Shown one piece after another: positions 1 through 45,838 of a stretch of DNA of 45,838 nucleotides. Within the stretch, counting starts at the first letter, position 1. Each line of letters begins with the position of its first letter. The DNA is from Methanothrix sp. (lineage in GTDB: Archaea; Halobacteriota; Methanosarcinia; Methanotrichales; Methanotrichaceae): assembly GCA_025361645.1 (NCBI GenBank), contig JANYKI010000077.1:1-45838 (forward strand), in the 5' to 3' direction. The position numbers and the translations under genes were made by a program. Below the pieces are notes generated by a model. It was not told where the DNA came from, made no database searches, and saw only the letters and a list, made by a program, of their open reading frames with translations.

Positions 1-2
1 TC

Positions 3-542
3 TCAAATGGCGAGAAGATTGATAATCCTAGATTCTTCCGAGAAGATGAGTTGGCATTAGCCAAAGCACAAAGCAAACGCGATAAGCTTCCTAAAGGATC
101 TTCTCTCAGACGAAAAGCGTCCAAAGTGGTAACTAGAATTCATGAAAGAATCGGAGACAAAAGAACCGATTTCTCCAATCAGGTTAGTCGCCGATTGGTA
201 AACCGTTTCGGCGTAATAGTCTTTGAAGATCTTGATATTAAGAACATGCTCAAGAATCATCACCTGGCAAAATCCATCTCGGACGTTGCATGGGGAATGC
301 TGGTAAAAGCAACCGAGAGCAAAGCAGAATACGCTGGCTCTAAGGTTGTCCTGGTTGATCCCAAGTACACTTCTCAGATGTGTTCACGGTGCGGCATGAT
401 AGCCAAAAAAGATCTCTCTGAAAGAATCCATAACTGCTCGGAATGTGGCTTGACTATGGACAGAGATCTCAATGCAGCAATCAACATTCTCAGACAGGGG
501 ATGCAGTCTGTTCGCAAAAGCGATAGAAGCCCCGTCCTTTAG
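3..542 (+). CDS. tnpB: TnpB (IS200/IS605 OrfB), partial at left edge
   Basis: This is the C-terminal part of a TnpB RNA-guided nuclease. The reading frame is open from base 3, and an upstream family segment (NGEKIDNPRFF) is readable before the first TTG at 51, so the gene begins outside the window. Visible marks are the second RuvC carboxylate in VFEDLDI, the zinc-ribbon pairs CSRCG and CSECG, and the last RuvC aspartate in DRDLNAAINI. The stop codon lies inside the right-end hairpin at 530-549. The gene runs in the same direction as the aldehyde dehydrogenase that follows about 30 bases later. TnpB in this family cuts DNA using a guide RNA derived from the element's right end. No TnpA is visible. 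Confidence 0.9.
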   Translation, partial: SNGEKIDNPRFFREDELALAKAQSKRDKLPKGSSLRRKASKVVTRIHERIGDKRTDFSNQVSRRLVNRFGVIVFEDLDIKNMLKNHHLAKSISDVAWGMLVKATESKAEYAGSKVVLVDPKYTSQMCSRCGMIAKKDLSERIHNCSECGLTMDRDLNAAINILRQGMQSVRKSDRSPVL

Positions 543-549
543 GGCGGGG
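530..549 (+). repeat. Right-end hairpin of TnpB element 1
   Basis: The 20-base palindrome CCCCGTCCTTTAGGGCGGGG folds into a GC-rich stem. The identical sequence occurs on the minus strand at 8126-8145, beyond the second tnpB. It is best read as the element's right end and the 3' end of the TnpB guide RNA, with the bases after 549 in the guide position. The stop codon of tnpB 1 (540-542) sits within it. Confidence 0.75.
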
Positions 550-576
550 AGCGTTCACGTTTAGGATTTGATACAA

Positions 577-2091
577 ATGGCAAACGGTGATTTAGACCTG
601 GAATTAAGCTCCGCCTTTGACGGAATTTATGACACACAAAACGGAATTGCCGTCTTCAAGATGCTGATAGACGGTAACTGGCGAAGTAGCGAGAGAGGAG
701 AGCTGCTGGACGTTCATACCCCAATCGACGGCAGCATCGTGGCAAAGGCCCAGATGGCAACTGTAAGCGATGTCATTTCAGCAACGAAGGCGGCCAAAGA
801 GAAAAAGGGAATCAATGAACTGCCTGGCAGGGAACGCATCGAGATCTTTGAACGCGCCGTAGCCCTGATGGAAAAGCACCGGGACGAGTTCGTGCGTGTG
901 CTTCAGATTGAGGCCGGCAAGACAAAAAGCGATGCAAAAGGAGAGTTCGATGCTGCCGTGCAGAGGCTACGGCTCTCTAGGCAAGAGGCCGAGCGGTTTT
1001 GGGGAGAGGTAATCCCAGGGGAATGGAACTACAGCACCAAAGAGAAGATGGCCGTTATAATCCGCGAGCCGGTGGGCGTGGTGGCTGCCATTATTCCCTT
1101 CAACTATCCCCTATTCATTGCCGCCGCCAAGATCGTGCCTGCCCTTCTGGCCGGAAACTCGGTGGTCATAAAGCCCTCCAGCAGCAATCCCATATCCGCC
1201 ATCCTGCTGACCAGAGTTCTGGAGAGCGCAGGAGTGCCCAAAGGAAGCATGAACCTGATAACGGGCAGGGGAGAAGAGAGCGGAGACGCGCTGGTAAAGA
1301 GCGAGAATGTGGATATGATCAACTTTACGGGCAGCACTCCAGTGGGAAAAAGGATCTCTCAAATGGCGGTTATGAAAAGGCTTCACCTGGAGCTGGGAGG
1401 AAAGGCCTACGCCCTGGTCCTAGAGGATGCAGATCTGGATCTGGCTGCCGCCAAATGCGTCCATGGATCGTTAAAGTTTGCAGGGCAGAGGTGCGATGCC
1501 GTAAGCGCCATCCTGGCCACAGAGCCAATAGCTGAAACCTTAAGCGTCAAGATAGTTACAGAAGTTGACAAATGGAAACTGGGCGATCCCAGGGACCCAT
1601 CGGTCACCATCGGCCCAGTCATTAGCCTTCGGGCTGCAGCTAGCATAAATGACCTGGTCAAGGATGCCGTAACAAATGGAGCCCAGCTATTGAGGGGTGG
1701 CAAATTCCAGAGCACATACTTTGAGCCCACGGTACTTGACTATGTTCCCCCGCATGCAAAAATTGCCCGAGAAGAGGTCTTTGGGCCAGTGATCAGCATT
1801 ATCCGCTGCAAGGACGAGCAAGAGGCTCTGAATTTTGCCCGACAATCTAATTTCGGCCTGGAGTCATGCGTCTTTACCAGGGACTTCTCCCGCATGTGGC
1901 GCGTGGCCAGGGCCCTGGAATGCGGCGAGGTTACCATCAACGATTATCCATCCCATGGCGTGGGCTATTTCCCATTCGGTGGAATAAAACAATCCGGACT
2001 GGGGCGAGAGGGCATCGGTTACAGCATCGAGGAGATGACCAACCTCAAGACCATCGTCTTTAATTTAGCGCCTGGCAAAAGAGAAATATAG
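577..2091 (+). CDS. Aldehyde dehydrogenase, GapN-like (non-phosphorylating glyceraldehyde-3-phosphate dehydrogenase type)
   Basis: This is an NAD(P)-dependent aldehyde dehydrogenase of about 504 residues, the usual length. It has the family glutamate in LELGGK (E272 counted from the ATG at 577) and the catalytic cysteine in FAGQRCDA (C306), with NFTGSTPVG upstream. The GQRC context and the N-terminal stretch before LIDGNW resemble archaeal GapN, which oxidises glyceraldehyde 3-phosphate to 3-phosphoglycerate. Lactaldehyde or another aldehyde is an alternative substrate. The ATG at 577 is preferred to the TTG at 568, since the GapN-like extension starts there. The TnpB element end lies just upstream and no clear ribosome-binding site separates them. 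The next gene is convergent, with the two stop codons almost touching. Confidence 0.85.
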   Translation: MANGDLDLELSSAFDGIYDTQNGIAVFKMLIDGNWRSSERGELLDVHTPIDGSIVAKAQMATVSDVISATKAAKEKKGINELPGRERIEIFERAVALMEKHRDEFVRVLQIEAGKTKSDAKGEFDAAVQRLRLSRQEAERFWGEVIPGEWNYSTKEKMAVIIREPVGVVAAIIPFNYPLFIAAAKIVPALLAGNSVVIKPSSSNPISAILLTRVLESAGVPKGSMNLITGRGEESGDALVKSENVDMINFTGSTPVGKRISQMAVMKRLHLELGGKAYALVLEDADLDLAAAKCVHGSLKFAGQRCDAVSAILATEPIAETLSVKIVTEVDKWKLGDPRDPSVTIGPVISLRAAASINDLVKDAVTNGAQLLRGGKFQSTYFEPTVLDYVPPHAKIAREEVFGPVISIIRCKDEQEALNFARQSNFGLESCVFTRDFSRMWRVARALECGEVTINDYPSHGVGYFPFGGIKQSGLGREGIGYSIEEMTNLKTIVFNLAPGKREI

Positions 2092-2092
2092 A

Positions 2093-3460
2093 TTATCTTT
2101 TAATGGGGCACGTCCTCGATTTCCAGCCGGCCATGCCTCCTAAAATGACGGCCAGTCTCTTCCAGCCCCGCGCCTTTAGAAAGCTTGCCGCCACCATGGA
2201 TCGCATGCCGCTGCCGCAGAAGACGTATACTTCCATATCTTTAGGCACCTCGTCCAAACTCTTTGCGATAGCAGTAATGGGAATATGCTGTGCTTTGTCG
2301 ATTTTGCCGTCTCTCTCAAGCTCGCTCTCGGATCTGACATCCAATATCCAGATCGGATCACCCTCATCCAGCAGGCGGCAGAGCTCTTGCACGGTAAGCG
2401 TTCTGATGGCAGACGACTCCAGTCCGGACATATGCCAGTTCAGCATGCCTCCCGCCAAAAATCCGGCGATGTCATCGAACCCCAGGCGCAGGAGAATGGC
2501 AGCTATGTTCTCGACAAAATTGCCCTCGCCAACGAGAAGAATGGGCCGGTCGTAGCTAAGAAACCAGCCGGCAAAGCTGGCTAAACCCTCCAGCCAGATG
2601 GATTGAGAGCCAGGAACGTGAGCGGCCCCGAAGGCCAGCTCCTGGCGCGTGTCCAGAATCTGAGCATTCTGCTTCTCGGAAAGGGCAAAAAAGCTCTTGG
2701 CATCCAGGGGCTGAGGGGACGGCAGGGCTCCCAGAATCGGCCTGCCTTCCAGATTCACCTTTTCCATGCGGCGGAAATAGGGAGGCCTATCCAGCTGGCT
2801 CTTTAACATTGAGGCCACAAACTGCTCTTGGCTCTCCTGCAGCCTGGCATTGTGCTTTTTCTCTAGACCAATGGTAGTCCAGAGACGCTCGGCAATTAAC
2901 TCGCCGCACACCGAGCCGGACCCATGCGCCGGGCAGAGGATGACCTCGTCGCCCAGCGGCAGCAGCCGCTTGAAGAGGCTCTCGTAAAGCAGTCCGGCAT
3001 TTTCCGCGGCCAAATCTTTGCCCATCAGATCGATTCTGCCCACCTCTCCGGCAAAGAGGGTGTCCCCGCAAAAGAGCATCCAGGGAATGCCGGACGGATC
3101 GCGTAGCAGGTAACTCATGCTTCCCGGAGTGTGGCCGGGCGTGGCAATGGCCTCGACCTCCAGGCGGCCCACCTTCCATTTCTGGCCGGCAGTGACAGGC
3201 CGTCCGTACTGGTATTCCCATTGATCGTCGGCATGCCAGACCTGTGCCCCCGTCCGTCCGGCCAGCTCCATCGATCCCACAAAATAATCCTCATTCCTGT
3301 GCGTCTCCAGGACGTAAGCAATCCTCATGCCCGCCTCGGTGGCCATTTTTATATAGTCATCAACGTCTCTTCTGGGATCAATTACCAGAGCCTGGTTCTT
3401 GTCGCCTACCAGATAGGAGTAATGAGCAAGGCCTGCAGAGACAATCCTTTCCAAGAGCAT
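2093..3460 (-). CDS. MBL-fold hydrolase with two rhodanese domains
   Basis: This 455-residue fusion starts with a metallo-beta-lactamase-fold domain (about 1-240), related to persulfide dioxygenase and glyoxalase II. Two rhodanese domains follow (about 255-350 and 360-450). The MBL domain keeps GHTPGS, FCGDTLF and PAHG, but its first metal motif reads THRNEDY (residues 53-59) instead of THxHxDH. Two histidine ligands are therefore replaced, by Asn56 and Tyr59. The first rhodanese domain lacks an active cysteine (VGEGN). The second has CGSGMRS with Cys415. The likely role is handling sulfane sulfur or persulfides, but the substrate cannot be read from sequence. The protein has no signal peptide and is probably cytoplasmic. 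Confidence 0.85.
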   Translation of the reverse strand: MLLERIVSAGLAHYSYLVGDKNQALVIDPRRDVDDYIKMATEAGMRIAYVLETHRNEDYFVGSMELAGRTGAQVWHADDQWEYQYGRPVTAGQKWKVGRLEVEAIATPGHTPGSMSYLLRDPSGIPWMLFCGDTLFAGEVGRIDLMGKDLAAENAGLLYESLFKRLLPLGDEVILCPAHGSGSVCGELIAERLWTTIGLEKKHNARLQESQEQFVASMLKSQLDRPPYFRRMEKVNLEGRPILGALPSPQPLDAKSFFALSEKQNAQILDTRQELAFGAAHVPGSQSIWLEGLASFAGWFLSYDRPILLVGEGNFVENIAAILLRLGFDDIAGFLAGGMLNWHMSGLESSAIRTLTVQELCRLLDEGDPIWILDVRSESELERDGKIDKAQHIPITAIAKSLDEVPKDMEVYVFCGSGMRSMVAASFLKARGWKRLAVILGGMAGWKSRTCPIKR

Positions 3461-3474
3461 TTATTACACCCCTA

Positions 3475-4158
3475 TTAACGAGATATGTGATTGCATTTTT
3501 TGCAATTAAAGACATCCTCTGCGCTGAGAAGCACCGGTTTTGGGGGATAAATATCATAACTTCCGCCACAGCAATTGAGCCAGCTATCTGCAAAGCTCTT
3601 TTTAGAGTAGCTATTATTAATAGCAAAATTTTTGGATATATGATATGTGCCAATGTATTCCTCTTCGATCTCTATGGCCGGATTTTTCCAGGCATGGCCA
3701 TCGCTCCCAGAAAGCACACCGATATGGACCTTGCCGCTCGTGACGGTTTCATCGATCTGCATCTTTGTTGTGGCAAAGTTTATGTTCTCGTAATCGCCCC
3801 GCATGCTACGTGAAGTGGCCGCATATTCCGTTCTCCCTGAAACTTCCTCTGCAAAGCCTACCTCGTGACTCATCGACGTGGCGGAATTGGCATTAGAAAG
3901 CTCTGTTCGGCTGCCGATTTTAGAGCCAACGGCAATGGGATGAGATGAATAGTAGCCGCTTCCTACGGTTAGGTCCACGGGAGCGCCGGTGATTATGTTT
4001 TGGCCGATAAAAGAGATAGACGAATTATTGTAAGATGAATTGCCCTGGATAAAATTTTCAGAAACGGAATCCTCAGAAAACGCGGCAGCGACACCTGTTG
4101 CCGCAAGCGAAAGCATGACTGATGAGGATAATAATAACACAATAATTCTATTTTGCAT
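3475..4158 (-). CDS. Secreted protein of unknown function
   Basis: I do not recognise this family. It is about 227 residues with a clear signal peptide (a positive residue after MQN, then a hydrophobic core ending near VAAAFS). A serine/asparagine-rich mature region follows. The C-terminus is cysteine-rich, with a CCGGS pair and a CKKC pair near the end, which could bind a metal or form disulfides. I chose the ATG at 4158 because it gives a compact signal peptide. An in-frame start at 4170 would add four residues. The gene lies downstream of the HPPD-like gene on the same strand after a 50-base gap, so it may have its own promoter. Confidence 0.6.
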   Translation of the reverse strand: MQNRIIVLLLSSSVMLSLAATGVAAAFSEDSVSENFIQGNSSYNNSSISFIGQNIITGAPVDLTVGSGYYSSHPIAVGSKIGSRTELSNANSATSMSHEVGFAEEVSGRTEYAATSRSMRGDYENINFATTKMQIDETVTSGKVHIGVLSGSDGHAWKNPAIEIEEEYIGTYHISKNFAINNSYSKKSFADSWLNCCGGSYDIYPPKPVLLSAEDVFNCKKCNHISR

Positions 4159-4209
4159 GGTTGTAAGCACCGTTTTAATATCGAATGCTATGCTTATATT
4201 TATTTCTGT

Positions 4210-5337
4210 TCACTGCTTTGCCGTGGCGGCCGTCAGGCTGGTCACATTTGATTTGGTGAAGAAGCCGTCAAAATCGCCATATCGATGAATATACTCTAAA
4301 ACCAGGAGAGTATTTTTAGAAGGCTGGCTGAAGATCTGCTTCAGCCCTTCCTCAGGAGAGCCTACCAAATCGAGGAGGAACTTCATTCCATCTCGTCTCA
4401 GAGCCTCTACCGTCGCAACAATTTCTTCCGTATGGAAGGCAATGTGATGGACGCGAGGGCCGAAGTTGCTGATGAACTTCTCTGTGGGCCCGGAGGCTTC
4501 CTGGCTGACAAAAGGAGTAATACCGGAGGTGAAGACCATAGCAAAGTCCGAAGAGGAGAGGCGGGCTACGCTGGTGATGGAATTGAGGCTTTTCACATAA
4601 ATGGCGAAATCAAAATTGTAGTTGGTGAGCCGCATGAATTCCAGAATAGCAGGATCGCGATCCTGAGCCCTGACCCGGGTGGCGGCGTGGTCCAGCCAGC
4701 GGATATTGCGGGTTTGAGAGGTGCTGGCGGGTAAACTTGCTGATGAGCTGGCAAAATACTCGGGCTTTTCCATATTCCATTCAATACGTTGGCTTTCTGG
4801 AGAGGAATAGATGCCCCTCTCGCCCTTCCATTCAATGAATCCAAGAGAATTTCCGGTAAACTTGGAAGGCATTGTCTGGATAAAAAAGTAGTTGTCAAAA
4901 TCAAGTATTTCGCTTTGGAATTTTACGTTTGCCAGGGCTTGCAGGGATACATACCTCTCGATATCAGAGATCTCAAAGACGAAAGTCTCCAGACGGGTGT
5001 TGGGCAAATCGCGGGTCTGCGGTGCGACATTGATCTCCAGGAAGGGATTGCTGCCCTTTAGCCGGGAGCGGATGAGGAAATCTGCCGAGCGAAACTTGGC
5101 AGAGCCTGGGACTTTGAGAACAGAGGTTCTATGGGTTGTATCCATAAATGCCTCCTGAAACTGAAGGCCGCTATATCTGATGAGCTCCTCGACGGCAGCT
5201 TTTTGCAGATGCGGCTCGGTGTTGATGATTACTGCCTGAAGACCGCCCACCAGGCCATCCAGCCCAAAGAGCCTTCGCTCTTCCATGATGCGGTCCGCCT
5301 CTTTTCTCAAAATTTCATCGCTGTTTTGCAGATCCAT
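4210..5337 (-). CDS. 4-hydroxyphenylpyruvate dioxygenase-like VOC protein
   Basis: This 375-residue protein has the two-domain vicinal-oxygen-chelate layout of HPPD and hydroxymandelate synthase. The C-terminal half carries the iron-binding set of that family: His217 in LDHAA, His298 in VHHIAF and Glu348 in LVLEYIHR. The metal site therefore looks intact. A GLKQIFSQP segment and an HRYGDFDGFF tail match the HPPD C-terminus. Known HPPDs need O2, which is unexpected in a strict anaerobe, so the true reaction may differ or serve oxygen detoxification. The cupin gene precedes it by 3 bases on the same strand, so the two are probably co-transcribed and translationally linked. Confidence 0.75.
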   Translation of the reverse strand: MDLQNSDEILRKEADRIMEERRLFGLDGLVGGLQAVIINTEPHLQKAAVEELIRYSGLQFQEAFMDTTHRTSVLKVPGSAKFRSADFLIRSRLKGSNPFLEINVAPQTRDLPNTRLETFVFEISDIERYVSLQALANVKFQSEILDFDNYFFIQTMPSKFTGNSLGFIEWKGERGIYSSPESQRIEWNMEKPEYFASSSASLPASTSQTRNIRWLDHAATRVRAQDRDPAILEFMRLTNYNFDFAIYVKSLNSITSVARLSSSDFAMVFTSGITPFVSQEASGPTEKFISNFGPRVHHIAFHTEEIVATVEALRRDGMKFLLDLVGSPEEGLKQIFSQPSKNTLLVLEYIHRYGDFDGFFTKSNVTSLTAATAKQ

Positions 5338-5340
5338 TTT

Positions 5341-5700
5341 TCATACCTCTTCATCTTCCGCTCGCCAAGAGGGGCTAACTATGCAAATGAATTTTAGAAT
5401 AATGTCACCAGTATTTAGGATATGTTGCCAGGAGCCGGGCGGGATTAAGACGGCCTGGCCGGCTTGAACCTGGGCCATCTCGGAGTCGATGTGCATCTCA
5501 CCCACACCCTCCAAGATAAAGTAGACCTCCGTAGATGTTTTCAGCCGATGAGGAAGAGATGCCGCGCCGGGCTGCAATACGGCGTGGGCGATGCTGTAGG
5601 GAAGATCCAGCTCCTCCCGACCAGGATGAAGAAGCTCGCAGACAGAAGTATTATCCGCCGCCTGAAAGTATCTGCATTTTGCCAAATCTTTTATGATCAT
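5341..5700 (-). CDS. Small cupin-domain protein
   Basis: This 119-residue single cupin fold has motif 1 as PHRLKTSTEVYFILEG and motif 2 as PPGSWQHILN. Motif 1 keeps one histidine and the glutamate but lacks the second histidine of HxH. Motif 2 keeps its histidine, so a metal site is possible but not canonical. Small cupins act as sugar- or metabolite-modifying enzymes or as binding modules. The stop codon is 3 bases before the HPPD-like start, which argues for a joint function. The start is divergent from queE, with a shared 95-base promoter region (5701-5795). Confidence 0.75.
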   Translation of the reverse strand: MIIKDLAKCRYFQAADNTSVCELLHPGREELDLPYSIAHAVLQPGAASLPHRLKTSTEVYFILEGVGEMHIDSEMAQVQAGQAVLIPPGSWQHILNTGDIILKFICIVSPSWRAEDEEV

Positions 5701-5795
5701 TTTAGGAGGCTCCCTTCCTTAGTCCATTTCCCTTAATTGCCATTACTACTACATAAGGAGAGCATTTATCTTAGTTGGGATGAGAAAGAGGCCAA

Positions 5796-6395
5796 ATGCG
5801 CCTGATAGAGATATTTTATTCCATACAGGGCGAGGGCCCGGCCATGGGAAGACCGGCCACCTTCGTTCGGCTGGCCGGCTGCAACCTTCGTTGCCAGGGA
5901 TGCGACACAGACGATAAGCCATGCCGGGAATTATCCGTTCCTGATGTGCTGGCGAGCCTTCAAGGCAATAGAGTAGTCATCACGGGAGGAGAGCCCACCC
6001 TGCAGATGAGGGAGCTGTCGGAATTGATATCTCTGCTAAAGACCCAGGAAAAAGAGATTCACATTGAGACCAATGGCACCAACCTCATTCCAGAAGAGAT
6101 CCTGGAAAAGATTAATTACGCGGTAGTCAGCCCCAAGCGCGGATCGGATTTCCATCTCGACTTTTGGGCCGGCAAAAAGAATGTCCACCTCAAATTTGTA
6201 TTGGGCAAAGCTCCCTGGTGCTGGACCTCTGCACTCTTAGAGGATCTTGTCCCCTCCCTGGTAAAGGAGAGAATCTGGATTATGGCCTACGGCACAGACC
6301 AGGATATGCAGGGAGCCCGAGTGGCCTGGGATCTGGCGCTGCATTTAGGCGTCAACTACTCCGACCGGCTGCATATCCGGCTGAAGAGAAGATAG
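5796..6395 (+). CDS. queE: 7-carboxy-7-deazaguanine synthase (QueE)
   Basis: This radical-SAM enzyme converts 6-carboxy-tetrahydropterin to 7-carboxy-7-deazaguanine, a step toward archaeosine in archaeal tRNA. The 199-residue protein begins with the QueE signature FYSIQGEG. It carries the family CX3CX2C cluster motif at Cys29, Cys33 and Cys36, and ITGGEPTLQ for SAM and substrate binding. The length fits the family. The start ATG follows a GA-rich stretch (AAAGAGG) at suitable spacing. It is convergent with the kinase gene downstream, and no other deazaguanine genes lie in the window. Confidence 0.93.
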   Translation: MRLIEIFYSIQGEGPAMGRPATFVRLAGCNLRCQGCDTDDKPCRELSVPDVLASLQGNRVVITGGEPTLQMRELSELISLLKTQEKEIHIETNGTNLIPEEILEKINYAVVSPKRGSDFHLDFWAGKKNVHLKFVLGKAPWCWTSALLEDLVPSLVKERIWIMAYGTDQDMQGARVAWDLALHLGVNYSDRLHIRLKRR

Positions 6396-6403
6396 ATTAG
6401 TCC

Positions 6404-7354
6404 TCAGCCACGAATGCTCTCTAAGCACGCTTCTGCCTCACGAAATACAAAGGCCCTTTCATCCGGTCCCAGCCCCAGCTTTGCCATCCTCAGCAGTCCC
6501 TGGCTCATGAAGAAGGGAAGGACGCGGGTGATGGCATAAAACTCAGGTTCATTGCCGGCGTATCGCCAGAGATAATGGCCGATGTAAGGCTCAGCATTCC
6601 TGCCACCCCCCCGGTGAAAGGCAAAATAGAACTTAAGCTCAGCAGCAACAATGCCCAGGTCGTGCACGGGATTGGCGTGCTCCCTCGAACTTTCCAGGTC
6701 CAGCATATAGACCTTGCTCTGGCGAAACAGGTAATTCATGGGATTTGCATCACCATGCACCCGGCAGCCATGGGACCTGTTCAGAAACGGGCTATGCCAC
6801 CATTCCCCCAGAAGACGGTTATATTTAGTTCTGGTTACATTGTCCAGACGAAGCTGATCTAAGTTTTTATGAAACCCTGCGAATACTTTTTCTTTCCAGT
6901 ATTCGCATCTTGTTTGATCGTGCAGCCTTCTTTGCAGTGATGCGATGGCGGTGAGCCTGTCGTACAGTCCGTCATCCCTCTTCAGGTATTTGTAGAAAGA
7001 TTTGCCCTGGATATATTCCGTAAGCAAGGCAGCGTGGAAATCCCTATGCATGGCCAGGGGCCGGGGAATATCAACCAGCGGCTCGATTTTCTTGAGAGTA
7101 TAATACTCATTTTCCATAGCCTGGACGGGATCGTACCTTCTCGTACCGCTCAAATGCTCGCCATAGAACTTGGCGACCACGCTTAATCCAGACGCGGGAA
7201 ATTCATAGCGACAGACAGTATGCGAGGCGGGCATAACCTTGTAGACATTGACTTTGCCGCCCCGATTCCCGATCCTCTCGCCCAGCACCGCCACCAGCCA
7301 TTCCCGAAAGGCGTTTCCAGGACCTAAAGTGTCTACGTACTTTTCTCTTGCCAT
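6404..7354 (-). CDS. Aminoglycoside/choline-kinase-like phosphotransferase
   Basis: This 316-residue protein has an APH-type kinase fold. The catalytic loop reads HGDANPMN (residues 200-207, with Asp202 as base and Asn207 as metal ligand), and MLDLES (Asp219) is the DFG-like metal site. The substrate is unknown. Aminoglycoside resistance is unlikely in a methanogen, and relatives phosphorylate small metabolites or sugars. It lies 24 bases downstream of a HAD phosphatase on the same strand, so a kinase-phosphatase pair acting on related metabolites is plausible, but this is inference. Confidence 0.75.
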   Translation of the reverse strand: MAREKYVDTLGPGNAFREWLVAVLGERIGNRGGKVNVYKVMPASHTVCRYEFPASGLSVVAKFYGEHLSGTRRYDPVQAMENEYYTLKKIEPLVDIPRPLAMHRDFHAALLTEYIQGKSFYKYLKRDDGLYDRLTAIASLQRRLHDQTRCEYWKEKVFAGFHKNLDQLRLDNVTRTKYNRLLGEWWHSPFLNRSHGCRVHGDANPMNYLFRQSKVYMLDLESSREHANPVHDLGIVAAELKFYFAFHRGGGRNAEPYIGHYLWRYAGNEPEFYAITRVLPFFMSQGLLRMAKLGLGPDERAFVFREAEACLESIRG

Positions 7355-7378
7355 TTGTTCCCAATCCCATTTATCAGC

Positions 7379-8050
7379 TCAGCCTAACAGCGTCCAGACT
7401 TCTTCGATATGCATAGCCCTCATGCCCAACCGGGAGGACGGAACAATGTCATTCTCGAAGCTGTCGCCGATGCACATGATCTCCTCCGGCTCTCTGCCCA
7501 TCAGCCTGGCCGCTTCAAGAAAGATCCTGGGGTCGGGCTTTTTATGGCCGAAATCTGAGGAGAAAATCACATGAGTGAACTGCTCGTAAAGACCGAAATA
7601 TCTCATCTCCTGCTCTGAGAACGACCTCTGGCCGTTGGAGACAATGACCTTGGGGTAGCTTTTCAGCTCTTGCAATAGGTGCAGGCTTTGAGGAAAGAGC
7701 TGCAATCGGCGCAGTGATCCGGCCCGAAAAGTGCGAGCCGTCTCAACTCCCAGCCTATCCTCGTCGATATCCCGGAGGGCATGGCTCTTGCAGATTCTGG
7801 CAAAGATCTCCTCCACCCGGATCTCAGGATGCTTCTCCCACTTAGTTTCCATCCCCTCTCTAGCCATCCGCCTGTACTCATTCAACAGATCCTCTGCCGA
7901 GATCTTAACGCCCTGGTAGATCAGCCACTTGCTGACAGCCTCATAGGCATTGATGCTCTCCTCATCGGTATCGATGTCAATCAAGGTGTTGTAAAGGTCG
8001 AATATAATTCCCTTGATTCCCAGAATTCCCTTTTCCTCCAGCTTTGCCAT
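7379..8050 (-). CDS. HAD-family hydrolase
   Basis: This 223-residue HAD superfamily protein has the nucleophile motif FDLYNTL (Asp18, with Tyr at the second position as in haloacid-dehalogenase-type members). Motif II is VSNGQ, motif III lies around the lysines of GHKKPDP, and motif IV is GDSFENDI. An alpha-helical cap probably lies between residues 30 and 110. It is likely a phosphatase of small metabolites. It forms a same-strand pair with the APH-like kinase. The second TnpB element ends about 75 bases upstream of its start codon, pointing the same way. Confidence 0.85.
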   Translation of the reverse strand: MAKLEEKGILGIKGIIFDLYNTLIDIDTDEESINAYEAVSKWLIYQGVKISAEDLLNEYRRMAREGMETKWEKHPEIRVEEIFARICKSHALRDIDEDRLGVETARTFRAGSLRRLQLFPQSLHLLQELKSYPKVIVSNGQRSFSEQEMRYFGLYEQFTHVIFSSDFGHKKPDPRIFLEAARLMGREPEEIMCIGDSFENDIVPSSRLGMRAMHIEEVWTLLG

Positions 8051-8125
8051 TTCTCTAGCCTCGCCCTAAGGACCCGAAAAAGTGCCTCATCATATTTTAT
8101 AAGAGCGTCGCACCTTTGTCAACTA

Positions 8126-8145
8126 CCCCGCCCTAAAGGACGGGG
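8126..8145 (-). repeat. Right-end hairpin of TnpB element 2
   Basis: Read on the minus strand, this is the same 20-base palindrome as at 530-549 (CCCCGTCCTTTAGGGCGGGG). It lies 7 bases beyond the tnpB stop codon. It probably forms the 3' end of the guide RNA and marks the right end of the element. Confidence 0.75.
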
Positions 8146-8152
8146 CTTGTAG

Positions 8153-9223
8153 CTAGTGGTTAGTTAGCCCGCTACGGTTGGCTGGTTGACAGGGCAGCCT
8201 GCTACGGTCAGTTCTACTGAAGGTAGCGATGTTCCTGGATGCATTCAAATCTGCATCGATCTGGAAGCCACAGCTTTTGCATTTGAAGGTCCTACCATTG
8301 CGGTTTTCCTTCTTCTGAAATCCACATTTGGAGCATGTGCGAGAAGTATATCTCGGGTCTATGGCAACTACCTTCTTTCCGATAGCGATCGCCTTGTATT
8401 CTATGATACTTCTCAGTTCTGCGAAGCTCCACTTTCCGAGCTTCTTATTCTTCTTACTGTTCCTGATATAGGTTAGATCTTCCAGAGCGATTGTGTCATA
8501 TGATTTAGATAGTATCCAGTTTGCGATTTGATGATTCATGTCCTTCTGAAACCGTCTCTCTCGACCAGAAAGGGTTTGAAGTTTCCTTTTAGCTGATCGA
8601 GTGCCTATGGACTGAATTTTAGATCTCAAATATTGATATTTGCCTTTGACCGCTTTGACAGGACCAGATTTCCAGAACGTATTATCGCTACATACAGCTA
8701 TATTATTAATTCCAAGATCTACCCCGATCCTCTTATCACCAGCGATTGTTTCTGGATCGGGTTGCTCTACTTGAACATTGGGGTAACAAGCATTCTTAGC
8801 TATCTTCAGTTGAGCATTCATGACTTTCCAAGTAGCATATTTCTGGTAATAGTCTGCTAACTGGAAGTCATATCGTAGTCTTCCAAAAACGGTCGTAAGC
8901 TTACAGTATCCTGATTCTAAGAATACCTTCATGGTTCTAACGTCGAATCGGACAGCCCCGAAAGGATGCTTGAAAGGCTTAGTTTCGTATTTGAGTCTCT
9001 TAAGCATGTCGCTGGCTTGATCCCTTGCTGTTTGGAGAAGAGCTGAAGGCAATGTAGAATACTTTTCTCGGAGATCTTTATATGTAGCCTTGTTAAGTCT
9101 GGTTTTGTTGTAATCATGTGCCACAAAACCGTAGTCTATTACATCCTGGCAAGCCGCGTTCCAAAGCCTGGCTGTCTGGATGAGTTCATTAGACTTATCT
9201 AGCTTTATCTTGGTGCGGTACAT
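8153..9223 (-). CDS. tnpB: TnpB (IS200/IS605 OrfB), full length
   Basis: This is a complete 356-residue TnpB. The RuvC-like active site is present: Asp169 in GVDLGI, Glu248 in ALEDL and Asp325 in DADLNAS. The zinc ribbon is formed by Cys297/Cys300 and Cys315/Cys318. TnpB proteins are RNA-guided DNA nucleases that help their element persist at a site. No TnpA transposase accompanies it, so movement would need one in trans. The ATG at 9223 is preceded by the left-end fold at 9277-9325. All catalytic residues are intact, so the protein may be active. Confidence 0.93.
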   Translation of the reverse strand: MYRTKIKLDKSNELIQTARLWNAACQDVIDYGFVAHDYNKTRLNKATYKDLREKYSTLPSALLQTARDQASDMLKRLKYETKPFKHPFGAVRFDVRTMKVFLESGYCKLTTVFGRLRYDFQLADYYQKYATWKVMNAQLKIAKNACYPNVQVEQPDPETIAGDKRIGVDLGINNIAVCSDNTFWKSGPVKAVKGKYQYLRSKIQSIGTRSAKRKLQTLSGRERRFQKDMNHQIANWILSKSYDTIALEDLTYIRNSKKNKKLGKWSFAELRSIIEYKAIAIGKKVVAIDPRYTSRTCSKCGFQKKENRNGRTFKCKSCGFQIDADLNASRNIATFSRTDRSRLPCQPANRSGLTNH

Positions 9224-9276
9224 GTTATTAGATACTAAAAAAATTTGTTAGATTTATAGTTTTTGGTGGTTATGCA

Positions 9277-9325
9277 AGGGGTACGATTCATCCGCACCCT
9301 GAAGGATGCGGTCTTCTCTACCCCT
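9277..9325 (-). repeat. Left-end two-tier hairpin of TnpB element 2
   Basis: On the minus strand an outer 7-bp stem (AGGGGTA with TACCCCT) encloses GAGAA, an inner 8-bp hairpin (9292-9311) and ATGAATCG. The same arrangement, with different stem sequences, occurs at 45647-45698 ahead of a third tnpB. The conserved architecture points to a transposase-recognition end. Confidence 0.65.
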
Positions 9326-9498
9326 TGACCCCACGAGATAAAATAGTCACATATAGATAGATCTTCGATCATTGAGGGGATGGATCCGCCCGCCGGGGGT
9401 AGTCAAAAGAGAGTTAGGCCGGGCGGTCTAAATCATAGTAGTACCAGAGGCTATGAGTAGATTTGCCGCGCGGAGCGAAAGTGTTGAGGCTGAAATTC

Positions 9499-9852
9499 AT
9501 GAGAACCATAGAGATCGAGATTATAGGAAAGGGAAAGGCCCTGGCAAAGCTGGACGAGAGGAATCCCAAGATAAGAGAGGCTTTCTTTAAGGCGTTGCCC
9601 ATGGAGGGCGTAGCCTTCCTCTGGGGCGAAGAGGTCTATTTCGATGTGCCTTTGCAGATGGACAATGAAAATGCATCGCCCACCGCAGTCGCGGGCGACA
9701 TTTGTTACTGGTCGCCGGGCCCGGCCTTTTGCATCTTCTTTGGCAAGACCCAGCCCTATTCGTCTGTGAACCATATCGGGAAGATCACACAGGGACTGGA
9801 GATATTCAAGAGCGTGGCCGCAGGAGACCGGATAGTGTTGAGGAGAAGATGA
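9499..9852 (+). CDS. Cyclophilin-like fold protein (TM1367-type)
   Basis: This small protein of about 117 residues resembles the TM1367-type cyclophilin-like family. Its conserved features are ALPMEGVAFLWGEEVYF, a GDICYW turn, the GPAFCIFFG strand and VNHIGKI. Members have a cyclophilin-like barrel but no demonstrated prolyl isomerase activity, and the function is unknown. The ATG at 9499 is favoured over the TTG at 9463 because homology begins at MRTIEIEI. It stands alone between the TnpB element and a degraded region. Confidence 0.75.
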   Translation: MRTIEIEIIGKGKALAKLDERNPKIREAFFKALPMEGVAFLWGEEVYFDVPLQMDNENASPTAVAGDICYWSPGPAFCIFFGKTQPYSSVNHIGKITQGLEIFKSVAAGDRIVLRRR

Positions 9853-10154
9853 GAGCTCGCCGTTCTCTATTATCAACCACAAAGCCCACAAAGATCACAA
9901 AGTACGCACAAAGACGATTTAATAGGCTTTGAAGTCCTGAAATAACCACTATAGTTTGCCACTGCCGCACGATACCGCGAAGAGCCGGAAAAGAGCCTGC
10001 CAACAACAGCCGTGCGCAGCGGACGCACACCCCTCCGGGAGGGCTCGCGCGCGTGGGCGGGGGAAGCGACAAATGGGATGGGCTTGATTTCGCCCCGGTA
10101 ATTGCTCCTGCCGCGAGAGCGATCGGTCCTGTAACCTTTAATAACAAATAAGCT
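9853..10154. other. Intergenic stretch with CACAAAG-type repeat
   Basis: No supported gene is seen in this stretch. Bases 9875-9914 carry an imperfect tandem of CACAAAG units. This repeat type recurs in altered form at 28512-28536 (CTTCGCG units, read on the other strand) and at 39700-39730. The rest is GC-rich near 10000-10060 and shows no clear coding signal. Confidence 0.5.
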
Positions 10155-10376
10155 ACAACCGGAAGAAAAAAAGATTTACGGGCGGTTGGCGGGGTTCCTG
10201 TGGCTTCCTCTGCTTACGGGAAAGCTGCTTTAGACAGGAAATGTGGCCGGGTGAGAGCTGCGACTAAAGGAAGCCGGAACAGAACGCTGTATGTGGCTTC
10301 CCGGTGTATCGGTGAACTGATCACCGGCGGAGAGATCGCCGAGAGTGACGTTAGAACCTCCCTTGAAGCATATTAG
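10155..10376 (+). pseudogene. C-terminal remnant of a bifunctional primase-polymerase
   Basis: This frame has no start codon and is preceded by a stop at 10149-10151. It reads a segment typical of the C-terminus of prim-pol proteins: AYGKAALDRKCGRVRAA, then SRNRTLYVASRCIGELITGG, ending in TAG at 10374-10376. Such primases belong to plasmids, viruses and integrated elements, so this is probably the scar of a lost replicon. Its stop overlaps the end of the convergent transposase fragment, which marks the recombination junction. Confidence 0.6.
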
Positions 10377-10834
10377 TCTTTGCTTACTACAGCGTTCTCT
10401 CTGATCTTAATCCCAGGACAATCCACACCTTTCGATTTCATAAATTCAAATGCGTCATTTGTGTCATATGCGCCATCCATCAACCCCCCCTCAATATTAA
10501 CGTCTTTCAACAAAGGGCGCAAAACCTCGCGATCCGACGTGTCTTCTTCTGTAACTTCTAGAGATAATAATCTCTTTGATTCAACATCGACTGCCACATG
10601 AACCTTGAGCCATCCTCTCCGTTTCTTTCCGTGTTTCTCGCGCATCCAATCCCCTCTATTTGTTACCTTTATCCCAGTTGAATCAACTGCAACAACAGCA
10701 TCGTTCTCTGGTATCTGTATCTCAAGGGATTGCTTTGAGATACGTTTGTGGAGTGTAGTGTAATCTGCGGCCACTAATCCGGGTTCGTAGGTCGAAAGCC
10801 GGCCAATGAATCCTTCTAACTGGCGATATGGCAT
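10373..10834 (-). pseudogene. IS5/IS4-type DDE transposase fragment
   Basis: A 153-residue fragment retains two of the three DDE acidic residues, in VAVDSTGIKV and MDGAYD. Its C-terminus stops at a TAA that overlaps the prim-pol remnant, so the third catalytic residue is missing. In-frame family-like sequence (FFRMPYRQLEGF) extends slightly upstream but soon meets a stop, so the N-terminus is also lost. The element cannot be active. No inverted repeats were found around it. Confidence 0.85.
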
Positions 10835-10965
10835 CCGAAAAAAGGTGTATATTATTGATGCAAAAGTTAGATGTTATGGATTCGTATATGCATATGCATC
10901 AAGCATACCCATCCATCGCTATCCAGAATTATTCCCTACGAAGATCAATAAGCCCCCATTTTCCA

Positions 10966-11949
10966 TCAATCCTCCACCCTAGCCACCCCATTTTCCACCC
11001 TGACCCGAACCGATCCATAGCCTTTCAAAGCCGGCCTGAAGAAGCGCCAGGAATTGGTCATTTGCGCCTTGACCAGTGGATCGTAGTAATCAATAATCCA
11101 TGAACCGTTTTGTGAGGTGGCGTTTATGGCCACGGCATAAGCTCTCCAGCGAAAGAGCAAGACCAGGGGCAGCTTTTCGGCAGCATCTATGGCTATTTGC
11201 GCCTGCGTGATGCTGGAGGCCACGGTTATTTTGGCAAAGGCCGAGCTGTTGGTAACATTTCCCTTGATAAAGTCATACTTATAAACCAGGAACTGGTCGC
11301 TGTCATTCTCCAAAATGACCCACGAGAAGAGATTGGAATCCGGGTAGATTTCTGCGTTCTGGCCGTTAAAAAACTCTCCCGCAGCCGCTTTCCCTTCAAT
11401 TCTTATCCCGCCCACGATCAAGAAAAAGAGCAAGAATACCATAAATATATTTTTATTAAATTTTATCCTGGACCTTCCCCTTACCAGCACGGCCAAAACC
11501 AGGAGGCTGGCGATCAGCATAATCGGCTCTATTTGGGAAAAGATGTTGGCCGAATACCTGACAGCCTGCCAGGGATAGAAGAGAGGAACGCCTCTCGTAG
11601 TTGTATAGTCCACAAAGAGGTGGAGGAGAACACCGGCATAGACAAAGGCCATGCTGGTGGCGGAAAAGTCAAGATCGAATTTGATGAACCTGCATAGAAA
11701 GCTCTTAATTTGCTCACGAGAGGCGAGATATAAAATAAGCAGAGCAAAAAAGAATCCGAAGAAAAGAGTATGGGTGATCCCTCTGTGCACCAGGAGAAAT
11801 GTGGTCGGATAGACGTTATTGATCCAAGCGATGAGAAAATCCAGGTCGGGAGCGATCCCGCCCAGCACCAGGGCTGCGAGAAGCTTTTTATCCAGACAAA
11901 GAAAGCTGCCCAGGATATAGGCCAGCAATGCATGGGAAAAGAGGTCCAT
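10966..11949 (-). CDS. YdjM-like membrane-bound metal-dependent hydrolase
   Basis: This 327-residue protein is of the YdjM type (LexA-binding, membrane-bound hydrolase family). Its N-terminus, MDLFSHALLAYILG, with APDLDFL, HRGITHTLF and LLHLFVDYTT, supplies the histidine/aspartate residues typical of the family. Four to five hydrophobic segments span residues 1-195. An extracytoplasmic C-terminal domain of about 130 residues then follows. The actual substrate is unknown. The gene stands alone between an insertion-sequence remnant and a secreted-protein gene. Confidence 0.8.
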   Translation of the reverse strand: MDLFSHALLAYILGSFLCLDKKLLAALVLGGIAPDLDFLIAWINNVYPTTFLLVHRGITHTLFFGFFFALLILYLASREQIKSFLCRFIKFDLDFSATSMAFVYAGVLLHLFVDYTTTRGVPLFYPWQAVRYSANIFSQIEPIMLIASLLVLAVLVRGRSRIKFNKNIFMVFLLFFLIVGGIRIEGKAAAGEFFNGQNAEIYPDSNLFSWVILENDSDQFLVYKYDFIKGNVTNSSAFAKITVASSITQAQIAIDAAEKLPLVLLFRWRAYAVAINATSQNGSWIIDYYDPLVKAQMTNSWRFFRPALKGYGSVRVRVENGVARVED

Positions 11950-12067
11950 TCGATTATTCCTTAATACGTTGGGCTATTTTCCTCTTGTGGCTTGAGGCTG
12001 GCAATTGTAGATGCCGGTTTTTTTTGCTGGAAAAAAGAAATGGCCAAAAACCCAAGGTCAGTTCCTC

Positions 12068-12889
12068 TTATTCAATGCTCTGGTTGCTCAGCAATCTGCC
12101 AGCCACGGGAACCTTTTTGCCAGCCAGGATTATCTGCAAAGCGGTTGGCGTGTCCGTCTGCTGCTCTATCTGGCTCATGTTACGAGAAAGAACAGTGGTC
12201 TGATAGGTCTGCAAGCTCAAATTGAGGGTTAAATTGGGCTGCATGGTTACATCCGGCGTTGATATCGGGTAGGGCATGATCATCAGGCATGGTCCCTGGT
12301 CGCTCTCTCGCGGCAGGAAAGAAATCTCCGCGCTGCTGTTGCTGATCGCCTCCAGGAGGAAGGATATTTTGTCTCCCTTTGCCCTGGCATCTCTCAGCTT
12401 TTGGGAGACATCAAAGGCAAAGATGCGATCGCCATCGGTGTTGCTGCTCATGGCAGTGGCATCGTTTTTCTTGATGATATTCCAGGCAGGCAGGATATTG
12501 ACCAGAAATGTGGTGTAGTCCGAGCTTTCATCCCAATCTGAATCGATGGACATCAACGCCACCATTACGGGATCGCCTTGTGTCTGCATGGATGCGGCTT
12601 TGAGCACCAGAATCGCAACGTCGTTATCTGTGATATTAAGGCCGGAAATATCAAACTGAATTACAGGAGCGCCAGGATAACGAACCATTTCGGTCCCGTT
12701 GCCTTCCTTCACATCCACGGCACAGAGAAGCATCTCGGTTTGATTGTAAACAGAAACTCTATTATCTCCCATGCTGATGTAAACATCCTCTGAGGCCGCA
12801 ATGGTGGTCACATCGCTTTCTGCATTACAAAGCGCATTGCCGGCAAGAATAGCCGCCAGCAGCAAAAGCATTATCCCCCTTTTAAGCAT
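12068..12889 (-). CDS. Secreted DNRLRE/CBM96-like protein
   Basis: This 273-residue protein has a strong signal peptide (hydrophobic run after MLKRG, cleavage near NALCNAES). The mature part begins with a DNRLRE-type beta-sandwich pattern (TIAASEDVYISMGDNRVSVY, then VIQFDISGL and a WDESSDYTTF region). This pattern is seen in archaeal disaggregatase-related and carbohydrate-binding proteins. The C-terminal 60 residues are rich in threonine, asparagine and glutamine. The likely role is binding to surface polysaccharide. A TATA-like box at 12931-12942 and a GGGGATGAG ribosome-binding region just before the ATG support this start. Confidence 0.65.
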   Translation of the reverse strand: MLKRGIMLLLLAAILAGNALCNAESDVTTIAASEDVYISMGDNRVSVYNQTEMLLCAVDVKEGNGTEMVRYPGAPVIQFDISGLNITDNDVAILVLKAASMQTQGDPVMVALMSIDSDWDESSDYTTFLVNILPAWNIIKKNDATAMSSNTDGDRIFAFDVSQKLRDARAKGDKISFLLEAISNSSAEISFLPRESDQGPCLMIMPYPISTPDVTMQPNLTLNLSLQTYQTTVLSRNMSQIEQQTDTPTALQIILAGKKVPVAGRLLSNQSIE

Positions 12890-12930
12890 AAACTCTCATC
12901 CCCTTCTTTTGTAATCTATCTATGCCATTC

Positions 12931-12942
12931 ATATTTAAATTT
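12931..12942 (-). promoter_or_regulatory. TATA-box candidate for the DNRLRE-like gene
   Basis: An AT-rich box (ATTTAAATAT on the minus strand) lies about 45 bases upstream of the start codon at 12889. This spacing fits an archaeal promoter with a short leader. Confidence 0.45.
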
Positions 12943-12965
12943 TTAGATTCAGTTTCAGTTTCAGT

Positions 12966-15900
12966 TTACATGAAGTCTGCCAGGCCCGTCTGTTTGGCCT
13001 TGTCATTCTTGAATAGGGAGTTGATCTCGATCTTCAAAAGTTGCAGCCTCTGCTTGGTGTAGCTGCTTACATCGTACTCCTCAGCCACTTTTATGGAGAC
13101 CTCCAGATATTTGCGAACGCTGCCCTCATGCACCGTGAGGATTATCCTGCCGCCGCACTTGGGACAGGTCTCTTTCAAGGGAGGACGTCGGAATTTGGCC
13201 CCGCACTTCACACACCTCACCTTCTGCTTGGAGAAGGCATGCAGATTGCCTATCAGATCGGGCAGAAAGTGAGAGTTGATAACCCGCTCTGCTACATCCT
13301 GCGCATCCACCGCTCGGATCATGCGCGCCAGCTCCAGCTGTGCATCCATCTTGTCCACCATGGTCTCCAGGGTCTTGTAGGCGCTGTACTTGGGGCCGGC
13401 GGCTATATCCGTGGTACTGTGGCTGAAATTGAAGCCCTCGTACTGGGCATCAGTACCCAGCCGCTTGGAGACCAGATCAAACCTCGCCTCCAGGTCTTTG
13501 GGGTTGGCACCGCGGAGGGTGGCCTCATAAAACTCCAGAGGGTAGACGCGCGTCACATCGAGGTTATGGGCCTCTTTGTCAACCTCGGAAGGATTGAGAA
13601 TGGTGGTCATGACCAGGCAGGCGTCCATCTTCCCTCCCCGTTTGGCAGGAAGATAAGACATGGAGAAGTTAAGCAACGCATCCATGAGCAGCATTACGCA
13701 GTCCTCATCGCCGTCGCAGTTGCGCCGCTTGGCGGCATGGAAGAAGGGATGGCCAAAGCCGGCTGAGGCCGTGCTGTAGCCGATGAGGCGGCAGAGCACC
13801 CCTGCCGAGGTGTGGGGAGCCAGGCCCACCATGAGAGTGCCGATCAGGTCCGCCGGAGTCAATGCATTGTAATAAGGCGCAAGGCCGTAGAACTTGACGA
13901 GAAGCTCATCCACGAACTTGGCCACTTTAAGGAGATATTCCCCGGCATCCCCGGCTAAAATGATGTCCTGCACGCGTAGCTCGCAGACCTGATCCGCTTC
14001 TGACAGCGGCCTGCCGTGCATGTCCTGTGTGTAGCCCAAACTGCACAAAATCTCCGGGCTGGTGCCGATCTCATCCGAGCGGAAATGAGTGAGAGGCAGA
14101 TCGGTGAGATCGTACCTCACCGTGCCGTCTTTGAAGATGTTTATGCCGTGCTTGGCGCGCAGTATGCCTTTCTCCAGAGGCTCGGGAGTCTTATCCCGGG
14201 AGGAGAGGCCGAGGACGCCCTTGAGCGAGTCCGGCTCGCGCTCGCCCAAACGCTCCAGCGCCTGATGATACAGCTTCTTTACGTCGATCTGCATCTTGGC
14301 AGCGGCTGAGGTATCCTTACCGCATTTGGGGCACTTATCCGGGGCGGGAATGTTACATTTTGGGCAGGCTCTCTTTTTTTCTGTGTAGCCGCCGCACTCG
14401 CAACGGAAGGCAAAGCCCACCTTACCGCAGTCTTTGCATATTCTCCGCTCGATCTCCACATTGATGATGCCGGTGGTATTGCTTGTGGAGTGCTTGGCAG
14501 CCTCTTGAATGGACCTTGATTTGCCGCCTTCCTCTCCTGCCGGAAAGAGCACATGCGGTGGTGGGCGCATCAGCCTTTTATCCGATTTCTCGGGCCGGCC
14601 CATGCGAGCACCGATGCGCGTGGGAGCCCGGGCGCGAACAACGAGGCCGGAGAGTTCGTTGACGGCGTCAAGCGCAGAGGATTCCTTCTTTTCTACGTCT
14701 GCCTTATCGCCTTCTGACTTTTCATCTCCGGTACTGTCCAAAGCCGTCTGAACGCTGCATTTTTTCAGGCGCGCGCCATCCGCCTCCAAACCCAGGCAGA
14801 GCAAGAGAGGCAGCGGATCTTCGATGATTATTTCCCCCTCTCTAACCTTATGGAGGACCAGCAGGGTCTCCAGGGATTCCTTGGCAGGCAAGGGAAGCCT
14901 GAGGGTCTCGGATTCAAGGCGGCCTTCTGAGAATACCAGAGAGACAAGACTCTCAAACTCCGGCACAGAAAGATCATGCCAGAGATAGGTATGAGCCGGG
15001 TGCAGGGGCACGCCGTATTCTCGGGATAAAGCTATGGCTTCCTGTCCCGTGATCTTCTCTTTGCCGACTGGGTCCCCGCCCGCTTTCAATAGCTCCTCTG
15101 CCCACCACTCAAAGACATAAGAGGCATGAGCCAGGGACCGGTTGTTCTCCAGGAACTCACCGTAGCTGATTAAAATTTCGCCTATGTCTAAAATATTGGA
15201 GACGTGGGCTTTAAGCGCCGCATGAATGGTCCTGGGATCTTTGCAGCTTTTGGGCATCCATTCCAGGATATCCGTATCGGAATCGAAGCGAACCACATCG
15301 CCGTTTAATAGCCTCACCGTCGGCCCCTCGATGGAACTGACGGGGGCCACCGCCGCTGCTTTTCCCGGCTGCTCCACCTTGATTTGGGTTCCGGCCGCCA
15401 TGAACTGACCCAAAAGCAGCATGCTGGCGGGATTGACGCCGGCGGCGGCGAGGCCCGTATTTCTGGCCCGCCCATAACGTAGCCGAAAGCCGCCTGGCCG
15501 AGAGGGATGAGAAAAGACGGGCCGCCCCGCAATCAGGTCTCGCAAAAACTTGGGGGTTGTGTCTCCGCCTTCCTTTTTGCCGCTGGAAAGTGTTTCGAGC
15601 CACTCCCAGCCGGTGATGCCCAGTTTTACGACATGCTTCTTGAGCTTGGGCCTCTTCAGGGCGATGCCCTCTGCTGTGACCAGAGCAATGCCGCCCCGCA
15701 CGCGATTGGTCTCGATCCTTGCAAGGTCGCGGTATCCTGAGACCTCCTCCTCCTCGGTGGGCTCGCCCTCGATGCAGATGGGGCAGTTACGCACAATGAT
15801 TCGAATCTCGTCGTCCGAGGGGGAATACTGGAGGCCAGCCACGCGCTTGTAAAGGCCGATCTCCTCAACATAGCGCTCCACCTCTTCGGGCCTTGGTTTC

Positions 15901-16406
15901 CAGGGAGAGATGCCCACAGCCCTCCTCACATAATCTGCCACGAGAACGGAGAGAGCCTGGGCCGTTCCGCCCGCGGAGCGAATGGGGCCAGCGTAGTAAA
16001 CCTTGAGATATTCTGTTCCATCATCGTTCTTCCCCAGGTCCACGCGAGCGATTCCTTCAATGGGCGCTGCCACCACGCCCTCGGTTAGCAGGGCAACCGA
16101 TGTGCGGATGGCGTTTTCCACGGACTGGATCTTGGTGGCGCCTTTTCCCAGACGCCCTTCCGCGAAATCAATACCGATGGCCAGAGCGGCTTCTTCCCGG
16201 CTCATGCCCTTCTCTTCCAGCTCCCGAATTCGTACCGCAATGCCGGGAATGCCGATCAGCTTCTCCACTCTTTCCGCCAGGTCCACGGCCAGCGGTATCT
16301 CCACCTCGGTGCTGGGGTCCAATCCCTGGCTACGTGCGGCCTGGGCTATGTCCATGGCGTTTTTAAGACCCTGTTGTAAATGCTCGAAGTATTCGGCCGT
16401 CTTCAT
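12966..16406 (-). CDS. polC: DNA polymerase D large subunit (DP2)
   Basis: This is the catalytic subunit of the euryarchaeal replicative polymerase PolD, 1146 residues, the usual length. No intein is seen. The catalytic motif NCDGDEDC places Asn896, Asp898 and Asp900 in the same spacing as the known catalytic residues of the Pyrococcus enzyme. Zinc-binding cysteine clusters lie at about residues 655-695 (CKDCG, CECGG, CPKC, CPKCG) and 1064-1085 (CVKCG, CPKCGG). A charged low-complexity linker precedes the first cluster. The small subunit gene is not in the window. The PPC-domain gene ends 34 bases upstream on the same strand and may share its transcript. Confidence 0.97.
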
Positions 16407-16440
16407 TTTGACTCTTTGTCTTCCACTTCTTTTCCGTCCA

Positions 16441-16866
16441 TTACTCTTTTCCCCAGAGGTTAAGGCCTGTGATAGAATCAGGTACTCTTTTCATGGGCAA
16501 GCCAGAAAGCTCCTGCAAATAAAGCTCGGCGGCAAAGATGGTGCCAGAGGTCAGGTGGCCGCCCCAGGTCCTTCCCGTCCTGTCCGATAGAACGGCATGA
16601 GCATGCACAAAGGGCCGGCCGTCCCGCATGGATATGTTTCCAGAGCAAGAGGCCAATTCCACGGGCTCTTCCAGGGAAATCATGCTATACTCGTGAGAAA
16701 GCTGATTGTAGTAGCCAAGTTCCCCCCGCGAGAGGGCACCGATAGCGCTCAAAGCGCCCGTCTCAATTCCATTCTCCTCGGCCAGATTGGTGATCTGGCT
16801 GATGATATCCGCACCGTGGTCTAGCCTGGCAAAAAATATGCGACCTTGTTTGAACTCCCTGATCAT
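16441..16866 (-). CDS. PPC-domain (DUF296) DNA-binding-like protein
   Basis: This 141-residue single-domain protein has the PPC/DUF296 fold. Its conserved features are [17 protein letters not shown], a VHAHAVLSD histidine segment and [16 protein letters not shown]. In plants this domain is coupled to AT-hooks. Archaeal members stand alone, form trimers and may bind DNA or a metal. It probably heads a two-gene unit with the PolD large subunit, which suggests, but does not prove, a role near replication. Confidence 0.85.
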
Positions 16867-17336
16867 AATTAACCAACCCTCGTCTTCCTCAGTGTCTCAT
16901 AATATCATAATGCTTTCGTAGGTAAATTATTCTGCATGTTGGAAAGTGAGAACTGTTTTTCTCTACTTTAATGGACCATATTAAAACGGGATCTCATTGA
17001 CAATAATAAGTCGCTTGATGCTTTTTTGAGCCTACTTCCTAGAATATATTACCCTTCAACCCCTCGGCTTCGAGTGTGGCGATGCCACAACATATATCGT
17101 TTGCAGGGAATAAAGCTAGTTTCATTTATTATTATTATTTACACAGTCACGGTTTTTCAATAGCTATAGAAACTTTAAAAAATTCTTTGTGACATTTTTC
17201 CACTGGAGCCTATTCCGGTTGAGAATTTTCTCCCCAGAACGCGGGACTTTTCATTCTTAGCCGGGAGTTTAAGAACCTTGCGGCCCCTCCCACTCAAAGC
17301 GTCATCTATTTTTGATGCGAGCCCTAACATTCTACG
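16867..17336. other. Long AT-rich intergenic region between divergent genes
   Basis: I see no gene in these 470 bases. They separate the divergent PPC/PolD and marker 2/marker 4 units and must contain both promoters. A perfect 6-bp stem with a 3-base loop (TGTGGC GAT GCCACA) lies at 17075-17089, and AT-rich runs occur around 17120-17150. The function of the hairpin is unknown. Confidence 0.5.
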
Positions 17337-18299
17337 ATGAATCTGGAGTCTCTGGCATCCCAGCTGCGAGGATTTGTAGGCATCACTCGCAAAAAGCAGA
17401 TAGGTAGCCTCATGCAATTCTTTCCCATAGAGTCCGAGCGCATCATCGCCTCCTTTGGTGAGGATGCGGCAGTTATTGACGACGGGGAGGAGGTCATGCT
17501 CCTGGCTGCGGACGGCATCTGGTCCAAGCTCATGGAGGTCGATCCGGAGTGGTCTGGCTACTGTTCCGTTCTGGTCAATGTGCACGATATCGCGGCCATG
17601 GGCGGCTGGCCGGTGGCCATGGTGGATGTGCTCTCCGTGGATAACCAGGAGATTATGGAAAAAGTCCTGCGAGGCATGAAGACCGCAATTGAGAAGTTTC
17701 ATGTGCCCATTATCGGCGGCCATCTGCATCCAGACACGCCTTACAGTGCTCTGGACGTGGCAATCCTTGGCAAGGCCAAGAAGAGCGGCGTCATTCTAAG
17801 CAGCACGGCCAGGGCGGGCGAGGTAGTAGTAGCGGCCGCAGATATGGATGGCCAGCCCCATCCCAAATTCGCTATAAACTTCGACTCCACCAGCTTCAAG
17901 GACAGCAAGACCCTGCTCATGCAGCTAGGCAGTATGCAGGAGCTGGGCGAGAGGGGGCTCGTCAAGGCCGGAAAAGATATCAGCAATCCGGGACTGCTGG
18001 GGACCCTTGGCATGCTGCTGGAGACAAGCCGGGTGGGCGCAGTGGTGGATGTAGAAGCCATTCCTGTTCCCGCGGGCCTGGAGTTGGCAAGCTGGCTGAA
18101 GATGTATCCGGGAATGGGCTTTATCGTAACCGCTAAACCTGAGAATGCAGAGGCGGTCTTAGAGGTATTCGAAAGGCGCGGCCTGACGGCAAGGGTGATC
18201 GGCCGGGTGACACAGGAGAGGAAGCTTGTCATTTTGCAGGGGTCGGAAGAGATTGTCCTTTTCGATCTGGAAAAGGAGTGCGTAACCGGAATTCACTGA
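17337..18299 (+). CDS. Methanogenesis marker protein 2 (AIR-synthase/ThiL-like)
   Basis: This 320-residue protein of the PurM/ThiL/SelD fold is found across methanogens. Visible family features are FGEDAAVIDDG for ATP and metal binding, NVHDIAAMGGWP, and the glycine-rich IIGGHLHPD. The fold predicts an ATP-dependent phosphorylation or ligation of a small molecule, but the substrate is unknown. A single base separates its stop from the mtxX start, so the two are translated from one message. The ATG at 17337 gives the usual N-terminus. No strong ribosome-binding site is obvious. Confidence 0.88.
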   Translation: MNLESLASQLRGFVGITRKKQIGSLMQFFPIESERIIASFGEDAAVIDDGEEVMLLAADGIWSKLMEVDPEWSGYCSVLVNVHDIAAMGGWPVAMVDVLSVDNQEIMEKVLRGMKTAIEKFHVPIIGGHLHPDTPYSALDVAILGKAKKSGVILSSTARAGEVVVAAADMDGQPHPKFAINFDSTSFKDSKTLLMQLGSMQELGERGLVKAGKDISNPGLLGTLGMLLETSRVGAVVDVEAIPVPAGLELASWLKMYPGMGFIVTAKPENAEAVLEVFERRGLTARVIGRVTQERKLVILQGSEEIVLFDLEKECVTGIH

Positions 18300-18300
18300 T

Positions 18301-19107
18301 ATGGACTCTAACTTTGTGCGCTCACTACAGGAAAAGGCCAGAGCCAGGCACGCCCGCATCGGCATCGGCATCTGGAATGCAGACGCAGAGCTGATCGCCT
18401 CCCTGCAGTCTGCCACAGAGTATGCCGATCTGCTCCTGGTGGGCGATCCGTGTTGCGACTGTACTCTCGATTACGTCGCCTGCAAAGAGCCCTGGAAGGA
18501 GCTGGTGCGCCTTTTGGCCGAGGGCGAGATCGATGGTGCGGTGAGGGGGAACCTGCCCGCGGGAAGGACCATGCGGGCCGTTGCAGAGCAGTTTCAGATC
18601 CGCGTGCGGCGTCTGGCCCTGCTGGAGCTGTCCGGCTGGGCCTTCCTGCTGGGGCCGGTGGGCATCGATGAGGGCGAAACGGTGTCGGACCGCCTCGAGC
18701 TCTTGCTGGGGGGTGCGAAATTCCTGCAGGACATGGGCCTGCTGCCCAAAGGGGCCGTGCTCTCGGGCGGGCGGATGGAGGACATGGGCCGGTGCGAGCG
18801 GGTGGACCGAAGCCTGTTGGAAGGAGAGCTGATCGCAGCCCGGGCAGAGGAAGCGGGCCTGCAGGCTCGCCACAAAGGGATACTGATCGAGAGCTGCCGG
18901 GGAGACGACATCGTCATCGCACCCGATGGCATTTGCGGCAACCTCATCTTCCGCACACTATTACTATTATGCAAGGCTTCGTCCTATGGCGCGCCGGTGC
19001 TGATGGACAAGGTCTTCGTGGACTCCAGCCGGGCCAGGGGTGGGTTCGACGGGCCGGTGATGCTGGCGAGTGCCATGACGGGGATGAGGGAGATGGATAG
19101 GGAATGA
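18301..19107 (+). CDS. mtxX: Methanogenesis marker protein 4 (MtxX)
   Basis: This 268-residue methanogen marker is related to phosphate acetyl/butyryltransferases. Recognised features are DGAVRGNLPAGRTM, LLGPVGIDEGE and the C-terminal APDGICGNLIFRTLLLL and GFDGPVMLASAM segments. The biochemical role is unknown. Some members were reported as methyltransferase-associated, but without proof. The gene directly follows marker 2, separated by one base. It is the intact source-like copy for five degraded fragments further along the window. Those fragments share sequence features with one another that this gene lacks. Confidence 0.87.
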   Translation: MDSNFVRSLQEKARARHARIGIGIWNADAELIASLQSATEYADLLLVGDPCCDCTLDYVACKEPWKELVRLLAEGEIDGAVRGNLPAGRTMRAVAEQFQIRVRRLALLELSGWAFLLGPVGIDEGETVSDRLELLLGGAKFLQDMGLLPKGAVLSGGRMEDMGRCERVDRSLLEGELIAARAEEAGLQARHKGILIESCRGDDIVIAPDGICGNLIFRTLLLLCKASSYGAPVLMDKVFVDSSRARGGFDGPVMLASAMTGMREMDRE

Positions 19108-19150
19108 TATTGTCCAGGACCTCTTCCAGAGTCTTTCGCGCTTCATTTGT

Positions 19151-19227
19151 TCTTGCTGGGGGGGCGAAATTCCTGCAGGGCATTGGCTGCTGCCAAAGGG
19201 GGCAGTGCTCTTCGGGGGACAGGATGA
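19151..19227 (+). pseudogene. mtxX remnant D (internal fragment)
   Basis: This 77-base stretch just after mtxX closely repeats mtxX bases about 18701-18778 (TTGCTGGGG, GCGAAATTCCTGCAGG, the poly-G region and GGATGA). It carries small deletions and cannot be translated as MtxX. It lies on the same strand as the intact gene. Confidence 0.8.
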
Positions 19228-19306
19228 ACATCCCTCAGAATTATTGATTAGGTATTTCAAATGGACTCTTAAATTATTTTTAATCAATTTAATGAGTATA
19301 ACAATC

Positions 19307-19314
19307 TATAAATA
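19307..19314 (+). promoter_or_regulatory. TATA-box candidate for the giant surface-protein gene
   Basis: TATAAATA lies about 93 bases before the start codon of the giant gene, which implies a leader of roughly 65-70 bases. A GAGG ribosome-binding site at 19396-19399 is correctly spaced from the ATG. Confidence 0.45.
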
Positions 19315-19406
19315 TGATATCTGATAAAGTAAAATCATACGTACTTGTCGGCCAAAATCCGCCTAACGTAGCATTCCGTCAATGATAAATATACTGAGGC
19401 AGAAAC

Positions 19407-22400
19407 ATGTTCCCTGGGTTAACTTGTCGCATATTCCTACAGGCCATCATGGCCTTTATCCACCAGATATTGGGATTTGTTGAGGATATCGGAATAGATC
19501 ATCATGATGCCCCATCGAATCCGGTAAGGATGTCTGCCTTGCATGATTGGCCTGAAGACGTCACGCCGAATACATCCAATCAGGTGCTTTCGTTGTCGCG
19601 CTTGATTTATAGGAAAACTGGTTTTCTGTGGGCGGTGCTTCGTGTTTCTGTTCTCGTTCTGTTGATCAGTGCCACATGGACCGGCACGCTAGCCGCCGAT
19701 CTTGCCCAACCGGAAGGAGCAATGAATGCGACAAACGCGATAAATGCCACAACACCTGAGAACATGAGCCAGGGCGCGCTCACCCATGCGCGCGAGCCCT
19801 TAACGGAGCACGGGCCGTTTGAGCGAGAAGGGATGGATGGACCCCAGAACAACAGCGTAAAAGACTATGCCCAAATCAATAATAACTCGATCATCAATAA
19901 TGAGTCAATCCAAGCCACCATGCTCAAATTGCCTCTGAGTTTCATTGAAAACAAAGGCCAGTCGTCCCCTGATGTGAAGTTCATGGTCAAGACTGCCGGA
20001 CAAACTGTATTCTTTACCCCCTCGGAGGTCGTTTTTGCACTATCCAGCGGCAATAATTCCTCAGTTGTTCATATGGCCTTCAAAGGGTCCAGGCCAGGGG
20101 AGATAACGGGCGAGCAGCCGCTCCCAGGCAGAGCCAACTTCTTCATCGGCAATGATTCGTCCAGATGGTCGACCGAGGTCCCAACCTATGGAGCAGTCAG
20201 GTACAAAAACCTCTATCCTGGAGTAGATCTTGTCTTCAAAGGCACAGAAGCCCAACTGAAGCATGAGCTAGTCCTGAGTCCTGGAGCAGATCCAGCCCAG
20301 ATAGTTCTTTCCTATAGCGGCCAGGATAACCTGAGTCTTGTCGAGGGCGGATCTGTGCTGATAAGAACTGCTGCAGGGAACATAATGGATTCTGCGCCTA
20401 TTTGTTACCAGGAAATCAATGGCAGCAGGGTAACGGTTGAAGTGCAGTATCGACTTATTAAAGGCCAAAGAATTGGTTTTGAAATTGGAACCTATGACAG
20501 AAGATATCCATTGGTGATCGACCCAGCATTGGTTTATTCCACTTACCTTGGGGGAAGCGGCCAAGACTATGGCCGCAGCATCGCGGTAGATGGTAGCGGC
20601 AACGCCTATGTCACAGGATTTACAAAATCAGCCAACTTTCCAACAAAAAATCCCATGCAGGCATTTAATGTCGGTTGGGATACCGATTGGTATGACGTTT
20701 TCGTCATCAAGATCAATGCGGCTGGTACCGCATTGGTCTATTCCACTTACCTTGGAGGAAGCAGCGATGATGTTGGCTACGGCATCTCAGTTGACAGCAG
20801 CGATAACGCCTATATCACTGGAAAAACAGATTCGACCAACTTCCCGACCCAAAACCCGATACAAGCGTTGAATGTCGGTATTAATGACGTTTTTGTCACC
20901 AAGATCAATGCGGCTGGGTCGGCCTTGGTCTATTCCACTTATCTTGGAGGAAGCAGCGATGAACATGGTTATGGCATCGCAGTTGACAGCAACGGTAACG
21001 CCTATGTCACCGGATTAACATCGTCAACCAACTTTCCAACCCAAAACCCGATACAGGCATTGAGCGCCGGTACGTATGACGTTTTTGTCACCAAGATCAA
21101 TGCGGCTGGGTCGGCCTTGGTCTATTCCACTTACCTCGGAGGAAGCGTCAACAATAACTATGGCATCGATGATGGCGGCTTCGGGATCGCAGTTGACAGC
21201 AACGGTGACGCCTATGTCACCGGATTAACATTGTCAACCAACTTTCCAACCCAAAACCCGATACAAGCATCGAATGCGGGAGGCCCTGACGCCTTTGTGG
21301 CTGTTTTGAGTTCCTCTGATCCTACTAATACGGTGGATGTTTGTCATCAGGGATGTGAGTATACCAGTATCCAGGCTGCTATAGATGCCGCGAATCCCGG
21401 TGACACAATCAATGTCGGAGAAGGCACTTACACGGAGAACTTGCACATCGACAAGTCGTTGACCATAAAAGGGGCCGGAGCAGGCAAAACCATCGTAGAT
21501 GGCAATCATACTGGCCCGGTATTCACCATCGAGAAGGGTGATCCAAATATTGACGTCTATCTAAAGGATATGCTCATTCAGAATGGCATTGGTACGTTGG
21601 ATTCAGGCTCTGTTCTCGGCGGTGGCATTTTAAATAAAGGTACGCTCACAGTTGACCACTGCACTATCCAGAATAATGGATACTACACGAGTCCTTGGGG
21701 CTCTACCCCAGGAATATATGGCGGTGGAATTTACAGTTCAGGATATTTGACCGTAACTGATAGTACTATATCAAATAACGAAGCTTCTTGCGGTGGCGGG
21801 ATATACTTAGATAATTCTGGAAAATTGCCTCTTGAATTGAAAGCTGAAATAACGGATAGTACAATCTCAAGTAATGATGTACCAAGCGGTGGCGGTGGTA
21901 TATTCAACTCTGGTGGAGATCTGACATTAAAGGATAGCACGATCTCTGGAAACGGGGGTGGATATTGGAGAGGCGGGGGAATTGTGAATACCGGCAATTT
22001 AGAAATGGTTAGCGGAACCATATCAGGGAATGGGGCTTCTGGTAATGGTGCTGGCGTTGATAATTATGGCACCTTCACGATTAAAGGTGGCACCATATCC
22101 GACAACACCGCCAGCGCTGGCCCAGCTGGAACCTGGTATAACGGTCTAGGGGGCGGGATATACAACGAACAGGGAGGAATCTTGAACCTAGAAGGAGGCA
22201 GCATCAGTAGTAACCACGCCTATGATGGTGCCGGGATATACAACTTTATGGGAACGTTGAACCTAAACGGGGGCAGCATCAGTGGTAATATAGCTCCGCA
22301 TAATGGTGGAGGGATATACAGCTATGACTACAGAGGCACTGTGTTCATCGGCGGAACGACCCAGATAATAAGCAATGAGGCTACACAAGGCTATGGCGGA

Positions 22401-25400
22401 GGGATATACAGCAGCGACTCACTAATTACATTCGATGGCACAGAAGTTGCCGTGAAATCCAACAAGGCACTTCTGCCTGATATGCTTCCAGCTGAAACCC
22501 CATGGTATCAACAGTATGGTGTGTACATGGGATCAGGTAGCCCGACCACGACCAATGGATTCGATCCGGCAATGCAAGTGACGGATAACACTCATATCAC
22601 CTCGAACATAGGCGGGCGTGTCTGGGATGATGCCAACTACGATGGTGTAGAAGATCCAGAAGAGGAGGGGATTCCGGGATCTACTGTGAATCTATACAAC
22701 GCTGGAGGAACAAATCCAATCGCTACAGTAACTACTGATTCCAATGGGTATTATAGTTTTGATATATCCAAAATTAGCAGCATCGCTAGTAAGCATAGCG
22801 CCCCAGGTATCACTTTAAATGATTTCGTGGTGGAATTCAAAGGGATTTTAAATAGCATTGGCAGATTATTTAGCCCTAAAGATAAGGGTGCAGATGGTAC
22901 AAAGAATAGCCATGCCAATGTCGATAATGGAAAAACCGATACTATAGAAGTAACACCAGATAAAAAAGAAATCGTTAAAAATGCAGGCTCAACGGAAGCG
23001 CCAAAGCCTATTATCAAGGATTTTAATATCAAAGGAGGACTAGCAGATTATGATAAGAATGGATTCAAGGTTTTTCGGAGAGGAGATGATGACCCGACAT
23101 TTGAAATAGATGCATTAGTGCCTGATAGCATATGCTATTTTTATGTTTGGATTTATAAAATTGAAGGAAATAAGGAAATCTATTGTGGCAAAGCGCCAGC
23201 AATTAAAGATGGAGATAAATATACAGCTGTCTGGGAATGGCTATGCGAGGATAGCAAAGGGAACTGGCGCGAAATACCTAATGGAATTCCAGCAGGTAAA
23301 TACAAAGCAAGGGCAAGGATAACATATCCAGCAAATGGACCAGATTTAACAACTCCCAAAGAAGAAATATTCTATGTGATATTTAATAATAAGGGTGTTG
23401 ATGAATGTTTTACCTTAAATCCAACGGAATACAATTACTATGCAGGACATTCAGGAACATGTGTGTATTCTGATAGGTTAGAGGACCTTGATGAAAATCT
23501 TGGTGGAGAAATCTCGTATGCACTTAATATATTTAATCCAAAGATATTTAACGTGGCCATCGAGCTGATAGATGGGCAAACCTCACCTGAAGTTGCAGCG
23601 AATTTATTAAGAGCGAAAGTTACACCTATGATAAAATGGAACAAAAACCCTGACTTTGACCAAGATACTTTGGTTTACGATCCTAATAAAATAGATCAAA
23701 AAGGGCAGTGTTTCGATTATGCAAATGTTCTAACCGCCTATTTAAGATCAGTAGGCATACCTTCTCGTACGGTAACTACTACTTGGTTCGGGGATAAATG
23801 CTTAAAAAATTCGGATAGACCACAAGGAATTTATTATTTCCATTGCTGGACAGAAGCAATTTTAAAAGGAAGTTTATTAGGCTCAATTGATGATTGGTAC
23901 GTGCTAGATTCGATAAGGGCATGTCGCCTTACAACTGATGCAATCTTGCCACAGGATTATTGGGATAGCCATTTAGAGAATTTGGATAATAAATTAAATA
24001 AAAAGGATTCTATGGCGTGGGCAGCCATCTCCAATAAGGTAATATGCGATGATAAAAAGAACGTTATCCATGATTCAAAAGATATTAAATGCGATCATTA
24101 CCAAAACTGTCCGTTATCGCCGAATTATGAGTCCAACAATTGTTCTATTGGAATATATCCTGCATTAGATAAACATGACTATATTTTAGGTGATGATATA
24201 TCAATAAACCTTGAAGTCAGGAACATGGGCGACCTAAGTTATGCAAATTCCTACAACATGACCGTCACTCAATATTCCGAGGAAAGCGAAATGAGCGAAT
24301 TTAGATTGCCTGTTGAATTATTAAATATTAGTAGTTATATTAATATACCTTCAAAGAGATCTATCAATATTTCCTATAATCTTACTCCCGAGGAATATAA
24401 AACAAATGGCCACTATGTTATCAATGCATGGATAAACGAAACTTGCAAAGGATTCGCAGAGTTCGATATTAATAGTGGCTTAGATGTCTCAGTTTCAATA
24501 CCATCAAGCGTTAATATAAATAACGAATTTAATGTATCTTTGAGCATCAAAAATATATTAAATAAAACTGTAAGGAACATATCTATAGCAGCCAATTTTC
24601 CTTCCGATTCTGGCTTGATTGGTGATTCAGATTTCGCAATCAAAGGACTTGCCCCTGGTGAAATAGTCAATAAAACGTGGTATCTCAATATACCTACCGC
24701 TGGGGGACGCACAATTGGATTTAATGTATTCTCCAACGATACCGGATTCAATAAGGTATATCCAGTGATAGACGTCTTGGAATTGCCTGAACTCTATATC
24801 GAATCTGGAAGTATTCCTTTATCTGAAGATCACAAAATACCGTTTGAAGCTGATTTCAAGGTTAAAAATATAGGCGATCTGATAGCTTCCAATGTTTCCG
24901 CAAGGATAATTCTGCCTGAAGGCGCAACGTCTTCAGAGACTATGTGGGATATTGGAGATCTAGATGGCGGCGAAAATGTCACACTTCAAATGAACATTAC
25001 TCTAACCAAGCCAGAAGATGCTGTTATTCATGTACTCGCATCAGATAGTGCCGGACATAATGCCTCCAGCATAATTTATATAAATGTGTTATCAAACATC
25101 TCTGCGACCTTTGATCCCATACATTCTGATCTTGGTCTAGACGTAAACGACGATGCCAAGTATGATTATTTAGTCACTGAGGTAGGAGTTAATGTAACCG
25201 AATCTGGGCTTGGCAGGGCAGAAGGATGGCTATGTGACAGCAATGGAAATAACATAACAAAAGCCGAAAATAGCTCATATTTATTCACAGAGAATAAATT
25301 GATATTTTTAAAATTCTCCGGAATAGATATATTTAAGCACGCCATGAATGGCCCTTACATCATAAAAGATCTAAAGCTATTCAATGATAGTGGCGCAATA

Positions 25401-28400
25401 GTAGATGATGTGAGCCCTGCCTATAGCACTTCGGCGTACAACTATACAGAATTCTGTCCCATAATAAGGCTAACTGGTAACTATTCAGATCAAGGCAATG
25501 ATACTGATAGCGATGGCTTATTTGATGAACTAACTTATGGGATAGAGATAATCCCAAACATAGAAGGTTATTGCTTTGCTATAGCAAAATTAGTTGATAA
25601 AAATGGAACTCAGATTGCTGTTGCACAAAATACTACATGGCTATCTGCAAACCAGCTCGGGATTATGCAGCTCAATTTCGAAGGCAGAAATATTCGAGCC
25701 AACAAGGTGGACGGTCCGTACTACCTGAAAGATGTATACGTCTATCATACGGCTGACCTCAATCATCCCGATTCAGCTATTAATGCGTATACAACGAGAG
25801 CTTATCGCTATCTGGACTTTGAAGGATACGGTCCCTCGATATCCGGATTAAAGTTCAATGATATGGATGGCGATGGTGTGAAGGGTACCGATGAGCCAGG
25901 AATTCCTGGCTGGGCGATAGAACTGGCTAAGCCCGATAATACCACGATAACAACATCTACAGACATTAATGGCACTTATAGCTTCGATGATATCGTGCCG
26001 GGCACGTACATTTTAAATGAAGTGCCCAAGTTGGGCTGGATTCAGACGCTCCCTAAATCGCCGAATAATTATACCATTGAGATTGCAAATACAAGTGTAA
26101 CCGATAAGAATTTTGGGAATATAAAGATCAATTTTTCGGTCTCAGGAACTAAGTTCAATGATGCCAATGGAAATGGTGTGAAAGACAACGGCGAGCTTAG
26201 CCTGCTCGGATGGACCATTAAGCTAAATGGATCTGATGGAACAAGTCTCACTGCAACTACCGATGCCAATGGGTCATACAAGTTTGAGAACTTATTAGCT
26301 GGCAACTATACCTTAAGCGAGGAAATCCTGCCATCTTGGATTCAGACATTTCCTGCAGCACCAGGGACTCATACAATTATGATCTCAGATGCTGATGTTA
26401 CAGGAATAGACTTCGGCAACCAGCAAAAAGAAAATGATCCGCCAAACACCCCCACCACCCCATCAGGATCGACTGCGGGCGTTCGAGGTATCGCCTGCAG
26501 CTATTCCACCTCCACCACCGACCCCGATGAAGATCAGATCGCATACACCTTTGATTGGGGAGACGGGGCGACCTGGCAGACCGATCTCGTCGATTCCGGA
26601 ACTAGCGCCAATGCAACTCATATCTGGAACAGTTCAGGAAAATACCAGGTCAGGGCCAAGGCCACGGACAGCAAAGGCGCATCCTCTGAATGGTCGGGCT
26701 TACTAAATGTCACCATAAACACCCCACCAAACACTCCCGCGATACCTTCCGGGCAAGCTTCAGGCATTCCAGGAACCTCTTACAGCTACTCCACATCAGC
26801 CAACGATCCCGATGGCGACCAGATCGCATACACCTTCGACTGGGACGATGGAACAACCTCGGTGACTAGTTTGGTTAATTCAGGTACAGTCGCAAGTGCA
26901 TCTCATAAATGGACCAATACCGGAATCTACCAGGTCAAGGCCAAAGCTACAGATAGCAAAGGCTTAGACTCAGAATGGTCGAATACAATCAGCGTTAGCA
27001 TAGTAAATAGACCTCCCAACGCGCCAGATACACCAATTGGAGTAGACGTGGGCTTTGCTTTGGCTCCCTACAGCTATGCTACCTCTTCAATCGATCCTGA
27101 CGGAGACCAAGTGAAGTACACTTTCAACTGGGGCGATGGAACAACCTCGGTGACCAGTTTGGTTAATTCTGGTACAGTTGCAAGTGCATCTCACACATGG
27201 ACCAAAGCCGGAACTTATCAGGTTAAAGCCAATGCCACAGACAGCAAGGGAGCCACTTCAGGATATTCAAGCATACTAACCGTCACCGTCAATCCGAACA
27301 AGTCGCCAAATGCTCCCGGCAAGCCTTTAGGATCAGCTAAATGCGTTGCTGGATCATCATATAGCTATTCCACATCAGCAACGGATCCTGATAAAGATAA
27401 AGTTAAGTATACATTTGATTGGGGAGATGGGAACAAATCGGAAACTGGTCTTGTCACGTCTGGTATAAAATCGAGTGCAATGCATGCTTGGAGCGTTGCC
27501 GGAACCTATCAGGTCAAAGCCAATGCCACAGACAGCAAGGGAGCCGTATCTGGAGACTCAAGTTCACTGACCATTATCGTCAATCCAAACAAGCCACCGA
27601 CAACGCCCAGCAAGCCTTTAGGGTCAGCTACATGCGTTGCAGGATCACTGTATATCTACTCTACGTCAGCAAAAGATCCTGATGGAGACACGGTAAAGTA
27701 CACCTTTGATTGGGGTGATGGGACCAAATCGGAAACTGGTTTGGTCACGTCTGGCATAAAATCGAGTGCAACGCATGCTTGGAGCACACCAGGAACTTAT
27801 CTGGTAAAAGCAAATGCAACGGATTTCAAGGGTGCCGTATCTGGATACTCAAGCTCATTAACTGTTACCGTCAATCCGAACAAGTCGCCAAACGCTCCCA
27901 GCAAGCCTTCAGGATCCGCAAAAGGTTATGCAGGAGTGGCTTACAGCTACACCACATCAGCAACCGATCCTGATAAAGATCAAGTTAAGTATACATTCGA
28001 TTGGGGTGATGGAACAAAAAAGGATACCAACCTGGTAAATTCTGGGACAAAATCGAGCAGTACACATGCATGGAGCGCGGCCGGAACCTATCAGGTTAAG
28101 GCCAATGCCACGGACAGCAAGGGAGCTGTATCTGGATATTCAGTCTATCTATCCGTTACGATAAGTCCAAATGGCGTTCCAGGCACGCCGTCTGTCCCGT
28201 CAGGCGCAACGTTGGGCAAGATCAAAAAATCCTACAGCTATGCAACATCGGCAACCGATCCAGATGGAGATAAGCTGAAATACACCTTCGACTGGGGCGA
28301 TGGGAAAACCTCCGTGACAAGTTTAGTCAACTCTGGAACAAGCGCAAGCTCATCTCATGCATGGAGCAGTGCAGGGGCGTATCCGGTTAAAGTCATGGCC

Positions 28401-28469
28401 ACGGATAGCAAAGGGGCTACCTCTATATCACAGTCGAATCCGCTGACAGTAATGATAACCTTAAGCTAA
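19407..28469 (+). CDS. Giant secreted multidomain surface protein (SBBP, beta-helix, transglutaminase-like, SdrD_B, PKD)
   Basis: This 3020-residue protein is probably exported. A hydrophobic segment at residues 72-96 ends in an alanine-rich cleavage-like site, after an unusually long N-terminus. Next come an ENKGQ/FFTPSEVVFAL domain (about 175-370) and four SBBP beta-propeller repeats (about 376-632). Then a right-handed beta-helix rich in NGGGIY (645-1065) and an SdrD_B domain (1069 on) follow. A transglutaminase-like domain carries Cys1435, His1479 and Asp1501. CARDB-like sandwiches, two more SdrD_B domains (from about 2144 and 2244) and seven PKD domains (2344-3020) complete it. No C-terminal anchor is evident. 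It is likely a sheath or adhesion protein. The GAGG site before the ATG supports the start. Confidence 0.85.
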   Translation: MFPGLTCRIFLQAIMAFIHQILGFVEDIGIDHHDAPSNPVRMSALHDWPEDVTPNTSNQVLSLSRLIYRKTGFLWAVLRVSVLVLLISATWTGTLAADLAQPEGAMNATNAINATTPENMSQGALTHAREPLTEHGPFEREGMDGPQNNSVKDYAQINNNSIINNESIQATMLKLPLSFIENKGQSSPDVKFMVKTAGQTVFFTPSEVVFALSSGNNSSVVHMAFKGSRPGEITGEQPLPGRANFFIGNDSSRWSTEVPTYGAVRYKNLYPGVDLVFKGTEAQLKHELVLSPGADPAQIVLSYSGQDNLSLVEGGSVLIRTAAGNIMDSAPICYQEINGSRVTVEVQYRLIKGQRIGFEIGTYDRRYPLVIDPALVYSTYLGGSGQDYGRSIAVDGSGNAYVTGFTKSANFPTKNPMQAFNVGWDTDWYDVFVIKINAAGTALVYSTYLGGSSDDVGYGISVDSSDNAYITGKTDSTNFPTQNPIQALNVGINDVFVTKINAAGSALVYSTYLGGSSDEHGYGIAVDSNGNAYVTGLTSSTNFPTQNPIQALSAGTYDVFVTKINAAGSALVYSTYLGGSVNNNYGIDDGGFGIAVDSNGDAYVTGLTLSTNFPTQNPIQASNAGGPDAFVAVLSSSDPTNTVDVCHQGCEYTSIQAAIDAANPGDTINVGEGTYTENLHIDKSLTIKGAGAGKTIVDGNHTGPVFTIEKGDPNIDVYLKDMLIQNGIGTLDSGSVLGGGILNKGTLTVDHCTIQNNGYYTSPWGSTPGIYGGGIYSSGYLTVTDSTISNNEASCGGGIYLDNSGKLPLELKAEITDSTISSNDVPSGGGGIFNSGGDLTLKDSTISGNGGGYWRGGGIVNTGNLEMVSGTISGNGASGNGAGVDNYGTFTIKGGTISDNTASAGPAGTWYNGLGGGIYNEQGGILNLEGGSISSNHAYDGAGIYNFMGTLNLNGGSISGNIAPHNGGGIYSYDYRGTVFIGGTTQIISNEATQGYGGGIYSSDSLITFDGTEVAVKSNKALLPDMLPAETPWYQQYGVYMGSGSPTTTNGFDPAMQVTDNTHITSNIGGRVWDDANYDGVEDPEEEGIPGSTVNLYNAGGTNPIATVTTDSNGYYSFDISKISSIASKHSAPGITLNDFVVEFKGILNSIGRLFSPKDKGADGTKNSHANVDNGKTDTIEVTPDKKEIVKNAGSTEAPKPIIKDFNIKGGLADYDKNGFKVFRRGDDDPTFEIDALVPDSICYFYVWIYKIEGNKEIYCGKAPAIKDGDKYTAVWEWLCEDSKGNWREIPNGIPAGKYKARARITYPANGPDLTTPKEEIFYVIFNNKGVDECFTLNPTEYNYYAGHSGTCVYSDRLEDLDENLGGEISYALNIFNPKIFNVAIELIDGQTSPEVAANLLRAKVTPMIKWNKNPDFDQDTLVYDPNKIDQKGQCFDYANVLTAYLRSVGIPSRTVTTTWFGDKCLKNSDRPQGIYYFHCWTEAILKGSLLGSIDDWYVLDSIRACRLTTDAILPQDYWDSHLENLDNKLNKKDSMAWAAISNKVICDDKKNVIHDSKDIKCDHYQNCPLSPNYESNNCSIGIYPALDKHDYILGDDISINLEVRNMGDLSYANSYNMTVTQYSEESEMSEFRLPVELLNISSYINIPSKRSINISYNLTPEEYKTNGHYVINAWINETCKGFAEFDINSGLDVSVSIPSSVNINNEFNVSLSIKNILNKTVRNISIAANFPSDSGLIGDSDFAIKGLAPGEIVNKTWYLNIPTAGGRTIGFNVFSNDTGFNKVYPVIDVLELPELYIESGSIPLSEDHKIPFEADFKVKNIGDLIASNVSARIILPEGATSSETMWDIGDLDGGENVTLQMNITLTKPEDAVIHVLASDSAGHNASSIIYINVLSNISATFDPIHSDLGLDVNDDAKYDYLVTEVGVNVTESGLGRAEGWLCDSNGNNITKAENSSYLFTENKLIFLKFSGIDIFKHAMNGPYIIKDLKLFNDSGAIVDDVSPAYSTSAYNYTEFCPIIRLTGNYSDQGNDTDSDGLFDELTYGIEIIPNIEGYCFAIAKLVDKNGTQIAVAQNTTWLSANQLGIMQLNFEGRNIRANKVDGPYYLKDVYVYHTADLNHPDSAINAYTTRAYRYLDFEGYGPSISGLKFNDMDGDGVKGTDEPGIPGWAIELAKPDNTTITTSTDINGTYSFDDIVPGTYILNEVPKLGWIQTLPKSPNNYTIEIANTSVTDKNFGNIKINFSVSGTKFNDANGNGVKDNGELSLLGWTIKLNGSDGTSLTATTDANGSYKFENLLAGNYTLSEEILPSWIQTFPAAPGTHTIMISDADVTGIDFGNQQKENDPPNTPTTPSGSTAGVRGIACSYSTSTTDPDEDQIAYTFDWGDGATWQTDLVDSGTSANATHIWNSSGKYQVRAKATDSKGASSEWSGLLNVTINTPPNTPAIPSGQASGIPGTSYSYSTSANDPDGDQIAYTFDWDDGTTSVTSLVNSGTVASASHKWTNTGIYQVKAKATDSKGLDSEWSNTISVSIVNRPPNAPDTPIGVDVGFALAPYSYATSSIDPDGDQVKYTFNWGDGTTSVTSLVNSGTVASASHTWTKAGTYQVKANATDSKGATSGYSSILTVTVNPNKSPNAPGKPLGSAKCVAGSSYSYSTSATDPDKDKVKYTFDWGDGNKSETGLVTSGIKSSAMHAWSVAGTYQVKANATDSKGAVSGDSSSLTIIVNPNKPPTTPSKPLGSATCVAGSLYIYSTSAKDPDGDTVKYTFDWGDGTKSETGLVTSGIKSSATHAWSTPGTYLVKANATDFKGAVSGYSSSLTVTVNPNKSPNAPSKPSGSAKGYAGVAYSYTTSATDPDKDQVKYTFDWGDGTKKDTNLVNSGTKSSSTHAWSAAGTYQVKANATDSKGAVSGYSVYLSVTISPNGVPGTPSVPSGATLGKIKKSYSYATSATDPDGDKLKYTFDWGDGKTSVTSLVNSGTSASSSHAWSSAGAYPVKVMATDSKGATSISQSNPLTVMITLS

Positions 28470-28511
28470 AAAATCCTAGTACCGCGAGGCCGAAATAAAC
28501 CAATGTTTTGA

Positions 28512-28536
28512 CTTCGCGGCTTCGCGCCTTCGCGTG
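28512..28536. repeat. CTTCGCG short tandem repeat
   Basis: Three to four imperfect CTTCGCG units lie between the two convergent PKD-protein genes. Similar short tandem units occur at 9875-9914 and 39700-39730. Repeats of this style are common between genes in many genomes and have no agreed function. Confidence 0.55.
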
Positions 28537-28605
28537 AAACCGGACCCGGTTGAATCCTACGTTAAGGCGCAAAGAACGGTCAGCCGTGCTGCAAGCGAGC
28601 CTCCT

Positions 28606-30267
28606 TTAATCCGAGGATATATTGATCATCAGCGAATTCGACCATCCTGATGTCGCTCCTTTATCATCTTGGGCCATGGCTTTGACCTGGTATGTTCCGG
28701 CCTGGCTCCATTTGTGAGATACGCTTTCCTTCTTCCCGGAGTCAATGAAGGCCAAACCTGTCCAGGAAGTTGTTTTATCTCCCCAGTCGAAGACATACTT
28801 GACCGGATCTCCATCCGGATCGTTTGCAGATGTAGCATATCTGTAAGTGGCCTTGCTGCGTCCAGAGGTCGGTCCCGCTGGTACGATGGGCGAATTGGGT
28901 GGATCATTGTCGCTGATAGTTACATTCATAAGATCCGTCCATCCTGATGATGCACCTTTGCTGTCTGTAGCGTTGGCCATAATCAGGTAACTTCCCGCTT
29001 TGGACCAGGTATGAGGTGCGCTTTCAACTGAGCCGGAATCTACTATTTCAGTAGTAGTGGTAGTCCCATCTCCCCAATCAAAGGAGTACATAACTTTGTC
29101 GCCATCGATATCCTTAGCCATTGTAAAGTAGCTGTGAGCGATTCCTGTGTAGCCAGAGCTCGGTCCGAATAGTTCCTTTGGCTTATTGGGTTTGCTGTTT
29201 GCATTAACGGTTACTGTCAAATTCCCAGACCAATTTGATGAGGCTCCTATCCTATCTCTGGCAATGACTCTGATCCGGTAGTCTCCTTCTTCACTCCAAC
29301 TGTGCACTGCACTTGCATTGCTCCCGGATCTGATCAGATTCGTACTGGATATATTTTCGTCTCCCCAGTCGAAGATGTACTCGGTTTCATCTCCGTCGGG
29401 GTCGGTTGCCAATGAAGTGTAAGTATATGCGGTCCAGGCATAGACCGATCCGGGGCCGGATGGTTTGGAGGGGTTATCAGGGGGAGAATTTATGATGACA
29501 TTTTGCGCCTCTGACCATCCGGAGGATGACCCTCTTTCGTCAACGGCATTGGCTCTGATCTGGTATGTTCCGGCTTTCTTCCAGGTATGATTCACGGTTG
29601 CTTTTGCACCGGAGACGAGAAAGCCGGTGATCGATTTTGTTCCATCACCCCAATCAAAGGTGTATCTCATCTGATCTTTGTCCGGATCAGCGGAGGATAC
29701 TGTATAATTATTGGAGATTTCAGGCCGGCTTGAAATTGGGCCGGATAGTGCATTGGGTTTGCCTGGCGGCGTATTTATGGTGATGTTGAGCGGCTTCGAC
29801 CATTCGGAGGACGCGCCCTTGCTATCGGTGGCAATGATTCTGATCTTATATGTCCCGGCCTTGCTCCAGGTGTGATTAGCGCTCGCAGCAACGCCCGAAT
29901 TGATGAGAGGCGTGTTCGATTCGGTTCCGTCTCCCCAATCGAAGGTGAACTTGACTTGATCTGCATCCGGATCGATGGCGTTGGTGGAATAGCTATAGGA
30001 TGCTGCAGGGACGCCATTGGCAGCTCCATTGGGGATAATCGGTATTTCAGGAGGATTATTATGAATTTCGACATAGATCAACGGTCCCGGCCAATAGGGC
30101 ACGATGCCCACGTACCCCGTCCATTGCAGTAATCGGCCTGCATTCAAAACGGATCCCGAGAAGGCACAACTCGCATTTTCTGAGGAAGCCGATCCTTGAG
30201 AAAATATGATGGATGACCATAGTAATGCCAATATGATGAAAAGCCTTATCGATTGGCCAAATGTCAT
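28606..30267 (-). CDS. Secreted five-PKD-domain protein
   Basis: This secreted protein of about 553 residues has a signal peptide (hydrophobic run ending near SQGSASS), a short cysteine-containing lead-in and five PKD domains with the FDWGD hallmark. No membrane anchor is visible at the C-terminus. PKD domains mediate protein-protein or surface contacts in archaeal envelopes. The ATG at 30267 is preferred to the GTG at 30276. A TATA-like box at 30300-30307 suits a short leader. The repeats closely resemble those of the convergent giant protein, so the two may act in the same surface structure or may have exchanged repeats. Confidence 0.85.
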   Translation of the reverse strand: MTFGQSIRLFIILALLWSSIIFSQGSASSENASCAFSGSVLNAGRLLQWTGYVGIVPYWPGPLIYVEIHNNPPEIPIIPNGAANGVPAASYSYSTNAIDPDADQVKFTFDWGDGTESNTPLINSGVAASANHTWSKAGTYKIRIIATDSKGASSEWSKPLNITINTPPGKPNALSGPISSRPEISNNYTVSSADPDKDQMRYTFDWGDGTKSITGFLVSGAKATVNHTWKKAGTYQIRANAVDERGSSSGWSEAQNVIINSPPDNPSKPSGPGSVYAWTAYTYTSLATDPDGDETEYIFDWGDENISSTNLIRSGSNASAVHSWSEEGDYRIRVIARDRIGASSNWSGNLTVTVNANSKPNKPKELFGPSSGYTGIAHSYFTMAKDIDGDKVMYSFDWGDGTTTTTEIVDSGSVESAPHTWSKAGSYLIMANATDSKGASSGWTDLMNVTISDNDPPNSPIVPAGPTSGRSKATYRYATSANDPDGDPVKYVFDWGDKTTSWTGLAFIDSGKKESVSHKWSQAGTYQVKAMAQDDKGATSGWSNSLMINISSD

Positions 30268-30299
30268 CTGGTGCACAAAAGAAAGAGTAGTAAGAATAG

Positions 30300-30307
30300 T
30301 ATTTAAA
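30300..30307 (-). promoter_or_regulatory. TATA-box candidate for the five-PKD gene
   Basis: An ATTTAAAT-type box lies about 33 bases upstream of the ATG at 30267, which predicts a nearly leaderless transcript. Confidence 0.4.
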
Positions 30308-30355
30308 TTTTTCTACAGACATGTTAATATAGGGGAGGCCCGACTTCTTCTAACT

Positions 30356-30388
30356 ACATAAGGGATACTGATCGAGAGCTGTCGGGCG
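30356..30388 (+). pseudogene. mtxX remnant E (short fragment)
   Basis: About 33 bases repeat mtxX near 18872-18903. A 20-base exact match at 30362-30381 corresponds to GGGATACTGATCGAGAGCTG. The fragment is far too short to code and lies just before the SPFH gene unit. Confidence 0.65.
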
Positions 30389-30451
30389 GTGGGGTTCAAT
30401 TTCCATGATCTATGAATAGTAATAAATGCAGGTTCAACGATCTTGTGAAAT

Positions 30452-30949
30452 ATGAAGCAAGAGCTAATAGAAATTGCGAAACAAGGGCAAATCGATCCAG
30501 AAACTGCCAGACGATTGGCGGCATGCATGGATGCCGAGTTTAAGCACTCTCCTATTCGATACTTTGTTTCAAGAAAAGTAATCATTGTTGCCGGCGCCGG
30601 TGAATTGTTGTCGATAAGAATCTCAGGATTCGGCGAATCTTTTAAGGGGAGACAATTGACATGTAGCAACGTAGATAATCCAGAAGATCTTGAAGTGAGT
30701 CTGGCGGAAAGCGACATGGTTTTTCAGTCATGCAAAGATCCAGATGTCCTCTACGTGAAAGGGGGTGAAACCTCAATAACCGGACCAAAGTACTCTGATG
30801 TCGCAAAGGACCTTGATACTCCGGCTGAGGTTTTAAAGATCCTGCCAAGAACCGATCCCGACATAGTGCAGATAGACAACCGGATATACCGCCAAACGGG
30901 GACGGTGTATATTAGCAGTCCGTTTTATGTTGTCATCCTAGAGCGGTGA
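30452..30949 (+). CDS. Unknown soluble protein, first gene of SPFH unit
   Basis: I do not recognise this 165-residue protein. It has no signal peptide or membrane segment. It begins with a helical stretch (MKQELIEIAKQGQID), followed by alternating beta-like segments, and ends with DNRIYRQTGTVYISSPFYVV. The stop is 4 bases before the next ATG, so it is the first gene of a probable operon with the membrane protein and the SPFH protein. Its start lies about 60 bases after mtxX remnant E. Coding is supported by its length and by the tight spacing to its neighbour. Confidence 0.6.
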   Translation: MKQELIEIAKQGQIDPETARRLAACMDAEFKHSPIRYFVSRKVIIVAGAGELLSIRISGFGESFKGRQLTCSNVDNPEDLEVSLAESDMVFQSCKDPDVLYVKGGETSITGPKYSDVAKDLDTPAEVLKILPRTDPDIVQIDNRIYRQTGTVYISSPFYVVILER

Positions 30950-30953
30950 AACT

Positions 30954-31850
30954 ATGAATGAAATCCAAGAGATTTCCAATTTGATGGATAAAGAGATTGA
31001 GGCGATAACACTTGCCGCCACCTCTCATCTACCTTCTAAAAAGATCGGAGGAAAAGCTTCTGCAAGAGTAGTGAAGCTTCAGAATCCTAAAATTATTACG
31101 ACCGAGAATAAGATAGAAATCCTTGGCCCGGTGTTCCTGGTGAGCGTTGGGGAAATGAAAAAAGCAATTAAGAATCGCTACAAGACCCCTGGGCAGAACG
31201 TTTTCCCTGAGGTCGTTGATGATTTCATTTTCAGCAACGATAAAGATGCCTTGAATCGGTTAAGGGCTTTTGACTCAGCACAAGCCGCTAGCGACCTGGT
31301 TAATTTGGCAAGGCTTGTCAAAGTTCCATCCGACTCGGAAAAAGTCGCACTGGTTAGTAAAATCAAACCGCTTGAACTGGTAACCGAGTATGTAATTGAT
31401 GGCAAGCACACAAGTGGAAACTTCTTGGGAAGCTTTGATCTTCCTTTGGTAGTTATGACTGACAACGGGGCTCAATTTGACTTTGAAAACCCGTCAAACG
31501 TTGTAGGCACCAATCAGCGGGTGGAAGAATCGATGGCAATCAACATGAATAATATCATGCTGCTTGTAGAAATGGTGGATGATAACACAATCCAAATAAC
31601 GGGCGGACTGAAACATGTTGGCTGGGGAAATGTAATGGCGATTGTGTCCTTGATTTGCTTACTAGTCGGTGCCTTCTCATTCATTGAAAAAAGATTGTTC
31701 TTCTTCATAGTATTACTAATCAGCGGGGCTGCTCTAGCAATCGCAAGATATCTGCCCACGAATTGGAATAAGGAGTTTTTTGGAATGTCAGAAATTCAAG
31801 TTGTTGGAAATTCATATACGGTCTTTAAATTTTACGGAGAGATGGCGTGA
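30954..31850 (+). CDS. Unknown protein with two C-terminal membrane helices
   Basis: I do not recognise this 298-residue protein. It has a long soluble N-terminal part (about 1-220). Two adjacent hydrophobic helices follow (about 226-243 and 247-265), joined by a very short charged turn, then a soluble tail of about 30 residues. This hairpin anchor would put both soluble parts on the same side of the membrane, probably the cytoplasm. It follows its upstream partner by 4 bases and precedes the SPFH gene by 71 bases. A complex with the SPFH protein in a membrane microdomain is plausible but is inference. Confidence 0.6.
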   Translation: MNEIQEISNLMDKEIEAITLAATSHLPSKKIGGKASARVVKLQNPKIITTENKIEILGPVFLVSVGEMKKAIKNRYKTPGQNVFPEVVDDFIFSNDKDALNRLRAFDSAQAASDLVNLARLVKVPSDSEKVALVSKIKPLELVTEYVIDGKHTSGNFLGSFDLPLVVMTDNGAQFDFENPSNVVGTNQRVEESMAINMNNIMLLVEMVDDNTIQITGGLKHVGWGNVMAIVSLICLLVGAFSFIEKRLFFFIVLLISGAALAIARYLPTNWNKEFFGMSEIQVVGNSYTVFKFYGEMA

Positions 31851-31921
31851 TATGCTTTTGAACATTTCGCGAAATTCTTGTCGAAAGAACTAAATTCTTA
31901 GACGTCCTCATTCTCTGATAT

Positions 31922-32803
31922 ATGAGCGGAATAGATAGCGATATATTAAGAGAGAAAATAAAGCAGAAGATGCCCAAAACTCCAAAGTTTTCTTTTGGGT
32001 TAAAGGCATTCCTCGTGATTGCAGTCATATCCCTGATACTGCTTGGGCTAGTGGGAGGATCCTTTATTGCAGTAATTCCAGCTGGTAATGTCGGAGTGCT
32101 GGACCGGTTCGGAGTGGTTTCCGACATCGTGCTCAGTCCTGGATTCAACTTTAAAGATCCGCTCACCGGCGTCCATGAGATGAATACTCAGACCCAGCAA
32201 ATAGAATACAAAGAAGTAACTGGGACGCTAACGAGTGAAGGTCTTGAAATAAAGCTTGACAGTAGCGTGCTCTGGCATCTTGATCCGACTAAAGCTCCCG
32301 AAATATACAGAACCGTAAGAGGAGACTATGTCGATACAAAATTGACCCCCTCCTTCATGGGCCTATTGCGTTCTGAAATCAAAAAATACACTGCAGAAGA
32401 CATATACACAAACAAGTCGACTGAAATTCAAGCAGATGTTGAAAAGCACCTTAAGCAAGAGCTTGGTCAAACTGGCATTATCATCGAAAGAGTCTGGCTA
32501 AGGGGAATTTATCTGCCAAAGGAGCTTCAGGAAGCCATTACAATTAAACAGCAGAAGCAGCAACAAGCTCAGCAGATGCAGTTCACCATCCAGCAATCCG
32601 AGCAAGAAGCCAAGAGACTGGTCATTGAAGCAAAGGGCATTGCTGAGGCAAACCGTATCAAGGGAGAATCAGTTACGCCAACACTGGTTTCCTGGGAATT
32701 TGTTCAGGGAATAAAGACCAACCCTAACGTCTTGTATGTACCCATTGGATCAGGGGGCGGAAATGTGCTATTTAACCTTCCAACCCCTAACATAAAAAGC
32801 TAG
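31922..32803 (+). CDS. SPFH/band-7 (prohibitin-like) protein
   Basis: This 293-residue protein has one N-terminal membrane helix (about residues 27-50). A band-7/SPFH domain follows, opening with AVIPAGNVGVLDRFGVV and containing VLWHLDPTKAPEIYR and the AEDIYTNKSTEIQ segment. A glutamine-rich coiled coil (KQQKQQQAQQMQ) and EAKGIAEANRI complete the family pattern. Such proteins build ring-like membrane scaffolds and often regulate proteases. The gene closes a three-gene unit. Its stop codon falls directly on the edge of the hsdM remnant that follows, so the unit has been cut or inserted next to it. Confidence 0.88.
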   Translation: MSGIDSDILREKIKQKMPKTPKFSFGLKAFLVIAVISLILLGLVGGSFIAVIPAGNVGVLDRFGVVSDIVLSPGFNFKDPLTGVHEMNTQTQQIEYKEVTGTLTSEGLEIKLDSSVLWHLDPTKAPEIYRTVRGDYVDTKLTPSFMGLLRSEIKKYTAEDIYTNKSTEIQADVEKHLKQELGQTGIIIERVWLRGIYLPKELQEAITIKQQKQQQAQQMQFTIQQSEQEAKRLVIEAKGIAEANRIKGESVTPTLVSWEFVQGIKTNPNVLYVPIGSGGGNVLFNLPTPNIKS

Positions 32804-32805
32804 AG

Positions 32806-33000
32806 AGCGAGGAGGCCATCCGCTTGATCCAACCGCGGCGCCTTGTGGAAAGGATGATGCAGCTTCTCTCCATCAATGGCCGGTGCTACGTGATTGTGCC
32901 CGACGGCGTCCTCTTCAAAAGCTCCGAGGCCCACAAAAATCTCCGGCATCTCCTGCTGGAAAAGTGCCAGCTGGAAGGCATTGTCTCCATGCCTTCGGCC
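32806..33000 (+). pseudogene. hsdM (type I methylase) remnant 1
   Basis: Translation gives an internal HsdM segment: RLVERMMQLL, then GRCYVIVPDGVLF, KSSEAHKNLRHLLLEKCQL and EGIVSMPS. The similarity then stops abruptly, and the rest of the frame to 33036 is unrelated. About 110 bases match the second fragment at 40005-40119 with high identity. The family's N-terminal and C-terminal regions are missing, so it is not functional. Confidence 0.85.
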
Positions 33001-33030
33001 CGTGGGCATAAGGCGCAACAATATCTAGAT

Positions 33031-34935
33031 TCATGATTTTGTCGGAGACGCGCGGAGACCAAACTCAATCACACAGTCCCCAATCTCCTCGTAAGACAGG
33101 TAGAGTTCGTCCATCTGCCGGTCAATCTGGTCCAGCCTCGGCTCGGCTGAGAGCCAGATCTGGAGCAAATCTCCGCGAACCATCTTGATGCTGGCCGACA
33201 TATCTGCCTGGGAGAGCCTGTAGACGATGTGGCTCCCAGTGGGCGTGTACCATCTGGGATGTGATGCTTTGAGCCGCTTCACATATCCATTCCATTCAAA
33301 TTCTACTGGAATGTGTGCGCCATCTGCCGGCACAGGCCGGAGATCTATGGAGAGGTTCAGATGGGCCCTGTCTCCGGAGACCTTCTGATTTATACTCCCC
33401 ATCACCTCAAGATAAAGGGAGCTATCTTTATTCACTTCCAGGCTTTGGCCTCGGAATACCTCTTTCGCAACATCGTGAAAAAAGGGAGCAAGCCTTACCC
33501 TCTCAGTAGGTGGTGTTGCCAGAGATACTCCGATGAAGAAAATGGCGCTGAGAGATAGGCCAACCAGTACCCCATGCTCTGTAAGTAAGGGTGAGATAGT
33601 CTCCAGCGATTGGTGCAGCCAGAAGATCTCATAAGATATGAGTAAGATTTGAGTGCCGCCCCCGACGATCAAGGCAGCCAGCGCCCCCCACTTGGTGGCA
33701 CGCTTCCAGTAGAGACCTCCGATTATGGGGAAGAAATAGGAGGTAGTGCCTATAACCGTGGCTATTATGACAGCGTCCAGGATACTTTCCATCTTCAGGG
33801 CTATGAAGGCAGATGTGGCGATCATGACCACTACAAGGACTCTGTTTATGCTCAGCATCTCTTTCATGGTAGCTCCAGGCTTGATATGCCTCTGTATCAG
33901 GTCTCTGGAGACGCAAGAGGCTCCTGACGTGGCAAAGGTGGACGTGCAGGACATGCATGCGGCAAGAAATCCTAAGGTAAGCAAGGCCAGAACCAGAGGG
34001 GAGACATTGGCGCTGATGAACGTTGGATAGAGCATCTCTGCCTCCACCTCACTCGTTGGCATGGGATATAGAGCACTCAGTCCAATGGCCGTCAAGAAGC
34101 AGCATAAATAGATCAATGCCATAAGTGCGGCTCCTAAGATCAAACCCCTCTTAGCTGATTTTTCGTCACGAGCAGCCCATATCTTCTGCCAGGGATCTTG
34201 TTCTGCCACCCATCCTGGCAAAAGGGCCAATTGAAACACCAACGCGCCCAATACACCGCCCATGACGAAAGGATTCCACCACTCTGGACCGAGAGCAATG
34301 GCTGTAGCTGTAATGGATAAGCCTTTTTGGATAGGAAGCATCAGAGCCATTGCGGCCACAAACACGGCCAGCACTGCCAGCAATGCATATTTCGGCAAGT
34401 CGGCCCAGACCACGGCACGAAAGCCGCCCACGCTGACGTAAAAGGCCACGGAAACAGCCATTATCAGGATGGCATAGAGGGGTTCGATCCCATAGAAGGT
34501 GCCCAGCACCAGCTTGAATCCTATGAAATCAGTAACCGAGAAAAGTATCATCATGATCGTAACGGCCACGGCGACAGGCGCCCGGATCAGTGGGTCGTAC
34601 CTAATTTCCATGAGCTCTGGCTGAGTCAGAGCGGGGATGTTCTTGATCCTTCCTGAGATGGCCGCTATTATGATAAGAGCGGCGATGTTGGGGAAGACCC
34701 AAACCCAAATCGAGCCTATGCCGATGAGGAGAAACAGGCCCGTCGCCAGCAGAAGTGCGCTCGCATTGATCCAGGAGGCTGCTGTGGACAAGCCTATGAT
34801 TCCAGCGCCTAACTCCCTTCCGGCAAGCCAGAAGTCAGTGACTGACTTCTGGTTGCGAGAGGTGAGAAGGCTGATGCTTATCAGCATCGCTATGAAAAGC
34901 ACGAGAAATATCAGGAATAGATGAAAGGAATCCAT
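33031..34935 (-). CDS. Sodium:solute symporter family transporter with soluble C-terminal domain
   Basis: This 634-residue protein of the SSF family has about 13 membrane helices (residues 5-470). Helices 1 and 2 contain FWLAGRELGAGIIGLSTAASWINAS, typical of the family. The substrate is unknown. Acetate, amino acids and sugars are all possible, and acetate would suit an acetate-using methanogen. From about residue 472 a hydrophilic extension of some 160 residues follows, unusual for the family. It contains RPVPADGAHIPVEFEWNG and DELYLSYEEIGD. A 49-residue ORF overlaps its start codon by one base. The stop lies beside hsdM remnant 1. Confidence 0.87.
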   Translation of the reverse strand: MDSFHLFLIFLVLFIAMLISISLLTSRNQKSVTDFWLAGRELGAGIIGLSTAASWINASALLLATGLFLLIGIGSIWVWVFPNIAALIIIAAISGRIKNIPALTQPELMEIRYDPLIRAPVAVAVTIMMILFSVTDFIGFKLVLGTFYGIEPLYAILIMAVSVAFYVSVGGFRAVVWADLPKYALLAVLAVFVAAMALMLPIQKGLSITATAIALGPEWWNPFVMGGVLGALVFQLALLPGWVAEQDPWQKIWAARDEKSAKRGLILGAALMALIYLCCFLTAIGLSALYPMPTSEVEAEMLYPTFISANVSPLVLALLTLGFLAACMSCTSTFATSGASCVSRDLIQRHIKPGATMKEMLSINRVLVVVMIATSAFIALKMESILDAVIIATVIGTTSYFFPIIGGLYWKRATKWGALAALIVGGGTQILLISYEIFWLHQSLETISPLLTEHGVLVGLSLSAIFFIGVSLATPPTERVRLAPFFHDVAKEVFRGQSLEVNKDSSLYLEVMGSINQKVSGDRAHLNLSIDLRPVPADGAHIPVEFEWNGYVKRLKASHPRWYTPTGSHIVYRLSQADMSASIKMVRGDLLQIWLSAEPRLDQIDRQMDELYLSYEEIGDCVIEFGLRASPTKS

Positions 34936-35084
34936 CAGATCGCCCCAGAGGGCAATGTCTCTGTATATAATTCTCGAGCAACTCTTTCGTCTTCTGGTAC
35001 AATCCTTATATCGTCTGTTGTTCTTCCCGCCACAGCGTCCTTGATGATTTCCAATTGACTCATCGTGCTCGTATAGAATGCCAT
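34935..35084 (-). CDS. 49-residue ORF overlapping the symporter start
   Basis: Reading the minus strand from the ATG at 35084 gives an open frame of 49 codons, beginning MAFYTSTMSQLEIIKDAV and ending in TGA at 34937-34935. The stop overlaps the symporter ATG in a TGATG arrangement, so the two are probably translationally coupled. The product is hydrophilic and acidic, with no membrane segment, so it is not a typical small transporter subunit. I do not recognise it. No ribosome-binding site is evident, and the AT-rich region just upstream fits a leaderless transcript. Confidence 0.6.
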   Translation of the reverse strand: MAFYTSTMSQLEIIKDAVAGRTTDDIRIVPEDERVARELYTETLPSGAI

Positions 35085-35285
35085 ATTATTTAAAATTGTT
35101 TAAAAAATTAGATTTACTAAAAGAAAAGTCAACTTGATTTCCTGGCTGTCATGAGCTGGAAAAAGTGTGTTGGTGCGGCACACTTCCAGCCCAGTAAAGC
35201 TATCGATCCATGCGCCAGCGTGTGCGGGCGGGGCGTTTATCGTGCCTCACCCTCTCCAGTATCCTCAAAATGCAAAGCTGCAATG

Positions 35286-36023
35286 TTAGTCTTCTCTTCT
35301 GCCCATTTTCTTCATCCAATCATGGGCAAAGATTTCCGCCGCCTCGCTTTCTATGCCGTCCAGTATCTTATGGGCCACTAATTCTGCAGAGTCTGGTGGA
35401 AAGGGGGCATTGCCTGCTTGCTCTTCGCCATTATTTGCAGGCTCTTTTATGGTGTTATTCTCAAAATCAGTGAGTGTAATATAGGGATACACCACACTGA
35501 TAATAATATTATCCTTCTTCAGCTCTTCACGCGCTGTCAGGCTGATATTGGCCAGAGCTCGCTTGGATGCCGAATAGGCACCCATGTTCGGCAGATACAT
35601 CAGCGCTGTACCTGAACTGATATTGATGATTGCTCCTCCACCCAGCTTCCTCATGATGGGAATTACTTGCTGCATGGCTGCAAGCGGTCCGACGACATCA
35701 AGGTCGAAGATATAATGAAACGTGTCGATATTGGTCTTTTCAATGGGAGCATCGTATCCCTGCCCGGCATTGTTGATCAGGATATCAATTCTTCCGAAAT
35801 GCTCCTGCGTTTGCTCTACCACCCTTTTTATATCGGAGATCTTCGTCATATCGGCATCAATGGCAATAGATAATGGAATCTCCTTGGAGAGCTTCTCCAG
35901 TTTCTCCTTGGAACGAGAGACGAGGACGACTTTCGCGCCGTGTTCCGCGAGAAGTTTGGCAGTAGCCAGGCCGATGCCCGATGAGGCACCGGTTACGATG
36001 ACGATCTTATCTTGAACATTCAT
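35286..36023 (-). CDS. Short-chain dehydrogenase/reductase
   Basis: This is a 245-residue classical SDR. The cofactor motif TGASSGIG is at residues 11-18 and NNAG at 84-87. The catalytic Ser137-region, Tyr150 and Lys154 (YSASK) are all present. An arginine/serine after the second strand (VSRSKEK) suggests NADPH preference. The substrate is unknown. The gene lies on the minus strand between the symporter and mtxX remnant A and is probably transcribed alone. Confidence 0.92.
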   Translation of the reverse strand: MNVQDKIVIVTGASSGIGLATAKLLAEHGAKVVLVSRSKEKLEKLSKEIPLSIAIDADMTKISDIKRVVEQTQEHFGRIDILINNAGQGYDAPIEKTNIDTFHYIFDLDVVGPLAAMQQVIPIMRKLGGGAIINISSGTALMYLPNMGAYSASKRALANISLTAREELKKDNIIISVVYPYITLTDFENNTIKEPANNGEEQAGNAPFPPDSAELVAHKILDGIESEAAEIFAHDWMKKMGRRED

Positions 36024-36172
36024 AATATCACATTGCCCAATGACAATCTTAACCGGAAATCATTCCATCTTTTTTTATTCGCTAATGATGCAATATTTAA
36101 CGGCAGCTGAAAATATAAATTTTTGGTAGTCGTGAAGAGAATGGCAGGCAGCTACGGTTTTAAAATGAACTT

Positions 36173-36518
36173 CTGCTCAAAGAGCTGATCGCCGCCCGGG
36201 CGTAGGAGGCGGGGCGGCGGCCCGCTACAAAGGATATAGAAAGGGATATAGATTAGTGCTACTGGGAGGGCGACAATCGTCATTGCGCCTGAGGGGGTCT
36301 CCTGCAACCTCATCTTCCGCACGCTATTACTATTATGCGGCGCATAGTCCTACGGCGCGCCGGTGCTTGGACCCGGGTCTATCGTGGCCTCCAGCCGGGA
36401 AAGGGTCGGCTTCGACGGGCCGGTGATGCTGGCGAGCGCCATGGTGGATGGTGGGGATGATGGGCAAAGATACGGCCATGGAAAATCCGTCGGCCAGTTG
36501 AAAAATATGGTTGCCTCA
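36173..36518 (+). pseudogene. mtxX remnant A (3' half plus downstream tail)
   Basis: This region repeats mtxX from about base 18826 to the end of the gene. It then continues with a C-terminus absent from the intact gene (MMGKDTAMENPSAS followed by TGA) and a further noncoding tail ending at TTGCCTCA (36511-36518). Frameshifts and an in-frame stop (CGTAGGAGG) make it nonfunctional. The last 63 bases match remnant B with only two differences. Confidence 0.85.
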
Positions 36519-36617
36519 TTGGTTGAAATACCAACCTTTAAATCTTTGGATTCTTCAACACATAAAGGCTACTATTATAAGTAGTAAGAGTATTATTGTT
36601 ATCTAGCGAATCTATAT

Positions 36618-36623
36618 AGGAGA
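36618..36623 (+). promoter_or_regulatory. Ribosome-binding site of the cupredoxin-like gene
   Basis: AGGAGA lies 7 bases before the ATG at 36631. This is one of the clearest Shine-Dalgarno sites in the window and fixes the start. Confidence 0.6.
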
Positions 36624-36630
36624 ATGGATT

Positions 36631-38013
36631 ATGAAAAGATATTTGCTTATATTGATGTTGCTTCTTGTCATTAGCTCGTCCAGCATAGCTGCCAAGGATA
36701 ATGATCAGGGCAAAGGTAATGGAAAGGACAAAGAACAATCGGATTCCCCAGGAAATAGTGGCTCTGGAGATAAGGACAAAGAATCGGATTCCTCTGGAAA
36801 TGGTGGCTCTGGATATACCATAAATATCAAGGATGATTCATTCAAGCCATCAATTCTGGTGGTGCCCCCAGGATCAATTGTAACATGGCATAATCAGGAT
36901 GGAAAGGTACATGTATTAAGCAGCTACGGACAATTCGATTCTGTGGTCATAAATCCAGGCAAAAAGTTCTCGTTTTATTTCGGCACTTTTGGCGATTACA
37001 CATATAGCCTCATGAATACAGCAATAAGCGGAACGATAGAGGTGGCTGCTACCACAGAAACGTCATCCTCGGATAGCAAGGTTTCAATTGCAGCATACAC
37101 CAGCCAACCTTTGATTGCTGGATCTACCAGCCAGTCTTCAACTAAAACATCCAGCAGTCAAGTTCAGACTCAAGCCACCATGCAGCAAGGCACATCCTCG
37201 CAAGTTGGCCAAAAGATCAGTCCGAATTCCATCTTGCAGTATTCCCAGTATTATTCTATGTCGTCTTCGGTTGCTGCAAGCACCCACATCATCGCGCCTC
37301 AGAAATATTCGATCCAGATTACTCCCTCCACGCTCTACTTCGGTTACCAGATGCATGAGGTGCCATACTCTCAGTACCAGACCTATGCCACATATACAGG
37401 AGGCAATTCCCTGTGGATACGGGGTGCCACAAGCTGGACGCAGTATGCCCAAGTTCCACAAGGGTCTAGTCTGTCCCTCTTGGCAACAACTTCCCCCGGT
37501 GGCAATGGATACCTATATGAGATAAATCCCAATGGAATACTGTCCAAGAATAGCTTCAACTTCTTCCCAGGAAACAGCCAGATAGGCTTCAATGCAGGTG
37601 AAATCGGGCAACACATACTGCTCTTCGTTATTGGCGGTCAAGTGAGTAATTCGATAGTCATCGATGTTACGAGCTACTATCCGCCATCATACCAACAGCC
37701 AGTTCCTGCCTATCCTCCAACTCAGACTCTGCCACCAGTAACAATACCATCTACAACTTATGGGGACACGCCTGTTACAATTGTGTCCCAAGGGATGCGT
37801 GGATATCAAGTATTTTTGGATGGCACAATAATCGGCACTGAAGGTACGATTGGAGATGCTCTGGACGGAAGGTTCAGCTTTAATGTTGTTGGTAATCAGA
37901 ACCATGACATTAGAGTCTATGATGGTCAGTTTAACTACCCTAAGACCATGTTCTTCCAAAGGGGAGTCCTAAAGATAATCAACGTGGAACCAGGAACCGC
38001 GGTCTATGTTTAG
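36631..38013 (+). CDS. Secreted protein with degenerate cupredoxin-like domain
   Basis: This 460-residue protein has a signal peptide (MKRYLLILMLLLVISSSS). A low-complexity region rich in Asp/Lys/Gly/Ser follows to about residue 60. Next comes a plastocyanin-like domain (about 61-138) with the strands VTWHNQDGKVHVLSS and GTIEV. The protein contains no cysteine, so the blue-copper site cannot form, and the usual ligand loop reads YSLMNTAISG. A Ser/Thr/Gln-rich middle and a C-terminal beta domain with a PEGA-like look (GYQVFLDGTIIGTEG) follow. It is probably a structural envelope protein. It is bounded by mtxX remnants A and B. A poly-T run at 38025-38030 may terminate it. Confidence 0.7.
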   Translation: MKRYLLILMLLLVISSSSIAAKDNDQGKGNGKDKEQSDSPGNSGSGDKDKESDSSGNGGSGYTINIKDDSFKPSILVVPPGSIVTWHNQDGKVHVLSSYGQFDSVVINPGKKFSFYFGTFGDYTYSLMNTAISGTIEVAATTETSSSDSKVSIAAYTSQPLIAGSTSQSSTKTSSSQVQTQATMQQGTSSQVGQKISPNSILQYSQYYSMSSSVAASTHIIAPQKYSIQITPSTLYFGYQMHEVPYSQYQTYATYTGGNSLWIRGATSWTQYAQVPQGSSLSLLATTSPGGNGYLYEINPNGILSKNSFNFFPGNSQIGFNAGEIGQHILLFVIGGQVSNSIVIDVTSYYPPSYQQPVPAYPPTQTLPPVTIPSTTYGDTPVTIVSQGMRGYQVFLDGTIIGTEGTIGDALDGRFSFNVVGNQNHDIRVYDGQFNYPKTMFFQRGVLKIINVEPGTAVYV

Positions 38014-38024
38014 ATCACCACATC

Positions 38025-38030
38025 TTTTTT
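38025..38030 (+). terminator. Poly-T transcription terminator candidate
   Basis: A TTTTTT run lies 12 bases after the stop of the cupredoxin-like gene. Archaeal RNA polymerase often terminates at such runs without a hairpin. Confidence 0.4.
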
Positions 38031-38150
38031 AGACTTAGAAAATAGAAGTGATAGAATCTAATAGTATGAATAGCAGGATTGCCTATATTTGGGATATATT
38101 GAAAGCAGCTTCTATGCAGATATCTATTTGGCGATAGGAGATGCATATGA

Positions 38151-38715
38151 TTGAGCAGTTTGACGTTCACGTGCGGCGTTTAGCACTGCGGGAGCTATCC
38201 GGCTAGGCCTTCCGGCTGGAGCCGGTGGGCATCGATGAGGGCGAGAGCATGCAAGACCGGCTGGAGCTGCTGCTGGGAAGAGCGAGATTCATGCCGGGCA
38301 AGAGCCTGGCGGCGAAGGCGGCCGTGCTCTCGGGCGGGCGGATGGAGGGCCGGGGGCCGGGTGCGCGCGCGTGGACAGGAGCCTGCGGGAAGGAGAGCTG
38401 ATTGCTGAGCGGCCGTAGGAGGCCAGCCCACGGGCTTGCCACAAAGGGATACTGATCGAGAGCTGCCGGGAGGACGACAATCGCAATCGCGCCTGATGGT
38501 GTTTCCGGCAACCTCATCTTCCGCACACTATTACTATTATGCGGCGCAGAGTCCCACGGCGCGCCGGTGCCGGGATCCGGGTCTATTGTGGACATCAGCC
38601 GGGCCAAGGGCGGGTTTGACGGGCCAGTGATGCCAGCGAGAGTTGGGGCGGGGATGATGGGCAAGGATACGGCTATGGAAAATCCGTCGGCCAGTTGAAA
38701 AATATGGTTGCCTCA
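38151..38715 (+). pseudogene. mtxX remnant B (longest, 3' two thirds)
   Basis: This 565-base region follows mtxX from about base 18586 to the gene end, with many substitutions, small indels and in-frame stops. It ends in the same extra C-terminus and noncoding tail as remnant A, stopping at TTGCCTCA. The core around 38510-38560 (CATCTTCCGCACACTATTAC) is almost unchanged. The last three bases also serve as the stop codon of the RHH gene on the other strand. Confidence 0.88.
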
Positions 38716-38979
38716 GGCTTTTTCTTCCGGAAGAACAAAAACGTCCACCAGGCCGGTGATAACCTCTTCTACAAGATGAGACACGGTCCTTTTTCTTTGC
38801 AGGGCCAGCTTCTCCAATCTGGAGAAGGCAGGCTGCGGCAACTCGACAAGTACTCGACACATTTTCTCACCTTTTTCAAAGGCCTGCCAGCGAGCTTCCG
38901 ATTGCTCTGCATCCTGGATGGCGTCTGCAGCTGATAGCACCTCTTCTTCCGGCTCGTGTGGTGCATAGATTTTTTTCAT
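38713..38979 (-). CDS. Ribbon-helix-helix antitoxin candidate
   Basis: This 88-residue protein has a C-terminal half that fits a ribbon-helix-helix fold: a strand RVLVELPQ, a helix FSRLEKLALQRKR and a second helix TVSHLVEEVITGLVD. The N-terminus is acidic and probably contacts the toxin. It starts one base after the toxin stop, so the order is toxin first. Its stop codon lies in the terminal bases of mtxX remnant B, so its original 3' end may have been altered there. Confidence 0.7.
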   Translation of the reverse strand: MKKIYAPHEPEEEVLSAADAIQDAEQSEARWQAFEKGEKMCRVLVELPQPAFSRLEKLALQRKRTVSHLVEEVITGLVDVFVLPEEKA

Positions 38980-38980
38980 T

Positions 38981-39532
38981 TTATGGCCTCTTCAAATTGC
39001 TATATATTTCGTTTATCAACTTGGGAGAGTAATGCGTTCCTTGTCTTTGGCATTCCTCAAGTGCACTTAGCACATCCTCAGGCTCAATAATGCGCTGCCG
39101 ACAAGCCCGAATCAAGATACCAGGAAATCCAATGACGGGTACTTTTCTTAGCCTGGCAACATCTCTTGCGGCCAGTTCATCTATGAGCAGTTCCTCTGCC
39201 TGAGAATTGCTTCTCAGCATTAATACTATGGCAAAGGACTCTGGAAGGTGGTGTTGAGGATTTTTATCCCTAGTGGCTCGGTGGTTTGCAATCTCTGCAG
39301 CTATGGCCTTTGCTGCGTCAGTTTCCTCTGGTACGAAATCCTGGCGGACAACAAGAAAGCCGGTATCTAAAAGCTTCTTGATCTCAGGATCTGCACCATG
39401 CTTTCGGTATTCAGGAATCTCATCTGCCGGTATATGTATCTGGTCGTAGAACTGAAGCAAGATATGCATGCAATCGCATTGTAGTGCTGAAATCAGCGGA
39501 CCTGTATTGCTGACGGCAACTCTTGGGCTCAT
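38981..39532 (-). CDS. DUF3368 PIN-like toxin candidate
   Basis: This protein of about 183 residues opens with VAVSNTGPLISAL, the mark of DUF3368 proteins, which have a PIN-domain-like nuclease fold. Acidic residues expected for the metal site occur at LLIDELAARDVAR, and the GFPGIL segment is conserved in the family. Together with the following RHH gene it makes a type II toxin-antitoxin pair. The ATG at 39532 is chosen. One at 39541 would add three residues. An A/T-rich TATA-like box lies just upstream, near 39578-39586. Confidence 0.82.
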   Translation of the reverse strand: MSPRVAVSNTGPLISALQCDCMHILLQFYDQIHIPADEIPEYRKHGADPEIKKLLDTGFLVVRQDFVPEETDAAKAIAAEIANHRATRDKNPQHHLPESFAIVLMLRSNSQAEELLIDELAARDVARLRKVPVIGFPGILIRACRQRIIEPEDVLSALEECQRQGTHYSPKLINEIYSNLKRP

Positions 39533-39699
39533 GTGTGTCATAGGGTTCCTTGATCAACAAATATTGCATATCTTCCTATAAAAAATCATTTGCTACCTGC
39601 TTCCTTTGTGGGATGAAAATAGTTCCTCGCATTCTCGTGTGTGTGAAGTAGCTGGTTTTGGAAATGGCGATGATAATTAAACCCAGGGTTACGGAATTT

Positions 39700-39730
39700 A
39701 ACCACGGAGGCACAGAGTGCACAGAGGACG
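39700..39730. repeat. CACAGAG short tandem repeat
   Basis: Imperfect CAC(A/G)GAGG and CACAGAG units occur in the gap between the toxin gene and mtxX remnant C. They belong to the same style of repeat as those at 9875-9914 and 28512-28536. Confidence 0.5.
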
Positions 39731-39761
39731 AACGAACGGAGAACTACTGGGGCACCGTAGA

Positions 39762-40004
39762 GGGAGAACCTGTTTGCGGGAAGGACCATGCGGCCCTGGC
39801 CAAGCAGCTTCAAATCCGCGTGCGGCGTTTGGCCTTGCTTGAGCTATCCGGCGCTGGGCCTTCCTGCTGGGGCCGGTGCGAGCGGGTGGATAGAATCCTG
39901 CTGGAAGGTGACAACCGTCATCGTGCCTGATGGCATTTGCAGCAACCTCATCTTCCGCACGCTATTACTATTATGCGGCGCAGAGTCCTACTGTGCACCG
40001 GTGC
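39762..40004 (+). pseudogene. mtxX remnant C, fused to hsdM
   Basis: This fragment starts at the equivalent of mtxX base 18541 and jumps across two internal deletions to the conserved core (39940-39975). It ends at the heptamer CCGGTGC at 39998-40004, where hsdM sequence begins. The heptamer is present in both parents, at 18994-19000 in mtxX and 32880-32886 in hsdM remnant 1. Confidence 0.85.
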
Positions 40005-40517
40005 GGCGTAATTGTGCCCGACGGCGTGCTCTTCGCAAGCTCCAAGGCCCACAAGCAGCTGCGGCATCTCCTGCTGGAAAAGTGCCAGCTCGAAGGCATT
40101 GTCTCCATGCCCTCGGGAGTCTTCCGGCATTATGCGGGCGTGTCCACGGCGGTCTTGATCTTTACCAAGGGCGGCAGGACGGAGCGGGTCTGGTTCTACA
40201 AAATGGAGAAGGACGGCTACTCCCTGGACGACAAGAGGAACTTCATCGACGGCAAGGGCGACATTCCGGATATCATCGAGCGGTACAAAAAGAGACGCGA
40301 GGAGAGCCCCACGGACCGGAAGGGCAAGTGCTTTTTCGTGCCCTACAGCGAGATCAAAGAGAACGGCTACGACCTTTCCATTTCGAAGTACAGAGAGATC
40401 GAGTACGAAGAGGTAGAGTACGAGAAGCCGGAAGTGATTCTGGACAAGATCGAGGCTTTGGAGGACCAGATCAAGGCAAATGTGGCCGAGTTGAGGAGAC
40501 TGCTGGGGGAAAAGTGA
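39930..40517 (+). pseudogene. Chimeric ORF: out-of-frame mtxX joined to hsdM C-terminus (remnant 2)
   Basis: The 195-codon ORF begins with about 24 codons from mtxX remnant C read in the wrong frame. It then continues as genuine HsdM from VIVPDGVLF to the natural C-terminus (EALEDQIKANVAELRRLLGEK). HsdM is the methylase of type I restriction systems. This part carries the end of the catalytic domain (GVSTAVLIFTKGG) and the C-terminal helices, but the SAM-binding and NPPF motifs are missing, so it cannot methylate DNA. It could still be translated from the ATG at 39930. No hsdS or complete hsdR lies nearby. Confidence 0.85.
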
Positions 40518-40614
40518 CGTGCTAGAGGTCAAACAAATTTTATTTTATATAGCTAATAAATATACGCTCATTCGATGAAAGGCTTATATTCTAGGCAGCA
40601 AGTAAGTAGTTGTA

Positions 40615-40803
40615 ATGTGTGAGAGTGTAAATGATAAAATAGTGTCTGCGGCTTCGCATACTGAAAGGCATATTTCCTATAAATCTGATGCTGGCATGTC
40701 CGAAGATGAAATAATAGATGGCTTGATGGAGATATCTTCGATCTCGCTCCCAGACGAACCTCATAAGTACTACTCAAGCACCCATACATGCACGAAAATA
40801 TAA
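40615..40803 (+). CDS. Small antitoxin candidate upstream of MazF-like toxin
   Basis: This 62-residue ORF overlaps the MazF-like gene by 16 bases, an arrangement typical of antitoxin-toxin pairs. The acidic middle part (MSEDEIIDGLMEISSISLPDE) could bind the toxin. No DNA-binding fold is recognisable. AT-rich promoter sequence with TATA-like boxes lies at 40530-40560. Confidence 0.5.
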   Translation: MCESVNDKIVSAASHTERHISYKSDAGMSEDEIIDGLMEISSISLPDEPHKYYSSTHTCTKI

Positions 40804-41138
40804 AGAAAGGCGACATAATTCTGCTTCCTCTTTCTCACACTGATCTTGTGACGGACGAAGTTAGACCTGCGCTGGTTCTATACCATGATCTTAAGGATAT
40901 GCAGCTAATTGTTGCGTATATAACAACTCGAATTAATGATCATCCAGAGCCATTCGAAAGATTAATTTTAAAGGGAACTGCAACGTTTGATAAATCTGGT
41001 TTGTTGTATGATTCCATGATCAGAGTAAATTGGATGATGACGGTTAAGCGAATTCTTGTTGACAGAAAGATCGGGGAAGCGGATGAAGATTTGCGAACCT
41101 GGGTAAATCAAGCAGTTCCCAAATGCCTTGCTATATAA
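40788..41138 (+). CDS. MazF/PemK-family toxin
   Basis: This 116-residue protein of the MazF/PemK mRNA interferase type begins with KKGDIILLPLSHTD. It contains RPALVLYHD, the usual conserved strand, and SMIRVNWMMTVKR toward the end. The family cuts mRNA at short sequences and is neutralised by the antitoxin. It overlaps the preceding small ORF and is followed 74 bases later by the MoxR gene, which has its own strong ribosome-binding site, so the two are probably separate units. Confidence 0.85.
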   Translation: MHENIKKGDIILLPLSHTDLVTDEVRPALVLYHDLKDMQLIVAYITTRINDHPEPFERLILKGTATFDKSGLLYDSMIRVNWMMTVKRILVDRKIGEADEDLRTWVNQAVPKCLAI

Positions 41139-41212
41139 TCAAGGAAAAAGCTATAGGGAAAAGCTATAATTACCCGAAAACCCCCTCCAGAAACTGAGAG
41201 AAGGAGAGAATA

Positions 41213-42169
41213 ATGTCGGAGGATCAGAAAGCAGTCTACAGCCGGGCACCGGAGATCTTCAAGAAGCTGCGGCGCGAGATCGACAAAGTCATAGTCGGCC
41301 AGAATGTGGCCATCGAGCAGCTTTTGGTCGCCATCCTGGCGGGAGGCCATGCCCTCTTGGAGAGCAATCCAGGTCTCGCCAAAACGCTGCTGGTGAAGAC
41401 CACAGCCTCCTGCCTGGGCCTTGATTACAGCCGGATTCAATGTACTCCGGACCTTATGCCTGCCGACATCACCGGCACCACCATCATCGAAGAGATCGAT
41501 AAAGGCAAAAAGTTCCGCTTCGAGGCGGGGCCCGTCTTCTCCAACATCGTCCTGGCCGACGAGATCAACCGGGCATCTCCCAAGACGCAGAGCGCTCTTT
41601 TAGAGGCCATGCAGGAAAAGCAGGTAACTGTAGGAAACAAGACCTATCTTCTGGACAGGCCCTTCTTCATCCTGGCCACGCAAAATCCAATCGAGATGGA
41701 AGGCACCTTCCCTCTGCCCGAAGCACAACTGGATCGATTCCTGCTTAAAATTTTCATGGAATATCCTTCCCGAGAAGAGGAACTGGAGATTCTGGAGAGA
41801 TATACCATTCGCGGCGAGCCGAGCGTGGAGCCGGTGGTCAGCAAGGAAGAGGTGATAGCGCTGCAGCAGCTCTGCCGCGACATACCTGTCTCCGATGATC
41901 TGAAGACTGCGACCGTGAATCTCGTGCTGGCCACGCGTAAGTGGGAAGGCGTCCAGTACGGTGCCAGCCCCAGGGCCACCATCGGCCTCATCCTCTCTGC
42001 CAAGGCCAGGGCCTTCCTGCAGGGCAGAAACTATGTCTCCAAAGAGGATCTGCATGTCATGGCCTATCCCGTCTTGCGGCACCGCATCATCCTAGGCTTT
42101 GAGGCGGAGAGGAAGGGTCTCACCCGCGACCAGGTGGTAACGGACATTCTAAAGAGCCAGTCGCTCTGA
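41213..42169 (+). CDS. MoxR-family AAA+ ATPase
   Basis: This 318-residue AAA+ ATPase of the MoxR group has a Walker A segment LLESNPGLAKT. Walker B is VLADEINRA, and sensor 1 lies in ILATQNPIEMEGTFPLPEAQLDRF. MoxR ATPases act as chaperones for maturation of VWA-domain partners. The DUF58 gene follows 39 bases later and is the expected partner. An AAGGAGAG ribosome-binding site directly before the ATG fixes the start. Confidence 0.95.
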   Translation: MSEDQKAVYSRAPEIFKKLRREIDKVIVGQNVAIEQLLVAILAGGHALLESNPGLAKTLLVKTTASCLGLDYSRIQCTPDLMPADITGTTIIEEIDKGKKFRFEAGPVFSNIVLADEINRASPKTQSALLEAMQEKQVTVGNKTYLLDRPFFILATQNPIEMEGTFPLPEAQLDRFLLKIFMEYPSREEELEILERYTIRGEPSVEPVVSKEEVIALQQLCRDIPVSDDLKTATVNLVLATRKWEGVQYGASPRATIGLILSAKARAFLQGRNYVSKEDLHVMAYPVLRHRIILGFEAERKGLTRDQVVTDILKSQSL

Positions 42170-42208
42170 GAAATATATCTTTAGGTCTTTTAGTCTTCAG
42201 GACAAATC

Positions 42209-43066
42209 ATGGATACAGAGTTCTTCAAAGAGCTGGAGAAGTTCTCCCTGCTCGTCAAAAAGCGGGTATCGACCGCCTACAGCGGAGGCAGAAAGTCCCT
42301 GCGCTTCGGTCACGGCATCAGCCCCGTCGGCTACCGGGAGTACCGCAAAGGAGACGACTTCAAGCTGGTGGACTGGAAGGTCTACGGGCGAACTGAAAAG
42401 CTCTACATCCGGGAGCACGAGGAGGAGAGAAGCCTGGTGGTGCACGTTCTTCTGGACGGCAGCGCCAGCATGGGCTATGAGGGAAAATTCGGATATGCGG
42501 CGCGCCTCGCAGTCGGCTTTGCCTATCTCGCCACCATGGAAAATGAGAAGTATGCCATATCGCTTTTCTGCAATAAGCTCTATCCGGCGGAGCCCAAGCG
42601 GGGAAGAAGAAATCTCTTTCAAACCATCGCTCTGCTGGATAGGATCTCTCCCCGCGGTGGCACGGGCCTGCTTGCCGTTGCCGATCAGGTGGAATCGCTT
42701 CTCAAAACGACCAGCCTGGTGGTGCTGATATCCGACCTGCTGGGCGAGACGGATGATGTCCTGTCCAGCATCTACCGGCTGTCCGGGCATGAGCTGGTGG
42801 TAATTCAAGTACTGGCACCGCAGGAGACGGAACTAAGCTTCGGAGGCGATGTCAAATTCGTGGATCTGGAGAGCGGCCTGCCCCTTATCACCCGCGTTAC
42901 TGAGGATGAGCGAAAGGAGTATCTGAGAAGCATGGCAGAGCACAACGATCGCATCCGGGCAGCATGCAGCCAGGTTGGGGCGGATTACTTCCTTGTGAAA
43001 ACGGACCGGCCCATCTTCGAGGCCTTTTCCGAGATGCTCAGCCGTGCTGTGATCTGGAAAACGTAA
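42209..43066 (+). CDS. DUF58 (VWA-like) protein, MoxR partner
   Basis: This 285-residue protein has the DUF58 signature GGRKSLRFGHGISPVGYREYRKGDD. A VWA-like metal-ion-dependent adhesion site follows, beginning LLDGSASMGYEGK (DxSxS-like). A MoxR-DUF58 pair is a common unit in bacteria and archaea, thought to assemble membrane or metal-containing complexes. The larA-like gene starts 2 bases after its stop, so all three genes may share a transcript. Confidence 0.92.
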   Translation: MDTEFFKELEKFSLLVKKRVSTAYSGGRKSLRFGHGISPVGYREYRKGDDFKLVDWKVYGRTEKLYIREHEEERSLVVHVLLDGSASMGYEGKFGYAARLAVGFAYLATMENEKYAISLFCNKLYPAEPKRGRRNLFQTIALLDRISPRGGTGLLAVADQVESLLKTTSLVVLISDLLGETDDVLSSIYRLSGHELVVIQVLAPQETELSFGGDVKFVDLESGLPLITRVTEDERKEYLRSMAEHNDRIRAACSQVGADYFLVKTDRPIFEAFSEMLSRAVIWKT

Positions 43067-43068
43067 TC

Positions 43069-44295
43069 ATGAATTCAAATAATCGCAAAATCAAGCTTGG
43101 TTACGGCCAAGGATGTCTTGATCTGATTATCGGCGAAGGGGCAGAGGTAGTGTTGGCCGAGGAGCTTCCCGCCGCGCCCCCCGGCGAGGTGGAAAGATCG
43201 ATTGATCATGCCGCGGGAAGGTGCCTGGATGACTTTGCCGGCTCTAAATCGGCCAGCATTCTGGTGAGCGACATTACCCGGCCCGCTCCCAGCCACCTCA
43301 TGCTTCCTCCTCTCATCCAGAGGCTCAAGGATCTGGGCATTAGCGATCTAAGAATAGTCTTTGCTCTGGGCACGCACCGCAGAATGACGGCAGAGGAAGA
43401 GCGCTTGCTCCTGCGCGGCTGCACCAGCTTGCCCTACATGCAGCATGACCCAAAGAATTGCGTATATTTGGGCGAGACCGGGCGGGGAACGCCTGTGGAG
43501 ATCCTGGAGAGTGCTGCCTCCTCGGATCTAATTGTGGCCACTGGAAATATCGAATATCACTATTATGCCGGCTACAGCGGCGGAGGCAAAGCCGTCCTGC
43601 CCGGAGTCAGCTCGGAGCGTTCTGTGATTAATAACCACGAGCTGATGAGAGATCCAAACTCAATTACGGGAAGATTGGACAGCCCGGTGCGCCAGGATAT
43701 GGAGGACGCGGCAAAGATTGCTGGGCTGGACTTTATTTTGAATGTCGTTCTGAACGGCAAAAAGGAGATTGTACAGTCGGTTGCAGGCGACTTTATCACC
43801 GCTCACCGCCTGGGGGCTGTCACTGTGGATCGCATGTACCGGCGGGCTGTCCGGCAGGCAGAGATCGTTGTGACCTGTGCTGGCGGCAGGCCCAAAGATC
43901 TCAACCTCTTCCAGGCCCAAAAAGCTCTGGACAATGCCAAGAATGCTGCCCTGCCCGAAGGCAGCATCATCCTGGTGGCGGAGTGCTGCGAGGGGCTGGG
44001 CCATCCCGTCTTCGAACGCTGGGCAAGGGAAGCGACATCTGCGAGGGATTGCTGGGAGCGCTTTGGCCGGGAATATGAGTTTGGCGGGCACAAGGCCGCC
44101 TTCCTGGCTAAAGAGTCCATGCAGCATCATTTGATCCTGGTCTCGGCCCTGCCCAAAGATCGGGCAAAGATGTGCTTCATGACTCCTGCGGCAACTCTTG
44201 AGCAGGCCTTGGAGCTGGCCAGGGCGAGGCAGGGCAGGGATGCGCGCATGCTGGTCATGCCGCATGGGAATCTGACGCTGGCGGTGGCGAAATAA
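43069..44295 (+). CDS. LarA-like (DUF2088) nickel-pincer racemase family protein
   Basis: This 408-residue LarA-family protein keeps His103 (GTHRR), His164 and Lys174 (EYHYYAGYSGGGK) and His190. Their spacing equals that of the known Lactobacillus LarA residues (108, 174, 184, 200). LarA uses a nickel-pincer cofactor to racemise lactate, and paralogues act on other 2-hydroxyacids. The exact substrate cannot be told here. The cofactor genes larB, larC and larE are absent from the window. The true start is the ATG at 43069, two bases after the DUF58 stop, not the upstream in-frame ATG inside that gene. Confidence 0.85.
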   Translation: MNSNNRKIKLGYGQGCLDLIIGEGAEVVLAEELPAAPPGEVERSIDHAAGRCLDDFAGSKSASILVSDITRPAPSHLMLPPLIQRLKDLGISDLRIVFALGTHRRMTAEEERLLLRGCTSLPYMQHDPKNCVYLGETGRGTPVEILESAASSDLIVATGNIEYHYYAGYSGGGKAVLPGVSSERSVINNHELMRDPNSITGRLDSPVRQDMEDAAKIAGLDFILNVVLNGKKEIVQSVAGDFITAHRLGAVTVDRMYRRAVRQAEIVVTCAGGRPKDLNLFQAQKALDNAKNAALPEGSIILVAECCEGLGHPVFERWAREATSARDCWERFGREYEFGGHKAAFLAKESMQHHLILVSALPKDRAKMCFMTPAATLEQALELARARQGRDARMLVMPHGNLTLAVAK

Positions 44296-44303
44296 TTTAT
44301 TTC

Positions 44304-45032
44304 TCATCTGGCCCAATCATTGCATAACAATTCTGCCTGCTCTAAAACCGTCTGTGTTGCTTTCTCTTGTTTATCTGGTGGATAACCATATTTGCGAAGC
44401 AGACGCCTGATGATAACTCGCAACTTCGCTCTGGATGACTCCTTAACCGACCAATCGATAGTCAAATTCTTACGAACTGATTCAACCAGCTCTCGGGCGA
44501 TCTGCTGAAGCGTCTCGTCGCCCAGGACTTTCACTGCGCTATCATTGACCTCCAGAGCATCGTAGAAGGCCAGCTCATCCTCGGAGAGGTTGAGCTCTTC
44601 TCCTCGCTTGTGGGCCTCGCGCATCTCTCTGGCCAAATCGATCAGCTCTTCAATTACTGTAGCAGTTTCAATGGATTTGGCCTGATAAGATTTAGCCGAT
44701 TTTTGAAGCATTTCGGCAAAAGATCTTGACTGGACTAAATTTTTCTTGGTGCGAGTTTTTATCTCATTGTTCAGGAGCTTTCTGAGCAGCTCTACGGCCA
44801 AGTTTTTCTGAGGCATTCCGCGAACTTCGGCCAGGAATTCTTCCGAGAGGATCGAAACATTCGGCTTCTTTAGGCCTGCCATGGCTAGAGAGTTGCCCTG
44901 TGGATCAAGCTGGCTGGCAACGCGCGTTCGCTCATCAGTTATAAGCTGGGCCTGATACCAAAGGCTTGCCTGCCACCAGATCAGTAATAAAGCAATAGCA
45001 AGCAGAGCTGTCTGGAACTGAGTCTTTCTCAT
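44304..45032 (-). pseudogene. Chimeric ORF: sensor-kinase N-terminus fused to HsdR C-terminal domain
   Basis: Residues 1 to about 51 contain a membrane helix ([18 protein letters not shown]) followed by [18 protein letters not shown]. This resembles the N-terminus of CHASE-domain sensor kinases. From about residue 53 ([10 protein letters not shown]) to the end it is the C-terminal domain of type I restriction enzyme HsdR, including [39 protein letters not shown] and [12 protein letters not shown]. The helicase and nuclease parts are absent. It is an open but nonsensical fusion, probably a product of deletion. The gene is intact as a frame and could be expressed as a membrane-anchored domain. 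Confidence 0.8.
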
Positions 45033-45133
45033 TGGCCTTCCTTTTCACGGGCAGGAGTTCTATTCTCCTCTCTATCCTCTTTAACTATTGTCGGATAAAC
45101 TATTTCCGCTCATAAATCCTGGGCAATGAGAGA

Positions 45134-45634
45134 ATGTGGCCTGAGGAACAGACTCGCGGTCGGCGAATGGATGGAATGGGTACGGCATTCTTCAATAACC
45201 CCGTCGTGGTAAGGAGATTTCTGCCGGATGATCTGGAGGCAGCTTTAGAGATCGACCGGGAGGTCTTCGGCGGATATGATCCGGCCATCTTCTCGGCCTT
45301 TTATGAATACCACGGCGGCAGCTCTCTTGTCGCAGAGGTGAGTGGAATTGTGGCCGGCTTCGTCCTGGGATTCAAGCATACTCCTTTCGAGGGGAGAGTC
45401 TTCTGGCTGGCCGTAAGGCCGGGCTTTCAGAGCCGCAGCATAGGCATGAGGCTTATGCTGGAGGTTTTACAAATCTTCCGGCATATGGGAGCATTCAGCG
45501 TCACCCTGGAGGTGAGGGTGAGCAATAAAAAGGCCCAGTCGCTCTATTCCATGCTGGGCTTTCGTATGCTCGGCATCTGTCCTGCTTACTATAGTGACGG
45601 TGAGGCGGCCATCATCATGAAGATGCGGCTTTAG
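45134..45634 (+). CDS. GNAT-family N-acetyltransferase
   Basis: This GNAT protein of up to 166 residues has the acetyl-CoA loop VRPGFQSRSIGMRLM and the RimI-like segment VSNKKAQSLYSMLGFR. It may acetylate protein N-termini or a small molecule. Starts at 45134, 45167 and 45176 are all possible, since homology begins near VVVRRFLPDD, so the first 11-14 residues are uncertain. The upstream gene is on the other strand, so it has its own promoter within 45033-45133. Confidence 0.9.
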   Translation: MWPEEQTRGRRMDGMGTAFFNNPVVVRRFLPDDLEAALEIDREVFGGYDPAIFSAFYEYHGGSSLVAEVSGIVAGFVLGFKHTPFEGRVFWLAVRPGFQSRSIGMRLMLEVLQIFRHMGAFSVTLEVRVSNKKAQSLYSMLGFRMLGICPAYYSDGEAAIIMKMRL

Positions 45635-45646
45635 GATGGTTGGGGT

Positions 45647-45698
45647 GCGGGGGCAGAGAAACCCCACGGTTTTAACCATGGGATGAATCGTGCCCCGC
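45647..45698 (+). repeat. Left-end two-tier hairpin of TnpB element 3
   Basis: An outer stem (GCGGGGGCA with TGCCCCGC) encloses GAGAA, an inner imperfect hairpin (45663-45682) and ATGAATCG. The layout matches the left end of element 2 at 9277-9325, while the stem sequences differ. It lies about 55 bases before the partial tnpB. Confidence 0.6.
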
Positions 45699-45753
45699 TG
45701 TTATTTTCAACAGACCAACAACTATATTGGGCAACATGGCACATAGCACGATA

Positions 45754-45838
45754 ATGCCTAAATTGTTCCGGTATAGGTTAAAGCCTACAAAATCACAAGT
45801 TGCAATATTAAATAGGCAGCTTGATCTTTGTAGATGGA
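45754..45838 (+). CDS. tnpB: TnpB N-terminus, cut by right edge
   Basis: An ATG at 45754 opens 28 codons to the window end. They read FRYRLKPTKSQVAILNRQLD and then LCRW, the standard TnpB N-terminus. The rest of the gene lies beyond the window. The upstream left-end hairpin at 45647-45698 supports the assignment. Confidence 0.85.
   Translation, partial: MPKLFRYRLKPTKSQVAILNRQLDLCRW

Follow-up and report, generated by a model that had tools for sequence, protein, structure and literature searches.

In the middle of a very large predicted surface protein of a Methanothrix species, a cysteine, a histidine and an aspartate are arranged as in transglutaminases, which raises the question of what kind of domain this triad belongs to, where the domain came from and what it might do on the surface of an archaeon. 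The window analyzed here is a stretch of 45,838 nucleotides (assembly GCA_025361645.1, contig JANYKI010000077.1), and an earlier note on it had pointed out the triad and had proposed that the protein modifies itself or the sheath. The genome contains a single mcrA-type match and DNA polymerase D, as befits a methanogenic archaeon or one closely related to methanogens; a query with the DP2 polymerase had no match among plasmids.

The giant reading frame and its catalytic core

The gene and its neighborhood are summarized in Table 1. The frame of 3020 residues is open exactly as the earlier note had numbered it, but judging from the methionine positions the true start is perhaps M42 (19530) and not M1. 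An assembly artefact is not the cause of this long frame, since a 5878-bp contig of another assembly (L019) matches positions 20832-26709 at 99.7% and, outside the repeat-rich end, differs by one silent change. A scan for promoters and terminators 5' of the giant gene found none. In the probable beta-helix region, a NosD-type match at residues 655-759 reaches 43 bits, far under the curated cut-off of 300. The core is preceded by an SdrD_B-like domain and followed by Ig-like and CARDB domains, so that its surroundings had also been described correctly.

Table 1. Features of the giant gene, its encoded domains and its neighbors (window positions; residues of the 3020-residue frame)
Feature	Position	Strand	Basis or remark
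Upstream neighbor, without Pfam match	18301..19107	+	kept here in 10/10 relatives' stretches
Giant secreted/surface protein, 3020 aa	19407..28469	+	open frame
Likely signal peptide (hydrophobic stretch, residues 71-96)	19617..19694	+	hydropathy peak at residues 71-90
DUF7948, residues 179-373	19941..20525	+	Pfam, 210 bits
SBBP beta-propeller repeats, ~376-640	20532..21326	+	Pfam, 129 bits, 4 stretches; outer limits are ours
Repeat region, probably right-handed beta-helix, ~645-1060	21339..22586	+	
SdrD_B-like domain 1, residues 1067-1192	22605..22982	+	Pfam, 142.6 bits for whole protein, 3 stretches
GC3-poor block, residues 1081-2080	22647..25646	+	GC3 0.307 vs 0.505 and 0.462
Beta-sandwich domain, counterpart of Transglut_N, residues 1196-1327, ends FYVIF	22992..23387	+	homology via L006, L009, L020, L050
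Transglutaminase catalytic core, ~1328-1585 (Pfam 1384-1488)	23388..24161	+	Pfam, PDB alignment, profile
Cys1435, putative nucleophile	23709..23711	+	alignment with TG3; context KGQCFDY
His1479	23841..23843	+	alignment with TG3; context YYFHCWT
Asp1501	23907..23909	+	alignment with TG3; context YVLDSIR
Ig-like domain 1, ~1589-1690	24171..24476	+	homologous to L050, L020
Ig-like domain 2, ~1692-1790	24480..24776	+	weak Transglut_C match
Ig-like domain 3 (CARDB), ~1794-1890	24786..25076	+	CARDB 36.9 bits, above cut-off
Region without Pfam match, ~1896-2155	25092..25871	+	not common to the module's relatives
SdrD_B-like domains 2 and 3, ~2157-2330	25875..26396	+	Pfam
PKD domains, 7 stretches, ~2335-3018	26409..28460	+	Pfam
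Downstream PKD-protein gene	28606..30276	-	adjoins the 18301-19107 homologue in two relatives

The core is recognized by the Pfam family Transglut_core with 45.6 bits (E 9.3e-12, curated cut-off 23). That such a match arises by chance or marginally in a low-complexity adhesin, with no real domain behind it, might be suspected from the AlphaFold models, which are of very low confidence both for the window module with L020 and L019 (pLDDT 39.7) and for the window core with L020 (pLDDT 34.5). In both, the order of secondary-structure elements is plausible, but the models are unusable for judging whether the triad residues lie close together; however, these models were built from two to three sequences each and therefore say little. 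The bit score and the existence of independent homologues with an identical domain order refute a chance match on sequence grounds, and we give it next to no probability.

A phmmer search of the PDB with residues ~1290-1591 retrieved animal transglutaminases, first TG3 (E 0.008) and then factor XIII and TG2. In the TG3 alignment the cysteine, histidine and aspartate of the window fall on the catalytic columns, so the triad is indeed intact, at the residue numbers that had been given for it, and lies in a transglutaminase-like domain of a giant surface protein as had been claimed. The surroundings GQC and FHxW are retained as well. Two tryptophans of the animal enzymes are not kept in the window: at the TG2 Trp332 site there is no tryptophan, with Tyr1476 three residues N-terminal to His1479, and at the Trp241 site, the alignment of which is uncertain, the loop is short and no tryptophan lies between W1411 and C1435. 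W1411 and Y1424 are the aromatic residues nearest to the latter site, and Y1424 is the sole candidate for it. An excerpt of PMC13073648 describes Trp241 as essential to oxyanion stabilisation. In the alignment, an EF-like acidic loop between the cysteine and the histidine is absent from the window and present in L020.

A probable animal-type module of several domains

The feature extends beyond what the earlier note had described, and judged from the sequence it is a complete animal-type module made up of several domains. Residues ~1196-1893, in the order beta-sandwich, core and Ig-like domains, very probably constitute a module like that of factor XIII and the TG enzymes. A profile built from five modules, all prokaryotic (the window, L006, L009, L020 and L050), aligns to TG3 in one continuous, nearly full-length stretch (chain residues 10-671, E 2e-19). 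A four-module profile, with L050 left out, aligns to TG3 (E 1e-11) over part of the beta-sandwich and across the core. Across the five modules the triad columns are occupied by histidine in 5/5, by cysteine in 5/5 and by aspartate in 4/5.

Of these relatives, L020 is a bacterial protein from a Desulfobacterales MAG and L050 an archaeal one (L093/L050, genome G259), and in both the module comprises beta-sandwich, core and Ig-like domains. L020, which additionally carries TSP1 and C39 domains, aligns to TG3 in three collinear pieces and has tryptophan at both animal sites, whereas the window has it at neither. Its Ig-like domains, which are homologous to those of the window, align to the TG3 barrels. 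L050 matches the window in collinear pieces (110-111 bits for the Ig part) and has a full Transglut_N domain (41.5 bits, above the cut-off of 27), but alanine on the aspartate column, where the window is intact, so that the family does not rely on the usual triad for catalysis in every case.

The beta-sandwich of the window itself has no Pfam match, Transglut_N included, and its profile match to the beta-sandwich of L050 and L020 is weak (28 columns, probability 55); the assignment of its first half is weakly supported. Similarly, the Transglut_C match of Ig-like domain 2 (20.6 bits, E 5e-4) lies under the cut-off of 26.6. Matches covering the core only, in 9 of 12 genomes of one set and 25 of 26 of another, were left out because the beta-sandwich was not covered. 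Two further Transglut_core genes of the same genome, L001 (453 aa) and L003 (231 aa), score 9-10 bits against the module profile and fall outside the module.

When L020 and L050 are left out, the E-value of the profile against TG3 rises to 1.5e-4, and bacterial transglutaminase-like proteins then score about equally, namely PDB 4fgo (E 1e-4), a periplasmic protein that we take to be the protease LapG, and TgpA (structure 6g49; E 2e-4, against 3e-4 with the four-module and 1e-6 with the five-module profile). This parity, together with the loss of the animal tryptophans, would fit another kind of superfamily member, a cysteine peptidase or isopeptidase at the cell surface, in which the same triad would act and water would resolve the acyl-enzyme, so that peptide or isopeptide bonds would be cut, for example in coat or matrix proteins of the cell or its neighbors. 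The layout of beta-sandwich, core and Ig-like domains, however, is that of animal transglutaminases and is not known from LapG or the Pei enzymes. Proteases and PeiW/PeiP, the pseudomurein endoisopeptidases treated in PMC2989375, are among the prokaryotic members of the transglutaminase-like superfamily, and an excerpt of PMC3507681 reports transglutaminase activity in vitro for bacterial TgpA, even though it lacks the animal layout. We think that a peptidase is a possible but rather improbable identity for this module.

Occurrence and possible acquisition

The module was not found in any of the 59 other genomes searched, 25 of which are congeneric. Its relatives were not found in viral contigs either, and the window module had no match in phage and plasmid collections, nor the L020 module in a plasmid collection. 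The limits of the GC3-poor block that spans the module come from a two-breakpoint fit with a log-likelihood ratio (LLR) of 45.9, whereas 40 shuffles gave no value above 8.2. Among the stretches of 10 relatives, two have an empty site at the matching place: there the gene for the PKD protein directly follows the homologue of 18301-19107, so that the giant gene is missing. The foreign composition of the GC3-poor block, the patchy occurrence and the empty site make it likely that the module was acquired as a block.

Possible activity and comparison with known systems

Whether the module turns over a substrate at all can be doubted, as it could be a binding or structural piece that is kept for the adhesive surfaces of its beta-sandwich and Ig-like domains. 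A precedent is erythrocyte band 4.2, described in an excerpt of PMC13073648 as an inactive member of the transglutaminase family. The alanine of L050, the lost tryptophans and the repeat and adhesion domains that make up the remainder of the giant protein are consistent with such a role; against it, the window retains the whole triad with its GQC and FHxW surroundings. L019 also carries the 595-aa region unchanged, but a sequence so similar to the window cannot show selection. We regard a purely binding or structural role as unlikely.

As a prokaryotic relative of the factor XIII/TG enzymes, lying in a presumably secreted repeat protein with SdrD_B domains on either side, the module may instead perform acyl transfer at the surface, by cross-linking or deamidation, a reading that we favor tentatively and that presumes secretion and suitable substrates. 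His1479 and Asp1501 would activate Cys1435, which would attack a carboxamide in a side chain or the peptide backbone of an extracellular protein, with a thioester as the product. Its resolution by a lysine amine would yield a cross-link or attachment, and its resolution by water a deamidation. The repeat arms (SBBP propeller, probable beta-helix, SdrD_B and PKD) could keep the enzyme in place within the coat of the cell or the matrix of a biofilm. The more specific suggestion of self- or sheath-modification finds no support in the sequence: Pfam detects no sheath-protein domain in the frame, the animal tryptophans are not kept and no substrate is indicated.

A still wider reading, that factor XIII-type cross-linking of matrix or coat by the whole animal-type module exists in secreted repeat proteins of archaea and bacteria, appears doubtful at present. 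If it were true, the animal enzyme would represent a single late branch of a module that passes from one prokaryote to another, or into prokaryotes from eukaryotes. The oxyanion tryptophan, regarded as a eukaryotic invention, would then still be present in one bacterial member. An active module would offer a covalent route to building the archaeal cell coat; excerpts of PMC11576556 and PMC10593813 describe disulfides in archaeal sheaths, and not isopeptide bonds. As five prokaryotic modules carry flanking domains besides the core, the origin of animal transglutaminases becomes testable. In the open-licence PMC literature we found no report on Transglut_N in bacteria and archaea, on an archaeal transglutaminase or a transglutaminase in connection with the Methanothrix sheath, or on transglutaminase evolution or phylogeny that includes prokaryotes.

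The animal transglutaminases (TG1-7 and factor XIII A) share with the window protein the Cys-His-Asp core with its motifs GQC and FHxW, and probably the order in which a beta-sandwich precedes this core and Ig-like barrels follow it. The window differs by its short pre-Cys loop without the Trp241 site, by tyrosine at the Trp332 site, by having three Ig-like domains where the animal enzymes have two barrels, and by being embedded in a 3020-aa repeat protein. Among methanogens, adhesin-like proteins of Methanobrevibacter smithii and Methanosphaera stadtmanae are reported in an excerpt of PMC11532034 to contain transglutaminase-like domains, which tempers the view of the window protein as notable in archaea. 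Compared by description, the published domain is C-terminal, lies beside a pseudomurein-binding repeat and belongs to shorter proteins, whereas that of the window is internal and accompanied by animal-type beta-sandwich and Ig-like domains. TgpA of Pseudomonas aeruginosa (PDB 6g49) likewise has a Transglut_core with the triad, but it is a membrane protein with DUF3488 and has no animal-type layout. PeiW and PeiP, again compared by description (excerpt of PMC2989375), are archaea-related like the window protein and act on the cell envelope, but they are prophage enzymes that cut.

Triad, domains and relatives of the giant protein

The frame of the giant gene is uninterrupted, and Cys1435, His1479 and Asp1501, which the earlier note had proposed as a transglutaminase-like triad, were recovered with the same numbering in the translation and occupy the catalytic columns of TG3-type chains in phmmer alignments with PDB sequences. 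Pfam places Transglut_core over residues 1384-1488 (45.6 bits, cut-off 23), and residues ~1290-1591 found 18 PDB sequences at E ≤1, including the animal TG3, factor XIII and TG2 at E 0.008-0.2. DUF7948, SBBP repeats, SdrD_B, CARDB and PKD domains were also assigned, and a weak NosD-type match suggests a beta-helix. Residues 71-96 form a hydrophobic segment that resembles a signal peptide, and translation more likely begins at M42 than at M1. The C-terminus showed no PGF/PEF-like motif.

Features in the window and in two related proteins
Feature	Position	Strand	Observation
Conserved neighbour gene	18301-19107	+	upstream of giant gene
Giant gene	19407-28469	+	3020 codons
First start M1	19407-19530	+	70 residues ahead of hydrophobic segment
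Part mostly inside GC-poor block	25092-25871		~260 residues; no Pfam match; not common to the module's relatives; seemingly two similar halves, by eye
PKD protein gene	28606-30276	-	adjoins 18301-19107 in two relatives
Archaeal protein	L093:41-6040		2000 aa; full Transglut_N, core, Ig-like domains, PKD-like domain; Ala on triad Asp column
Desulfobacterales MAG protein	L020:245-5248		1668+ aa, single unbroken frame; four thrombospondin type 1 repeats, C39-like peptidase domain, animal-type transglutaminase

Residues 1201-1591 matched one other genome (G121) among the 392 of the phylum. A two-row profile, A2, matched 12 of these 392, covering the beta-sandwich only in G000, G121 and G345, and profile A3 (window, L006, L009, L020) matched 3/53 genomes in the order of G121, the third being G259, which carries L050/L093. 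A scan of genome contigs yielded the bacterial L020, in whose phylum 26 of 395 genomes match and the beta-sandwich is covered only in its own genome. In each of the five aligned modules the beta-sandwich closes with the motif FYVIF, and both the Cys and the His column are conserved; the Asp column holds Asp in four and Ala in L050, with which the window is collinear over residues 1284-1893 (111 bits for 1431-1893).

The same scan found L019 (JANYJS010000009.1), labelled as a Bacillota MAG, which differs from window 20832-26709 at 19 of 5878 bases (99.7% identity); 18 differences lie in 20834-21022, a terminal part of the contig that encodes SBBP repeats, and the remaining one, at 26063, is silent. 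Given this near-identity, we take its source to be the window's species or a very close one, and the label is probably a binning error.

Relation to animal transglutaminases

Profile A3 reached TG3 at E 1e-11, in an alignment starting within the beta-sandwich, and A7, built from all five modules, covered chain residues 10-671 in one stretch (E 2e-19), with beta-arrestins also matching through the Ig part. The alignment of L020 alone with TG3 (whole-sequence E 7e-16) falls into three collinear segments, for the N-terminal part, the core and the barrels; the core segment alone reaches significance independently, and the others rest on the whole-sequence score. L050 alone matched the TG3 beta-sandwich (whole-sequence E 1e-10) and exceeded the Transglut_N cut-off (41.5 vs 27), a rare family matched in 2/392 genomes, one over cut-off, and in none of 14 control genomes. 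A profile of the window, L006 and L009 without L020 and L050 found TG3 with an E value no better than 1.5e-4, comparable to those of the bacterial TG-like structures 4fgo and 6g49. The window's beta-sandwich has no Pfam match, the window's Transglut_C match is below cut-off, and hhalign between the two groups of beta-sandwiches aligned only 28 columns. For these reasons we regard the module as related to the animal type but divergent, and not as a member of it. Searches of the open-licence PMC literature brought up no paper that describes an animal-type module from archaea.

In excerpts of two papers, the animal tryptophan sites are Trp241 and Trp332 of TG2 (PMC6265872), and Trp241 is described as essential for oxyanion stabilisation (PMC13073648). 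Since the window has no Trp between W1411 and C1435 and a Tyr three residues before the His, both sites appear to be changed; in the alignment of L020 with TG3 a Trp falls on each of them. A 2003 study cited in PMC13073648 describes, by its title, the Trp241 indole as an evolutionary specialisation of eukaryotic enzymes, and L020 is a lead bearing on this claim.

One triad serves transamidation, deamidation and hydrolysis in this superfamily. The module shares its accessory domains with animal transglutaminases, and for this reason we lean towards acyl transfer; as the tryptophans are changed, it may also be a protease or non-catalytic.

Origin of the block and comparison with other adhesins

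GC3 along the giant gene is 0.505, then 0.307 over residues 1081-2080, then 0.462 (block fit 45.9 vs at most 8.2; better than 40/40 shuffles). The whole module lies inside this block, which SdrD_B domains flank. It was absent from the other 59 genomes searched (25 of the same genus, 11 of the family, 23 of the class; 43 of the 60 in the set counted as ≥90% complete and ≤5% contaminated), and from all ten stretches of congeneric genomes that follow the conserved neighbour genes. In two of these (G019, G020) the PKD gene directly follows 18301-19107, whereas here it follows the giant gene. Three (L082, L083, L087) end within 5 kb without a far side and are little informative; the other five (L081, L086, L088, L089, L090) reach further, the PKD gene likewise not being seen; they show that the module is missing beside the neighbour genes but do not demonstrate an empty site. 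In genome G004, a 1245-aa protein that lacks the module is related at the N-terminus (69% over 453 residues), and a PKD-like part was recognised in it by eye. Most simply, a native repeat protein would have acquired a foreign block.

Pfam matched no sheath-protein family in the giant protein; disulfides between archaeal sheath hoops are mentioned in portions of PMC11576556 and PMC10593813. TG-like domains occur in adhesin-like proteins of other methanogens, two of M. smithii and three of M. stadtmanae (PMC11532034, Table 2). In the group III proteins, as that paper's excerpt describes them, the TG-like domain is C-terminal and adjoins pseudomurein-binding repeats, unlike the internal module described here.
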